Source: an archaeon (GTDB lineage: Archaea > Nanobdellota > Nanobdellia > Woesearchaeales > GW2011-AR9). Taken from it: a stretch of DNA of 47,277 nt. Position numbers and translations under genes: made by a program. This document shows positions 1-47,277 of the stretch, piece after piece. Location: the NCBI GenBank assembly GCA_023259115.1, contig JAHFQW010000013.1, positions 1-47,277 on the forward strand, written 5' to 3'. The first letter of the stretch is position 1; the number at the start of each line of letters is the position of its first letter. The notes under the pieces were generated by a model that did not search any database, was not told the DNA's origin, and saw only the letters and a program-made list of their open reading frames with translations.

Positions 1-27
1 TTAATGCATTTTTAGTTATTTCCATTT

Positions 28-45
28 TGAGATAATATTATCTCA
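28..45. promoter_or_regulatory. 18-bp perfect palindrome, putative operator
   Basis: The sequence tgagataatattatctca is a perfect 18-bp palindrome. It lies just downstream (minus strand) of a minus-strand TATA box at 55-62, so it would overlap the expected transcription start of a gene lying off the left edge of the window. That position fits a repressor operator. The regulator and the regulated gene are not visible here, so the role is inferred. Confidence 0.45.
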
Positions 46-54
46 TTAATGGGA

Positions 55-64
55 TATATAAATC
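55..64 (-). promoter_or_regulatory. TATA box for an off-window minus-strand gene
   Basis: On the minus strand this reads gatttatata, the core-promoter form used repeatedly in this window. The gene it serves would begin left of position 1. The structured repeat at 79-199 starts 16 bp upstream of the TATAAA-equivalent. Confidence 0.5.
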
Positions 65-78
65 TTTTGTTTTTGAAG

Positions 79-199
79 GCTAATATGAAACCCTCCCGCT
101 CACTTGCTCCAATCAATGTAAATTTGAATGGGCATGGGGTGTTGTCTGACGAGACACTAGATTAGTTCGCTGGCCCTGTGGCGAGGGGTTCATATTAGC
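79..199 (+). mobile_element. Structured MITE-like element, family 1, copy A
   Basis: The 121-bp unit has terminal inverted repeats: positions 79-95 match the reverse complement of 183-199 at 16 of 17 bases. It is flanked by an imperfect 11-bp direct repeat, 68-78 and 200-210, matching at 9 of 11 positions (common core gtttttgaa). The 5' arm and the GCCCTGTGG block near the 3' arm are shared with the copies at 29901 and 43321, but the interior is shorter and diverged. No transposase lies nearby. This is the most diverged of the three copies and its flanking repeat has decayed, so it is probably an older insertion. Confidence 0.75.
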
Positions 200-319
200 A
201 GTTTTTGAAATAAACTCTTTTCTAAATAAACGAGTTGCATTTGTATAATCATAAATTATAAACATAAACTTGTCAAGAAATTCATCTATTCTTGTTCCAT
301 TTCCAACCATTTGATAGAA

Positions 320-1096
320 CTACGGCATGCCACTATTTAACCATTTTACGTAGGCGTACATCACTAAAGCAACATTGACCATACGCATGTTACATTGGTA
401 TGCGCGGTCAACGCCTCTCTTAATTGTTTCGATGTTTTTTTGCAGTTCTTCAATCTCTTGCAGTTTATCTTGTGAAATTCTTTTTTTGATGTTGTCGAAA
501 TTCTCTTTATGCAGTTCTTCTTCGAGACTTAAATGAAATAAAAAGCCTTTATTGAGGCTCTCCATGAGGGCGTTCATTTCAGAGACTTGGCCTTCGTTGA
601 CGAGATCATAACCGTTGAAGGCAAAATTGGTGTTGCGCAATATTTTTCCAAAGATTACGTTGAGCTTATCATTACCCGCAATTTTTTCTTCTCTGGTCTT
701 TAATTTAGGCAGACTGTTAAAAACGGCAGTAAGATCGGGAATGAACATAGCTTGCTGCCAGTACATAATGGCTTCGGTGTAGGAGATGTTTTTCTGCATG
801 GCGGCAGGAACATTTTTTAACATTTGCAGTGTTCGCTGTAATGCGACGGATTCATGTAATTCATTGTTTTCACGCAATAGTCTCTCCACGGTTTCAATGG
901 TGGGCTGTACAAGGGAGGCACTTTGCGCCATGAGCTGTTGATCTGTTTCAGAGATAGTAAAATCGGCAAAGTACTCTTGCATTTGCGCTTCTTTGAGTGG
1001 ATAGGGGGTTTTAGTTTTAATATCACGGATTAAGTAGACGCTTTCGACTTCGGCGGTTTTTGTGGTTAAATGATGTAGGGCATGGATATATAGCAT
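320..1096 (-). CDS. Hypothetical alpha-helical protein, 258 aa
   Basis: I do not recognise a family. The sequence looks largely helical, with charged stretches such as residues 205-230 that could form a coiled coil, and no signal peptide or clear membrane segment. The start is supported by a purine-rich aagaggtt a few bases before the ATG. It lies 19 bp downstream of the zinc-ribbon gene on the same strand (1116-1439), so the two are probably co-transcribed. The partner's zinc ribbons are compatible with a nucleic-acid-related role for the pair, but nothing in this protein itself shows that. Confidence 0.7.
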   Translation of the reverse strand: MLYIHALHHLTTKTAEVESVYLIRDIKTKTPYPLKEAQMQEYFADFTISETDQQLMAQSASLVQPTIETVERLLRENNELHESVALQRTLQMLKNVPAAMQKNISYTEAIMYWQQAMFIPDLTAVFNSLPKLKTREEKIAGNDKLNVIFGKILRNTNFAFNGYDLVNEGQVSEMNALMESLNKGFLFHLSLEEELHKENFDNIKKRISQDKLQEIEELQKNIETIKRGVDRAYQCNMRMVNVALVMYAYVKWLNSGMP

Positions 1097-1115
1097 GTTC
1101 TTAACCTCTTAGAAT

Positions 1116-1439
1116 TCATTGTGCTTTTATACGATCGGTTTTCCCGCAATAGGGACATTGTAAGTTATGGGTTAACCCTGCTTTTGCTTTGTCAACGCGG
1201 AAGGTGTAATTGCAGCGAATGCAGAAAAATGTGCCATACTCAGGAGAGGGTAATTCGGTGGTTTTTGAGGTTAGGGCAGAATTGGTTTCTTTATTTAATT
1301 TTTTTAAATCGTCGCAGCATTTTTCACAGACAACGAGATTTGTGCCGTCGGGCTTAGGATATAAGCGAACGTGTTCTATTAGAACGACAGCTTTACATTT
1401 CTCACAGGTTCGGGTTTTGCGAATATCCATCAATACCAC
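1116..1439 (-). CDS. Small protein with two zinc-ribbon knuckle pairs, 107 aa
   Basis: Four Cys pairs are visible. Near the N-terminus is CEKC (about residues 12-15), followed by CEKCC at about 38-42. Near the C-terminus is FCIRC (about 72-76), followed by CPYCGK at about 95-100. This gives two potential zinc-binding modules, the second resembling a classic zinc ribbon. Such small proteins often act in transcription, translation or RNA metabolism, but no specific family is evident. An in-frame ATG three codons downstream (1430) is an alternative start. A TATA-like TTTAAATA lies about 35-40 bp upstream. It is followed closely by the 258-aa gene, suggesting an operon. Confidence 0.75.
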   Translation of the reverse strand: MVLMDIRKTRTCEKCKAVVLIEHVRLYPKPDGTNLVVCEKCCDDLKKLNKETNSALTSKTTELPSPEYGTFFCIRCNYTFRVDKAKAGLTHNLQCPYCGKTDRIKAQ

Positions 1440-1551
1440 TTTTTTAAGGTTGGTTTAAAAGAGGGGTTAGGAGTATTTAAACATTACGGGGATGAAAATG
1501 ATATATTTGCCAATCCACTATAGAGGAATCTTAAGAGAAGTTTGAGGAGTT

Positions 1552-2658
1552 CTAATCTATCCACATCTTCCCTTTGATTTTTTCGGGGAGGTATCTCTCA
1601 GAAATAAAAGTAATGCCACGAGAACTGAGAGCTTGAATTTCTACTTTCGCACCAAATTCTTTCATGAGTTTGAATTGGCGCTGCCAGTCTTTATTTTTGA
1701 CAAACCATTCGTACTGCTGCATCTGCTTCATACGGGAAGTGTCTTGGTCGGTTAATTTAATGAAATGTTTTTTAAGGTCGTATTTTTCAATGTCATCACA
1801 GGTGACGCCTAAGAATTTGACACTAGGGATAGCCATTTCTTCGGCCATGTGCGCTAAACTAATAGAGCCGTATTTGATGACGGAATAAATATACCATCCC
1901 CAAACATCACAGTCTGCTAGGACGTAAATGGGTAATTTGTGTTCAGTACTTAACCGTTGAAGCAGACGACGAATGCCTCTGGTTGTCTGTCCTTGGGATG
2001 ACATGATGATACAGTTGTGTTTGGCCCAGAAACGGTCTTCATGCAAACGTTCCCAGACGGCGGCTTTCTCCATGTAAATGACGTATTCGGCATCAACTTT
2101 TTTGAATGTGATGTCTTCGACGTTACTCGGAATACTCCAACCACCACTACCTAATCTACTCCAATCAATGGTATCGCCCATGTCTTCAATGATGACTTTG
2201 CCGGCGACAGAACCCATTTTGTTGGCGTTCACGTGCAGATGTTCCCGAGAAAAGTTGGTGATTAATTCTAAGTCTTCAATGGCTTTATCGGATTCTTTCT
2301 GTTCGTCTACTAGGTTAATTTTGGTGTTAGGAATGGTGCGCTTGGCCATGTAGAAGACGTCTCGAAGACTAGCGTGTTTTTTTACATCGAGTAAACTTTT
2401 ACAGATGGCAGCGACTTCAATGGTTTGTAGGAATTTTTTGGCATGAGCAACATTGAAGAAGAAACGCTCGGCCATTTTATCGCCTAATGTGAGGGTCTTT
2501 GAGTCTTTGTCATAAATAACGTTACTTAAGCCTCTTACAGGTAAATCTATTTTAGGATTTTTCTGCTGATTAATCTCTTTGATGACATTTTGCCCTAATT
2601 TGACGAGTTCTTGTCGGGGTTTTTCGTTATAATCTGCTTTTTCTTCTTTTTTGGTCAT
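1552..2658 (-). CDS. top6A: DNA topoisomerase VI subunit A
   Basis: This is the Spo11-like catalytic subunit of type IIB topoisomerase, which makes double-strand breaks to relax and decatenate DNA with Top6B. The active-site tyrosine is Y103 in LRDVFYMAKR, within the winged-helix (CAP-like) domain. The Toprim domain carries E197 (VIYMEK) and the D249-x-D251 pair (LADCDVWGWYIYSVIK). The length of 368 aa is normal. A GAGG ribosome-binding site precedes the ATG. The gene follows top6B by 24 bp, the usual archaeal pairing. The N-terminus (about 35 residues) is charged and poorly conserved in appearance. Confidence 0.97.
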   Translation of the reverse strand: MTKKEEKADYNEKPRQELVKLGQNVIKEINQQKNPKIDLPVRGLSNVIYDKDSKTLTLGDKMAERFFFNVAHAKKFLQTIEVAAICKSLLDVKKHASLRDVFYMAKRTIPNTKINLVDEQKESDKAIEDLELITNFSREHLHVNANKMGSVAGKVIIEDMGDTIDWSRLGSGGWSIPSNVEDITFKKVDAEYVIYMEKAAVWERLHEDRFWAKHNCIIMSSQGQTTRGIRRLLQRLSTEHKLPIYVLADCDVWGWYIYSVIKYGSISLAHMAEEMAIPSVKFLGVTCDDIEKYDLKKHFIKLTDQDTSRMKQMQQYEWFVKNKDWQRQFKLMKEFGAKVEIQALSSRGITFISERYLPEKIKGKMWID

Positions 2659-2682
2659 GTTGGTCCTCAGTAATAGGTGTTT

Positions 2683-4332
2683 TTATTGATCCTCATCTTC
2701 GTTTTCTTCAGCGATTTTTGTTTGGTCTTCTACATCACCTTTTAATGATTCCATTTGTAAGATTGCTTGTTTGATTTCGTCTTTTTTGACCATCTCTTGC
2801 ATTTTTTGGATTAACATTTCTTTATTTTCGCCAGTTAAACGTGAGAGGGCGTCGGCAACTTCGGGGATGTAGCGTTCAAATAAGTTGGCGCGTTCTAATT
2901 GGGATTGGGCACGCACTTTTTTATGGACATAGGATTGTAATTTGCGTCCGGCATCTTGCAGGGCTAGTTTAATCTCTTTGATGATTTCGGGGTAATGAGC
3001 CAACGCTTCTTTTGATTCGGAAGTGAAAGGTACCCACACAGAGGCAATGTGGAGAAGAATGGTGAGAGGGCCGGTGGGAAGAGAACCTTGACTTTGCTGT
3101 AGACCATAGGGTTTCCAATTGGTTCCTAAGACAGACTTTGTGAGGGCGCAGGCGCCTTGCTGATATAAGAGGGGAACTTTGTTGGCAAAGCGCAGAACGG
3201 AGGCTAATTCATCTTTGGGCTGATCGCCACCATAAGCCATTCCTACTTCAATTTGGAAAGGATTGCCGCGATAGACAAAAATAGGACGGGTGACGGAGCA
3301 ATAGAATTCGGCGTTGATTTCTTTTTTTAAACTTTTTTCGAGCATTTCTTGACCAATAGGGCTTAGACATTCTGTGGGTGGAGCCATGATTTTGGTTTTT
3401 TGAATGCCGTTGTATAATTGTTCAGACATTTCACGGGTCATGTCTTCGGGCTTGGTTTGAGGCAGTAAGCTGGCGTTTTCACAGATTTCTTTGCCAGTGC
3501 CGGCGCCTACTCTACTAAATTCGGATGTTAAAAATTGGTGGAGAGTTTTTGCTAGGGTTAATTCTAACATTTTGATTAATTTTCCCAGTTCTACGCCGTA
3601 GGGATGCGGCTGAATCTCTTTAGGTTCGGAAGGTAATTCTTCTGTGACGCGGCTGAAAATGGTTTGCTGAGCCTCAGGAGTGGTATAAATAAAAGTGGCA
3701 TGGGGGTTGACGATAGCTGTTTGTTTCATGAATTCGTCCACAGATTGACGGCCTTTCATGTATGAGCCATCTAAATCAACTTCGATTTTGGTGCCGCGAT
3801 CTTTTTCTTCCCAGTCCATTACTTCGTCTTCGATGATATCAGGGCTATTAGTCTGTGTGTTGATTTTGAGTTTCATCTGGTGGGCTTTTTTGGCTTTACC
3901 GGTCTTAGAAATAATTGTTGCGGGTTTACCGGTTGTGAGTTGGCCGTAGAGGACGGTGGCGGAGATACCAATACCTTGCTGACCACGAGTTTGGGCTAAT
4001 TTATGGAATTTGGAACCATAGAGAAGTTTTGCAAAAATTTTGGGAATCTGCTCTTTGACAATACCTGGGCCGTTATCTTCTACGATGACACGAAAACGTG
4101 TTTCAGAGAGCTGGATTAGTTCTACGCTTATTTCGGGCAAGATTCTTGCTTCTTCACAGGCGTCTAAGGAGTTGTCAACGGCTTCTTTTACGGCAGTCAT
4201 TAAGGCTTTGCGAGGATTGTCAAAACCTAATAGATGACGATTTTTTTCAAAGAATTCGGCAATAGAAATATCACGCTGTTTTTTTGCGAGGTCCTCAGCG
4301 GTTTTTGCCGGTGCTAATGTTTTTTGGCTCAT
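2683..4332 (-). CDS. top6B: DNA topoisomerase VI subunit B
   Basis: This is the GHKL ATPase subunit of topoisomerase VI. Motifs in order: the N box EAVDNSLDA (about residues 50-58), VEDNGPGI (about 84-91) and the G-rich lid GQQGIGISA (about 115-123). These are followed by the H2TH and transducer regions, which include the conserved [10 protein letters not shown] segment. The 549-aa length is typical, and the acidic C-terminal tail (EENEDEDQ) is a local feature. The TATA box (minus strand, 4356-4361) is centred about 27 bp before the ATG, which implies a leaderless mRNA. top6A follows 24 bp downstream. Confidence 0.97.
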
Positions 4333-4352
4333 TCTGTTTATGAAAAAGGAAA

Positions 4353-4365
4353 CGCTTTATAAAAA
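4353..4365 (-). promoter_or_regulatory. TATA box of top6B
   Basis: On the minus strand the sequence is tttttataaagcg. Its centre lies about 27 bp from the top6B start codon at 4332, so transcription would start at or next to the ATG. Confidence 0.6.
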
Positions 4366-4536
4366 TTGTGGTTAGCTTATTTTTTAATCATCTAGCGTAA
4401 TCTTTTGTTTTTTGCCATTTTCCTCTGAGTATGCCAAATAATTTTGTTTGGTGTTTGATTTTTTTAATGATTAGTATAAATAGACTATTTGTTCTTCGCC
4501 CTCTTTTTTCTTGTTTGATGATCTTGTTCAATTACT

Positions 4537-5079
4537 TCATCCAAATAATACTTCTTTTTTCTTGCGTTCTAAGAAATGGTAGACGGTTTTGTGCATGGCG
4601 CCATCGAGCAACATGCCCACGGCTTGACGAGCGAGTCCGGCTTGGGTGACTTCACCGATGATGCCTATAGTTTTTCCATAAATGGAAATATAAGTGTCAG
4701 TTAGGCGCTCGATTTCTTCACGGGATTTGCCGGCTTTGCCAATGACGCGGCCTTTTAAGCGTTCGAGGGTGTTTTTGTTTTTTCCGGCGATGTCGCGCAT
4801 GTCGATGATGTCGAGTACGTAATCAGTTTTTAAGAGTAATAGCGCCGTTTTAGGATTGAAGCCGCGGCCAACGGATTTGACCATTTCAAGTGCGATGAAG
4901 AGTAAGATGGCATCTTTACCTGTAATGATTACATCGCCTTCTTTGGATATTTCAAGAGTACTATGAGTAGCCTCTTCAATTTCTTTTTTGGTTTTCCCAT
5001 CGGTTCCTATGAGTACGGCAACGCGTTCTTGCGGGATTTTTAACTCGTACACGACGTCTTCTTGAGGGAATTCTTCCAT
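4537..5079 (-). CDS. Archaeal Dim2/Krr1-like KH-domain protein
   Basis: Two tandem KH modules are visible. The first contains VLIGTDGKTKKEIEE (about residues 22-36) with its GxxG loop. The second contains RVIGKAGKSREEIERL (about 110-125) and continues with YISIYGKTIGIIG. This matches archaeal homologues of Dim2/Pno1, which bind the 3' end of 16S rRNA during small-subunit maturation and work with RIO1 kinase. The neighbouring upstream gene is rio1, supporting a 30S biogenesis unit. The length of 180 aa is typical. A T/A-rich TTTAAAAAAG element at about 5102-5112 could be its own promoter. Confidence 0.9.
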   Translation of the reverse strand: MEEFPQEDVVYELKIPQERVAVLIGTDGKTKKEIEEATHSTLEISKEGDVIITGKDAILLFIALEMVKSVGRGFNPKTALLLLKTDYVLDIIDMRDIAGKNKNTLERLKGRVIGKAGKSREEIERLTDTYISIYGKTIGIIGEVTQAGLARQAVGMLLDGAMHKTVYHFLERKKKEVLFG

Positions 5080-5166
5080 TTTGGTGTATTCTGAAGGGGC
5101 TTTTTTAAATGTTTAGTCCGAAATAGACATTTCATCCATTGAGGGTGTTTTTACTAGTGTAGATAA

Positions 5167-5886
5167 TTAGTTGTCTGCTTTTTTTTCGAGAATGAGATTT
5201 AATATTTCTTCTTCTTCTCTCTTTACCCCTAATTTACGAAAGAATTGGAGGATGTTTTTGATGTCGCGCCGGAGTAATTCGTGTGAGTTGGGGGTTTTGA
5301 CAACGGTTGCTTGAGAGAAGTCGATTAATACAGGAGATTCGTTTTTGTTGAGGATGTTGAATGAGGAGAGGTCGCCATGGATTAAGCCGGCACGGTATAA
5401 TTTTTTCATTTCGTGGAGGATTAATTCAAGAAATGCGGCAGGGTTTTGGGGTTTGGTGTCTTTGAGGGGGAGGGCGACGTGTTCATCTCCAATCATTTCT
5501 TCAACTAAGATATTGAATTTCCAGCTATAGGGTTTTGGTACGTTGACGCCGGCGCGGTGGGCTTTGAGAAGATTTTTGTATTCGCGTTGCGTCCAGGCGA
5601 AGATGATTTCACGTTTGTGTTTTTTGAGGTATTCATAGCGAGGATCTTGACGGATGTATTCGAACATGCGGTTGAAGTCACAGTTCTGCACGCGATAGAT
5701 TTTGACGATACGGGTTTCAGAGCCATGTTTGGCAAGAAATACATTACTTTCTTTGCCTACTTTGAGAGGGGTGACGAGTTCATCGAAGATGCCGCGGCTG
5801 TGGAGTTCGAAGAGGTTGCGTTCGGTGAAGTTGTCGAAGACACCTTTGGCGGTTTTGAAGCGTTCTTGGGATTTTACGGTGGCCAT
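5167..5886 (-). CDS. rio1: RIO1-type serine protein kinase
   Basis: This is an atypical protein kinase/ATPase of late small-subunit ribosome maturation. Visible motifs are the ATP-loop GKESNVFLA (44-52), K62 in RIVKIYR, the hinge region LVEEMIG, the catalytic loop HGDLSSFN (170-177, with D172 and N177) and the metal-binding DFSQ (189-192). At 239 aa it is close to archaeal RIO1 length. The ATG at 5886 is exactly where a leaderless start is expected from the palindromic TATA element at 5904-5921. It lies directly upstream of the Dim2-like KH gene. Confidence 0.95.
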   Translation of the reverse strand: MATVKSQERFKTAKGVFDNFTERNLFELHSRGIFDELVTPLKVGKESNVFLAKHGSETRIVKIYRVQNCDFNRMFEYIRQDPRYEYLKKHKREIIFAWTQREYKNLLKAHRAGVNVPKPYSWKFNILVEEMIGDEHVALPLKDTKPQNPAAFLELILHEMKKLYRAGLIHGDLSSFNILNKNESPVLIDFSQATVVKTPNSHELLRRDIKNILQFFRKLGVKREEEEILNLILEKKADN

Positions 5887-5903
5887 GAAGAGGTTATATC
5901 TTG

Positions 5904-5921
5904 CAGAGTTTATAAACTCTG
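5904..5921. promoter_or_regulatory. Palindromic TATA element, rio1 promoter
   Basis: The sequence cagagtttataaactctg is a perfect 18-bp palindrome with TTTATAAA at its centre. The centre is about 27 bp from the rio1 ATG. The flanking cagag/ctctg arms make it symmetric beyond the TATA core, so it could be a repressor operator overlaid on the TATA box or a bidirectional core promoter. Confidence 0.5.
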
Positions 5922-5980
5922 TAGTTTGGGTGTTTTAATGGGGGCGACGTTTTGTTTTCACTTAAAAGTGATAAAAATAA

Positions 5981-5995
5981 CGAAACATTTATATA
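5981..5995 (+). promoter_or_regulatory. BRE/TATA core promoter of the RHH gene
   Basis: The 15-mer cgaaacatttatata combines a purine-rich BRE with a TATA box. The TATA centre lies about 27 bp before the ATG at 6018, predicting a leaderless mRNA. The identical 15-mer occurs at 7739-7753 before the putative small RNA. Confidence 0.65.
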
Positions 5996-6017
5996 GTAGT
6001 AGTATTTTATAGTATAC

Positions 6018-6161
6018 ATGAAACATAAACTGAGCATTACGATTGATGAAGAAACGTTGTACCAGATTCGTGATGCGATGCGCTCAAAGACATTTAGGAA
6101 CAAGTCGCATTTTTTTGAAGTGGCGGCGACGCGTTTAATAACCGAGGTGACAACCAAATGA
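6018..6161 (+). CDS. Ribbon-helix-helix (CopG/Arc-like) small protein, 47 aa
   Basis: The protein begins MKHKLSITIDEETLYQIRDA. A short strand (KLSITID) is followed by two helices with the RHH turn (SKTFRNKSHFFEVAATRL), the normal layout and size of an RHH DNA-binding dimer subunit. Such proteins commonly act as autoregulating repressors or antitoxins. The stop overlaps the start of the 504-aa gene (ATGA at 6158-6161), so translation is probably coupled, as in toxin-antitoxin operons. It is preceded by a strong BRE/TATA at the distance expected for leaderless transcription. The RHH fold call is inferred from sequence pattern. Confidence 0.8.
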   Translation: MKHKLSITIDEETLYQIRDAMRSKTFRNKSHFFEVAATRLITEVTTK

Positions 6162-7672
6162 CAGAAATAATTCAAATATTAAACAGATGTGATTTTGGTA
6201 GAGATGCTTCTCTGGATAGCCTACTTATTCAAATGCAATTCCCTCGTAATTTGAAAAATATTGTTCCTAAAAAAAAATATCTTCTTGCGGTGCTACGTGA
6301 TGAGAGAGGTAGTATAGAAACGGTTGAGTCTGATACAAATGCGTTTGAGAGTGAACGTGATTTTACCGGTCAACAATTGATGTTTAATGAATGGAATTCT
6401 GAACGACGAGCAGAAGTTGTTCCATTATATCATTGTACTTCCCCTATAACGGGTGGAGAGAAAAGTGCAGAGTATACTTGTTTGCCTGCGGAAGTGGCAG
6501 AGTTATTTTCACAAGGAACGCTGCGTACTCATCCGGGCGAAAGTACAGAGTATAGTGCGTTGATGATGGTGGCACCTAATAAAGGCAGAAAGCCTGATGA
6601 AGGACGAACGGGTATTTTGTTAAAGAATGCTGTTCCAGTGATAGTTACGGTTGAAGGAAAAGAGTATCTGGTAGAACTCAAAGGGATTGGCCGACCTGAT
6701 GGGAAATATGATGCGAATACAACGCTATCCAGAACGGTTTCTGGCCAGTCGGGTGAAATGGTGTATGGTGATTTGGCGGCAATGGATGCGGCAAAAGAAT
6801 TTTATTGCTTTGAGAGGGCGGTGCAAGGTAATATTTCGGCATTTATAGAGGGAGAGTCGCCACGAGCGGTTGGTTATATCAGTCAACGTATGGGGGGCTA
6901 TGAGAATAGTGTGCTTATTCGTTTGACACCAAGTTCGGTGCGCAGTTCATTTAATCATAATCCAGATATGCCGCAATTGAGAGATAGAAATGATACGTTG
7001 GCAACAGATATAGGTCGAGAATGGGCGCAACTGGCAAAGTTAAAAAAAGTGTTGTTGCATGAAAATATTCATCCCGAGAATATGGTGTTTACAGGTACAA
7101 GTTATGTTCTTACTGATTTTGCGGATGTGGAGTGTCTTGAGAGCGTGGTGGAAGAGGAAGGCAGCGCTAAAGAGTATATCAAAAGGGTGCTATCCAAAAT
7201 TAGTGAGGTGCCAGGTCTTGGGAAAGCAGGACAAAATCAATTTTATGGTGCAATTGCGCAAGAACTAGGAGTTGATTGGGATTGTTCTACAGGATATGAC
7301 GCGTTTATTGAAGCGATTTGGAGCGGCTATTTTGCTCCGAGAGTGTATGCGTTAAAAGAAGGGAATGCATCTTGTGCCCAAAGACAGGTTGATGCTGCCC
7401 AAGGACTGAGGGATATGAATGTAAAACATAAAGAGGGGGGATTTGCATTAGATTATTTTTACATTGAATGTACTAGAACATTTTTGCAACAAGAGATGGA
7501 TGTTCTTCGACATGTTCATTCACCTCAAGCGCAGGAAAGTCTGGCTATTGCCCAACAACGAGTAGGTTATTTGGCAAGCCAATTGCAAGATGGGACACAG
7601 ATCAATGCTGAATTTGAGAGAGACCCTCAGTCGTTTTATTCGTTGTTTTTTCTTCCGTATATGATGAAGTAG
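6158..7672 (+). CDS. SelO-like pseudokinase (putative AMPylase), 504 aa
   Basis: Elements in SelO-like order are visible. GRTGILLKN (about 149-157) recalls the GDGRA(I/L)LLGE segment of SelO. VELKGIG (172-178) holds candidate ATP lysine K175. An LSRTVSGQSGEMVYGDLAAM segment parallels the SelO R/S-rich helix, and IRLTPSSVRSSF (254-265) parallels RVAPSFLRFGSF. The catalytic-loop-like HENIHPENMVF (301-311) is followed by LTDFADVE (318-325), the metal-binding DF-x-D. SelO proteins transfer AMP to substrates, so AMPylation is a hypothesis. GAGGTG at 6145-6150 serves as ribosome-binding site. It overlaps the RHH gene by 4 bp. Alternative: another kinase-fold toxin of HipA-like logic. Confidence 0.55.
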   Translation: MTEIIQILNRCDFGRDASLDSLLIQMQFPRNLKNIVPKKKYLLAVLRDERGSIETVESDTNAFESERDFTGQQLMFNEWNSERRAEVVPLYHCTSPITGGEKSAEYTCLPAEVAELFSQGTLRTHPGESTEYSALMMVAPNKGRKPDEGRTGILLKNAVPVIVTVEGKEYLVELKGIGRPDGKYDANTTLSRTVSGQSGEMVYGDLAAMDAAKEFYCFERAVQGNISAFIEGESPRAVGYISQRMGGYENSVLIRLTPSSVRSSFNHNPDMPQLRDRNDTLATDIGREWAQLAKLKKVLLHENIHPENMVFTGTSYVLTDFADVECLESVVEEEGSAKEYIKRVLSKISEVPGLGKAGQNQFYGAIAQELGVDWDCSTGYDAFIEAIWSGYFAPRVYALKEGNASCAQRQVDAAQGLRDMNVKHKEGGFALDYFYIECTRTFLQQEMDVLRHVHSPQAQESLAIAQQRVGYLASQLQDGTQINAEFERDPQSFYSLFFLPYMMK

Positions 7673-7738
7673 AACATTTTGAATGAATGAATAGACTGTT
7701 GATTATTCCTAAGTACTCCTAAAAAGTAACAACTGAAA

Positions 7739-7753
7739 CGAAACATTTATATA
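7739..7753 (+). promoter_or_regulatory. BRE/TATA promoter of the putative small RNA
   Basis: This is identical over 15 bp (cgaaacatttatata) to the promoter of the RHH gene at 5981-5995. A start about 27 bp downstream of the TATA centre would be near A7776. Confidence 0.6.
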
Positions 7754-7775
7754 TAAGTGCTACTTTCAAGTAACT

Positions 7776-7833
7776 AACACCTCAAAACCACCTCTTTTTC
7801 CTCAGTGGGCTTTCGAGTCCGCTGGGGTTTTTT
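7776..7833 (+). ncRNA. Putative small RNA ending in a UUCG-capped terminator hairpin
   Basis: Between the strong promoter at 7739-7753 and a run of six T at 7828-7833 there is no start codon that opens a frame of useful length. A 12-bp stem (7800-7811 with 7816-7827, some G-U pairs) is closed by a TTCG tetraloop and followed directly by the T-run, a textbook intrinsic-terminator shape. The 5' part contains CACCTC (7778-7783) and CCACCTC (7789-7795), which are complementary to Shine-Dalgarno sequences such as the GAGGTG before the upstream SelO-like gene. Transcription and function are inferred. Confidence 0.45.
7800..7833 (+). terminator. Hairpin plus T-run terminator
   Basis: The arms cctcagtgggct and agtccgctgggg pair around a TTCG loop and are followed by TTTTTT. 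It may end the small RNA and also catch read-through from the RHH/SelO-like operon. Confidence 0.6.
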
Positions 7834-7921
7834 ATACTCTATTCTGGATAGAAATAGTTCTGTGTGATGAGGCATTATACAGAGAAGGGAAAAAGACATT
7901 TTTTATCAAAAAGAGGCATAA

Positions 7922-7932
7922 GATTTATAAAT
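7922..7932 (+). promoter_or_regulatory. TATA box of the putative 76-nt RNA
   Basis: The sequence gatttataaat is centred at about 7927-7928. A start 27 bp downstream falls exactly on A7955, the first base of the structured RNA's closing stem. Confidence 0.55.
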
Positions 7933-7954
7933 AGCGTATGGCACAAGCTAATCT

Positions 7955-8030
7955 AGCCCGTCACGAGAGTACCTGTACGAGCAATATCGGTAAAACCAAG
8001 CTATGAACGCAGGGGTTAGTGGCACGGGCT
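7955..8030 (+). ncRNA. Putative structured non-coding RNA, 76 nt
   Basis: The two ends form a perfect 7-bp closing stem, agcccgt (7955-7961) with acgggct (8024-8030). Nested pairings can be drawn inside it: CAC with GTG, CCTG..CG with CGCAGG, AGC with GCT, and a GGTAAAACC hairpin. Its own TATA box places the transcription start on the first base of the closing stem. The length and 7-bp end stem recall a tRNA, but there is no T-arm consensus, no T8 and no acceptable anticodon arm. I do not recognise a known RNA family. Confidence 0.45.
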
Positions 8031-8040
8031 TCATATTTAC

Positions 8041-8319
8041 TTCGAAAGATAGATTACATTCATTCCAAGATTAATTCCAAGAGTTTTGCACAAGGGGAAG
8101 AGATATATTTTGATGAGTGGTTCTATTTTTTCTTGAAGTACGCGTGAAAGATAAGAGAAACGTAAGTAACAAAGTAAATTAAAATAATAATAACAAATTA
8201 AAAAATAATTAACGCCAAGTATCTTAGGCATCAAACTCATATTCATATCACTTTTTGGGATTAACCCAGAGGAACCTGAACGCAGTTTGTAGCTTTATTC
8301 TTGGCATGGAGGAAAAAAT
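8041..8319. other. Intergenic region before dnaG
   Basis: This stretch of about 280 bp is A/T-rich. I see no convincing gene; a 69-codon minus-strand frame (8037-8246) has low-complexity hydrophobic composition and no promoter. Near the dnaG end a short palindromic tgggattaaccca (8257-8269) could form a small hairpin in a dnaG leader. No clear TATA box for dnaG stands out. Confidence 0.4.
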
Positions 8320-9732
8320 ATGGCAAAAATTAGTCCAGTTGCAGCAAAATATATTGTTCATTCAACGATTACGATCGATGGGATTGTGGATAAGCCAGAT
8401 GTTATTGGCGCAATTTTTGGTCAGACGGAAGGATTGCTTGGCGCAGATTTAGAGCTGCGTGAATTACAGCGGTCCGGACGTATTGGCCGAATTGAAGTGA
8501 ATATGAATACTACTTCGGGTAAGACGAATGGAGAAATCATTATTCCGAGTTCTTTAGATAAGACAGAGACGGCAATTGTTGCGGCAGCGTTGGAAATTAT
8601 TCAACGTATTGGCCCATGTAATGCAAAAATTGAAGTTCACAAGATTGAAGATGTACGTACAAGCAAGCGCCAGTTTGTGATTGAGAGGGCGAAAGAGTTA
8701 TTGCGAGAGTTAACTGATACAACGCTTCCTGATTCACAAGAATTGGCGGATGAAGTTGCGCAGTCTGTACGTATGATGGAAGTACGGGAGTATGGTCACG
8801 AGAGAATTGCGGCAGGACCGGCGATTGATGATAGTGATGAGATAATCATTGTAGAAGGCCGGGCGGATGTATTATGTTTGTTGAAGCATGGTTTCAAGAA
8901 TGTGATTGCATTAAATGGAACATCTGTACCACAAGTAGTACGTGAACTTACTCAGAAGAAGACTTGTACGATTTTCGTTGATGGAGATCGAGGAGGAGAT
9001 CTGATTATACGTGAGTTGTTTGCGGTTGCGGATGTGGATTTTGTCTGTAAGGCACCAGATGGGAAGGAAGTAGAAGAGCTCACCAAAAAAGAGATCCATA
9101 AAGCGCTGCGTGGTCGAATTACGGCGGAACAAGCAAAGATGGACCTAGGCATTCAGGATGATGGAACACTCAAAGAAGATATCATGGCATCCAAGCAATC
9201 AAAAACAATTCGCAGCCAGACACCATCGGCAGGAATGTTTAGCTCAACTGCAGGTTCTATGCCTAATCGCCGTTTAGAGAATAATGCCGCACGACAAGAG
9301 TTTGTGCCAGTACAAAGAATGGAATATAATAGACCGGCTCAAGTGGCGAGTACACCGCGCGCTATGCCGGTGAATACAGCTCCAGTTGCGCCAATTGCGT
9401 CAACAGCTGCGGTAAATGTGAGCCGGGATCGTAAACCTACGGCAGATGAGAAAAAAATCTTCAAACAAACATTAGAAGATCTGTTTGGAACGAGAGGGGC
9501 GTGTCTGTTTGATCAAAAATTAACGATTTTGGGTAAGGTGCCTTTGAGTGAATTAAGCACAACCATTAAGAGTTTGAATGGCGGAATTTATGCTCTGGCT
9601 CTGGATGGATTGGTGGATATTGATTTAGTGCGTCTAGCGGAGAAGTTGAATATCACTTACTTAATTGGCTCAGGATCTAAAGTCAAAGAAGCGACAAGAA
9701 TCAATATTTTGACGGAAGATAAGTTAGTGTAG
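8320..9732 (+). CDS. dnaG: Archaeal DnaG-like primase
   Basis: The Toprim domain is clear: [11 protein letters not shown] (176-186, E179), followed by the [10 protein letters not shown] motif (218-227, D221 and D223). The N-terminal domain beginning [17 protein letters not shown] and including [23 protein letters not shown] is the conserved archaeal DnaG signature. Archaeal DnaG has primase activity and is also part of the RNA exosome as a poly(A)-binding subunit. A low-complexity linker (about 300-365) separates the Toprim from a C-terminal domain. The GGAGG ribosome-binding site supports the start. The HerA-like gene follows in the same direction. Confidence 0.96.
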
Positions 9733-9733
9733 A

Positions 9734-9780
9734 ATTTTTTAATTTTTATTTTAATTGTTTTCTTTTTTTGTTACATTTTT
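9734..9780 (+). terminator. T-rich terminator after dnaG
   Basis: Several T-runs (tttttt, ttttt, tttt, ttttttt) directly follow the dnaG stop, the form typical of intrinsic termination in archaea. No hairpin is needed or obvious. Confidence 0.5.
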
Positions 9781-9839
9781 AGTTAAATATTTTTCTCCAA
9801 CCGTAACCTTTTTATCTCTATTTGAATTGATAGCTTAAA

Positions 9840-11180
9840 ATGGTGTTTGATGTTATTATTGGGCGTTCTAAGAAAGATGTGGGAAAATATGGAAAAGAAG
9901 GAACGATTCTTGTGGGAAAGCAATATGTGCAAATGGGCCAGACAACGTCGTTGAGTAATCCGGTGTATATGGATGTGGCGAGTGCGCATGTGGTGTTTAT
10001 TGTGGGAAAACGCGGAAGTGGAAAATCTTATACGTTGGGGGCGATTGCAGAGGGCTTAGCGGATTTGCCGGGGGATATCAAACAAAATTTGTCAATTATT
10101 CTTCTGGATACGATGGGTATTTATTGGACGATGAAGTATGCTAATTTTCAAGATGCGGATATGGCACGGGAATGGGGATTGGAGCCAAAACCATTAGATG
10201 TTAAGATCTATACTCCTTCGGGATTTTATGATCAATATAAAGAACAAGGTATTCCCACGGATTTTCCGTTTTCTCTGCGACCAATTGATGTGGGGGCGGA
10301 GGATTGGTGTACAGCGTTTTCATTGAATGCGAATTCGGCGGAAGGCGTACTTATTACGCGAGTGATTCAGCAATTACAACAAGTAGAGAGTTACTCAATG
10401 GAGCAACTCATAGCCGCGGTGAGAGAAGATACAGAGAGCGAGGCAGTGGTGAAACAGGTGATTCTCAATCAATTTGAAAAAGCGAGAGGGTGGGGAATTT
10501 TTTCTACCCAAGGAACGCCACTCAAAGATCTGGCAGCAGCAGGTCAAGTGACGGTGTTGGATGTGAGTGCGTATGCCACAATTGCATCGGGTTGGGAAAT
10601 TAAATCGTTAGTGGTGGGGTTGATTTGTCGGGCGTTATTTAATCAACGAATGCTTTCACGAAAAACAGAAGAATTCAAAACGGTGGATGCGGCAATGCAT
10701 TATTTTTCCAAAACGGTGGAGGAGAAGATGGAAGAACCACTCGTTTGGCTGGCATTGGATGAAGCGCATGAATTTTTACCGCGGGAAGGAAAAACTGCGG
10801 CAACGGATGCGTTAATTACGATTTTACGGGAAGGTAGACAACCAGGAATTTCATTGATTTTGGCATCACAACAGCCAGCCAAGATTCATACTGATGTTAT
10901 GACGCAAGCTGATACAGTTATTTCTCATAGATTAACGGCGAAAATTGATATTGATGCTTTAAGCCAATTGATGCAGAGTTATATGCGTCGGGGATTGGAT
11001 GCAGAACTGGATATGCTTCCACGGGTAAAAGGAGCGGCAGTGATTTTTGATGATGCAAATGAGAGATTATTTCCTGTCCAGATGCGTCCGAGGGTTACGT
11101 GGCATGGCGGGAGTTCACCTACGGCAATTCCTGAGAAGAGAGAATATTTTTTAAAAAACATGAAAGAGATGAAAATATGA
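9840..11180 (+). CDS. HerA-family hexameric ATPase
   Basis: The order is an N-terminal HAS-like barrel (about residues 1-45), Walker A GKRGSGKS (56-63), Walker B LVWLALDEAHEF, sensor region SLILASQQP and arginine-finger region SHRLTAKIDIDAL. HerA-type ATPases translocate DNA and usually pair with a NurA nuclease in end resection; no nurA is visible here. The 446-aa length is slightly shorter than classic HerA. The ATG is leaderless or nearly so. Its stop overlaps the start of the small membrane protein at 11177 (ATGA), implying coupled translation. Confidence 0.88.
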   Translation: MVFDVIIGRSKKDVGKYGKEGTILVGKQYVQMGQTTSLSNPVYMDVASAHVVFIVGKRGSGKSYTLGAIAEGLADLPGDIKQNLSIILLDTMGIYWTMKYANFQDADMAREWGLEPKPLDVKIYTPSGFYDQYKEQGIPTDFPFSLRPIDVGAEDWCTAFSLNANSAEGVLITRVIQQLQQVESYSMEQLIAAVREDTESEAVVKQVILNQFEKARGWGIFSTQGTPLKDLAAAGQVTVLDVSAYATIASGWEIKSLVVGLICRALFNQRMLSRKTEEFKTVDAAMHYFSKTVEEKMEEPLVWLALDEAHEFLPREGKTAATDALITILREGRQPGISLILASQQPAKIHTDVMTQADTVISHRLTAKIDIDALSQLMQSYMRRGLDAELDMLPRVKGAAVIFDDANERLFPVQMRPRVTWHGGSSPTAIPEKREYFLKNMKEMKI

Positions 11181-11473
11181 GGCTGGCTAAACCACTTCGA
11201 ATACGTATGGAAAAGAATATTGTCAAAGATATCCGCAAAGAAGAACAAACTATCTTTCATCATTTTTTGTATTTGAAGAAACATTACCAAGCGATATTTG
11301 CTTTTATTATAGCGGCGGGAGGTATTTTTGTGTGGCGAGGAGTGTGGAATCTAATTGATCTATTTTGGTTCAGAGATGATTTGTTATTTTCAAATGTTAC
11401 AGGGATTGTGTTTGGCATATTTTTACTCTACTTGTCTCATCGCGTTATGAAGCAACTGGTAACAGGGGATTGA
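11177..11473 (+). CDS. Small membrane protein downstream of the HerA-like gene, 98 aa
   Basis: A basic N-terminal stretch (RLAKPLRIRMEKNIVKDIRK) is followed by two predicted membrane segments, IFAFIIAAGGIFVWRGVW (about 40-57) and a second at about 72-88 (TGIVFGIFLLYLSHRVMKQL). It overlaps the ATPase gene by 4 bp, so it is probably made with it. I do not recognise a characterised family. A role in tethering the ATPase to the membrane is a guess from context only. Confidence 0.75.
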   Translation: MRLAKPLRIRMEKNIVKDIRKEEQTIFHHFLYLKKHYQAIFAFIIAAGGIFVWRGVWNLIDLFWFRDDLLFSNVTGIVFGIFLLYLSHRVMKQLVTGD

Positions 11474-11558
11474 ATGAGAAGAATTTTTTTGGCAAGGAAG
11501 AGCAGATTATTTATTTTAGAGAAGTTTGAATAAAAAAATGAATTAATCAAACTTTTCT

Positions 11559-12458
11559 TTACATTTCATCTAGCTTCTTAATTCGTTCATCAATGGGAGG
11601 ATGGGTGCTAAATAGATTGGTGAAGAAGACTCTAGATGTTTTACGAAATGGCGAGGAGATGAATAAGTGAGCGGTGGCGCGATTAGCTTTATCAACTAAT
11701 GGGACGGGATCACTTTTAATCTTACGTAAAGCGTCGGCGAGGCCTTTAGGATACCTTGTGAGCATGGCACCAGAGGCATCGGCGAGAAATTCACGTTTAC
11801 GAGAAATGGCGAGCTGAATTAGCATGCCAATAAAAGGAGCTACAATAGCGAGTACGATTCCGGCAATAATTAGAATGATGGTTAATTGATTGTTGTCGCG
11901 ATCGTCATGCCGCCCCCAGAGTACGCTGCGTAATAAGAAATCTGATAAGAGGACGGTGATTCCTACTAAAACAGAGGCGAGCATCATGACGCGAATGTCA
12001 TAATTTTTGACGTGGGATAATTCGTGAGCTATAACTCCTTCTAGTTCTAATTTGTTTAATTTTTTGAGTAAACCAGTGGTTACGGTGACAGAGGCGTGCT
12101 GAGGGTCCCGACCAGTGGCAAAGGCATTTAACGCAGTATCTTCGATTACGTACACTTTAGGGACTGTGCTGAGTCCGGCGGCAATGGCGAGGCCTTCAAC
12201 GGTGTTGATTAATGAGGTATATTCAGGTTTGGTAGCAAGTTTTGCGCCAGTCATGGATAAAATTAGGGCATCGCCAGAATAGTAGCTAATTAAGAAATAA
12301 ATTCCGCCAAGGGTTAAGGCAAGAACTATCCCACTAAATATACTCCCCCAATATAAGCCTAGTACTACGCCAAGTACAGAGACCATACCGGCAAATAGTA
12401 ATATTAATAAGATTGATTTCCATTTATTGGATGAAATTTCGTTATAAAAATTGGCCAT
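11559..12458 (-). CDS. htpX: HtpX-family membrane zinc metalloprotease (M48)
   Basis: The zinc-binding HExxH is in VIAHELSHVKNYD, with the third ligand region REFLADASGA downstream. Four hydrophobic segments are visible: two near the N-terminus (about 15-55) and two after the HExxH (about 160-180 and 195-220). HtpX degrades misfolded membrane proteins with its catalytic site facing the cytosol. The 299-aa length is standard. It lies 80 bp downstream of lemA, a pairing common in both bacteria and archaea. Confidence 0.95.
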   Translation of the reverse strand: MANFYNEISSNKWKSILLILLFAGMVSVLGVVLGLYWGSIFSGIVLALTLGGIYFLISYYSGDALILSMTGAKLATKPEYTSLINTVEGLAIAAGLSTVPKVYVIEDTALNAFATGRDPQHASVTVTTGLLKKLNKLELEGVIAHELSHVKNYDIRVMMLASVLVGITVLLSDFLLRSVLWGRHDDRDNNQLTIILIIAGIVLAIVAPFIGMLIQLAISRKREFLADASGAMLTRYPKGLADALRKIKSDPVPLVDKANRATAHLFISSPFRKTSRVFFTNLFSTHPPIDERIKKLDEM

Positions 12459-12538
12459 GAGGGGTTGTGTGTTATTGAAGTGAATTTGTATTTTATGAAA
12501 GTGGATAGATGGGTGTAAAAAAAGATATTTACAAAAAA

Positions 12539-13090
12539 TTAAAAATCAACTTTTACGCTGCCTCTTTCTTTATTGGTTGAGGTAAAAAACTCTTTTTGGA
12601 CATAGCCAAACATTTTAGCAAAAAAGTTTTTAGGAAATACTTGTATGGCTTGGTTGAATTCCATGACAGAATCATTGTAGAACTGCCGGGCGTAGGCAAT
12701 TTTGCTTTCTGTACCGGATAATTCTTCTTGCAATTGTTTGAAATTTTCACTGGCTTTTAATTGAGGATAGTTCTCGGCAACGGCGAAAATGGATTTTAAT
12801 GCAGCACTTACTTGATTAGAAGCTTTGGCTTTATCTTTCATGGAACCAGAGAGTAGAGAAGTGCGGGCTTTGGTTACTTCTTCTAATACACTTTTTTCAT
12901 GTTTCATATATCCTTTGACGGTGCTCACAAGGTTTGGGATTAAATCGTAGCGGCGCTTGAGTTGGACATCGATTTGACTCCAAGCGTTTTCTACACGTAA
13001 TTTTAAACTGACTAGACTGTTGTAGATATAAATAGCACCTAGGACAATGATGCCTCCAAGTACTATACCAATTGTTACTGCAGATACCAT
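12539..13090 (-). CDS. lemA: LemA family protein
   Basis: An N-terminal membrane helix (about residues 5-25) is followed by the conserved LemA core VENAWSQIDVQLKRRYDLIP (37-56), an NLVSTVKGYMKHE stretch, and FNQAIQVFPKNFFAKMFGY near the C-terminus. LemA proteins are membrane-attached helical bundles of uncertain function, often next to HtpX. The 183-aa length is typical. A GGAGG ribosome-binding site sits upstream of the ATG. A TATA-like element (minus strand, 13138-13145) implies a leader of about 25 nt. The structured repeat at 13160-13339 starts 14 bp upstream of this TATA box. Confidence 0.93.
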   Translation of the reverse strand: MVSAVTIGIVLGGIIVLGAIYIYNSLVSLKLRVENAWSQIDVQLKRRYDLIPNLVSTVKGYMKHEKSVLEEVTKARTSLLSGSMKDKAKASNQVSAALKSIFAVAENYPQLKASENFKQLQEELSGTESKIAYARQFYNDSVMEFNQAIQVFPKNFFAKMFGYVQKEFFTSTNKERGSVKVDF

Positions 13091-13137
13091 AAGTATGCCT
13101 CCAAAATGTGACTATTTGAAGAGAGTTGGTTTACGTG

Positions 13138-13145
13138 TTTAAAAA
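13138..13145 (-). promoter_or_regulatory. TATA box of lemA
   Basis: On the minus strand this reads TTTTTAAA. The expected start is near 13115, giving a short leader containing GGAGG before the ATG at 13090. Confidence 0.45.
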
Positions 13146-13159
13146 GCTTGTGTAGGGTT

Positions 13160-13339
13160 GTACGTATTAAGTCTGCCCACATGCCGTGAACCGAGTGCTC
13201 CTCTGGAATGTATCTTTTATGAGGAGCGCCAACAATTCTCATTCATCATTGTAGTTCTCGGTTCACATCTTGGTCAGACTTGCAAGAGCTCACAAACAGG
13301 TTCGCTCAAGTCAGTGGGCAGACTTAACTTAATACGTAC
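13160..13339 (+). mobile_element. Structured MITE-like element, family 2
   Basis: The 180-bp unit has near-perfect terminal inverted repeats. The left end gtacgtattaag..tctgcccac pairs with the right end gtgggcagact..cttaatacgtac, with a 5-base insertion in the right arm. It is flanked by the 8-bp direct repeat gtagggtt (13152-13159 and 13340-13347). Inside are a perfect 10-bp inverted repeat, gtgaaccgag (13186-13195) with ctcggttcac (13257-13266), a nested gctcctc/gaggagc hairpin, and a gacttg/caagtc hairpin near the right end. There is no coding frame or transposase. It sits between the lemA and spoIIM-family promoters. Confidence 0.7.
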
Positions 13340-13403
13340 GTAGGGTTAGAGGTTATTTACTTTCTCCAAAAAAAGAGAGTATTTTAACCTCGATATCCGC
13401 AAG

Positions 13404-13413
13404 ATATATAAAC
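13404..13413 (+). promoter_or_regulatory. TATA box of the SpoIIM-family gene
   Basis: The sequence atatataaac lies about 45 bp before the ATG at 13451, consistent with a short leader carrying the GAGGTG ribosome-binding site. Confidence 0.5.
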
Positions 13414-13450
13414 TCAAAAATATTCCTTATCTCTACAAAAAGAGGTGTTA

Positions 13451-14359
13451 ATGGTTTTAGAACATTTATTCCCCGAAGGCTGGGTTGAGAGCAAGGGTAG
13501 TTTTGCACTTGTGTTAGGAATTGTTTATTCTATTGTAGGATTATTATTAGCGTCTGTTCTATTTCCAACTGATCCGGCTCTTGTTGCGTTGGCGTTTACG
13601 TCTATGCTTCTGTTACCAGAGATGTATAAACTCTTCTCGATTGAGGAACGCCAGCAAAGTATGTCTAAAAATGTGTCAGTGGGAGAGTTGTGGAAAGATG
13701 ATATCGAGGTTATTCGTGTTTATATTTTCATGTTTTTAGGGATTATTTTAGTGTATTCGATTGCAACGATTTTTATTCCAGGAGTTGAACAAAACCCTCT
13801 CTTTAAACAACAGTTGGCACTGCGATTAGGTGATCATGTTGCTTCGGGTGCGGCGGGACATGCTATCTCGTTTGGTTCATTTAATAGTAACTTGTTTTTT
13901 GATCTTTTGAGCAATAACTTTTTGGTGTTGATTGCCTGTTTTGTTCTAGCTCTGCTATCTGGAGATGGAGCAATTTTTCTTATTACATGGAACGCGTCGG
14001 TGTGGGGGACGATATTTGGGTTGACAGCGAAGAGTGCGGCGGCTTTTTCGAATCAGAATCCGTTATTGTTATTTGGTTTGATTATGCTTATTGTCTTTCC
14101 ACATATGATTACAGAGGCAATTTCTTATTTTCTGGCAGCGATTGCAGGGTCAGTTATATCCAAAGATGTGTTATTAGAGAAATTTGCGTCAGATCGCTTT
14201 TTTGATGTATTTAGCTTTAATTTGTATCTTCTTTTCTTTGCGTTAGTATTTGTGGTATTGGGAGCGGTAATTGAGACGTGGGTACTTAATAATGTGGGAT
14301 TGTATCAAGAAGTGATTAAGATGAGTACGCTGGGTTTGAGGGCGGCAGGATTGTTGTAA
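13451..14359 (+). CDS. SpoIIM-family integral membrane protein
   Basis: About six membrane segments are visible (around residues 20-40, 47-60, 90-115, 160-185, 210-240 and 260-285). The layout of a cytosolic N-terminus, FLGIILVYSIAT, then a stretch of small residues and Asn/Gly motifs between helices resembles archaeal stage II sporulation protein M homologues (DUF95). Function in archaea is unknown; involvement in membrane remodelling is only by analogy. I chose the ATG at 13451, behind GAGGTG, over the in-frame GTG at 13445, which lies within the ribosome-binding site. Confidence 0.75.
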   Translation: MVLEHLFPEGWVESKGSFALVLGIVYSIVGLLLASVLFPTDPALVALAFTSMLLLPEMYKLFSIEERQQSMSKNVSVGELWKDDIEVIRVYIFMFLGIILVYSIATIFIPGVEQNPLFKQQLALRLGDHVASGAAGHAISFGSFNSNLFFDLLSNNFLVLIACFVLALLSGDGAIFLITWNASVWGTIFGLTAKSAAAFSNQNPLLLFGLIMLIVFPHMITEAISYFLAAIAGSVISKDVLLEKFASDRFFDVFSFNLYLLFFALVFVVLGAVIETWVLNNVGLYQEVIKMSTLGLRAAGLL

Positions 14360-14429
14360 TTTGTTAAAAATGATAGAGTAAGAGGTGAATAAGATTCTTT
14401 GAAGAGGTTATTTTTTGAGAAATATTTGG

Positions 14430-15254
14430 TTAGGTTACTTTTTCATGCGGTTTGCACGTGGCATAAAAATCACACTGACCAGTACTCCATTTGCACAGAG
14501 AACTGATACTTTTAGGATAATGTTCAATCACCTCAAAACTAGAGGTATGAGCGTGGATGAATTCAATTTCACGTTTGGCTAGATCAAGTAGTGTTTGGTC
14601 GACATTGAGCCATTTTAATTTGTTGCGGAGAAAGAAAATACCTACTTTAGAGGGCATCTTACTATGTGTTTCATAATATAACAATGAATAAATGGCGAGT
14701 TGTAATTTAATGCTCTCTTTGAAATCAAAGCTAGAATTGGTTTTATAGTCTAAGATGTGAATTTGGCCGTCTACTTCATGAATGGCGTCAACAAAGCCTT
14801 TGACGCATAATGCTTGAGATTGAAATTCTTGCTCGCGAATGGGAGTTAAAATTAAGAATGCTTCTTGAACGGTTATTTTTTTTTCGAGAATGGTCTTTTG
14901 CATATCTGCAACAAAATGATTAGCCCAATTGAGGAGCATGAGCATGGTTTCTTCGAAGTAAAAACGTTCTTTGTCTTTGTTTAACTGTAAACTTTCTAAT
15001 TTTGCAGTGTATTGGCGCCACTGATGCAAAAAGAGGCGTTGAATTGCTTCACGAACTTTGAGAGGAAATGTGTCGATATGCCAATCGGTTACATCTATAT
15101 CGTAAAATGTTTCGAGAGTGGAGTGGACGATATTGCCGCGTACTTGATGAATGTTTGGAACGGTGGGTAATTTGAGGATATATTGATAGAAATATTTGCG
15201 AGGACACTGCTTAAATGTGTTAATAGATGATGGTGATTCTACCCTCTTAGCCAT
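14430..15254 (-). CDS. RecB/Cas4-like PD-(D/E)XK nuclease with Fe-S cysteines
   Basis: The N-terminus has the family signature SPSSINTFKQCPRKYFYQYI (first Cys at 17), followed by RGNIVHSTLETF (conserved His of the nuclease core). The catalytic acidic motif is VKGFVDAIHEVDGQIHILDYKTN: the D, the D of LDYK and the K. Then comes QLAIYSLLYY (motif with Q and Y). Three Cys near the C-terminus, in LCKWSTGQCDFYATC, with Cys17 would make a 4Fe-4S cluster as in Cas4, AddB and Dna2. No cas genes or CRISPR array lie nearby, so this is more likely a repair exonuclease. The length is 274 aa. Confidence 0.88.
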   Translation of the reverse strand: MAKRVESPSSINTFKQCPRKYFYQYILKLPTVPNIHQVRGNIVHSTLETFYDIDVTDWHIDTFPLKVREAIQRLFLHQWRQYTAKLESLQLNKDKERFYFEETMLMLLNWANHFVADMQKTILEKKITVQEAFLILTPIREQEFQSQALCVKGFVDAIHEVDGQIHILDYKTNSSFDFKESIKLQLAIYSLLYYETHSKMPSKVGIFFLRNKLKWLNVDQTLLDLAKREIEFIHAHTSSFEVIEHYPKSISSLCKWSTGQCDFYATCKPHEKVT

Positions 15255-15383
15255 ATATAGAAACCTCTTTTTAGTTTGATTGTTTGGTTATGTTGGTTTA
15301 CAACGTTAAGCCTGTCTTTATATGTTTTTCTTTGCTATAATACTTCCGCCTCATTGTTTTATCTCTGAACTTTGCCACAAAAG

Positions 15384-15391
15384 TTTATAAA
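15384..15391 (+). promoter_or_regulatory. TATA box of the aIF1A gene
   Basis: The sequence tttataaa is centred about 27 bp before the ATG at 15414. It lies inside the longer possible reading frame from 15372, which argues against that upstream start. Confidence 0.65.
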
Positions 15392-15413
15392 TAGACCTCT
15401 TTTTGGTAGATAC

Positions 15414-15731
15414 ATGCCTATAGAAAATCCCGAAGAAGTAGTGATTCGCGTGCGTATACCGCAGGGTAAAGAAGTGTTGGGTATAGTGCAACAGCGATTA
15501 GGTGGGAGCCGCATGAGGATTCTATGTCTGGATGGAAAAGAGAGAATTTGTCGAATTCCAGGCAGGTTACGGCGTGAATTATGGGTGAGAGAAAATGATG
15601 TGGTCATTGTGGAGCCTTGGGAATTAGGCGGCGAAGATAAAGGAGATGTGGTGTATAAGTATAGAGGAAAAGCAGAAGTGGAGTTCTTACGCAAGAGAGG
15701 GTATCTGAAAGGATTGGATGAAGGGTTGTAA
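15414..15731 (+). CDS. Translation initiation factor aIF1A
   Basis: This is the OB-fold factor that binds the small-subunit A site during initiation. Recognisable parts: EVVIRVRIPQGKEVLGIVQQ, LGGSRMRILCLDGKERICRI, then PGRLRRELWVRENDVVIVEPW and a GEDKGDVVYKYR segment. At 105 aa from the ATG at 15414 it matches the family length; an extension to 15372 would use TTG and contain the TATA box, so it is rejected. In many archaea this gene is clustered with rio1 and the Dim2-like KH gene; here it is about 9.5 kb away. Confidence 0.94.
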   Translation: MPIENPEEVVIRVRIPQGKEVLGIVQQRLGGSRMRILCLDGKERICRIPGRLRRELWVRENDVVIVEPWELGGEDKGDVVYKYRGKAEVEFLRKRGYLKGLDEGL

Positions 15732-15817
15732 AAAGAGTATATTTTTCTAAACGTGTTTTAGTGTATAACTACTTTAGAATGGAAAAGTTTAAATAATTCC
15801 TCTGATGGGTTAATTTC

Positions 15818-16486
15818 ATGTTCTTACACAAAAACCCAGCAAAACTGGTGGTTACAAGTTTGTTTGTACTGATTTTATTTATAGGGCAAATCCGATTGTT
15901 TACACTCTATTCAGGCCATACTTTTTTTTATTTGGAATTAGGGGGATTATTACTCTTGTTGGCGTTGAGTGTTGCGGCGTATAGTGTGTATGATACAAAC
16001 AAAGGGGAGTGGATTTTTTGGAGTGTGTTTGTGTTGTATCTAGGTAATTTGTTGTTACTTTGGTATTTTAAGAATTCATTACATGTGGCGTTGGTGTTTT
16101 TAGCGCTGGTGGCGATTGTTGTGTGTCTGCCTTATGCTACGGTGGTATCTCCTCACAAAAGAATGGTTAGTTCTCGGGCGGCGCCAGTTGAGACATACTA
16201 TGATGAGGAAGAACCACATAGCGAGATTTTTGATGAGAATGTCAAGCGGATGAGTACAGGACAGGGATATGAGAATGTGGTGGTGAGCAGCGCCAAAGCA
16301 CCTAAGAAAGCGACGGCTGTTTCTAGGTTTTCTCCGGGTAAGTATGTCGCAAGCAAATATAGTAATAGTTATCATGAACCTAAGTGTGATTGGGCAAAGA
16401 AGATCAATAAGACGCATCAATTATGGTTTAAAGATAAAGAAGGCGCTTGGGAAAAAGGGTATAAAGCGCATGATTGTGTGAATTGA
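15818..16486 (+). CDS. Membrane protein with C-terminal Ada-type metal-binding-like domain, 222 aa
   Basis: Four hydrophobic segments fill residues 10-110. A soluble linker follows, then a C-terminal domain with KYVASKYSNSYHEPKCDWAK and TKxHQLWF-KDKEGAWEKGYKAHDC. This resembles the small SxxSxxYHxPxC..A..I..N...F.S..EA...GY.PC module related to the Ada zinc-binding fold and found attached to nucleases and membrane proteins. Here the second Cys pair is reduced to a single Cys (HDC). A TATA-like gtttaaata (15788-15796) precedes a near-leaderless ATG. The biological role is unknown. Confidence 0.7.
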   Translation: MFLHKNPAKLVVTSLFVLILFIGQIRLFTLYSGHTFFYLELGGLLLLLALSVAAYSVYDTNKGEWIFWSVFVLYLGNLLLLWYFKNSLHVALVFLALVAIVVCLPYATVVSPHKRMVSSRAAPVETYYDEEEPHSEIFDENVKRMSTGQGYENVVVSSAKAPKKATAVSRFSPGKYVASKYSNSYHEPKCDWAKKINKTHQLWFKDKEGAWEKGYKAHDCVN

Positions 16487-16539
16487 TGCTTTTAGTTTGA
16501 GTGAATTGTTTTGGCTTTCAGAGTGTTTAAATTTAAAAA

Positions 16540-17196
16540 TTATTTGATATGCACTTCTCTTTGCCAATTCTGTGGTGCTTGAGTATGTAATTGCCAGTAT
16601 TGTTGTGCAATTAATTGAGGATCGTAGGCTGTTCCGGATTGAACTTTACCATAGATATTTACGATGGCTACATGAATTCCTTTTGGTTCATACTCTTTTG
16701 CTAAGTTGAGGGCTAGATTTTGTAATGCTGCCTTGCCTATACTTAATGATACATAATTGGGGCTTGGTTGGTTGGCAAATCCTCCTCCGGTGAATAAAAT
16801 AGTGCCTCTGCCTCTTTTTTCCATGTCAGGTATTACTTGTTGCACAGCAACTAATGCGCCGCCGACATTTACTTGATAATGCGCCATGAATTCTTGGGGG
16901 GTGAGTGATAATAGGTCTGTTTTTTTAAGGACGGCAGCGTTGTAGACTAATACATCAATGGGATTATTGCTGTTTTTAATTTGTGTCAAGGCAGATTCTA
17001 ACTGTTTAAATTCGCCGGCATCCGCAACAAAGCTAGAAGATTTGATAGGATATTCTGCTTTAAGAAAATGAGAATACTGCTGCAGATGTTGCGAACTGCG
17101 TGCAATCATGAAAATATCAAAGCCTTCTTTGGCAAATCTTTTTGCAACAGAGAGACCAATTCCTGGCCCCATGCCAATAATTGTACATAAAGTCAT
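16540..17196 (-). CDS. Short-chain dehydrogenase/reductase-fold protein lacking the usual catalytic Tyr
   Basis: The Rossmann nucleotide motif is GMGPGIGLSVAKRF (8-21), followed by VADAGE and NAAVL (the NAG-equivalent). The active-site region reads ILFTGGGFANQPSPNYVSLSIGKAAL. In classical SDRs this would be YxxxK, but the residue four before the Lys is Leu (LSIGK), so the catalytic tyrosine is missing in register. A subgroup of SDR proteins with GxGPGxG and LSxGKAAL shares this, so it may have altered or no dehydrogenase activity. The length is 218 aa. The substrate is unknown. Confidence 0.8.
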   Translation of the reverse strand: MTLCTIIGMGPGIGLSVAKRFAKEGFDIFMIARSSQHLQQYSHFLKAEYPIKSSSFVADAGEFKQLESALTQIKNSNNPIDVLVYNAAVLKKTDLLSLTPQEFMAHYQVNVGGALVAVQQVIPDMEKRGRGTILFTGGGFANQPSPNYVSLSIGKAALQNLALNLAKEYEPKGIHVAIVNIYGKVQSGTAYDPQLIAQQYWQLHTQAPQNWQREVHIK

Positions 17197-17220
17197 TTCT
17201 GTTTCTCTGCACTTTTTTTC

Positions 17221-17514
17221 TTATTTTTTCTGTGTGCTGATGTAGAATGGACAAGTGGTATGATCTGTAGCATTGCAAGGATGATAATCAAAATTTCCTC
17301 CACTGCCATATTCACCATACTCATATTTTTGTAATTGACATTTATATTCTCCTTCGCCGGGACAATGGACTAAGTCTTCGCCCATCCATTGAATATGGGG
17401 ACAAGTGCCGTCTTGGGTTGAGGGAATGGGATGCACTAATTTTGCTAAATCATCTAAATTTTCTCTAGCTAAACTAGTTCTACCATTTACCCCCCCATTA
17501 CCATTATTTGCCAT
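17221..17514 (-). CDS. Small Cys-containing protein, 97 aa
   Basis: This is unrecognised. Five Cys are spread over residues 38-90 in TCPHIQW, HCPGEGEYKC, HPCNA and TCPFY contexts, with several His and Tyr, suggesting a metal- or cluster-binding fold. There is no signal peptide or membrane segment. The start is supported by AGAGGTGA upstream of the ATG. It lies 24 bp upstream of the SDR-fold gene on the same strand, so the two may be co-transcribed. Confidence 0.65.
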   Translation of the reverse strand: MANNGNGGVNGRTSLARENLDDLAKLVHPIPSTQDGTCPHIQWMGEDLVHCPGEGEYKCQLQKYEYGEYGSGGNFDYHPCNATDHTTCPFYISTQKK

Positions 17515-17646
17515 AGAACTTCACCTCTTTTTTGTAACCTTGATTTATTGCAATCTTAATTGATCTTAAAAAGAATATGTCTAGAAGATCTATAAAAATA
17601 TTCTTGTGGCAAAATATGCACAAGCAAACCTACATCTTCTCGTAGT

Positions 17647-18078
17647 CTACTTTTTCCAGTAGTAGAAAATCATACCCATAACCGCGATAGTTATTGAGGC
17701 GTCAGCGAGATTGAATGCGGGCCACCAGCCAAAGTCGATGAAGTCAATGACAAAGCCTCGCATGGCCCTATCAATGAGGTTTCCGATAACGCCACCTAGA
17801 AATAGTGCGAGAAGAATTTGGATGCTCCACTCTTTTGGCGCGTCTTTATAGAGCCAGATGAGGGTGCACGCAACGATGAATGAGAGGATGGTTAGTATCC
17901 ACGTTTGGTTTTGTAGAATGCCAAATCCGGCACCGGTGTTTGTGATGAGATGAATGGTTAGTAGGGGTGAGTGCCACTCGGGTTGGGTGCGAAGAATGAG
18001 CTGTTTTAGGATCTGATCGAGAAGGATAATACTTAGAGTGATTGCTATAAACCATTTGAGAAAACGGGGCTTGGTCAT
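17647..18078 (-). CDS. lspA: Lipoprotein signal peptidase (LspA)
   Basis: This is an aspartyl membrane protease that in bacteria cleaves prolipoprotein signal peptides after lipidation. Diagnostic blocks: DQILKQLI (first helix), TNTGAGFGIL, GGVIGNLIDRAMRG (catalytic Asp in NLIDR) and FNLADASI (second catalytic Asp). Four membrane helices are evident in 143 aa, the normal size. The enzyme is characteristic of bacteria. No clear lipobox protein (L-x-x-C after a signal peptide) is visible among the secreted proteins in this window. It lies 7 bp after the 150-aa gene, so they form an operon. Confidence 0.93.
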   Translation of the reverse strand: MTKPRFLKWFIAITLSIILLDQILKQLILRTQPEWHSPLLTIHLITNTGAGFGILQNQTWILTILSFIVACTLIWLYKDAPKEWSIQILLALFLGGVIGNLIDRAMRGFVIDFIDFGWWPAFNLADASITIAVMGMIFYYWKK

Positions 18079-18085
18079 TAGGCTA

Positions 18086-18538
18086 TTACCATAAGCGTTG
18101 TTTTTGTTTGTCGCTCATATTGGTTCTTTCCATCTCATTTAGGCGTTGATCGATGGATTGGAGCATGGCTTTGAGGGTGTCGAGTTTGCTGTTGAGCAGT
18201 TCTACTTCACGATTTTGCAACGAGAGGGGTTGAGAGTTTTGCCAGCTATTTGGTTGAGGTTGTTGATTTATATTGGCCCCACCACCGCTTCTTGCAGCAC
18301 CAGGAAAGCCAACATCGGGAGTGGTAAAGCTGGTTTGAGATGGTTTTGTGAAATCTTCGCCAAAGGGAGATTTTTCTTCCATGCCAAAAGGTTTTTGGTC
18401 TGTTCCTTGAGTGTCACCGGGTAAGCCTGGGGTCGGACCAAATTCTTTACTAAAGTCTTTGTTGGCTACACTATCTAAATCGAATTCGTCCTCTTTTTTC
18501 CAAAATTTTAATTTGTCAAACATACTCACTTCATTCAC
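18086..18538 (-). CDS. Conserved-looking small protein with C-terminal coiled coil, 150 aa
   Basis: A short basic/aromatic N-terminus (MFDKLKFWKKEDEFDLD, starting at Met6) is followed by a Pro/Gly/Ser/Gln-rich disordered middle. A C-terminal helix of about 45 residues has heptad-like hydrophobic spacing (EVELLNSKLDTLKAMLQSIDQRLNEME). It is unrecognised; the layout suggests a small adaptor or scaffold. The start is uncertain between 18538, which agrees with a TATA-like element at about 18562-18572, and the ATG at 18523. It lies immediately upstream of lspA. Confidence 0.65.
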   Translation of the reverse strand: MNEVSMFDKLKFWKKEDEFDLDSVANKDFSKEFGPTPGLPGDTQGTDQKPFGMEEKSPFGEDFTKPSQTSFTTPDVGFPGAARSGGGANINQQPQPNSWQNSQPLSLQNREVELLNSKLDTLKAMLQSIDQRLNEMERTNMSDKQKQRLW

Positions 18539-18636
18539 CTAGCTAGATGAATAATTTTGCGCCTTTTAAACTTTATTCTTTACTTGAGGAGAATTGTCAG
18601 AAACCTTAATAAAGCACCTCTTTCATTCTTAGTTCT

Positions 18637-18885
18637 ATGACTACCAAACCAGAAAATCCACCCAGTATGTCCAAAGATGAGAAAGTAGGGTTCCATAAAG
18701 GGTCTCTAGCTACGTTATCAAAGGAGCGCGAGGAGCTTATGCGGATATTGCAAATTGTGGAACAGTTAATGCAGATGCATGTGTCAGAACTCAAAGGGAT
18801 GGGTATTGATCTTGCGGCACAAGCCAAAGATGTTGCGGCAAAGCAGATGAAGGGAAAGAAGCCGATTGAAGATGTGTTGAGATAA
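18637..18885 (+). CDS. Small helical protein, 82 aa
   Basis: This is unrecognised. After a disordered N-terminus it has a long amphipathic helix (about residues 24-55, EREELMRILQIVEQLMQMHVSEL) and a charged C-terminus. It diverges from the coiled-coil protein at 18538 across a 98-bp promoter region; the plus-strand TATA-like element ccttaataaagc lies at about 18603-18614. The divergent pair might be functionally linked, but nothing proves that. Confidence 0.6.
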   Translation: MTTKPENPPSMSKDEKVGFHKGSLATLSKEREELMRILQIVEQLMQMHVSELKGMGIDLAAQAKDVAAKQMKGKKPIEDVLR

Positions 18886-18986
18886 GAGAAATTAAAAAAG
18901 AGTATATTTGAGAATGTTGCTTAATCGGTGATTCTTTAGGGATAGTTTTTTACACATTTTCTATTGAGTTTATTGTATTTGTTTAC

Positions 18987-19907
18987 TTAACTTAGATGTT
19001 TTTGACGAAGGGTTAAACCTAACTGAATGCCTTGGTTTATTTCGTTTTGGGTCATGGGTAGACCGGATTTATAATTGACTTTGAATGTGCCCGTTATAAC
19101 ATCAGTATCAGTATAATGGGTGCCTATTACAAATTCTCTTTGAAGCCTTTGGATATAATTCTCTAATGGTTCTTTGACAAAACCACGGGCGGCGATGAGT
19201 TTCATATTTGGCAGAATGGTTGAGGGATCGCTTGGGGAGAAATCTTGGGTGAGAATGAAATCGTCCCCGCTTAACTGCGTTTGAGCAATGCCCTGCTGTT
19301 TCTCTTGGTCGTAATACATCACTAGGAGAGCAATCATAGTTGATTTAATTACGGAGCTTATGTTTTGTGAGAATGCTTCAAAATGATACTTGGGCTGGGG
19401 ATCGAACATGCCCCAAGGATACCCTCTACCCCCAAATACACAACGAGCGTTTTCGATATACCCAGTGAGGTATATAGCGTGTTCTTTAGGTGGGTTAAGT
19501 TGAAAGAAGCAGTAGGGTTTTACGACAAATTGAAATTGAAGTTGAGAGAGATGCTGTAAATTATCATACTCTTGCTGTATGAGATGAGGAGGGATATGAG
19601 GTTGATTAATGAGAGCAGTGACTTCTTTTTGTCTGTTTTCGCCCATTAATTTGACGTGATAAACTAACTGAATGTTACCCCAATTGATAAAGTCTAAATT
19701 GATTTGAAAATCTTTATCGTCACTTAACTCAGGGGCAATTGTGTGGATAAGAGAATGAGGAGAGGCGGGATCGAATGCGGCAAATAATGTTTGTTGGATT
19801 TGATTATGGGCGTCAGAGAGAGTTATTTCTTGGTTGCCAGTTCTAATATATCTGAGAGGACCTCCGGGGAATGAATGTGGTCCATAGGATATTTTTGAGG
19901 AAGTCAT
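18987..19907 (-). CDS. Hypothetical protein with possible kinase-like fold, 306 aa
   Basis: No family is certain. A segment VYHVKLMGENRQKEV, followed by a helix with E and L spacing and then FVVKPYCFF, resembles the N-lobe of aminoglycoside-phosphotransferase-type kinases. Later, QLSGDDFILT could correspond to a degenerate catalytic loop (HGDxxxxN). If so, it lacks the His and Asn and is likely inactive. The rest includes aromatic-rich segments (GRGYPWGMFDPQPKYHFEAF). A minus-strand TATA-like element lies at about 19963-19974. It is monocistronic. Confidence 0.55.
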   Translation of the reverse strand: MTSSKISYGPHSFPGGPLRYIRTGNQEITLSDAHNQIQQTLFAAFDPASPHSLIHTIAPELSDDKDFQINLDFINWGNIQLVYHVKLMGENRQKEVTALINQPHIPPHLIQQEYDNLQHLSQLQFQFVVKPYCFFQLNPPKEHAIYLTGYIENARCVFGGRGYPWGMFDPQPKYHFEAFSQNISSVIKSTMIALLVMYYDQEKQQGIAQTQLSGDDFILTQDFSPSDPSTILPNMKLIAARGFVKEPLENYIQRLQREFVIGTHYTDTDVITGTFKVNYKSGLPMTQNEINQGIQLGLTLRQKHLS

Positions 19908-20053
19908 GTTATTATTTTCTTAATGTTATTTGTGAGGTTATTTTTCTCTAAACCAGTCTATAAGATATATAAAAATAGAGTGATTTTTTAAATTTAATTT
20001 ATAGGGGTGTTTGATTAATTACCCGCTATTCAATCAAATAATATTAAAAAAAA

Positions 20054-21979
20054 TTAAGCCAATATCAGCGCAATCAAAAATACAATCACCGCTAAGATGA
20101 CAATTACGCCCCCAATTAAAAATACTAAAGGCATGGTGGATGCGGCGTCTGCGCTCTGGTTATCTTCTGTTGAAGAAGGCGCAAAGTTAGGCAAGTTTTG
20201 CACAACCACATCATTCTGGGGATTTAAATATGCGGCAGAGGATGTTTGTGAGACGGCTTGTTTGCTTTGAGGTTTGCCATTGAGAGCAATATCTATTTTT
20301 TTTCGAGTGCTATCAATGTCATCCTGCAAATCTTTGATATTTTGCTGCAGAGCATCAGTGTTTTTCTGATTTTCTACTGTATCAAGTAGATCGATAGTTT
20401 CTTTTTTTAAGTCTTTGAGATTTTTATCTAAAGTGCTTAATTTTTTCTTGTACTTATCGATATCAACTTGATTCTTCTTTGAATTGGCAGTGTCGAGTTT
20501 TTGTTTGTAGCTGGTGTAATCATCGCTAAAAGAATCATATGATTTCTTTAAATCACTGTACTTTTGCTGTTCTGGGCTGAGTACCACATCAGTTGCGGTA
20601 ACGGTAATGGTTACTTGCTGTGGGACGTCTTTGTTTTTCCCATCGTTGATACTAAATGTAATTGTGTAGATGCCAATTTGAGCTGGTGTCCAACTAAAGA
20701 GATGGGTGTTCACATCAAATGTTGCCCCCAGAGGTAAACTAGATGCACTGTAGGTGAGAGGATCATTTTCTGCATCTGCGGCAGTGAGGGTGAATTCGAT
20801 TTTTTCTCCTATTTTAATAGCTTTATTTCCTATTGCGGCAAATGTGGGAGGAATATTATTCCCTGCAGGAGGAGGGGTTGGGACACCGTTTTGACAGGTT
20901 GTTTTGTCAAATGGTGTTTCTACGAGAGTATTGATTTTTTTGCCTAATGCGTCATAGGTATCATATTGGGTATAATACTTTGTATGTATATCTTGCAATG
21001 TTGGCATATTTATTAAAATGATATTACGGCTACCAATGAGAGATATTTTATCTGCTATTTTGGGCATGATATCATTTAACTGGGCTTTTAGGGCGTCGAT
21101 AGCTGCGGCATTCTGGGCACATTGGGCTTTGCCTAATGAATCAGAGGTGAGATTGAATTGAGTTTCTAACAAAGAATAGGTTTTATCTAGTTCTTTGAAT
21201 TCGACTTCGGCTTTATCATTGATGTAGATATCTAACTGTGCTTCTTTATTTTTTATTTGTTGCTGGACGTCAAGTGTTCCTAGATCAATTTCTTGGAATT
21301 TGGCTTCGTATTCATCGTTTTTCTGATCAATGGCAGTATTACCCCAGAGCTGAGCTTGGGTTCGAATGTCAAAATAGGTCATCCATAAATCATCAGCGTT
21401 TTTATGAGTGGTTAGAGCTTGATCTAATCCTTGATTACTATTTACCACGCTGGTCATGTCATGTAATACGGGATGTAACAGAAAATTTGCTTTTTTATAG
21501 GCTTTGTTTACAATTAAGTATTGATTGTATAATTTTTCATTTTGGATAGTTGTGATTTTATCTTGAACGTGAGACCAGACTTCACCGGAGTTAGTTAAGA
21601 CTAGGGTGTATTGATTACTTAACGCACTAAATTCCTGAGCTAGTTTTTTGGATTCGATAGTGTTAAACGCGAGTAATTGTTGTACGATGCTATCGCTTTT
21701 TGCTTTGAAATCAGTTGCATCTTTTTGAGTAGTTTGTATTTCAACTTGCAGATCTTTCCAATCATAAATAGTAGTTGTGCTCTTTGCACTTAAGTCTAGG
21801 AAGCTTTGCTGTTCTGTGCCCAAGTTGCCTTGAACCCAGGTGAGACGAGAATTTAAGAAATCGTAATCATCTTTGAATTGAGGGTAGGCGCTAAAGTCAG
21901 GATTAGCTGCTACGAATGAACTTACCAGCACTAAGAGCAACGCGATGATACTTCCAAATTGTAATATTTTTTTTGTCAT
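20054..21979 (-). CDS. Secreted coiled-coil protein with Ig-like domain and C-terminal membrane anchor, 641 aa
   Basis: The start at 21979 gives a clean signal peptide (MTKKILQFGSIIALLLVLVS..VAA), preceded by GGTGAT and a BRE/TATA at 22022-22039. Layout: a long helical region (about 30-350), then a cadherin/He_PIG-like Ig domain (PPTFAAIGNKAIKIGEKIEF ... SINDGKNKDVPQQVTITV, about 385-460). A second coiled coil follows (about 465-560), then a Ser/Gln-rich stretch and a C-terminal hydrophobic helix (PLVFLIGGVIVILAVIVFL). It is probably anchored in the cell membrane and facing outward. The longer frame from 22087 runs through the promoter and is rejected. Confidence 0.8.
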   Translation of the reverse strand: MTKKILQFGSIIALLLVLVSSFVAANPDFSAYPQFKDDYDFLNSRLTWVQGNLGTEQQSFLDLSAKSTTTIYDWKDLQVEIQTTQKDATDFKAKSDSIVQQLLAFNTIESKKLAQEFSALSNQYTLVLTNSGEVWSHVQDKITTIQNEKLYNQYLIVNKAYKKANFLLHPVLHDMTSVVNSNQGLDQALTTHKNADDLWMTYFDIRTQAQLWGNTAIDQKNDEYEAKFQEIDLGTLDVQQQIKNKEAQLDIYINDKAEVEFKELDKTYSLLETQFNLTSDSLGKAQCAQNAAAIDALKAQLNDIMPKIADKISLIGSRNIILINMPTLQDIHTKYYTQYDTYDALGKKINTLVETPFDKTTCQNGVPTPPPAGNNIPPTFAAIGNKAIKIGEKIEFTLTAADAENDPLTYSASSLPLGATFDVNTHLFSWTPAQIGIYTITFSINDGKNKDVPQQVTITVTATDVVLSPEQQKYSDLKKSYDSFSDDYTSYKQKLDTANSKKNQVDIDKYKKKLSTLDKNLKDLKKETIDLLDTVENQKNTDALQQNIKDLQDDIDSTRKKIDIALNGKPQSKQAVSQTSSAAYLNPQNDVVVQNLPNFAPSSTEDNQSADAASTMPLVFLIGGVIVILAVIVFLIALILA

Positions 21980-22021
21980 AATTGTAATCACCAAGTATTT
22001 TTTACTATTAAATAGCAACAG

Positions 22022-22039
22022 TATATATAAATCTTTCGG
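22022..22039 (-). promoter_or_regulatory. BRE/TATA of the coiled-coil surface-protein gene
   Basis: On the minus strand the sequence is ccgaaagatttatatata. The expected start is near 22001, leaving a leader of about 22 nt with a GGTGAT ribosome-binding site before the ATG at 21979. Confidence 0.6.
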
Positions 22040-22137
22040 TTGAAATGCCACTAAATGGTAACGAAACGATAAAAAGGAGACCACCAATAAGAACTGAAAA
22101 AGAAAAAATTATTACGACATTTAAAAAAAAGAAAAAA

Positions 22138-23541
22138 TTATCTTCGGCCGCTGTAGCCGCCACGAGGGTTGGAAGGTCGGCGTCCGGAACTAGAACTGGA
22201 ACCGTAACCGCCACTGCCGCGTTCGGACCTTGATTCACTTGATCCGCCACCCTCACTTCTTCCTTGATAGCCAGAAGTTCTATCCAAAGATCGAGAACGG
22301 TAGCCACCACCACTGCGAGGAGCACTTGAACGAAAACCGCCGCCACCATGCCCACCGTTTCGCGGGCCGCTATGACCAAAACCGCGGCCATGTGAGCGTT
22401 CTTCCTGTTCGTCGGAACGTCGCACAAACATGACTTTTTCAAATGAGGGTATTTCTAATTCTTCGATTTTGAGTGTGCGATCGTGTAGCACTCTGCGAAA
22501 ATTGTCATGATCACGATCGGCTAAAAGTGTCACTGCATCTCCTTCGGCTCCTGCTCGTGCTGTTCGGCCAATTCTATGAATGTATTCTTCTGAGGTTTTA
22601 GGGACATCGTAGTTGTAGACATGGGTGACATTTTTGATGTCTAGACCACGGGCAGCTACGTCGGTTGCCACAAGAACACTGATGTTCTGATTTTTGAGCG
22701 CTTCGAGGGCATTTAATCGTCTATTCTGTGTGAGTCCACCGTGAATGGCCATAGCGTCGATACCATTTTTTTTGAGGTTATACGCAACAATACTTACTTC
22801 ATCACGTGTGGCGCAAAAAACGATGGATAAGCCAGTGGTTTTATGTTTAATTAAGTGGGCCAATAATGAGAATTTGTCACGGATTGGTACATTATAATAG
22901 CCTTGATGCAGTAGACTTTTATCAACGTAAATGTTAGTTTTGATGGTCACAGGCTGGCGCAAATGACGCTGCATGACTTGATAAACCGGTTCGGAAATGG
23001 TGGCGCTAAAGAGTAATGTTTGACGCGTTTTGGGTAAGTAACGCATAATTTCTTCAACGTCTTCTTGAAAGCCCATCTCAAACATTTTATCGGCTTCATC
23101 GAGTACTAAATATTTTAATGGAGTGAAATCCATATTGCGTCGATTTAGATGATCGAGAATTCTCCCAGGTGTTCCTACGACGATTTCAGAACGACGCAAG
23201 CCTTGGGCTTGGGGTTCTAAGCTTACGCCACCGTACACTTGCACAACATTGAGATGCATGGGTTTGGCAAAATCTTGTAAAACCGTGGCAACTTGAACAC
23301 ATAATTCACGGGTAGGGGTGATAATGAGAGCTTGAATTCCGGCACGTGGCTGAATTTTTTCAAGAAGAGGCAGACCAAAAGCGAGGGTTTTTCCAGAACC
23401 TGTTCCGGATTGACCTACGACATCTTTGCCTTCATGGATTAAAGGGATACATTTTTCTTGAATTTGGGTTGGTTCGATTAACTGCTGTTGTTCAAGTGCT
23501 TTTACAAGCACGGGGTTTAATTTTAATTCACTAAATTTCAT
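22138..23541 (-). CDS. DEAD-box RNA helicase with RGG-type tail
   Basis: The ATP-dependent RNA helicase motifs appear in order: Q motif (ALEQQQLIEPTQIQEKCIP), I (GQSGTGSGKT), Ia (PTRELC), Ib (GTPGRIL), II (LDEADKM), III (SAT), IV (SIVFCATR), V (ATDVAARGLDI) and VI (HRIGRTARAG). The C-terminal tail of about 80 residues is rich in G, R and S, as in cold-shock or RNP helicases of bacterial type. I chose the ATG at 23541; a GTG three codons upstream is less likely. An A/T-rich TATA region centred near 23568 suggests a leaderless mRNA. Confidence 0.95.
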   Translation of the reverse strand: MKFSELKLNPVLVKALEQQQLIEPTQIQEKCIPLIHEGKDVVGQSGTGSGKTLAFGLPLLEKIQPRAGIQALIITPTRELCVQVATVLQDFAKPMHLNVVQVYGGVSLEPQAQGLRRSEIVVGTPGRILDHLNRRNMDFTPLKYLVLDEADKMFEMGFQEDVEEIMRYLPKTRQTLLFSATISEPVYQVMQRHLRQPVTIKTNIYVDKSLLHQGYYNVPIRDKFSLLAHLIKHKTTGLSIVFCATRDEVSIVAYNLKKNGIDAMAIHGGLTQNRRLNALEALKNQNISVLVATDVAARGLDIKNVTHVYNYDVPKTSEEYIHRIGRTARAGAEGDAVTLLADRDHDNFRRVLHDRTLKIEELEIPSFEKVMFVRRSDEQEERSHGRGFGHSGPRNGGHGGGGFRSSAPRSGGGYRSRSLDRTSGYQGRSEGGGSSESRSERGSGGYGSSSSSGRRPSNPRGGYSGRR

Positions 23542-23550
23542 ATATTTCAC

Positions 23551-23909
23551 TCTCGGTATATTTTTATTTTATTTATTTTATCGTAGAAAATGAGTTCTGA
23601 TATTCTTAGCTTTAGGAAATCATACAGAAGTACAAAATGACGTGTACTTACAATACTAAACCCATTTTCTGGAGTAAAAATTCTTACGCTAACTCCGTTT
23701 TGGGTGAGGAGAATTCTTACGTTGGGTAGGATAATTGATAGTTTATTTATAAAAGTATGGGTGAAAATTGAAAAGAAAGAGGATGTTGGAAATATCTTCT
23801 GAATTATTATGAAGGGTTATCAGGTTTTCTCTGGGTTGAAATTAGCTCAAAAACACTCTATATACCGTAACTAATTTAAAGAGTAATTCCCTCTCTGATT
23901 AAAAAGAGC
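23551..23909. other. Intergenic region with short inverted and direct repeats
   Basis: No gene is seen. The segment 23585-23670 is bounded by an 8-bp inverted repeat (agaaaatg/cattttct) and contains a hairpin aagtac (23628-23633)/gtactt (23644-23649). The 10-mer aattcttacg occurs twice, at 23679-23688 and 23712-23721. These look like remnants of a structured element but lack clear ends. A TATA-like ctatatacc near 23860 may serve the downstream operon. Confidence 0.35.
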
Positions 23910-23918
23910 GTGAATTGG

Positions 23919-24281
23919 ATGATTAACCCTAAAATTAACCTGCCCCTGATTGTATTTTGGTTTCCACGGGGGTTATCTCTGTTTGTGATTTTCTCATTTA
24001 TAGGAGGGGTGTTGTACACGTTTGGGTTTGGCCATGAGTTTATGGTTGGCTTGATGATTTGGTTGATTCTCTTTTTTACGATGCTCATTGCCTGGAAGAG
24101 CGACCCTATTGGGGGGATTGTTTTTTTACTTTTGGGGATTGGAAGTGTGTTTGTGGGAATGGGGAAACAGTTAGCGATTGGATATTTTATTGCAGGACCA
24201 CTTGTGGCGTTAGGATTTAGTTTTTTAGGAAATTATTTTTACCAAGAAAAGAAATATGCTGAAGAAGAGGATGATTTTTGA
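23919..24281 (+). CDS. Small integral membrane protein, 120 aa
   Basis: About four hydrophobic segments are visible (LIVFWFPRGLSLFVIFSFIG, FMVGLMIWLILFFTMLIAW, GGIVFLLLGIGSVFVGMG and YFIAGPLVALGFSFLG) with an acidic C-terminal tail. I do not recognise a family. The start is uncertain: ATG at 23919 or GTG at 23910. Its stop overlaps the aldolase start (TGATG), so it heads a probable operon with the aldolase, rpiB and rpe. Confidence 0.65.
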   Translation: MINPKINLPLIVFWFPRGLSLFVIFSFIGGVLYTFGFGHEFMVGLMIWLILFFTMLIAWKSDPIGGIVFLLLGIGSVFVGMGKQLAIGYFIAGPLVALGFSFLGNYFYQEKKYAEEEDDF

Positions 24282-25195
24282 TGTTAGCAGATACTCACAA
24301 ATTATTGTGGGAAGCGCAGCGGGGACGTTATGCAGTAGGACATTTTAATATTAATAATATGGAGATTGTTCAAGGAGTTGTGCACGCAGCGCAGAGAATG
24401 AAGTCGCCAGTTATTCTTGCGACATCAGAGGGGGCATTGAACTATGCGGGGATGAAGTATCTTTATGCGCTGGCAAGAGTTGCGAGTGAGAATGCGCGTG
24501 TTCCTGTGGCGTTGCATTTAGATCATGGACGAGATGTTTCTATTATTAAAGAAGCGATACGGGTGGGGTATTCTTCCGTGATGATTGATGCGTCGCATGA
24601 ATCGTTTGAGAGAAATGTACTTATTACAAGGAGGGTGGTGGGGTGGGCTAGACGAAAACATATATCTGTTGAGGCGGAGTTGGGGACTATTGGAGGAGTG
24701 GAGGACACGGTGCGTTCTCGCAATATTTTGTATACTGATCCAATTAAAGCAAAAGAGTTTGTTGAAAGAACGGGTTGTGATTCTCTGGCGGTGGCGATTG
24801 GCACATCACATGGTGCGTATAAGTTTGAGGGAAGAGCAAAACTGCATCAGCAATTGCTTGAAGAGATACGACAAAAAGTTAAGATTCCTTTAGTGCTACA
24901 TGGGGCGAGCGGCGTGCCATTGGCACTTATTACTCAGGCAGAGAAGTATGGTGCAAAACTTACAGGAGTGCAAGGAGTGCCTGATGTAGAAATTAGATCA
25001 GCGATTAGGAGAGGTATTTGTAAGATTAATACGGATACGGATATTCGGGTAGCGTTTGATGCGGCGGTACGTAAGGTTATTTCCACTCAGCCACAAGATT
25101 TTGATCCACGACATATTTTAGGACCGGCGCGGGAGATTATTCAAAGAGTTGTGGAACAACGAATGAAGTTGTTTGGGAGTGTAGGAAAAGCTTAA
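24281..25195 (+). CDS. fba: Class II fructose-bisphosphate aldolase
   Basis: This zinc-dependent aldolase interconverts fructose 1,6-bisphosphate with DHAP and glyceraldehyde 3-phosphate, or a related ketose-bisphosphate. Visible: GHFNINNMEIV near the N-terminus, the zinc ligand region LHLDHGRD, SVMIDASHESF, VEAELGTIGGVED, the SHGAYKF His, VLHGASGVP and the KINTDTDIRVAF phosphate-binding motif. The 304-aa length is right for the family. It starts by TGATG overlap with the membrane-protein gene and is followed by rpiB (37 bp). Confidence 0.92.
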   Translation: MLADTHKLLWEAQRGRYAVGHFNINNMEIVQGVVHAAQRMKSPVILATSEGALNYAGMKYLYALARVASENARVPVALHLDHGRDVSIIKEAIRVGYSSVMIDASHESFERNVLITRRVVGWARRKHISVEAELGTIGGVEDTVRSRNILYTDPIKAKEFVERTGCDSLAVAIGTSHGAYKFEGRAKLHQQLLEEIRQKVKIPLVLHGASGVPLALITQAEKYGAKLTGVQGVPDVEIRSAIRRGICKINTDTDIRVAFDAAVRKVISTQPQDFDPRHILGPAREIIQRVVEQRMKLFGSVGKA

Positions 25196-25232
25196 TAATT
25201 ATTAAGAGAATCGTATAATAGATGGAGGAGAG

Positions 25233-25688
25233 ATGAAAAAAACAATCTATCTTGGTTCAGATCATGCGGGTTTTGCTTTAAAAGAAAAAATTAAACGCTG
25301 GCTTATACAGAAGAATATTCGTTTTGAGGACCTAGGAAACACTATTCTTAATCCTGATGATGATTATCCTGATTTTGCGGAAAAAGTTGCTCGTCATGTT
25401 GCACAAAAAAAGAGTTTAGGTGTTCTGTGTTGTGGTTCATCGCAAGGTGTCTGTGTCACATCCAACAAAATAAAAGATATTCGTGCAGTAGCACCTTACA
25501 ATCTTAAAGAATCAAGTCTTGCGCGTGAACATCTTAATGCTAATATTATCTGTCTTTCTGGATGGTATACTCCTCTCTCTCTTGCAACAAAGATTATTCA
25601 TGTGTTTCTTACAACCCGTTTCTCTGGAGCTCAAAGGCATGTCCGCAGAATAAATAAGATACAAAAATTGGAACAAAGAAGGATGTAG
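25233..25688 (+). CDS. rpiB: Ribose-5-phosphate isomerase B
   Basis: It interconverts ribose 5-phosphate and ribulose 5-phosphate. Signature pieces: YLGSDHAGFALKEKIK at the N-terminus, FEDLGN, DYPDFAEKVARHV, the active-site GVLCCGSSQGVCVTSNKI (the usual form is CGTGxG), IRAVAPYNLKESSLAREHLNANIICLSG. The 151-aa length is normal. A GGAGGAGAG ribosome-binding site precedes the ATG. It is followed 5 bp later by rpe, so the two consecutive pentose-phosphate steps are encoded together. Confidence 0.93.
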   Translation: MKKTIYLGSDHAGFALKEKIKRWLIQKNIRFEDLGNTILNPDDDYPDFAEKVARHVAQKKSLGVLCCGSSQGVCVTSNKIKDIRAVAPYNLKESSLAREHLNANIICLSGWYTPLSLATKIIHVFLTTRFSGAQRHVRRINKIQKLEQRRM

Positions 25689-25693
25689 TTATT

Positions 25694-26320
25694 ATGCCTC
25701 AAATAATTCCCTCGATTATGGCAAATAGCCAGAGAGAACTAAATCAGTTAATGAGAAAGGTTGAAAAAATAACATCGATTGTTCATCTAGATATTGCAGA
25801 TGGTACATTTGTGCCAACCACAATGCTACAATTTCCACTCAAATTACTTTCTTCATTTAACTACCAAGCACATTTAATGATAAAAACGCCTCTGCCATTT
25901 ATTAAGAGAAATCTACACCGAATTTCTCTCTTTATTCCTCAATTTGAAGTGTTTGAATTTCCTCAAGAGTATATTGATTTTATGAGAGAGAAGAAACTGA
26001 AGGTAGCGTTTGCCCTTCATCCGGAAACGTCGGTAGATAGAATAAAGCATTTTTTGCAACAGATTGATTTTATTCTTATTTTGACAGTTAGACCAGGGTA
26101 TTATGGGGCAAAATTTCTGCCAAAGCCATTGCGTAAAATAAAACAGATTAAGAAGATTAATCCTAAGATTACAGTTATAGTTGATGGAGGGATGAATCCT
26201 ACAACAATACAAAAAGCCCGGAGAGCGGGAGCGGATGTATTTATTTCAGGTTCTTATGTGATGACCGCGGATGATGCGAGAACTGCGATGCGAGAACTTG
26301 AGGGGTCTCTGAAAAAATAA
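25694..26320 (+). CDS. rpe: Ribulose-phosphate 3-epimerase
   Basis: This is the TIM-barrel epimerase of ribulose 5-phosphate and xylulose 5-phosphate. Motifs: the N-terminal PSIMA, metal and acid residues in VHLDIADGTFVP, HLMIKTP (usual form HLMI), LTVRPGYYGAKF (usual VxPGFGGQxF), IVDGGMNPTTI (catalytic Asp) and the phosphate loop VFISGSYVM. The 208-aa length is slightly short but complete. It is the last gene of the operon. With RpiB and the aldolase it could supply ribose 5-phosphate from glycolytic intermediates without an oxidative branch. Confidence 0.92.
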   Translation: MPQIIPSIMANSQRELNQLMRKVEKITSIVHLDIADGTFVPTTMLQFPLKLLSSFNYQAHLMIKTPLPFIKRNLHRISLFIPQFEVFEFPQEYIDFMREKKLKVAFALHPETSVDRIKHFLQQIDFILILTVRPGYYGAKFLPKPLRKIKQIKKINPKITVIVDGGMNPTTIQKARRAGADVFISGSYVMTADDARTAMRELEGSLKK

Positions 26321-26380
26321 TATTTCAAATAGGGGTTATATAGTGAAATTCGCAACATTTTGTTCTATTTTTATAGCAAT

Positions 26381-27487
26381 TTACTCTATTTTCTTACATT
26401 CAATCATAATGCCTCCTCTTTGTTCTTGGATGATGAATTGAACTGCAAGAAATTTTTCAATTACATAGATGTTGGTTTGCGCATGGGGAGTGAGGTTTTT
26501 TACCATGATTTTGGAACCAGGGAGCAAGGCCATAAAAGGTAGAAGCTGATCAAGCAGATGTTCATCGAGGCAGGCGTCAGAGTCTAGTATGCTGATTAAT
26601 TCGTCTACGGCTTCTTTGGCAACGTCTTCGGAAGATTTATTTTTCTCGAGCAAGGCATCAGCACCAATGATTATGGGGTTGTGTTCATCTATTTTCCCGT
26701 TATGGCTATAAATGGCCCAGAGAACACATTCACCCCCTACACTTAGCGTTTTGGTGTATTCTGTACGCAGGGAGAGAGGTATGTTGTATTTTCGGAGCAG
26801 GGATTCAGAGGTTTGTTTAATTCTTTGAGCTACTCCTTTTTCTTCTAATTCTTGGGATACGGCAATGATGCCCCTAATTTGTTCTAGTTTTCCTTGGTCT
26901 TGTAAATTGATTGAGCTCACTTTTTGTGACAGAGTGGATAATAATTCAGGAATAGAGAGGTTTTTGAGAGGATATTTTGGTGCAATCTTAAGAATTATTT
27001 CTCCGCCACCGGCGGGATAATAGCCTCGTTTGAAAATTTTAATTTCGATTCTTGAAACAAATCGGCGGAGTTGCGGCAGCAGCATCTGCTGAAGATAATC
27101 AACCGAGGCTTGCCATTTGCCTGAGGTGCCGCCTTTTATAGTGAGGGTTATTTTATCCGGGGCAAATAGACAGGGGATGATAATTGCTTGTAGGAATAAA
27201 GTAATACTGCCGGCGGTGCCTATGTCAAATTCGTAACGTCCAGATTTTATTTTTCCAGGCTGGAATGATAATTCAGTTGAACCTAATTGTATTTCATTGG
27301 TTTGGGCTTGGCAGATTTTTTTTAACGCGATGATGGCGGCAAGATGCTGGGCTTTTAAGCCTGCTTGTTCTCTTCCAGTGCGAATGTTGGTGACATGAAA
27401 AGGTTGACCAGTTAAAGTTGAGAGAGCGAGGGCTACACGTACCAGAGCGCCGCCGCCCTCTCCGTATGAACCGTCGAGTTCGATCAT
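26381..27487 (-). CDS. rtcA: RNA 3'-terminal phosphate cyclase
   Basis: It converts RNA 3'-phosphate ends to 2',3'-cyclic phosphate using ATP. Visible: IELDGSYGEGGGALVRVALAL at the N-terminus, ITNIRTGR..GLKAQHLAAI (here NIRTGREQAGLKAQH), YYPAGGGEI in the inserted domain, and the region DEHLLDQLLPFMAL carrying the histidine that becomes adenylylated. The 368-aa length is slightly longer than typical. A minus-strand TATA (about 27509-27519) gives it its own promoter, 67 bp after the BtpA-family gene. Confidence 0.94.
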   Translation of the reverse strand: MIELDGSYGEGGGALVRVALALSTLTGQPFHVTNIRTGREQAGLKAQHLAAIIALKKICQAQTNEIQLGSTELSFQPGKIKSGRYEFDIGTAGSITLFLQAIIIPCLFAPDKITLTIKGGTSGKWQASVDYLQQMLLPQLRRFVSRIEIKIFKRGYYPAGGGEIILKIAPKYPLKNLSIPELLSTLSQKVSSINLQDQGKLEQIRGIIAVSQELEEKGVAQRIKQTSESLLRKYNIPLSLRTEYTKTLSVGGECVLWAIYSHNGKIDEHNPIIIGADALLEKNKSSEDVAKEAVDELISILDSDACLDEHLLDQLLPFMALLPGSKIMVKNLTPHAQTNIYVIEKFLAVQFIIQEQRGGIMIECKKIE

Positions 27488-27554
27488 AAGCCAAACTAAT
27501 GCTCTGCTGATATATAAATGAATATCACCGAAAATGAATGAAAGAAAAAAATAG

Positions 27555-28298
27555 TTAAAGTAGGCTTTTTAAGTGTCTCACTTTTGCAATATCTATCTCA
27601 TTTTTTTCGTTCTTAAAATAAGTTCCAACAATAAAACGGTGGACATAGAGTTTTATCTCCTTAATGTTCTCAGAAGTTGTTCCACTCCCCACAATTATAG
27701 TGGAAGAAGGACAGGCCGTCCGAACTTGTTGCAAATCGTGTAAGGTTGGTTTATCCCCGGTGAACTTTCCAGTTATAATAATCTCATCTGCGCCAAAGTG
27801 CAAAGCTTCGATGGCTGATTCTTGTATACTTCTAGTTGAAAGATGTGAAGCATGTTTTACATGAATGTCTGCAAGAATTTTAATATCTAATGCTTTTATT
27901 TTTTCCCGATATGAAATTACATCATAAGGATTTCCTTCAATAAATCCACTTGCAGTTAAAACAGCCTCTGTAAATACAGGAATTCGAACAAATGCTGCTC
28001 CTACTACTTTTGCTATGGCTAACGATGCTTTGTAATCATTCCATAACACGCAAATGCCTATTGGCACTTTTGTTTTTTCTTTTATATGTAAGGAAACGGC
28101 AGTGAATGCGGCAATTGTTTCTCTACTTACTTCTTTTTGATGAGGATCATCATCGGTATTTTCTATAAGAAGAGCGTCCACTCCCCCCATTTCTAATTTT
28201 TTTGCATCATCTAATGCAGCGTTAATAACAAAATCCATATTCTTATGCTGGGGATATCCCGGCAATGTTTTCAAATGTATCATACCAATCAATTTCAT
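27555..28298 (-). CDS. BtpA/SgcQ-family TIM-barrel protein
   Basis: Visible: a KLIGMIHLKTLPGYPQ N-terminus, VDALLIENTDDDPH (family ENxxD-P), GICVLWNDYKASLAIA, the FVRIPVFTEAVLTASGFIEG segment, ILADIHVKHASHLS, DEIIITGKFTGDKP and VGSGTTSENI. The family was named for photosystem I biogenesis in cyanobacteria, but its widespread members, including SgcQ next to a ribulose-phosphate-epimerase-like gene in E. coli, are thought to be nucleosidase-like or sugar-phosphate enzymes. Here it follows the TrpD-like gene by 18 bp, so the two probably act in one pathway. Confidence 0.88.
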   Translation of the reverse strand: MKLIGMIHLKTLPGYPQHKNMDFVINAALDDAKKLEMGGVDALLIENTDDDPHQKEVSRETIAAFTAVSLHIKEKTKVPIGICVLWNDYKASLAIAKVVGAAFVRIPVFTEAVLTASGFIEGNPYDVISYREKIKALDIKILADIHVKHASHLSTRSIQESAIEALHFGADEIIITGKFTGDKPTLHDLQQVRTACPSSTIIVGSGTTSENIKEIKLYVHRFIVGTYFKNEKNEIDIAKVRHLKSLL

Positions 28299-28316
28299 TG
28301 TAGAGACCTCTTTTTT

Positions 28317-29441
28317 TTATTTATCAAATCTTGTCGCATGAGCATATTGCTGCAGAAGAGCATAGGGCAATCCTGAATCTAAAATAAGTCTTGCGAGATT
28401 TGTTCCTTTGTTAAACTCTTTGCCTTGCGCTACATAAAATAAAAGTGCGGCATTTGCCAATACAGCGCTTTTTTTTGCACCTAAAATCTTGCCTCTTAGG
28501 ATGTTGGTGCTTGTTAGCGCTTTATCCACTCCTGGATCTAGTTCTTGTATTCCTACTTCTGCTAAACCAAAGTCGCGGGCAAAGAGATGGTACGATATGA
28601 CTTTTCCTCGATCTAATTCAACAACTCGGGTTCCTCCAGAGGTGATTGATACTTCATCAATACCCTCTTCTCTTTCTGTTGAACTATATCCTCTGATAAA
28701 CAATCCTTGTTCTACAGAAGTGATCCCTTTTGCGTTCAAAATAAGATACGCTTCTGCCACTCTTTCGGGTGGGAGTAAATGATTGACACCGAGAATTTTC
28801 TGTCTGAGAGATGAGGGATGTACTGGACTTGTGATGGGCCCTATAATATCGTTCATATGCGCCAGTTTTGCTTTGCCGTGGCTTAATATGTGAATTCGCT
28901 TATAATTTTCATCAAGGGCATCAATATAACCAAAGTTATACTTCTGGATGGTTTTAATTATCGTTTCTGTAGAAGGAAAAAGATATACTTGATTATATTG
29001 CAGAAAATCACTACTCCCCACATTATTTGTGCTCCCTGGAGAACCGTGTTTAAGCATGGATATTTCTCCTGTTGCAGCGATAAGCGCAGCAATGGTACTT
29101 AGATTAGGAGTACGATATAAATCTCCTCCCATCCCACAGTTATCCATGACTTCTTTTTGAGGGATGAGAAATCCGTTTAACGAAGTTCCAATGTCATAAT
29201 CAAAGATGGCGGCACAGATGCCGGCAATTTGTTCACCAGAATTTTCTTTTTGGTACAAAGCATGGTTATGAAATGCACACAATGCGGCAATACTCTGGAG
29301 GGTAATCATTTCTGTGGGAAGATCCAGAAGCCCTCTGAGTTCAGTGATGTAAGGAATTAATGAGAATATTCCTAACAAATATGCTTGATCAAAATCAAGG
29401 GGTTTATTTTGATAGGCATACTGTTTTAGTAAAGTGTTCAC
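28317..29441 (-). CDS. TrpD-like/nucleoside-phosphorylase-fold transferase, 374 aa
   Basis: The N-terminal helical domain is followed by the PRPP/phosphate-binding motif NCGMGGDLYRTPNLSTIAAL, corresponding to GTGGDxxxTxNIST of anthranilate phosphoribosyltransferases and pyrimidine phosphorylases. Then come SMLKHGSPGSTNNVGSSDFL (KHG..S..GS.D) and GPITSPVHPSSLRQKILGV. The substrate is uncertain. No other trp genes are present, and coupling to a BtpA-family gene (18 bp downstream) suggests a nucleoside or PRPP salvage step rather than tryptophan synthesis. The length is similar to TrpD with a modest extension. Confidence 0.78.
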   Translation of the reverse strand: MNTLLKQYAYQNKPLDFDQAYLLGIFSLIPYITELRGLLDLPTEMITLQSIAALCAFHNHALYQKENSGEQIAGICAAIFDYDIGTSLNGFLIPQKEVMDNCGMGGDLYRTPNLSTIAALIAATGEISMLKHGSPGSTNNVGSSDFLQYNQVYLFPSTETIIKTIQKYNFGYIDALDENYKRIHILSHGKAKLAHMNDIIGPITSPVHPSSLRQKILGVNHLLPPERVAEAYLILNAKGITSVEQGLFIRGYSSTEREEGIDEVSITSGGTRVVELDRGKVISYHLFARDFGLAEVGIQELDPGVDKALTSTNILRGKILGAKKSAVLANAALLFYVAQGKEFNKGTNLARLILDSGLPYALLQQYAHATRFDK

Positions 29442-29622
29442 TTCAAATTGAGATAATTTGTGTTCTAATTCGTTGATATTAAAGTATTTTGTTCTATCGC
29501 CACCGTAAAGAACTATCTCTATTAATTAGTCTTTGGTCACTGTTGCTATATTTGGGTGGTTGGTATTCTTTTTGTATGCTTTTTTGTGTTTGTTCCATGT
29601 TTTATGCCTCCGTTTTTTGAGA

Positions 29623-29693
29623 TGGGATGACTGAGAATTGAACTCAGGACTGCTGGTCTGGAGCCGGCTATTTTGCCACTAAACTATCATCCC
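29623..29693 (-). tRNA. tRNA-Trp (CCA), intronless
   Basis: On the minus strand a full cloverleaf can be drawn. Acceptor GGGATGA/TCATCCC is 7 bp. D-stem GTTT/AAAT has loop AGTGGCA. The anticodon loop is CTCCAGA with anticodon CCA (29659-29661). The variable loop is 4 nt, the T-arm is CTGAG-TTCAATT-CTCAG, and the discriminator is A (29623). No CCA tail is encoded. The anticodon stem GCCGG/CCAGC has one C-A mismatch. The D-arm resembles that of glycine tRNAs. A second tRNA-Trp(CCA) lies 400 bp away on the other strand. Functionality is uncertain because of the mismatch. Confidence 0.8.
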
Positions 29694-29900
29694 GAAAAGT
29701 GATGAGAGAGAATTAGCGCCAATACCATGTAGAGAATGAAGAACTAGCTTGAGGAACTATTTTTGTCACATCAAGTATTATATTAAAATAGATAGTAATA
29801 TCTAGAAGAAGAGAATTAACTCCACCGATAATCAACTCGTGTGTAGGCATTCATAACAATAGGAAAGTGCGCCAAGTATAAAAATGTTTCTTTGTTTAAT

Positions 29901-30042
29901 GCTAATATGAAACCCTCTCGTTCGCACCCTCCCTCAAAGTGAAACCGTATCAAGATGAAATATTGTTTCGAGAAGGAGTGTATGGTTTGTCTTACGAATG
30001 ACCCTTGTTCTCACTTGCCCTGTGGTAGAGTTTCATGTTAGC
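29901..30042 (+). mobile_element. Structured MITE-like element, family 1, copy B
   Basis: The 142-bp unit closely resembles the copy at 43321, with the same left arm, gctaatatgaaaccctc. Its right arm (gagtttcatgttagc) has drifted. It is flanked by an 11-bp imperfect direct repeat, 29890-29900 and 30043-30053, with 8 of 11 identical (core ttgtttaa). An internal hairpin gaaac/gtttc replaces gaaat/atttc of the 43321 copy, a compensatory change. It sits between the two tRNA-Trp genes, just upstream of the intron-containing one. A TATA-like tataaa lies 18 bp to its left. Confidence 0.75.
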
Positions 30043-30094
30043 TCTTGTTTAAACAAAAACCTTAATAAAACAACTTCATTTTTAGCATATTTGT

Positions 30095-30244
30095 GGGGAC
30101 GTAGTCTAACCCGGCAGGATTGGGGCCTCCAGTAGTGGAGGGTTGAGCTGCAAAGCGATGAAAATAAATTTCCCTTGAAGTAAGCCTTAGGTCTGGGTTC
30201 AAAAGTCTTAATGGAAATGAGAAATGAAAATCCCAGCGTCCCCA
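30095..30244 (+). tRNA. tRNA-Trp (CCA) with two introns
   Basis: Exons: 30095-30132, then from 30183 with a second interruption in the T-loop. Acceptor GGGGACG/CGTCCCC (30237-30243), discriminator A30244. D-arm GTCT-AACCCGGCA-GGAT. Anticodon stem GGGGC/GCCTT (with G-U pairs) and loop CTCCAG..A, anticodon CCA at 30129-30131. Intron 1 (30133-30182, 50 nt) is at the canonical 37/38 position. The T-stem CTGGG/CCCAG encloses 34 nt instead of 7, so about 27 nt (between roughly 30203 and 30229) is probably a second, non-canonical intron. The deduced mature tRNA is a standard 73 nt. Confidence 0.82.
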
Positions 30245-30256
30245 CTTTTTATTTTT

Positions 30257-30895
30257 TCAGTTATTGATTTTTTTATACTTGTTTAGTTCTTTTTGCAGGA
30301 GTTGCTTTTTGAGTAGCGGCTCAATTTCTGACTCAATGATTCTTTTTGTTTCTTCTATACTCTTTAGCCCATCAATTTCCACGCAAGAGGGGAAGTCTTT
30401 TTTCTGAAGTTGGTACACTTCTTCTAGTGTTTTCATCCATTTTTTGTTCATGATGACTTCATCGACGGCTTCGGTGGTTAATTTTTTTTGACGATCAAAT
30501 AAAACATCTAAAGGAAGTTCAAAGTGGAAGGTGAGATTGACTAATTTGCGAAACCGTTTCCAGCAGTTTTTGTAGCTCATTGATTCTTCTTTAGTTATTT
30601 GTTTTAGTTTCCATAACACTTCGGCCCATATCGCAACATCACAAAAACCGCGATCAACTATGAAGAAATCGATAGTACCGGTGTTTTTTGCATGGTAATA
30701 TTCATCAATTACTTTGCTGTGAAAAATCAGATTAAATGCGAGGCAGTCGGAGACGGGAGCGTGGACTTGTTTGGCTCGCTCGCGATCTAAACTGAGGGTG
30801 ACGTTGTAGCCTTTTTGTTCTAGAAATTTTTTTAACAAGAGTACTTGAGTGGTTTTGCCCGAACGGGCTTGACCCAAGAATTCGATGACTTGCAT
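30257..30895 (-). CDS. Thymidylate-kinase-like P-loop kinase, 212 aa
   Basis: The P-loop is GQARSGKTTQ (8-17). An FFIVDRGFCDVAIW segment corresponds to the DRx substrate/LID-proximal motif of dTMP and deoxynucleoside kinases. A basic helix (RKLVNLTFHFELPLDVLFDRQKK) resembles the TMK L-x-V...R region. TMK-family specificity cannot be settled from sequence alone. The C-terminal tail is long, Lys/Glu-rich and probably helical. It converges on the tRNA-Trp gene with 12 bp between them. Confidence 0.65.
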   Translation of the reverse strand: MQVIEFLGQARSGKTTQVLLLKKFLEQKGYNVTLSLDRERAKQVHAPVSDCLAFNLIFHSKVIDEYYHAKNTGTIDFFIVDRGFCDVAIWAEVLWKLKQITKEESMSYKNCWKRFRKLVNLTFHFELPLDVLFDRQKKLTTEAVDEVIMNKKWMKTLEEVYQLQKKDFPSCVEIDGLKSIEETKRIIESEIEPLLKKQLLQKELNKYKKINN

Positions 30896-31011
30896 GAGTG
30901 ATGTAGGTAGGGCAAGATTATAAAAATCTATCGTGAAAAAGTGATATTTAAGTAATCTGAAGTATTACGTGAAAAAGTATTGATAATTTCGTTTTTCTTT
31001 CTCGCGAAATG

Positions 31012-31020
31012 CTTATAAAT
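31012..31020 (+). promoter_or_regulatory. TATA box of the permease gene
   Basis: The sequence cttataaat is centred about 27 bp before ATG 31043. It overlaps an earlier in-frame ATG at 31019, which is therefore not the start. Confidence 0.6.
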
Positions 31021-31042
31021 GATAATCTCATTTACAGGGTTT

Positions 31043-32242
31043 ATGTTTAAAAAAAGAGGGGAGATACAGAAGTATAGGGGATTCTTCGCACAGAGACGAG
31101 AACTGATTGCAACTTCTACGCTGATAGGAACAATTGTTGGGGCGGGGATGTTAGGAATTCCATATGCGGTGGCTAAAGCGGGTTTGCTTTATGGTTTGCT
31201 GCTGATTATTGTGATGGGCGGGGTGTTTTTATTCTTGAATTTGATGCTCGGAGAAATTGTACTGCGCACAAAAGAACAGCATCAATTGACAGGATATGCA
31301 GAGAAGTATCTGGGGCCGAGGGGAAAACGACTTATGACACTAGTCATGTTTCTGTCATTGTATGGCGCGCTGACAGCCTATTTGTTAGGAGAAGGTTTTG
31401 CGTTGCATGCGATTTTTAAATTTGGTTCACCTATATTATATACAGGCCTATTCTTCTTTTTAACATTAGGAATTGTGTGGAGAGGGATTAAATCAACGGG
31501 AAAAGCAGAATTATATTTGATTTTTTTACTGCTAATTGTAGTTGCAGTGATTGGTTTCGTATCATTAAATAAGATTGAGAGCCATAATTTGACCTGGGCA
31601 AATCCGGGTTCTCTGTTTTTACCTTATGGAGTAATTATGTTTGCGCTGCTAGCGTTTCCCGCGATTCCGGAGATGCAAGAAGAATTGGGTACAAAGAAGA
31701 AATATTTTAAAAAATCAATCATCATTGGTTCGATTATCCCAGTATTATTGTATTTACTATTTACATTTATTGTGGTGGGAAGTATTGGGCAAGAAAAATT
31801 TTCATTATTGGAACCAAATCAGAGAATAGCGACGATTGCGTTGAGTATTTATACTTATCCGCTGTTAGGTTTATTTGCAAATCTGCTGGCGGTGCTGGCG
31901 ATGTTTACGTCATTTCTGTCGTTGAGTACGGCGCTTATTGAGATGTATGAATTGGATTATCATCTCTCGCGCTTGGCAGGTTTTGTGTTAACGTTTGCGC
32001 TGCCATTGATTATTGTCTTGACGAATGTTACGTCATTTATTGCGATATTAGGTATTACTGGTGGGATTGCAGGAGGGCTGGAAGGGATTTGTCTGATTCA
32101 GATGTATCGAGGAGCAAAGAAGAGAGGGAATCGGGAACCAGAGTATTCACTTCCCTCACAGCGTTTTTTGTGGATTGTTCTTACGTTATTATTTGCGTTA
32201 GGGATGATCTATGAGTTAGGAATTATTTTTCATTTTATTTAA
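31043..32242 (+). CDS. Amino-acid permease (APC/AAAP superfamily, aromatic amino-acid permease-like)
   Basis: About eleven hydrophobic helices are visible. The first carries the substrate-binding signature STLIGTIVGAGMLGIPYAVAKAG, typical of the Trp/Tyr permease (HAAAP) and AAAP families, followed by LMLGEIVLRT. Later segments include GVIMFALLAFPAIPEM and FLSLSTALIEMYELD, also seen in that group. It probably imports an amino acid by cation symport; specificity is not readable. The leaderless ATG at 31043 gives 399 aa. It lies 850 bp from two tRNA-Trp genes, which may be chance. Confidence 0.85.
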   Translation: MFKKRGEIQKYRGFFAQRRELIATSTLIGTIVGAGMLGIPYAVAKAGLLYGLLLIIVMGGVFLFLNLMLGEIVLRTKEQHQLTGYAEKYLGPRGKRLMTLVMFLSLYGALTAYLLGEGFALHAIFKFGSPILYTGLFFFLTLGIVWRGIKSTGKAELYLIFLLLIVVAVIGFVSLNKIESHNLTWANPGSLFLPYGVIMFALLAFPAIPEMQEELGTKKKYFKKSIIIGSIIPVLLYLLFTFIVVGSIGQEKFSLLEPNQRIATIALSIYTYPLLGLFANLLAVLAMFTSFLSLSTALIEMYELDYHLSRLAGFVLTFALPLIIVLTNVTSFIAILGITGGIAGGLEGICLIQMYRGAKKRGNREPEYSLPSQRFLWIVLTLLFALGMIYELGIIFHFI

Positions 32243-32306
32243 TAGAATTTATGTTTTTTGACTAAACAAGTTAGTTACTACTTTTAATTAACAATTATTC
32301 CAAAAG

Positions 32307-32315
32307 ATTTATAAA
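32307..32315 (+). promoter_or_regulatory. TATA box with downstream direct repeats
   Basis: The TATA atttataaa is followed by two copies of ttttgagtag (32327-32336 and 32346-32355, 19-bp period), spanning the expected start site near 32337. They could bind a regulator of the secreted-protein genes downstream. Confidence 0.45.
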
Positions 32316-32363
32316 GTAATGTCTACTTTTGAGTAGTATTCGTGGTTTTGAGTAGAAGTTACA

Positions 32364-32828
32364 ATGGAGAAAAAATACTTATCTAGCCCTACTTTATTAT
32401 CAGTAGTTGCGACGCTGTGTGCTACGCTAACTCTGACTGAGGTGACGCAAGGATATGCGCAAACTGCTTCCCCTGCACCCGTGATGGCATGTCAAAATTC
32501 ATGGTATCAATGTATCAAAGCGGATCAGCAAAATCCTACTCTAGGTTATGTGGGGAAAGTGGTGGATCAATTTTTGGATGGGGCAGGTGGAAGAGTTGTC
32601 ATTTCACTGGAAGATCAATTTCCAAAGAGAGGAAAAAAACCAACTTCAGAAGAACTGTGCCAAGTGGGGTTGACGCGATTATATAATATGATGACAAGCC
32701 CTTCTGAGAGATCAGATGCGGTAGCGCGCAATTACTTTGCAGGGCAACGGTTATGTCCTAGAAATATAAGTGAGATGCCTAGTGCCAGTTATCCTTGGAT
32801 GCTTTTCCAATCTGCAACGAGAAAATAG
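32364..32828 (+). CDS. Secreted small Cys-containing protein, 154 aa
   Basis: A signal peptide is plausible (MEKKYLSSPTLLSVVATLCATLTL...GYAQT, cleavage near residue 33). The mature part has Cys in MACQNSWYQCIK, ELCQVG and RLCPRN, so two disulfides are possible. I do not recognise a family. It precedes the barrel-type protein by 83 bp in the same direction and may be co-expressed and co-localised with it on the cell surface. Confidence 0.7.
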   Translation: MEKKYLSSPTLLSVVATLCATLTLTEVTQGYAQTASPAPVMACQNSWYQCIKADQQNPTLGYVGKVVDQFLDGAGGRVVISLEDQFPKRGKKPTSEELCQVGLTRLYNMMTSPSERSDAVARNYFAGQRLCPRNISEMPSASYPWMLFQSATRK

Positions 32829-32911
32829 ATATTAAAACGCAAAGAGAGAAATTAAAAAAATAAGATAAAAAAAATTAAATTTAAACAAAAACAACACGAG
32901 GTAAAAAAACA

Positions 32912-34282
32912 ATGAAATCCCTACGAAATATCGCAATGATTACAGCTGCAGCAGTTGGATTGTATGCAGAACATCTATATGTTGCCAACAACGATGCATA
33001 TGCGGCGGAAGCAACAGGAGCAAAAGTCTCGACACATAGAGCAGCAGGTAAGGGAAGTAAAGGTAAAGCTGCTGGGGGTAAGAGTAAAGCTCACCCTTCT
33101 TCTTTAGAACAACGCTTAACTGGTGTAGAACAGAAATATGTCACGTTGGCAGAAGACGTTACCAAAGTGAATCAAAATTATGATGCATTAAATGCGCGTG
33201 TGAATGAACTTACCAAACCAGAAAATACTTATTTGAATGATACATTTAAATCTGCTTTAGGAGAAAAATTTGGAGAATTGGAAACAGCTAAAAAAGCTAT
33301 TGGGACTGAATGTACTGCTTCATATAAAGCGTATGTGGCATTGGCAGAAGATGTATCAAACACATTTGGTGCGCCTGATTTAGTTGAGAAAGTTGTTGAG
33401 TTAGGGAAAGATCCTACGGCAACAATGTTTGAACGCACTTTGGCAGCGAGACTAATTTTTGATGATGAAGCAAGCCTTCCTGCGGCGACGACAGAATATG
33501 CGGCAGCGATTCAAGCAGGTGTTGAGAGTGTTAAAGCACAACATGATAAGTGTTTTGCTGCGGCTAGTCAATATGCTGCACTGGGTGCCAAGTTAAATTT
33601 AACGTTGAGTCGAAATCTTCGCCGAACAGAAGCAGAAGATCGTGCAGCAATTGAGAGTGCGATTAGAGAACTTGTGCCAGGCATGATTCCCAAATCGCCA
33701 TGGAATATCACGGCGTTGGGAGGGATTTTGGCAATACATACACGTGATGGTTCAGAAGCGTTAGGCGGTGCGGTGAGTGCGCAATTGTGTTATGCAATGA
33801 CGCCTACATGGAATATCTGCGCAGAGGGAACGGTTTTTCAACATACCTCGGCACAATCTAGTGATGCACCTAGTACAGTAAATAGTAAATCTACTGTTGG
33901 CCCAGGGTATACACAAGATTCAACTACCACAACCAAACAAGCACGAAGTACAGAATACGCAAATGCGGTGGGTTTACATTTGAGTTATCAAGCAATGGAT
34001 AAAGGAAGCTTGGGATTGAGCCTTCATGAATATAATGGTGAACAAGCTACTACTACTGATCGCACACGCAGTGTAGGATTATTTAACAGTGCGGGTACGG
34101 CATTAGGAAATCCTAGTTCAGTTAGTGACCGTGTTGTAACACGCAGCAATGTTAATGCGGTGGTTCCCCAGTTTGACATCACATACCATTTAGGGGATCA
34201 TTTTACTCTACGCGGAGATGTTGGGTATGATATGCCAAATCATAATCTTCTCTTGATGGTGAGATTAGGATACAAATTTTAA
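32912..34282 (+). CDS. Exported protein with coiled coil and C-terminal outer-membrane-type beta-barrel, 456 aa
   Basis: A signal peptide (cleavage near AYAA, about residue 32) is followed by a Lys/Gly/Ala-rich basic stretch (36-62). A heptad-containing helix follows (SLEQRLTGVEQKYVTLAEDVTKV..LNARVNEL), then a helical domain with two Cys. From about residue 265 the sequence alternates polar and hydrophobic residues in roughly eight strands, e.g. ITALGGILAIHTR, VSAQLCYAM, VGLHLSYQAM, LGLSLHEYN, FDITYHL, LRGDVGYDM and LLMVRLGYKF. It ends in Phe with aromatics at alternating positions, the signature of Gram-negative outer-membrane barrels. The gene has GAGGT before its ATG. This architecture recalls coiled-coil-tethered porins. 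Confidence 0.6.
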   Translation: MKSLRNIAMITAAAVGLYAEHLYVANNDAYAAEATGAKVSTHRAAGKGSKGKAAGGKSKAHPSSLEQRLTGVEQKYVTLAEDVTKVNQNYDALNARVNELTKPENTYLNDTFKSALGEKFGELETAKKAIGTECTASYKAYVALAEDVSNTFGAPDLVEKVVELGKDPTATMFERTLAARLIFDDEASLPAATTEYAAAIQAGVESVKAQHDKCFAAASQYAALGAKLNLTLSRNLRRTEAEDRAAIESAIRELVPGMIPKSPWNITALGGILAIHTRDGSEALGGAVSAQLCYAMTPTWNICAEGTVFQHTSAQSSDAPSTVNSKSTVGPGYTQDSTTTTKQARSTEYANAVGLHLSYQAMDKGSLGLSLHEYNGEQATTTDRTRSVGLFNSAGTALGNPSSVSDRVVTRSNVNAVVPQFDITYHLGDHFTLRGDVGYDMPNHNLLLMVRLGYKF

Positions 34283-34421
34283 TTTTTTTTAATAATTATA
34301 ATCAATTAAATTTAAATCAATTAAAGAAAGTTAAGTGAAGATATAACAGAAAGAGTTTAGATGTTAAAGTGGTGGTTGGATGTTTAATAGTTAAGAAATC
34401 AGCAAAGGAAGGAACTACCAC

Positions 34422-36737
34422 ATGAAAAAACTAAACTTAATCATTGGCATCATTGTTAGTATGATTATTATGCTCTCAAGTACAGCAAGTGTGTTTGCAG
34501 ATCCGGTGATCTTACAAACCGGTTGGGTTGTTTCTAATACTCAACAAGATTTAATTAAAGATATTACGGTTACACAAGGCGATGATGCGAAACTGTGGGT
34601 ATTTGTGGTAAGTCCCCAAAATTTTAATGTTAATATTAAATTGATCAAATCAGCTGACCAATCTTTTGTAAATGAATTGAATTTCCCAAATATTCCGGCA
34701 AATATTGAGAGTAACTTTGATCAGATCATTCCTATTGCGACACAGGATTTAGTGCCGGATAATAAAGTGGGCGATTTTGATGTTGTGGTAACGTCTTTTA
34801 ATACGCAAGGAAGCAAAACAGATGTACTGCATTTGAAGGTTATGCCAAAACAATTGGTGAATAAGAATAATAATCCAATTATCGCGCCCATTGGTGCTAA
34901 AGTGGTTAATGAAGGAGATGTATTGACATTTAAAGTAAGTGCGGCTGATCCTGATGGTGATGCGTTAACTTATAGTATACAAAATACTCCTGCGGGCGCG
35001 ACATTTGCCAACCAAGTTTTCACCTGGATTCCGGGTTTTACACAAGCTGGCCAATATACGGTGACGTTTGTGGTTGATGATGGTAAAGGAGGATCGGCGT
35101 CGGTTGATGTGCCTATTACGGTAGTTGATGTGCCTCCTACGAATAATAATAAAGCTCCTACGTTAAATGTGATTGGCAACAAAGTAACAAAAGAAGGCCA
35201 AACAGTTTCTTTTACAGTTTCTGGTACAGATCCGGAAGGAAAGAGTATTGGCTATCAGGTAACGAAGAAATGTAATGCTGGTTGGTTTGGCTGTATTTTA
35301 GATATTTTAGTGCCTGATACCAGTTTTAGTTATACTTTGGATGGACAGAGCGGTGTGTTTAATTTTAATCCAAATTATGCGTTTGTCACACATCCCAATA
35401 CACAACGTGAGATGACATTTGAGTTTACTGCGTCTGATGGCCAGTTAAAATCGGTTTCGCAAGAAGTAACGATTACGGTTGGGGATGTGAATCAATTGCC
35501 AAAGATTACATCACAAGCAGTAACAACGGGAACGGTAGGGGTTGCGTATACCTATACGGTTGGGGCAAGTGACGCGGATACAGAAGATACGTTGAGTTAT
35601 ACATTGAAAACGGCGCCAGCTGGTATGAGCATGAGTGGCGATACAATTACGTGGACGCCGGGTTTGAGCGGCAATTTTGCAGTAGAAGTTGCAGTAACAG
35701 ATGGTATTGATGCTGTTTCACAGAAATATGTTATTGTGGTGGGAGTAACTGCACCAAAAGATACAGATGGGGACGGAATTCCTGATGATAAAGATAATTG
35801 TCCAACGGTTGCTAATCCAGATCAAAAAGATACGGATAATGATGGAGTCGGCGATGCGTGTGATGCGACACCAGTTGGTAATGCACCTGTCTTAGCGCCG
35901 ATTGGTGATAAAACGGTAACTGTTGGTACACTTTTGAGTTTTGTGATTGGCGCAACAGATGCGGATAAAGATCCACTTTTGTTTAGTGTACAAAATCTAC
36001 CGCAAGGAGCAGTATTTGATGGGGCAACTCAGAAGTTTAGCTGGACACCTGTGACGAATCAAATTGGTTCTTATGCTGTAACATTTATGGTCATGGATAG
36101 TGCGGGAAATGTAGATAGTGAGACAGTTATGATTACGGTTACAACTGTTCCTAATAAGAAACCGGTGATTACATCAACGCCTATTACCACAGGAACGGTT
36201 AATGAGTCTTACCAATATCAAGTTACGGTTTCCGATGATAATCCTGTGGCCTATTCATTGAGTAATGCGCCAAAAGGGATGACGATTTCGGCTACGGGAT
36301 TGGTGCAATGGATGCCTCTGGAAGAAGGGAATTATCCCGTTACTATCTCTGTTACTGACGGGCAATATGTCGTGACGCAATCATATACCATCTTTGTTAA
36401 TCCGGCATATACCAATTTGAAAGTTGCCAAAGTGGGTTTGAGTTCAGAGAGTGTTATGCCTGGAGATGCGTTGATGGTAAGCTCAAAAATTGTGAATAAT
36501 GGCAACAATGATTTGAATGATGTGAGTGTAAAAGTGTTTGTGTATGACTTGAGTGTTAAACAAATGTCACAACAATTTGACCTCTCTGCAGGAGAATCTA
36601 CAACGCAGAATGTAGTGGTGCAAGTTCCAGAAGAGGCAGAGAGCGGCGATTATATCATGGAAGTATTCGTCGGAAACAGCCATTATCACAGTGTGTCGTA
36701 TCGACAATTTATCGTCAATCAAAACAATGAGAAATAA
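34422..36737 (+). CDS. Large secreted protein with Ig-like repeats and calcium-binding type-3 repeats, 771 aa
   Basis: After a signal peptide (cleavage near VFADP, residue 27) there is an N-terminal beta domain. Several cadherin/He_PIG-like Ig repeats follow, recognised by repeated APIGxKxVxEGxxLxFxVxAxDPDGDxLxYS...F.W.P patterns (about 140-230, 245-350, 360-440, 485-575, 580-660). Between them, [20 protein letters not shown] and [12 protein letters not shown] (about 445-480) form thrombospondin type-3-like calcium loops. The C-terminal domain resembles CARDB ([20 protein letters not shown]...SYRQFIV). No membrane anchor is seen, so it may be held by the Ca-dependent or CARDB domain. Confidence 0.85.
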
Positions 36738-36791
36738 ATGACTATTGTTAAGTAGAAAACTAGTGTAGTTACTTAATAATACTAAAAATAA

Positions 36792-36806
36792 CGAAAGATT
36801 TATAAA
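36792..36806 (+). promoter_or_regulatory. Strong BRE/TATA promoter of the abundant surface-protein gene
   Basis: The sequence cgaaagatttataaa is the closest fit to the window's consensus core promoter. It predicts a start near 36830 and a leader of about 64 nt. Confidence 0.65.
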
Positions 36807-36870
36807 GAACCCCGCTTTTTAGGGTGTTATACAAATCGATTCGTTAAGAAACAAATAATAGTCAAAAACT

Positions 36871-36888
36871 AAAAGATTTGGAGGAAGA
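36871..36888 (+). promoter_or_regulatory. Shine-Dalgarno region complementary to the gene's own 3' UTR
   Basis: The 18 bases aaaagatttggaggaaga contain the GGAGG ribosome-binding site of the gene starting at 36894. They are perfectly complementary to 38162-38179 just after its stop codon. Pairing within one mRNA would hide the ribosome-binding site. Confidence 0.6.
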
Positions 36889-36893
36889 TAAAC

Positions 36894-38153
36894 ATGAAAA
36901 AAGTTTTAAGTATAATGGCGGTCTTCGTCATGAGCTTATTGGCCTTATCTATGGTCAGTGCATTGGACCAAAATGATATAGATGTAGGTACAGTAAAAGT
37001 GAATGGCGATGATATTTTGGCAGGTGCAACACTTGCTGTAGAAGAAGGGCAAAAAATTGATATCCGTATGCCTATTACCGCAAAAACGGATAATGTTAAG
37101 AATGTAGAAATAGACGCACAGATTAGCGGCTATAAAGAATCTGAAAACTTTGAGAGTATTCAAGATTCCACCACCTTATTTGATGTTCAAAGCGGAACAA
37201 CCAAATATGTTAGTTTAGAATTAAACTTGCCTAAGAAGTTGGAAAATGACAAGTATTTCTTACGCGTGCGAGTATCTGATAAGAATACGGCATCCTACGA
37301 ATTAGACGTTCCATTACAAATTGAACCAAAGCGACATAGTGTTGGTGTTACCGATGTGTCTTTTTCACCAAGCAACAGTATTAAAGCTGGTAAATCTTTA
37401 CTAGCAACTGTCTTGTTAGAAAATGATGGTAACAAAGATGAAAAGAATGTCAAAGTAACTGTGGCTATTCCAGAATTAGGATTAAGTGCTTCAGAATATG
37501 TTGATGTTTTAAAAACTGACAATAGTAATGTTGGCTATGAAGATGTGCCTGAAATGTTTTTGCCAATTCCTGCAAGTGCAGCAGCTGGTGATTACAAAGT
37601 GAAGGTAAGCGTTGATTATAATAACTTCAAAGACCAAATTGTCAAGGAACAAATGGTTAAAGTTGTTGCTAATGAAGCAGCCCAAGGTACGAGTAAACTT
37701 GTTTTAGCAGTTGGACCTGAAACCCAACCGGTGAGCGCAGGTAAAACCGCAACCTATGGTGTGGCTTTAACAAACACGGGCAGCTCATCTAAAGCATATA
37801 TGATTAGCGCTATGGCAGGAGACTGGGCATCCGTTTCTGTTAGCGAGAGTCTAGTTGTTTTGGAAGGCGGCAAGAACAAAGTGGTGTATGTGGAAGTAAC
37901 ACCTAATGTTGATGCAGCTCAAGGCGAGCATGTATTATCATTAAGTGTTAAATCGGGTAGCGATGTATTGGAAACAGTACCGTTAAAAGCAACGGTTGTT
38001 GCACCACAAAAAGCAGCTTCTGCAAGTATAAGCTTACGAAATGGCTTAGAAATTGCGTTAGTTGTGCTTGTTGTATTGCTTGTGATCATTGGTTTGATCA
38101 TTGGCTTTAGCCGATTAAAGAAAGACGAAGAAGAAGAAAAAACGTACTACTAA
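36894..38153 (+). CDS. Tail-anchored surface protein, putative S-layer-like, 419 aa
   Basis: A signal peptide (MKKVLSIMAVFVMSLLALSMVSA) is followed by beta-rich domains. These include two NEW3/CARDB-like modules: VGVTDVSFSPSNSIKAGKSL (about 143-250) and LVLAVGPETQPVSAGKTATY with VEVTPNVDAAQGEHVLSLSV (about 260-370). The C-terminus has one hydrophobic helix (IALVVLVVLLVIIGLIIGF) and a charged tail (RLKKDEEEEKTYY). This is the usual layout of archaeal surface proteins anchored in the cytoplasmic membrane. The strong promoter, long leader with GGAGG, and T-run terminator suggest high expression. Confidence 0.82.
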   Translation: MKKVLSIMAVFVMSLLALSMVSALDQNDIDVGTVKVNGDDILAGATLAVEEGQKIDIRMPITAKTDNVKNVEIDAQISGYKESENFESIQDSTTLFDVQSGTTKYVSLELNLPKKLENDKYFLRVRVSDKNTASYELDVPLQIEPKRHSVGVTDVSFSPSNSIKAGKSLLATVLLENDGNKDEKNVKVTVAIPELGLSASEYVDVLKTDNSNVGYEDVPEMFLPIPASAAAGDYKVKVSVDYNNFKDQIVKEQMVKVVANEAAQGTSKLVLAVGPETQPVSAGKTATYGVALTNTGSSSKAYMISAMAGDWASVSVSESLVVLEGGKNKVVYVEVTPNVDAAQGEHVLSLSVKSGSDVLETVPLKATVVAPQKAASASISLRNGLEIALVVLVVLLVIIGLIIGFSRLKKDEEEEKTYY

Positions 38154-38161
38154 GTACGTAT

Positions 38162-38179
38162 TCTTCCTCCAAATCTTTT
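38162..38179 (+). promoter_or_regulatory. 3' UTR segment complementary to the upstream Shine-Dalgarno region
   Basis: The sequence tcttcctccaaatctttt lies just after the stop codon and is the exact reverse complement of 36871-36888. It contains CCTCC, an anti-Shine-Dalgarno sequence. Confidence 0.6.
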
Positions 38180-38200
38180 TTTTATTTTTTATTCTTTTTA
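38176..38200 (+). terminator. T-rich terminator of the surface-protein gene
   Basis: Runs of T (8, 6 and 5 long, interrupted by single bases) directly follow the 3' UTR complementarity segment, the typical form of archaeal intrinsic termination. Confidence 0.55.
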
Positions 38201-38331
38201 TTGTTGAGGAATTTTGAAGATTAAATTTAAGAGTTAAGTTGTTAGTTTAAAAATAGTGGTTTTATTTTACTGGTGTTCTGTGATTAGCAATACTGTTTAG
38301 AGTGAAATTAGCATATTGTTTGGAGCGAATC

Positions 38332-38754
38332 ATGTTTAAAGAAGAGATTTATGCAACAGGAAGAATTTATGTGATTGATCGTCATAGTGTAACGATTTCA
38401 CCGGCGTTCTGTGTGCAAAAAAATAGAAGAAATTTGTATGAATTTAATCCAGATACTAAGATATTGGACATTTCTATGAGCCCAGGGGATTTAGAATTGC
38501 TCTTAAAAGAGATTGGTCCTATTAAGAGTGGAGAAGCTCTGACGCTTTCTATGAGTTCCCTTTGGTGGATAGAAGATACGTTTAATGTGCAAGGTGTGAG
38601 AGAAATTAGGTCTTATGCTACGGATAAATACTTATTACAGCATCCGGCTCATCACAGTGCGCCACCAGTATTTTTACAGAAATTGATGGCAACGAGCGTT
38701 GGGCGGAAATTGTTAGGCAAATGCACTGAGAATATAGGTTACTCTCTTTTTTAA
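38332..38754 (+). CDS. Hypothetical protein, 140 aa
   Basis: This is unrecognised. It appears to be a mixed alpha/beta soluble protein with LYEFNPDTKILDISMSPGDLELLLKEIG in the middle and a Ser/Trp-rich segment (TLSMSSLWWIEDTF). I prefer the ATG at 38332 behind GGAGCG; the frame extends to a GTG at 38302 with no ribosome-binding site. It stands alone between the surface island and a small gene. Confidence 0.55.
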   Translation: MFKEEIYATGRIYVIDRHSVTISPAFCVQKNRRNLYEFNPDTKILDISMSPGDLELLLKEIGPIKSGEALTLSMSSLWWIEDTFNVQGVREIRSYATDKYLLQHPAHHSAPPVFLQKLMATSVGRKLLGKCTENIGYSLF

Positions 38755-38802
38755 TATTTTTTGATACTGACTCTTATTTTAAGAGAATAGGAGAGAGGAT
38801 AT

Positions 38803-38812
38803 ATTTATAAAT
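38803..38812 (+). promoter_or_regulatory. TATA box of the 87-aa gene
   Basis: The sequence atttataaat is centred about 27 bp before ATG 38835, predicting a leaderless mRNA. Confidence 0.55.
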
Positions 38813-38834
38813 AAAATTTGAAGAGCGATTCTGT

Positions 38835-39098
38835 ATGGTATTATATTCGATTAGTTCGACAAGAATTATGGCAGCGCGATGCGAGAGCATTATACCGTTT
38901 TGTGAACATGCCCGTCAGGTTTATATGCACCATATTGATGATGTGCTCAACGAGGGTGGAAAATATATGGCTATTGGTTTTAATGGCCAAGGGTCAATTA
39001 TTTGTCATGGCCAGACGAGTGAGGAGGCATTGTTGTTAATACGTAAAGAGAGGATATTTCAAGTGTATTTGTGCAGTGTTCCTGTACCAAAAAATTGA
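38835..39098 (+). CDS. Small hypothetical protein, 87 aa
   Basis: This is unrecognised. It has a compact mixed fold with Cys at CESIIPFCEHA and a segment GKYMAIGFNGQGSIICHGQTSEEALLLI that looks like strand-turn-strand followed by a helix. The frame is favoured over an overlapping 73-codon frame (38818-39039) because its ATG sits exactly at the leaderless distance from the TATA box. The next gene is the GGR-family flavoprotein, 95 bp downstream. Confidence 0.6.
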   Translation: MVLYSISSTRIMAARCESIIPFCEHARQVYMHHIDDVLNEGGKYMAIGFNGQGSIICHGQTSEEALLLIRKERIFQVYLCSVPVPKN

Positions 39099-39193
39099 TT
39101 TGAATGTAGACAAGGAGGGGAGGAAGAGAGAGAGGGAAAAAGGTAATTTCTTGTTTGATAATGTTTTTATAGGGGGTTTTAGCTCTATTTTCT

Positions 39194-40297
39194 ATGTATG
39201 TTACGATTATTGGAGCTGGACCAATTGGGTGTTTTGCAGGGTACCATTTAGCGAGAGCAGGGCATAGAGTGGAGATCTATGAGAATCATGCACAGATTGG
39301 TTCGCCCATCCAATGTACCGGGTTGCTTACGCATGATTTTGATCAATTTAATCTACCAACAGAGTCGTTTCTGATTAATACGCTGCAGACAATTGAGGTG
39401 CATAGTCCAGGAAAACACAAGTTGCGTATTGCACAAAAAGAGTATTTGGTGTGCAGAATTAAATTTGATACTTTTTTTGCGGATTTGGCACGAAGAGAAG
39501 GAGCGAAAATTTTTGTGAATCATTCGTTTCAACGTAAAGAAAAAGAGGAGTTGATTATTAAAGATTCAGTGAATAGAGTTGAGAAGAGAGTAACACCAGA
39601 TATAGTTATTGCAGCGGATGGACCGTTATCACCGACGGCGAAAGCGTATGGATTGTATCATTCTCAACGAGAAAATTTTTATGGGATTCAGGCAACGGTG
39701 GAGGGGGTGTTTGAAGAGGGGTGTTATCAAGCACATTTTGGAAATGAGGTGTGTCCGGGATTGTTTGCATGGATTGTGCCGGAATCAGCAACAACGGCGC
39801 GAGTGGGAGTGGCAACGAAACAGAATACGAAGTATTATTTTGATAAATTTATGACAGAGCGAGGATATGTGGCGAAAGCGATACAGGCGGGAACGATTCC
39901 GGTGTATGATTCAAAACAGATGCTGCGAAAAGATAATTGTTATGTGCTCGGAGATGCGTCTTCGTTTGTGAAAGCAACAACGCTGGGAGGATTAATCCCC
40001 GGATTGATGCAAGCGCAGATTGTGGCGAAGAGTATAATTAATGATGAGAATGTAGAGCAGAGGGTTAAATCGATTAGGCTGCGGCTAGGGATACATTTAT
40101 GGATGCATCGGATATTTGAAAAGTTTTCTGATGCAGATTGGAATCGATTGATTGGGTATATGAGTCAGCCGAGGATTCAGAGAATATTGGAGAAACATAC
40201 ACGAGAAAATCCGCTGCCGATTATGATGAAAGCACTGATGTGTGAGCCGCGATTTTTATATTTTGGAAAGTATTTGATGTATAGTAATGGTGAATAA
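39194..40297 (+). CDS. Geranylgeranyl-reductase-family FAD-dependent oxidoreductase
   Basis: The N-terminal dinucleotide motif is VTIIGAGPIGCFAGYHLARAG (3-23), followed by the acidic residue ending strand beta2 (IYE) and IGSPIQCTGLL. The second FAD motif is YVLGDASSFVKATTLGGLIPGL. The core matches enzymes that saturate double bonds of isoprenoid lipid precursors in archaea; at 367 aa it is slightly shorter than typical. The C-terminal residues (YSNGE) are encoded inside the left arm of a perfect 13-bp inverted repeat, so the gene end coincides with a structured sequence. Confidence 0.87.
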   Translation: MYVTIIGAGPIGCFAGYHLARAGHRVEIYENHAQIGSPIQCTGLLTHDFDQFNLPTESFLINTLQTIEVHSPGKHKLRIAQKEYLVCRIKFDTFFADLARREGAKIFVNHSFQRKEKEELIIKDSVNRVEKRVTPDIVIAADGPLSPTAKAYGLYHSQRENFYGIQATVEGVFEEGCYQAHFGNEVCPGLFAWIVPESATTARVGVATKQNTKYYFDKFMTERGYVAKAIQAGTIPVYDSKQMLRKDNCYVLGDASSFVKATTLGGLIPGLMQAQIVAKSIINDENVEQRVKSIRLRLGIHLWMHRIFEKFSDADWNRLIGYMSQPRIQRILEKHTRENPLPIMMKALMCEPRFLYFGKYLMYSNGE

Positions 40298-40435
40298 TTT
40301 TAGAATTCGAGTCACTGCGGTTCGTGATAAAGTCACTAGCGTTCCTCAAGTCACTGACGTTCGTGACTTGCTTATCAGCAAGTAATGTTGCTGATGCAAC
40401 ACTTTGCTGAAGCAAAGCTTTGTTCACCATTACTA
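40282..40435 (+). repeat. Cluster of short palindromic repeats bounded by a 13-bp inverted repeat
   Basis: tagtaatggtgaa (40282-40294) pairs perfectly with ttcaccattacta (40423-40435). Inside are three related units starting agtcact at 40310, 40331 and 40349 (consensus agtcactgncgttcgtga); the third forms an 8-bp hairpin, caagtcac/gtgacttg. Two further hairpins follow, atcagca/tgctgat and ctttgc/gcaaag, the latter two sharing ttgctga-n-gcaa. It may act as a terminator, a REP-like cluster, or a mobile structured element that supplied the last codons of the upstream gene. Confidence 0.6.
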
Positions 40436-40591
40436 ATAAGTATAGAGGGGTTTGGTGGTAGGTGTTATGTTTAGGGGGTTAAGTTCAATACGCGGGTGAG
40501 CGTATTTTAGGGCAGGTGTTGTATATAGACCATAACTTTATAATAGTAAATAACAAAAAGATTTATAACATTGAGGTTTATTCTTTCTCTC
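40436..40591 (+). promoter_or_regulatory. Upstream region and TATA box of the 172-aa gene
   Basis: After the palindromic cluster the region holds no gene. The TATA gatttataa (40560-40568) is centred about 27 bp before ATG 40592. Confidence 0.5.
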
Positions 40592-41107
40592 ATGGATACA
40601 TTAAAACCATTATTTGAAGATGTTGCAAGAAGTACAGGAAGATTAGTTCTAAGTTTATACTTTGAACCGAGAAAGTATGCCCATCAGCAAGAAATGCAAA
40701 CTGAACAACAAAGATTACAAGAACAAATGGGAAAATATCAACATACAGGAATTATTCAAAAAAGAGTTAATCCCACAGAAACCCAATTAGTATTAAATTC
40801 TCCAGACTGTGTTGATACAGTTCTTGAAGATGTTGCTCAAGGATACAAAGGAATGGTTTATGATGTTTTTTTATCAAATGAATCAGGAAAACCACATGGT
40901 CGTGCATGGGCATTATATGATTTTATCGGAAGAAATGATGCAATGGAATGTTTAATCTCATTTTATACCGAAATCGCAAAATCTTCCGTAGTGCCTGAAA
41001 CATTACAACCAAAATTATCCTCTGTAGTAAGAGAAACAGGAACAATTGAGCTGAAGAAAAGAGGATTAGATGACAAAGTTGCTCAATGGGAATCAATGAT
41101 TGTTTAG
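40592..41107 (+). CDS. Hypothetical protein, 171 aa
   Basis: This is unrecognised. It has a helical N-terminus with a Gln/Glu-rich helix (about residues 32-55), then a mixed region and a helical C-terminus ending in KKRGLDDKVAQWESMIV. The start at 40592 is set by the TATA box; the upstream TTG at 40571 overlaps the expected transcription start. Its codon choice (many A-ending codons, few G-ending) differs from the G-richer neighbours such as the GGR-family gene, which may indicate different ancestry. Confidence 0.6.
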   Translation: MDTLKPLFEDVARSTGRLVLSLYFEPRKYAHQQEMQTEQQRLQEQMGKYQHTGIIQKRVNPTETQLVLNSPDCVDTVLEDVAQGYKGMVYDVFLSNESGKPHGRAWALYDFIGRNDAMECLISFYTEIAKSSVVPETLQPKLSSVVRETGTIELKKRGLDDKVAQWESMIV

Positions 41108-41232
41108 ACTCCTGCTCTATTTTGTTATTTCTCAAATTTTAATTTGACTAACTTTTAGTTTGCCCACTTACTTCTGATTTACTATAACTGGAATTGGAAA
41201 AGTATATATTCTGTGAGAATATTCAGTTTTAT

Positions 41233-41688
41233 ATGAAAGCGACATTTGGAGCAGGATGTTTTTGGCATGTGGAAGAAGCGTTTCGTACTGTTAAAGGGGT
41301 TTTGAAGACAAGAGTTGGGTATATGGGGGGAACGCTAGAGAATCCGACTTATGAGCAGGTGTGCAGTGATAGAACGGGACATGTGGAAGTGCTGGAAGTG
41401 GAATATGACCCATTAAAGATTAGTTATGAAAAGTTGCTTTTAGTGTTTTGGAAGTGTCATGACCCAACACAGTTGAATCGACAAGGGTTAGATGTGGGAA
41501 CACAATATAAGTCAGTTATTTTTTATCATACGCAGGAGCAGAAGAACATCGCAGAGAAATCACGACAGGAGGAACAAGGGAAGCAGAGAGGGAACATTGT
41601 GACAGCGGTTGAGAGGGCAGGAGCGTTTTATGAAGCGGAGGCGTATCACCAGAAGTATTTGATGAAGAGAGGAAGGAATACGTGTTGA
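41233..41688 (+). CDS. msrA: Peptide methionine sulfoxide reductase A
   Basis: It reduces methionine-S-sulfoxide in proteins. The catalytic motif is [13 protein letters not shown] (catalytic Cys9), followed by [60 protein letters not shown] and YHQKYL. A C-terminal Cys (RGRNTC) could serve as resolving cysteine. The ATG at 41233 lies about 27 bp after the TATA centre at 41202-41210. The longer frame from 41194 runs through the TATA box and is rejected. The length is 151 aa. Confidence 0.94.
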
Positions 41689-41795
41689 GAGAAGTTTTTG
41701 AGGGTTGCTTTTCTTTATTTATTTTTGAAGAATTCTATGAGGTATAGATAATTCTGCTGATTAGATTACAATTATTTAGAGTTATATGTAGAATG

Positions 41796-42113
41796 TTATT
41801 TTTGTGGTAAGTTCTGTTTGCCGCTTAAAGTGACAACGTTGTTCTCTTGGGTGATGGTGACTTCTTCGAGGTTGTTGATGACGATGTCGTTGCCAAGCAG
41901 GTAGAAAGAAATGTTGCGCAGGTCGCGAAAGCGGACTTTTTCGACTTCTTTGAGTTCAATTACTTGAAAAGGAGCTTTGGCTTTTAAGTGAGGATTGTTA
42001 TCGTTGAATAAGCCAATAAAAGCGGATTTGAAAGTGTCTTTGTCTTTGCCGGGTTTTCTTGAGACGGTGATACTTTTGGCTTTGAGTGTTTTGTGATAGG
42101 GTAAAGGGGGCAT
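41796..42113 (-). CDS. Hypothetical protein, 105 aa
   Basis: This is unrecognised. It appears mainly beta-stranded and basic at the N-terminus (PYHKTLKAKSITVSRKPGK), with DIVINNLEEVTITQENNVVTLSG at the end. It lies 5 bp downstream of a small membrane-protein gene on the same strand, suggesting an operon and possibly a membrane-associated complex. Confidence 0.6.
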   Translation of the reverse strand: MPPLPYHKTLKAKSITVSRKPGKDKDTFKSAFIGLFNDNNPHLKAKAPFQVIELKEVEKVRFRDLRNISFYLLGNDIVINNLEEVTITQENNVVTLSGKQNLPQK

Positions 42114-42118
42114 TATTT

Positions 42119-42460
42119 CTACTTAAAGAAGTTCTCGCTTTTAAAGATTGTGATGATTTTTTTCACATGAAGGGTATAAGAGAGGTAGGCGGCGAGGAAA
42201 AAGAAGAGCAGTACGAGAAGTCGAGAGGACCAAAAACTGGCAAGGAGGAAGCCTAACAAGAAGAAAAAGGTGATGATGAGGAAGGGGAGGATGGGTTCTT
42301 GATATTTTTTGATGTAGAATTGCCGGCCAGCGAGAGCGCCGCTGAGAATGATGGCGAGGTAGTTGAGGGAAGGACTACGAATAAGAATAGAGAGAAGAAA
42401 GCCGAGTACGATAAATACGACGGCGAAGTTTTCTACCCAGTTTTCTGTTTCAATGTTCAT
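42119..42460 (-). CDS. Small integral membrane protein, 113 aa
   Basis: Four hydrophobic segments are visible (FAVVFIVLGFLLSILI, LNYLAIILSGALAG, LPFLIITFFFLLGFLLASF and LVLLFFFLAAYLSY) with basic residues at the C-terminus. No recognised family. It lies downstream of the M50-like gene (76 bp) and upstream of the 105-aa gene (5 bp) on the same strand. Confidence 0.65.
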   Translation of the reverse strand: MNIETENWVENFAVVFIVLGFLLSILIRSPSLNYLAIILSGALAGRQFYIKKYQEPILPFLIITFFFLLGFLLASFWSSRLLVLLFFFLAAYLSYTLHVKKIITIFKSENFFK

Positions 42461-42536
42461 GTGATTTTTGATTGTTTTATGTTTTTATTTTATTTGTGTT
42501 TTATTTTTTAATGATATAGAGGATAATTTGAAGGTG

Positions 42537-43274
42537 CTATTTGTTGGAGCTAATTAAGAGATACCAAGAGCCAGCGATGATACCTGTGGCAAATGAGATG
42601 ATGAGGCCGATGAGTGTTTGAGTGAGTAATAAGACGGAGATGATTGAGGTTAGGAGTATGGCGGCAAAATATAATGGACGGGAACCCCAGAAAATGGCAA
42701 GGCCATCTAATTGAGGGAGTGGAATGAGAGAGCAGAACGCCATGATGATATTGAGGGCAAGACCTTTTGAGAATAGATAGGTGTGAGGGGAGAGATATAA
42801 TCCGAGGGCAAAGAGACCAGCCATGATAAGATTGCCAATGATACCCCAAAAGGCAATCATGGCATTTTCTATGAAAGAAAAGCCGTACCTGAATTCTCCC
42901 AAACGTTGTTTGACCATAAATGAGACGGCCATTGTGCCGAGTAGAATTAAAGGAAGTCTGCCATTTGAGATTATAGCGAGGAGCAGAGCAACGATAATGC
43001 CTGGCCACCACACTTTAAATTCGGCTTTGAGACCTTGGCTGAGGCCGTAGACTTTTTGGCAGGAGAGACGGAAGAGAATGGAGATGGTTGCAATAATGAG
43101 AACCAGAAAAAGGTTAAGTAGGCCTGTTGTTATATCTAATTGCTGTTCGCCCCAATCACGAAAAGAGAAAATGAATGCAGTTATGAGAATGCCTATGAGC
43201 AGGCTGGAACGTTCTTGGGAACTAAATTCATAAAATTGCTTGAGACGAGCACGGAATTCTTGGGAGGAAACCAT
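42537..43274 (-). CDS. M50-like membrane protein lacking the HExxH zinc motif
   Basis: Six or so membrane segments are visible. The second conserved element of site-2 proteases is present as CSLIPLPQLDGLAIF (usual NLLPxPxLDG). The expected HExxH helix, which precedes a GL.AEF..WWPG segment in archaeal homologues, reads LFRLSCQKVYGL, so the His/Glu zinc ligands are absent. It is most likely a catalytically inactive paralogue. The start at 43274 is set by the TATA box (43297-43304, 27 bp); the longer frame would run into the mobile element at 43321. The length is 245 aa. Confidence 0.75.
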   Translation of the reverse strand: MVSSQEFRARLKQFYEFSSQERSSLLIGILITAFIFSFRDWGEQQLDITTGLLNLFLVLIIATISILFRLSCQKVYGLSQGLKAEFKVWWPGIIVALLLAIISNGRLPLILLGTMAVSFMVKQRLGEFRYGFSFIENAMIAFWGIIGNLIMAGLFALGLYLSPHTYLFSKGLALNIIMAFCSLIPLPQLDGLAIFWGSRPLYFAAILLTSIISVLLLTQTLIGLIISFATGIIAGSWYLLISSNK

Positions 43275-43296
43275 AGAGGGGAGAAAGTGGAAATGG

Positions 43297-43304
43297 TATA
43301 TAAA
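43297..43304 (-). promoter_or_regulatory. TATA box of the M50-like gene
   Basis: On the minus strand this reads TTTATATA, centred about 27 bp from ATG 43274. The family 1 element copy C starts 16 bp upstream of it. Confidence 0.6.
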
Positions 43305-43320
43305 TGATACGGGAGAAATG

Positions 43321-43463
43321 GCTAATATGAAACCCTCTCGTTCGCACCCTCCCCCAACGTGAAATAGTATCAAGATGAAATCTTATTTCGAGGGGGAGGG
43401 CACGGTTTGTCTTACGAATACTCCCTGTGCTCACTTGCCCTGTGGCGAGGGTTTCCTATTAGC
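43321..43463 (+). mobile_element. Structured MITE-like element, family 1, copy C (most intact)
   Basis: The 143-bp unit has terminal inverted repeats of 17 bp (43321-43337 with 43447-43463, 16 of 17 matched). It is flanked by a perfect 11-bp direct repeat, cgggagaaatg, at 43310-43320 and 43464-43474. Inside, ccctccccc pairs with gggggaggg, then gaaata with tatttc, forming one arm; gcacgg/cc-gtgc and gcc-ctgt-ggc form further hairpins. It lies between the M50-like promoter and the THUMP-methyltransferase gene. The perfect flanking repeat points to a recent insertion. Confidence 0.85.
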
Positions 43464-43519
43464 CGGGAGAAATGGTTTAAAATGATTTGAATAATTAATT
43501 TGAATGGCTCTGTAGAATT

Positions 43520-44629
43520 TTATTTCTTCTGCAGTTTCCAATAGCGATGGGTGCTGCTGCCTTTGGTTATGTCTTGCTGTTCTATTAGATTGAATTTTTG
43601 GGAGAGGGGAAAGTCCCATGTGGGGCGGCCAATTATGAATAGAATACCGCGGGGTTTGAGGATGTAGTCGACGCTGTAATAAAGATCGTTGATTTTTTCT
43701 TCATCTTTAGAGGTTACTTGAAAGAGGGCAATGTCAAATGAGGCGGGGTCGTATTTTAAATCAACTTCATCGAGGGGATGTTTTGCGATAGTGAGAACAG
43801 AATTGACTTTAGCTATAAGCGCATTTTTTCGGATGGCGGTGGTATTCTGAGTGGTTTCGTCAAAGACGTAGATACTATTTTTGATAGAGGGAGGGGAGGG
43901 TGGTGAAGGGTGAGAAGTTGGGGAGGTGAAAGAGAGGGGGAGAGATTGCATTAAAGGGAATTTGGTGCAGGAGAATGTGGAGGGGTTATGAGGAGGTGTA
44001 TGAGAGGAGAAGAGGGCAGCTTCAATGGCAATAGATCCATCTTTGGCGAAGCCGAGGAGTGTTTTTTTTTCTGGAGAAAACGTGCTTTGACGCAGAAAGT
44101 AATAGGCAAGATCGCCTTTAAATGAACTTTGATGAGGAAAGACGCGATACGAGCGGGTGTTGAGTTCAAGTCCTGTGAGGTCAATACCGACAAAAAAATG
44201 GTCTTGGTTAGCGTAGATTATGATGAGGATATCGGGATGTTTGAGATTAATCTGGGGATTGAGGGATGTTGGAGCTAGAGCTTGATAGAATTTTGTGGCA
44301 GCGGCTTTGGAGAGTGCGAGACGGTTATCAATACCGGGAAGATTTTCAACTTCGATTTTGAATGTGAGTTCATTTGTAAAGATATCTTTGAGGTTTAGGG
44401 GAAGAGAGAGAAAGTTGATGTCATCTGCTTTGTTGAATTGGCCAAGGGCGAGCAGAATACGACGAGGAGTTTGCAGATGCGTTGCAAGAGAGAGAAGGGT
44501 TTGGGGGGGAGAATCGAATTCGATGACTTGGGGGTGAATAGTGCTTGAGATATGGGCTTGTTCTTGAAGTTCTTGCTGGGCGATGTGTTCAAGACTGGGG
44601 TGAACAAGAAGATATGATTTCATGGGCAT
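43520..44629 (-). CDS. THUMP-domain RNA methyltransferase-like protein with degenerate active site, 369 aa
   Basis: An N-terminal THUMP-containing half (about residues 1-150) precedes FFVGIDLTGLELNTRSYRVF, the linker signature of Trm14/RlmL-type methyltransferases. The SAM-binding motif, normally DPxCGSGTxxIEAA, reads LLGFAKDGSIAIEAALFS, and the usual NPPY/F catalytic tetrapeptide is replaced by ALFQVTS. It may thus bind RNA without methylating it. A proline/serine-rich insert (about 210-255) interrupts the fold. Its ATG overlaps the gyrA stop (TAATG), so translation is probably coupled. Confidence 0.72.
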   Translation of the reverse strand: MPMKSYLLVHPSLEHIAQQELQEQAHISSTIHPQVIEFDSPPQTLLSLATHLQTPRRILLALGQFNKADDINFLSLPLNLKDIFTNELTFKIEVENLPGIDNRLALSKAAATKFYQALAPTSLNPQINLKHPDILIIIYANQDHFFVGIDLTGLELNTRSYRVFPHQSSFKGDLAYYFLRQSTFSPEKKTLLGFAKDGSIAIEAALFSSHTPPHNPSTFSCTKFPLMQSLPLSFTSPTSHPSPPSPPSIKNSIYVFDETTQNTTAIRKNALIAKVNSVLTIAKHPLDEVDLKYDPASFDIALFQVTSKDEEKINDLYYSVDYILKPRGILFIIGRPTWDFPLSQKFNLIEQQDITKGSSTHRYWKLQKK

Positions 44630-47175
44630 TATTCCGAAGTGGGTGCAGTGGAGGGAGTGGGAGGAGCGGGTGGAGAGGGGTTGTCTTGAGTGGAATCAGG
44701 GAGAGAATCAGATAGGGAACTTGGTAGAGAACCAGTGGATTCATCGTCTGGGATGATCATGGCGGCAGCGGCTAATTTGTCGTTTTCGTCTAAACGCATG
44801 ATGCGCACTCCTTGTGTGGCGCGGCCAATGACGGATATGTCGGTACATTTGACACGAATACCATTGCCGGAGCGGGAGATGAGCATGAGTTCTTCGTTGC
44901 CGGAAACGAGCATGACGGTTTTGACAGGACCGTTTTTGTCAGTGATTTTGATGTTGGTGACACCTTTTCCGCCACGGTTGCAGAGACGGTATTCGGAAAC
45001 GGGTGTGCGTTTGCCGTAGCCGAGTTCGGTGAGGGTGAGGATTTCTTTGGTTTCGTCGGCGGCAAGCATACCAATAACTGCGTCGTTCTCATCTAATTTA
45101 ATGCCTCGAACACCTGATGCTTGACGACCCATGGAGCGAACGTCTTCTTCGTTGAAACGATTGGCATTCCCTTCTTTGGTAGCGAGAATGATTTCTTGGT
45201 TACCGGTGGTGTATTGTACATTGACGAGGGTGTCTTGTTCATCGAGATTAATGGCGCGAATGCCGCCTTTTCGCGGATTAGAAAATTCTTCTAATGTGGT
45301 TTTTTTGACGGTGCCGAGTTTTGTACACATGAATAGGTAGCCTTGGTTGAAATTGCTAATGGGTACAATGGCGCTAATGGTTTCGTTTGGATGTAATTCT
45401 AAGAGGTTGGCGATGTGTTTGCCTTTGGCTTGTCGAGTTGATTCGGGAATATTATATACTTTTAGCCAATACACTTGACCACGATCGGTGAAAAATAATA
45501 AGTAGTCATGAGTAGAGGTGATGTAGAGACGTTCGACGAAGTCTTCGTCTTTCATGCCGGCGGCTTTGACTCCTCTACCTCCACGTTTTTGGGTTTTGTA
45601 TGTGTCTAGAGGGAGGCGTTTGACGTAGCCGGAATTAGTCATGGTGACAACAACGGTTTGTTCTTCGATAAGTTGTTCCATATCTACTTCATCTTCTTCG
45701 TCTACTTTGATAATTGAACGGCGAGGATCACCATAATTTAGTTTTAATTCTTGCAATTCTTCTTTGATGAGCGAGAGAATTTTTTCAACTGAACCAAGAA
45801 TTTCTAGATAATATTGGATGTCTTTTAATAGTGAAGCGTGTTCTTCACGAATTTTTTCTTGTTCTAATGAGGCAAGTTTTTGTAAACGCAGTTCAAGAAT
45901 AGCTTTGGCTTGCAGTTCGGTTAAAGAATAGGTGGCGAGCAAGAACTGTTTAGCATCTTCGATGGTGTGAGAGCGTTTAATCCCGGCGATAACGTCGTCA
46001 ATATGGTTGAGGGCGATGAGCAGACCTTCAAGGAGATGAACTTTTTTTTGGGCTTCGGCAAGATCGTATTGCGTGCGTTTAGTGATGACGTCTTGACGAT
46101 GGGCGATATGATGATGGATGAAATCTTTAATACCTAAAGTTTTTGGTTGATTATTAACTAATGCGAGCATATTAATGCCAAAAGAGGTTTGTAAACGGCT
46201 GTATTGGTAGAGTTGAGTGAGGGTGAAGGTGGGATCGGCATCTTTTTTGAGATCGATGACAATACGGATACCTTCTCGATCGGATTCATCGTTGATGTTG
46301 CGAATGCCTACGATGGTTTTTTCTTGTACTAATGAGGCGATTTGCTGGATGAGTTCTTCTTTATTGACTTGGTAGGGAATTTCGCTGACGATTATTTGAT
46401 CTTTTTCGATGTGAGCTACAGATTTGATGGTCACTTTTCCACGCCCGGTGGCATAGGCTAATTGCAAGGAAGGACCACATAATATTTCGCCTCCTGTGGG
46501 AAAGTCGGGAGCGGGTAAAATGGCCATGAGGTCATTGAGGGAAATGTCAGGGTTGTCTATTGTTGCAATAATGGCTTGGGCGACTTCGTTGAGGTTATGA
46601 GGAGGAATATTTGTGGCCATACCTACAGCAATGCCGCTTGAGCCGTTAATTAAGAGATTGGGAATAGCACTGGGGAGAACGGTTGGTTCCTGAAGGGAGT
46701 CATCAAAATTATTTTTGAATTCGACGGTATTTTTTTCAATGTCTTTGAGCAATTCTTCGGTGATTTTATTGAGTTTGGCTTCAGTATACCTCATGGAGGC
46801 GGCGGTATCACCATCAATGGATCCAAAATTGCCTTGACCTTTGATGAGAGGATATCGTAGAGAGAAATCTTGCGCCATCCTAACCAAAGAATCGTAGACG
46901 GCAGTGTCGCCGTGAGGGTGGTATTTCCCCAGAACCTCTCCGACGATACGGGCGCATTTCTTAAATGGTTTATTGTGGAGCATACCCAAATCGTACATGG
47001 CATAGAGTATACGCCTGTGAACGGGTTTTAGACCGTCTCTCACATCGGGAAGAGCACGGCCAACGATAACAGACATGGCATAAGTCACATATGCGGTTTT
47101 CATCTCCTCTTCGATAACACGAGGGATGATGTTGGCAGGGTTTTGCTCAGGAATGGAGGGGTTGGAGGGGGGCAT
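44629..47175 (-). CDS. gyrA: DNA gyrase subunit A
   Basis: This is the breakage-reunion subunit of type IIA topoisomerase. Visible: [20 protein letters not shown] (32-51), [19 protein letters not shown] (72-90) and catalytic Y130 in [12 protein letters not shown]. Beta-pinwheel repeats fill the C-terminal third and include the GyrA box variant QKRGGRG in [12 protein letters not shown]. The box supports gyrase (negative supercoiling) rather than topo IV. The length of 848 aa is normal; the tail is Pro/Ser/Thr-rich. gyrB is not in the window. It coexists with topoisomerase VI. Confidence 0.96.
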
Positions 47176-47250
47176 CTTGGAGAGGTTTTGGGTGTTTGTT
47201 TTTTTTAGGGTTTATCGACGATAAGTATCTGTTATTTTGAGAGAGGAGTG

Positions 47251-47260
47251 GTTTATAAAG
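47251..47260 (-). promoter_or_regulatory. TATA box upstream of gyrA
   Basis: On the minus strand the sequence is ctttataaac. The predicted start near 47230 gives a leader of about 55 nt before the ATG at 47175. Confidence 0.5.
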
Positions 47261-47277
47261 ATTGCGGTATATTTTCT

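Follow-up and report, generated by a model that had tools for sequence, protein, structure and literature searches.

IS903, a member of the IS5 family of insertion sequences (ISs), has an 18-bp terminal inverted repeat (TIR) starting with GGCTT and a 9-bp target-site duplication (TSD). To our knowledge, insertion precisely 15 bp upstream of an archaeal TATA box has not been described for this family, and the searchable literature yielded no account of TATA-phased insertion, either in archaea or by IS5-family elements. Brf1 is a TFIIB-family factor, homologous to archaeal TFB. The near-base-pair targeting of Ty3 needs TBP together with Brf1 (TFIIIB) (PMC5911963). In bacteria, TnGBS/ISLre2 elements (p-MULT 3) and ISKra4-group elements (p-MULT 4) are located 15–17 bp upstream of sigma-A promoter elements, targeting via sigma-A promoters has been proposed for TnGBS, and a preference of the archaeal ISH6 for AT-rich promoter regions is a matter of speculation only (PMC3942029). 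Prokaryotic and archaeal MITEs (PMC10969869) are short, non-coding and intergenic, carry TIRs and TSDs, form stable hairpins and are mobilised in trans. The elements reported here are likewise of this kind, whereas a precise promoter register did not feature in the passages of that review consulted. We describe three such units in the window, by which we mean the whole analysed stretch of 47,277 nucleotides (contig C25, part of a 1.57-Mb draft genome), and their relatives.

All three repeat units of the original prediction were present in the window, where the 17-bp end motif occurred six times, two per copy, compared with 0.18 expected. Their inverted ends proved to be real, but the predicted length of about 17 bp had to be revised to 18 bp, with the boundary lying one base further out, and the flanks, which were read for all copies, gave an element of the form GGCTAATATGAAACCCTC...GAGGGTTTCATATTAGCC with a 9-bp target duplication (Table 1). 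Once the ends were set at GGC...GCC, the target duplication was thus 9 bp and not 11 bp as had been proposed, the perfect 11-bp repeat around copy C being the result of the 9-bp TSD and one chance-matching base on each side. Because of the corrected boundary, the graded decay that had been read from the duplications also vanished for copies A and C, both of which match at 9/9. The constant element length assumed at the same time did not hold in the own genome, in which copies span 123–605 bp. That the window lacks a transposase had been correctly noted, and there was no transposase ORF within the 123–145-bp window copies.

Table 1. Coordinates in the window of the MITE copies, their target duplications, the adjoining promoters and the neighbouring genes.
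Feature	Position	Strand	Details
Copy A promoter	55-68	-	BRE 63-68 AAAAGA; TATA 55-62 TTTATATA, 15 bp from element end
Copy A TSD	69-77 + 201-209		GTTTTTGAA, 9/9
MITE copy A	78-200, 123 bp	+	18-bp TIRs GGCTAATATGAAACCCTC
tRNA-Trp	29623-29693	-	further downstream of copy B promoter
Copy B promoter	29877-29890	-	BRE 29885-29890 GAAACA; TATA 29877-29884 TTTTTATA, 15 bp from element end
Copy B TSD	29891-29899 + 30044-30052		8/9
MITE copy B	29900-30043, 144 bp	+	18-bp TIR GGCTAATATGAAACCCTC
Gene of copy C promoter	42537-43274	-	245 aa, leaderless ATG 45 bp from element
Copy C promoter	43297-43310	-	BRE 43305-43310 GTATCA; TATA 43297-43304 TTTATATA, 15 bp from element end
Copy C TSD	43311-43319 + 43465-43473		GGGAGAAAT, 9/9
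MITE copy C	43320-43464, 145 bp	+	18-bp TIR GGCTAATATGAAACCCTC

The search by end sequence for further genomic copies identified 14 paired copies of 123–605 bp in the own genome, flanked by 9-bp duplications, together with two lone ends. These copies and the parent ISs sharing their ends, which are described below, bear out the proposed transposition of a non-autonomous element. The larger copies hold other inserts yet retain their own 9-bp duplication. Such composite copies of 278–605 bp (G000 C15:51991-52543, C52:22236-22839, C11:48947-49224 and C24:10286-10623) have inserts that resemble repeats, one of them with ATAC(T/C)AAAAG-type ends and another around AGTAATGGTGAATAATTTTCGAATGGGAGTTCACCATTACT, and, because each keeps its own TSD and obeys the promoter rule given below, they may move as units.

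All genomes used were draft MAGs, and the end search in 78 related genomes gave matches in 19, whereas the reversed control pattern gave 0 matches. The relatives with the 18-bp end were members of the window's own family and order, and the exact 18-base end was, among named genomes, almost confined to Candidatus Woesearchaeota MAGs. The 67 paired elements available from about 24 genomes had TSDs matching at 9/9 in 45 cases and at least 7/9 in 60, a pattern that indicates mobility. In the sister species (G001), many contigs (L143-L155) start about 140 bp from an element end, and such assembly breaks at near-identical copies suggest a recent amplification of the element. Some candidates were rejected: the 49-bp mini-elements in G014 (L073 and L074) contain NN and represent an assembly gap inside a longer copy, virus-borne spread was discarded because none of 2.9 million viral contigs contained the exact end, and the bacterial 18-mer matches L236 and L257, which were unpaired and had no TATA box at the site, were judged to be chance.

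A transposase gene with the same ends was sought and found, as two full-length relatives carry a DDE transposase; the family is thus no orphan and has an IS5-family IS as its parent. One complete IS (L069:1704-2722, G054) is 1019 bp long, with ends identical at 18/18 and a TSD at 9/9, and encodes a 305-aa transposase, and the second (L200:6048-7065, RIFCSPHIGHO2_02_FULL_36_9) is 1018 bp long, with a transposase 63% identical to that of the first. In both, the 18-bp ends are identical or nearly so, the TSDs are 9 bp long and the transposases have 304–305 aa. The transposase matched NCBIfam NF033579 (transpos_IS5_2) with 145 bits against a cut-off of 140, and its Pfam matches above the cut-off were DDE_Tnp_1 and DUF772; no match to Mutator models was found. 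Nine aligned transposases all had invariant D, D and E residues and the motif YxxRxxxExxxxxxK, and the C-terminal signature of the IS5 family is of the Y(2)R(3)E(6)K type. By these features, the parent elements belong to the IS5 family, which they resemble in the DDE_Tnp_1 domain with all three acidic residues, the single ORF, the size of about 0.9–1.0 kb, the TIRs starting with GGC and the 9-bp duplication, and their TIR start and TSD length agree with those of the IS903 group, to which they may belong. The haloarchaeal ISHla2 is a distant plasmid match with about 31% identity.

No intact transposase homologue was found in the window's own genome. An apparent remnant at C14:3353 (L100:1853-1910, G000 C14) looks like the right end of the parent IS, with the 3' end of its transposase, and it adjoins an apparent remnant of another transposase. 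The interior of the MITEs had no evident similarity to the ISs outside the TIR. Judged by their ends, which recur in complete ISs encoding an IS5-family transposase, the three window units are MITEs of an IS5-family element, and from the shared ends and the TSD length we infer that they are mobilised in trans by an IS5-family transposase.

On one side, the layout at the insertion sites was found to be the element, the 9-bp duplication, a 6-bp BRE and a TATA box. Scored by a simple consensus match to TTTWWAWA, the TATA box lies at a distance of exactly 15 bp from one element end, with at least 6 of 8 bases matching in 66 of the 67 paired elements and at least 7 of 8 in 59, compared with a mean of 2.3 at other offsets and 3.1 expected with random intergenic insertion. 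Perfect 8/8 matches occurred 43 times at offset 15, compared with 0 to 3 times at each neighbouring offset. Of 147 distinct flanks, 27 had TTTATA starting at offset 15, and no other offset was used by more than 4. This rule, which was examined within the window's own class, was framed on the own-genome copies and the first relatives and was afterwards tested on the remaining elements; all 14 own-genome copies fit it with at least 7 of 8. Between the duplication and the TATA box there is an R-A-A-A-n-n signal, with RAAA at offsets 9–12, which we take to be the archaeal BRE. ATG shows a peak at offsets 44–46 from the element, and an ORF start was observed on the TATA side at 57 of 66 sites, mostly at 44–47 bp, with no recognisable ORF within about 150 bp at the other nine, partly owing to contig ends. 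At the copy B promoter, the ATG at offset 45, which is the leaderless position, opens only a very short frame, and tRNA-Trp follows further downstream (both within window 29623-29854). The near-symmetric element had no bias in its orientation (34:32). As judged from the BRE signal, the ATG peak and the ORF starts, the insertion sites are real, often leaderless promoters with the element on the upstream side, and the arrangement as a whole shows precise insertion at promoters.

Base composition over the TSD, BRE and TATA box was close between the 43 insertion sites with a perfect TATA box and 97 uninserted leaderless promoters, with differences among 23 positions that were only nominal, with no multiple-test correction, at -1 (p = 0.007) and -7 (p = 0.025). 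Apart from the promoter itself, the sites thus share no clear target consensus.

The gene behind the copy C promoter encodes a 245-aa product with no Pfam match and has an orthologue in 46 of the family's 49 genomes, its own included. In many of the orthologous promoters, a TATA box is located some 30 bp ahead of the ATG. The empty copy C allele would be expected to have one ATTTCTCCC ahead of GTATCATTTATATA. Among relatives, 28 of the 29 orthologous promoters examined were without the element. The remaining one, in G027 (L409:1300-1460), bears an element of the same type, old and decayed, whose place at the promoter is identical and which is probably an independent insertion there.

A second family, with the unrelated ends GGCTCTGTAGAAA, was present in 59 of the 242 genomes searched within the order, and 24 of its 30 bounded copies had a TATA box at offset 15. 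Its parents, L103 and L104, which are 35–38% identical to the first-family transposases, also obey the rule. G123, G390 and G122 have 31–57 exact second-family ends per genome and offer a rich supply of insertion sites in addition to those counted here. Where the two families are stacked at one promoter, the second insertion had reused the identical 9 bp in both orders, with the second family first in L070 and L155 and the first family first in L067; the L070 stack reads CATCTTTTC, second family, CATCTTTTC, first family, CATCTTTTC, CTAAAC and TTTAAATAT. This reuse is as predicted if the promoter, and not the surrounding sequence, sets the position. In the window, 33 bp past the right duplication of copy C, there is also a second-family end with one mismatch (GGCTCTGTAGAAT, 43506-43518), for which no partner end was found and which may be a chance match.

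A TATA box at offset 15 was also seen in IS5-like elements that are more distant but belong to the same class (L273, L277, L281, L351 and L357; 25–50% identity), whereas other G081 IS copies fit less well, with 5–6 of 8 bases matching there. The number of autonomous copies with definable boundaries was small. When 70 further IS5-like loci were screened automatically for TIRs and TSDs, few bounded elements were obtained, a frequent reason being a different TSD length or a position at a contig end. For the archaeal plasmid relatives (Halorubrum ISHla2, Methanomethylovorans and Halorussus), the ends could not be placed confidently, and the rule is accordingly stated for the window's own class.

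From these patterns, we consider it probable that the IS5-type MITEs were inserted by docking of the transposase on promoter-bound TBP/TFB. An IS5-family DDE transposase, acting in trans on the MITEs, would pair the two TIRs, and the complex would be recruited to the upstream side of TFB on the BRE, in TBP/TFB or an initiation complex, with staggered 9-bp strand transfer just outside the TFB footprint. Repair would then result in a 9-bp duplication abutting the upstream edge of the BRE, leaving the core promoter intact and the element end 15 bp upstream of the TATA box, some 45 bp ahead of the transcription start. The fixed promoter position is read from the alignments of sites, and the tethering step, in which the transposase contacts TBP/TFB, is what we infer from it. 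Such promoter-upstream targeting would provide the element with a safe site in a gene-dense genome. That a broad and deeply diverged set of archaeal IS5-family transposases (to 25–30% identity, in Woesearchaeota and related same-class genomes) docks on promoter-bound TBP/TFB has, in our estimation, a slightly better than even chance.

It is also possible, and in our view less probable, that the transposase itself reads the BRE/TATA sequence, or the flexible, bendable TATA DNA, with no host factors involved. Such direct reading would leave the same pattern, since the sites carry the BRE/TATA sequence and the motif is present at every insertion site. Motif matches reaching at least the median insertion-site score numbered 71 in coding sequence, 118 in other intergenic sequence and 125 in promoters, and direct reading combined with purging of genic insertions could yield the pattern. 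Docking on TBP/TFB is nevertheless favoured because the signal is polar, lying 15 bp from one end only where a symmetric complex would be expected to select symmetric targets; because weak TATA sites (for example L138, L159 and L160) are used at the exact register; and because there is no clear additional consensus, insertion-site positions matching uninserted promoters apart from the two nominal differences. Leaderless genes were commoner at insertion sites than at motif matches of equal score in three of four score bins, a comparison that selection against genic insertions confounds, and the insertion sites with the strongest motif had a leaderless ORF in only 4 of 15 cases, compared with 40% of background motif matches. 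Because of this confounding, motif-abundance tests cannot separate direct reading from tethering.

Random insertion, in which only the elements just upstream of promoters have survived, is very improbable. The genomes are compact, with about 79% coding in the scanned loci, and selection would remove insertions that hit genes or core promoters, but sites 13–14 and 16–17 bp from the TATA box should be equally harmless, and yet the perfect matches pile up at 15. Furthermore, random insertion 25–100 bp upstream of starts would be expected to give 3.8 of the elements with at least 7 of 8 matching bases at offset 15, against the 59 observed, and the identical 9 bp were used by two families. As selection cannot set a single-base register, we regard survivorship as excluded.

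It is hardly credible that the units are a conserved RNA, structured or regulatory, or a promoter module and not mobile elements, a reading refuted by the TSDs and the empty sites, since their stable predicted fold (z -2.2 to -6.1) and constant place upstream of promoters are set against the lack of any Rfam match for the units (in the window, only the tRNA gave a match), perfect TSDs with unrelated sequences, empty orthologous sites, both orientations, complete ISs with the same ends, and stacking and nesting. The significance of the fold is due mainly to the inverted ends, as expected for a MITE, and no evidence for an RNA function of the units was found.

The present elements are similar to TnGBS, ISLre2 and ISKra4 in having DDE transposases, a fixed distance upstream of core promoter elements and near-symmetric ends that allow both orientations. 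The TnGBS-type elements differ in that they involve bacterial sigma-A (-35 box) and Mutator-superfamily transposases, whereas archaeal BRE/TATA and an IS5-family transposase are involved here; on sequence grounds, the present elements fall outside the Mutator-type p-MULT families. Ty3 shares near-base-pair targeting and the safe-site strategy with them and differs in its retrotransposon integrase, its Pol III target genes and its eukaryotic host, and tethering, which is proven for Ty3, is presumed here.

Targeting via the basal machinery has been proven for a eukaryotic element (Ty3, by TBP and Brf1) and deduced for a bacterial one (TnGBS, by sigma-A), and the archaeal BRE/TATA case, if true, would fill the third domain. 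Because Brf1 and TFB are homologous, it would then be directly testable whether the mechanism is common or convergent, and, if docking holds for the diverged IS5 transposases, they would be a prokaryotic counterpart to Ty3/TFIIIB targeting. The MITEs would then also record promoter occupancy across the genomes of uncultured archaea. In practical terms, each insertion marks a core promoter at base resolution where transcriptome data are scarce. Such targeting would show how small DPANN genomes tolerate mobile DNA, and, as archaeal activators usually bind just upstream of the BRE, insertions there may rewire regulation.
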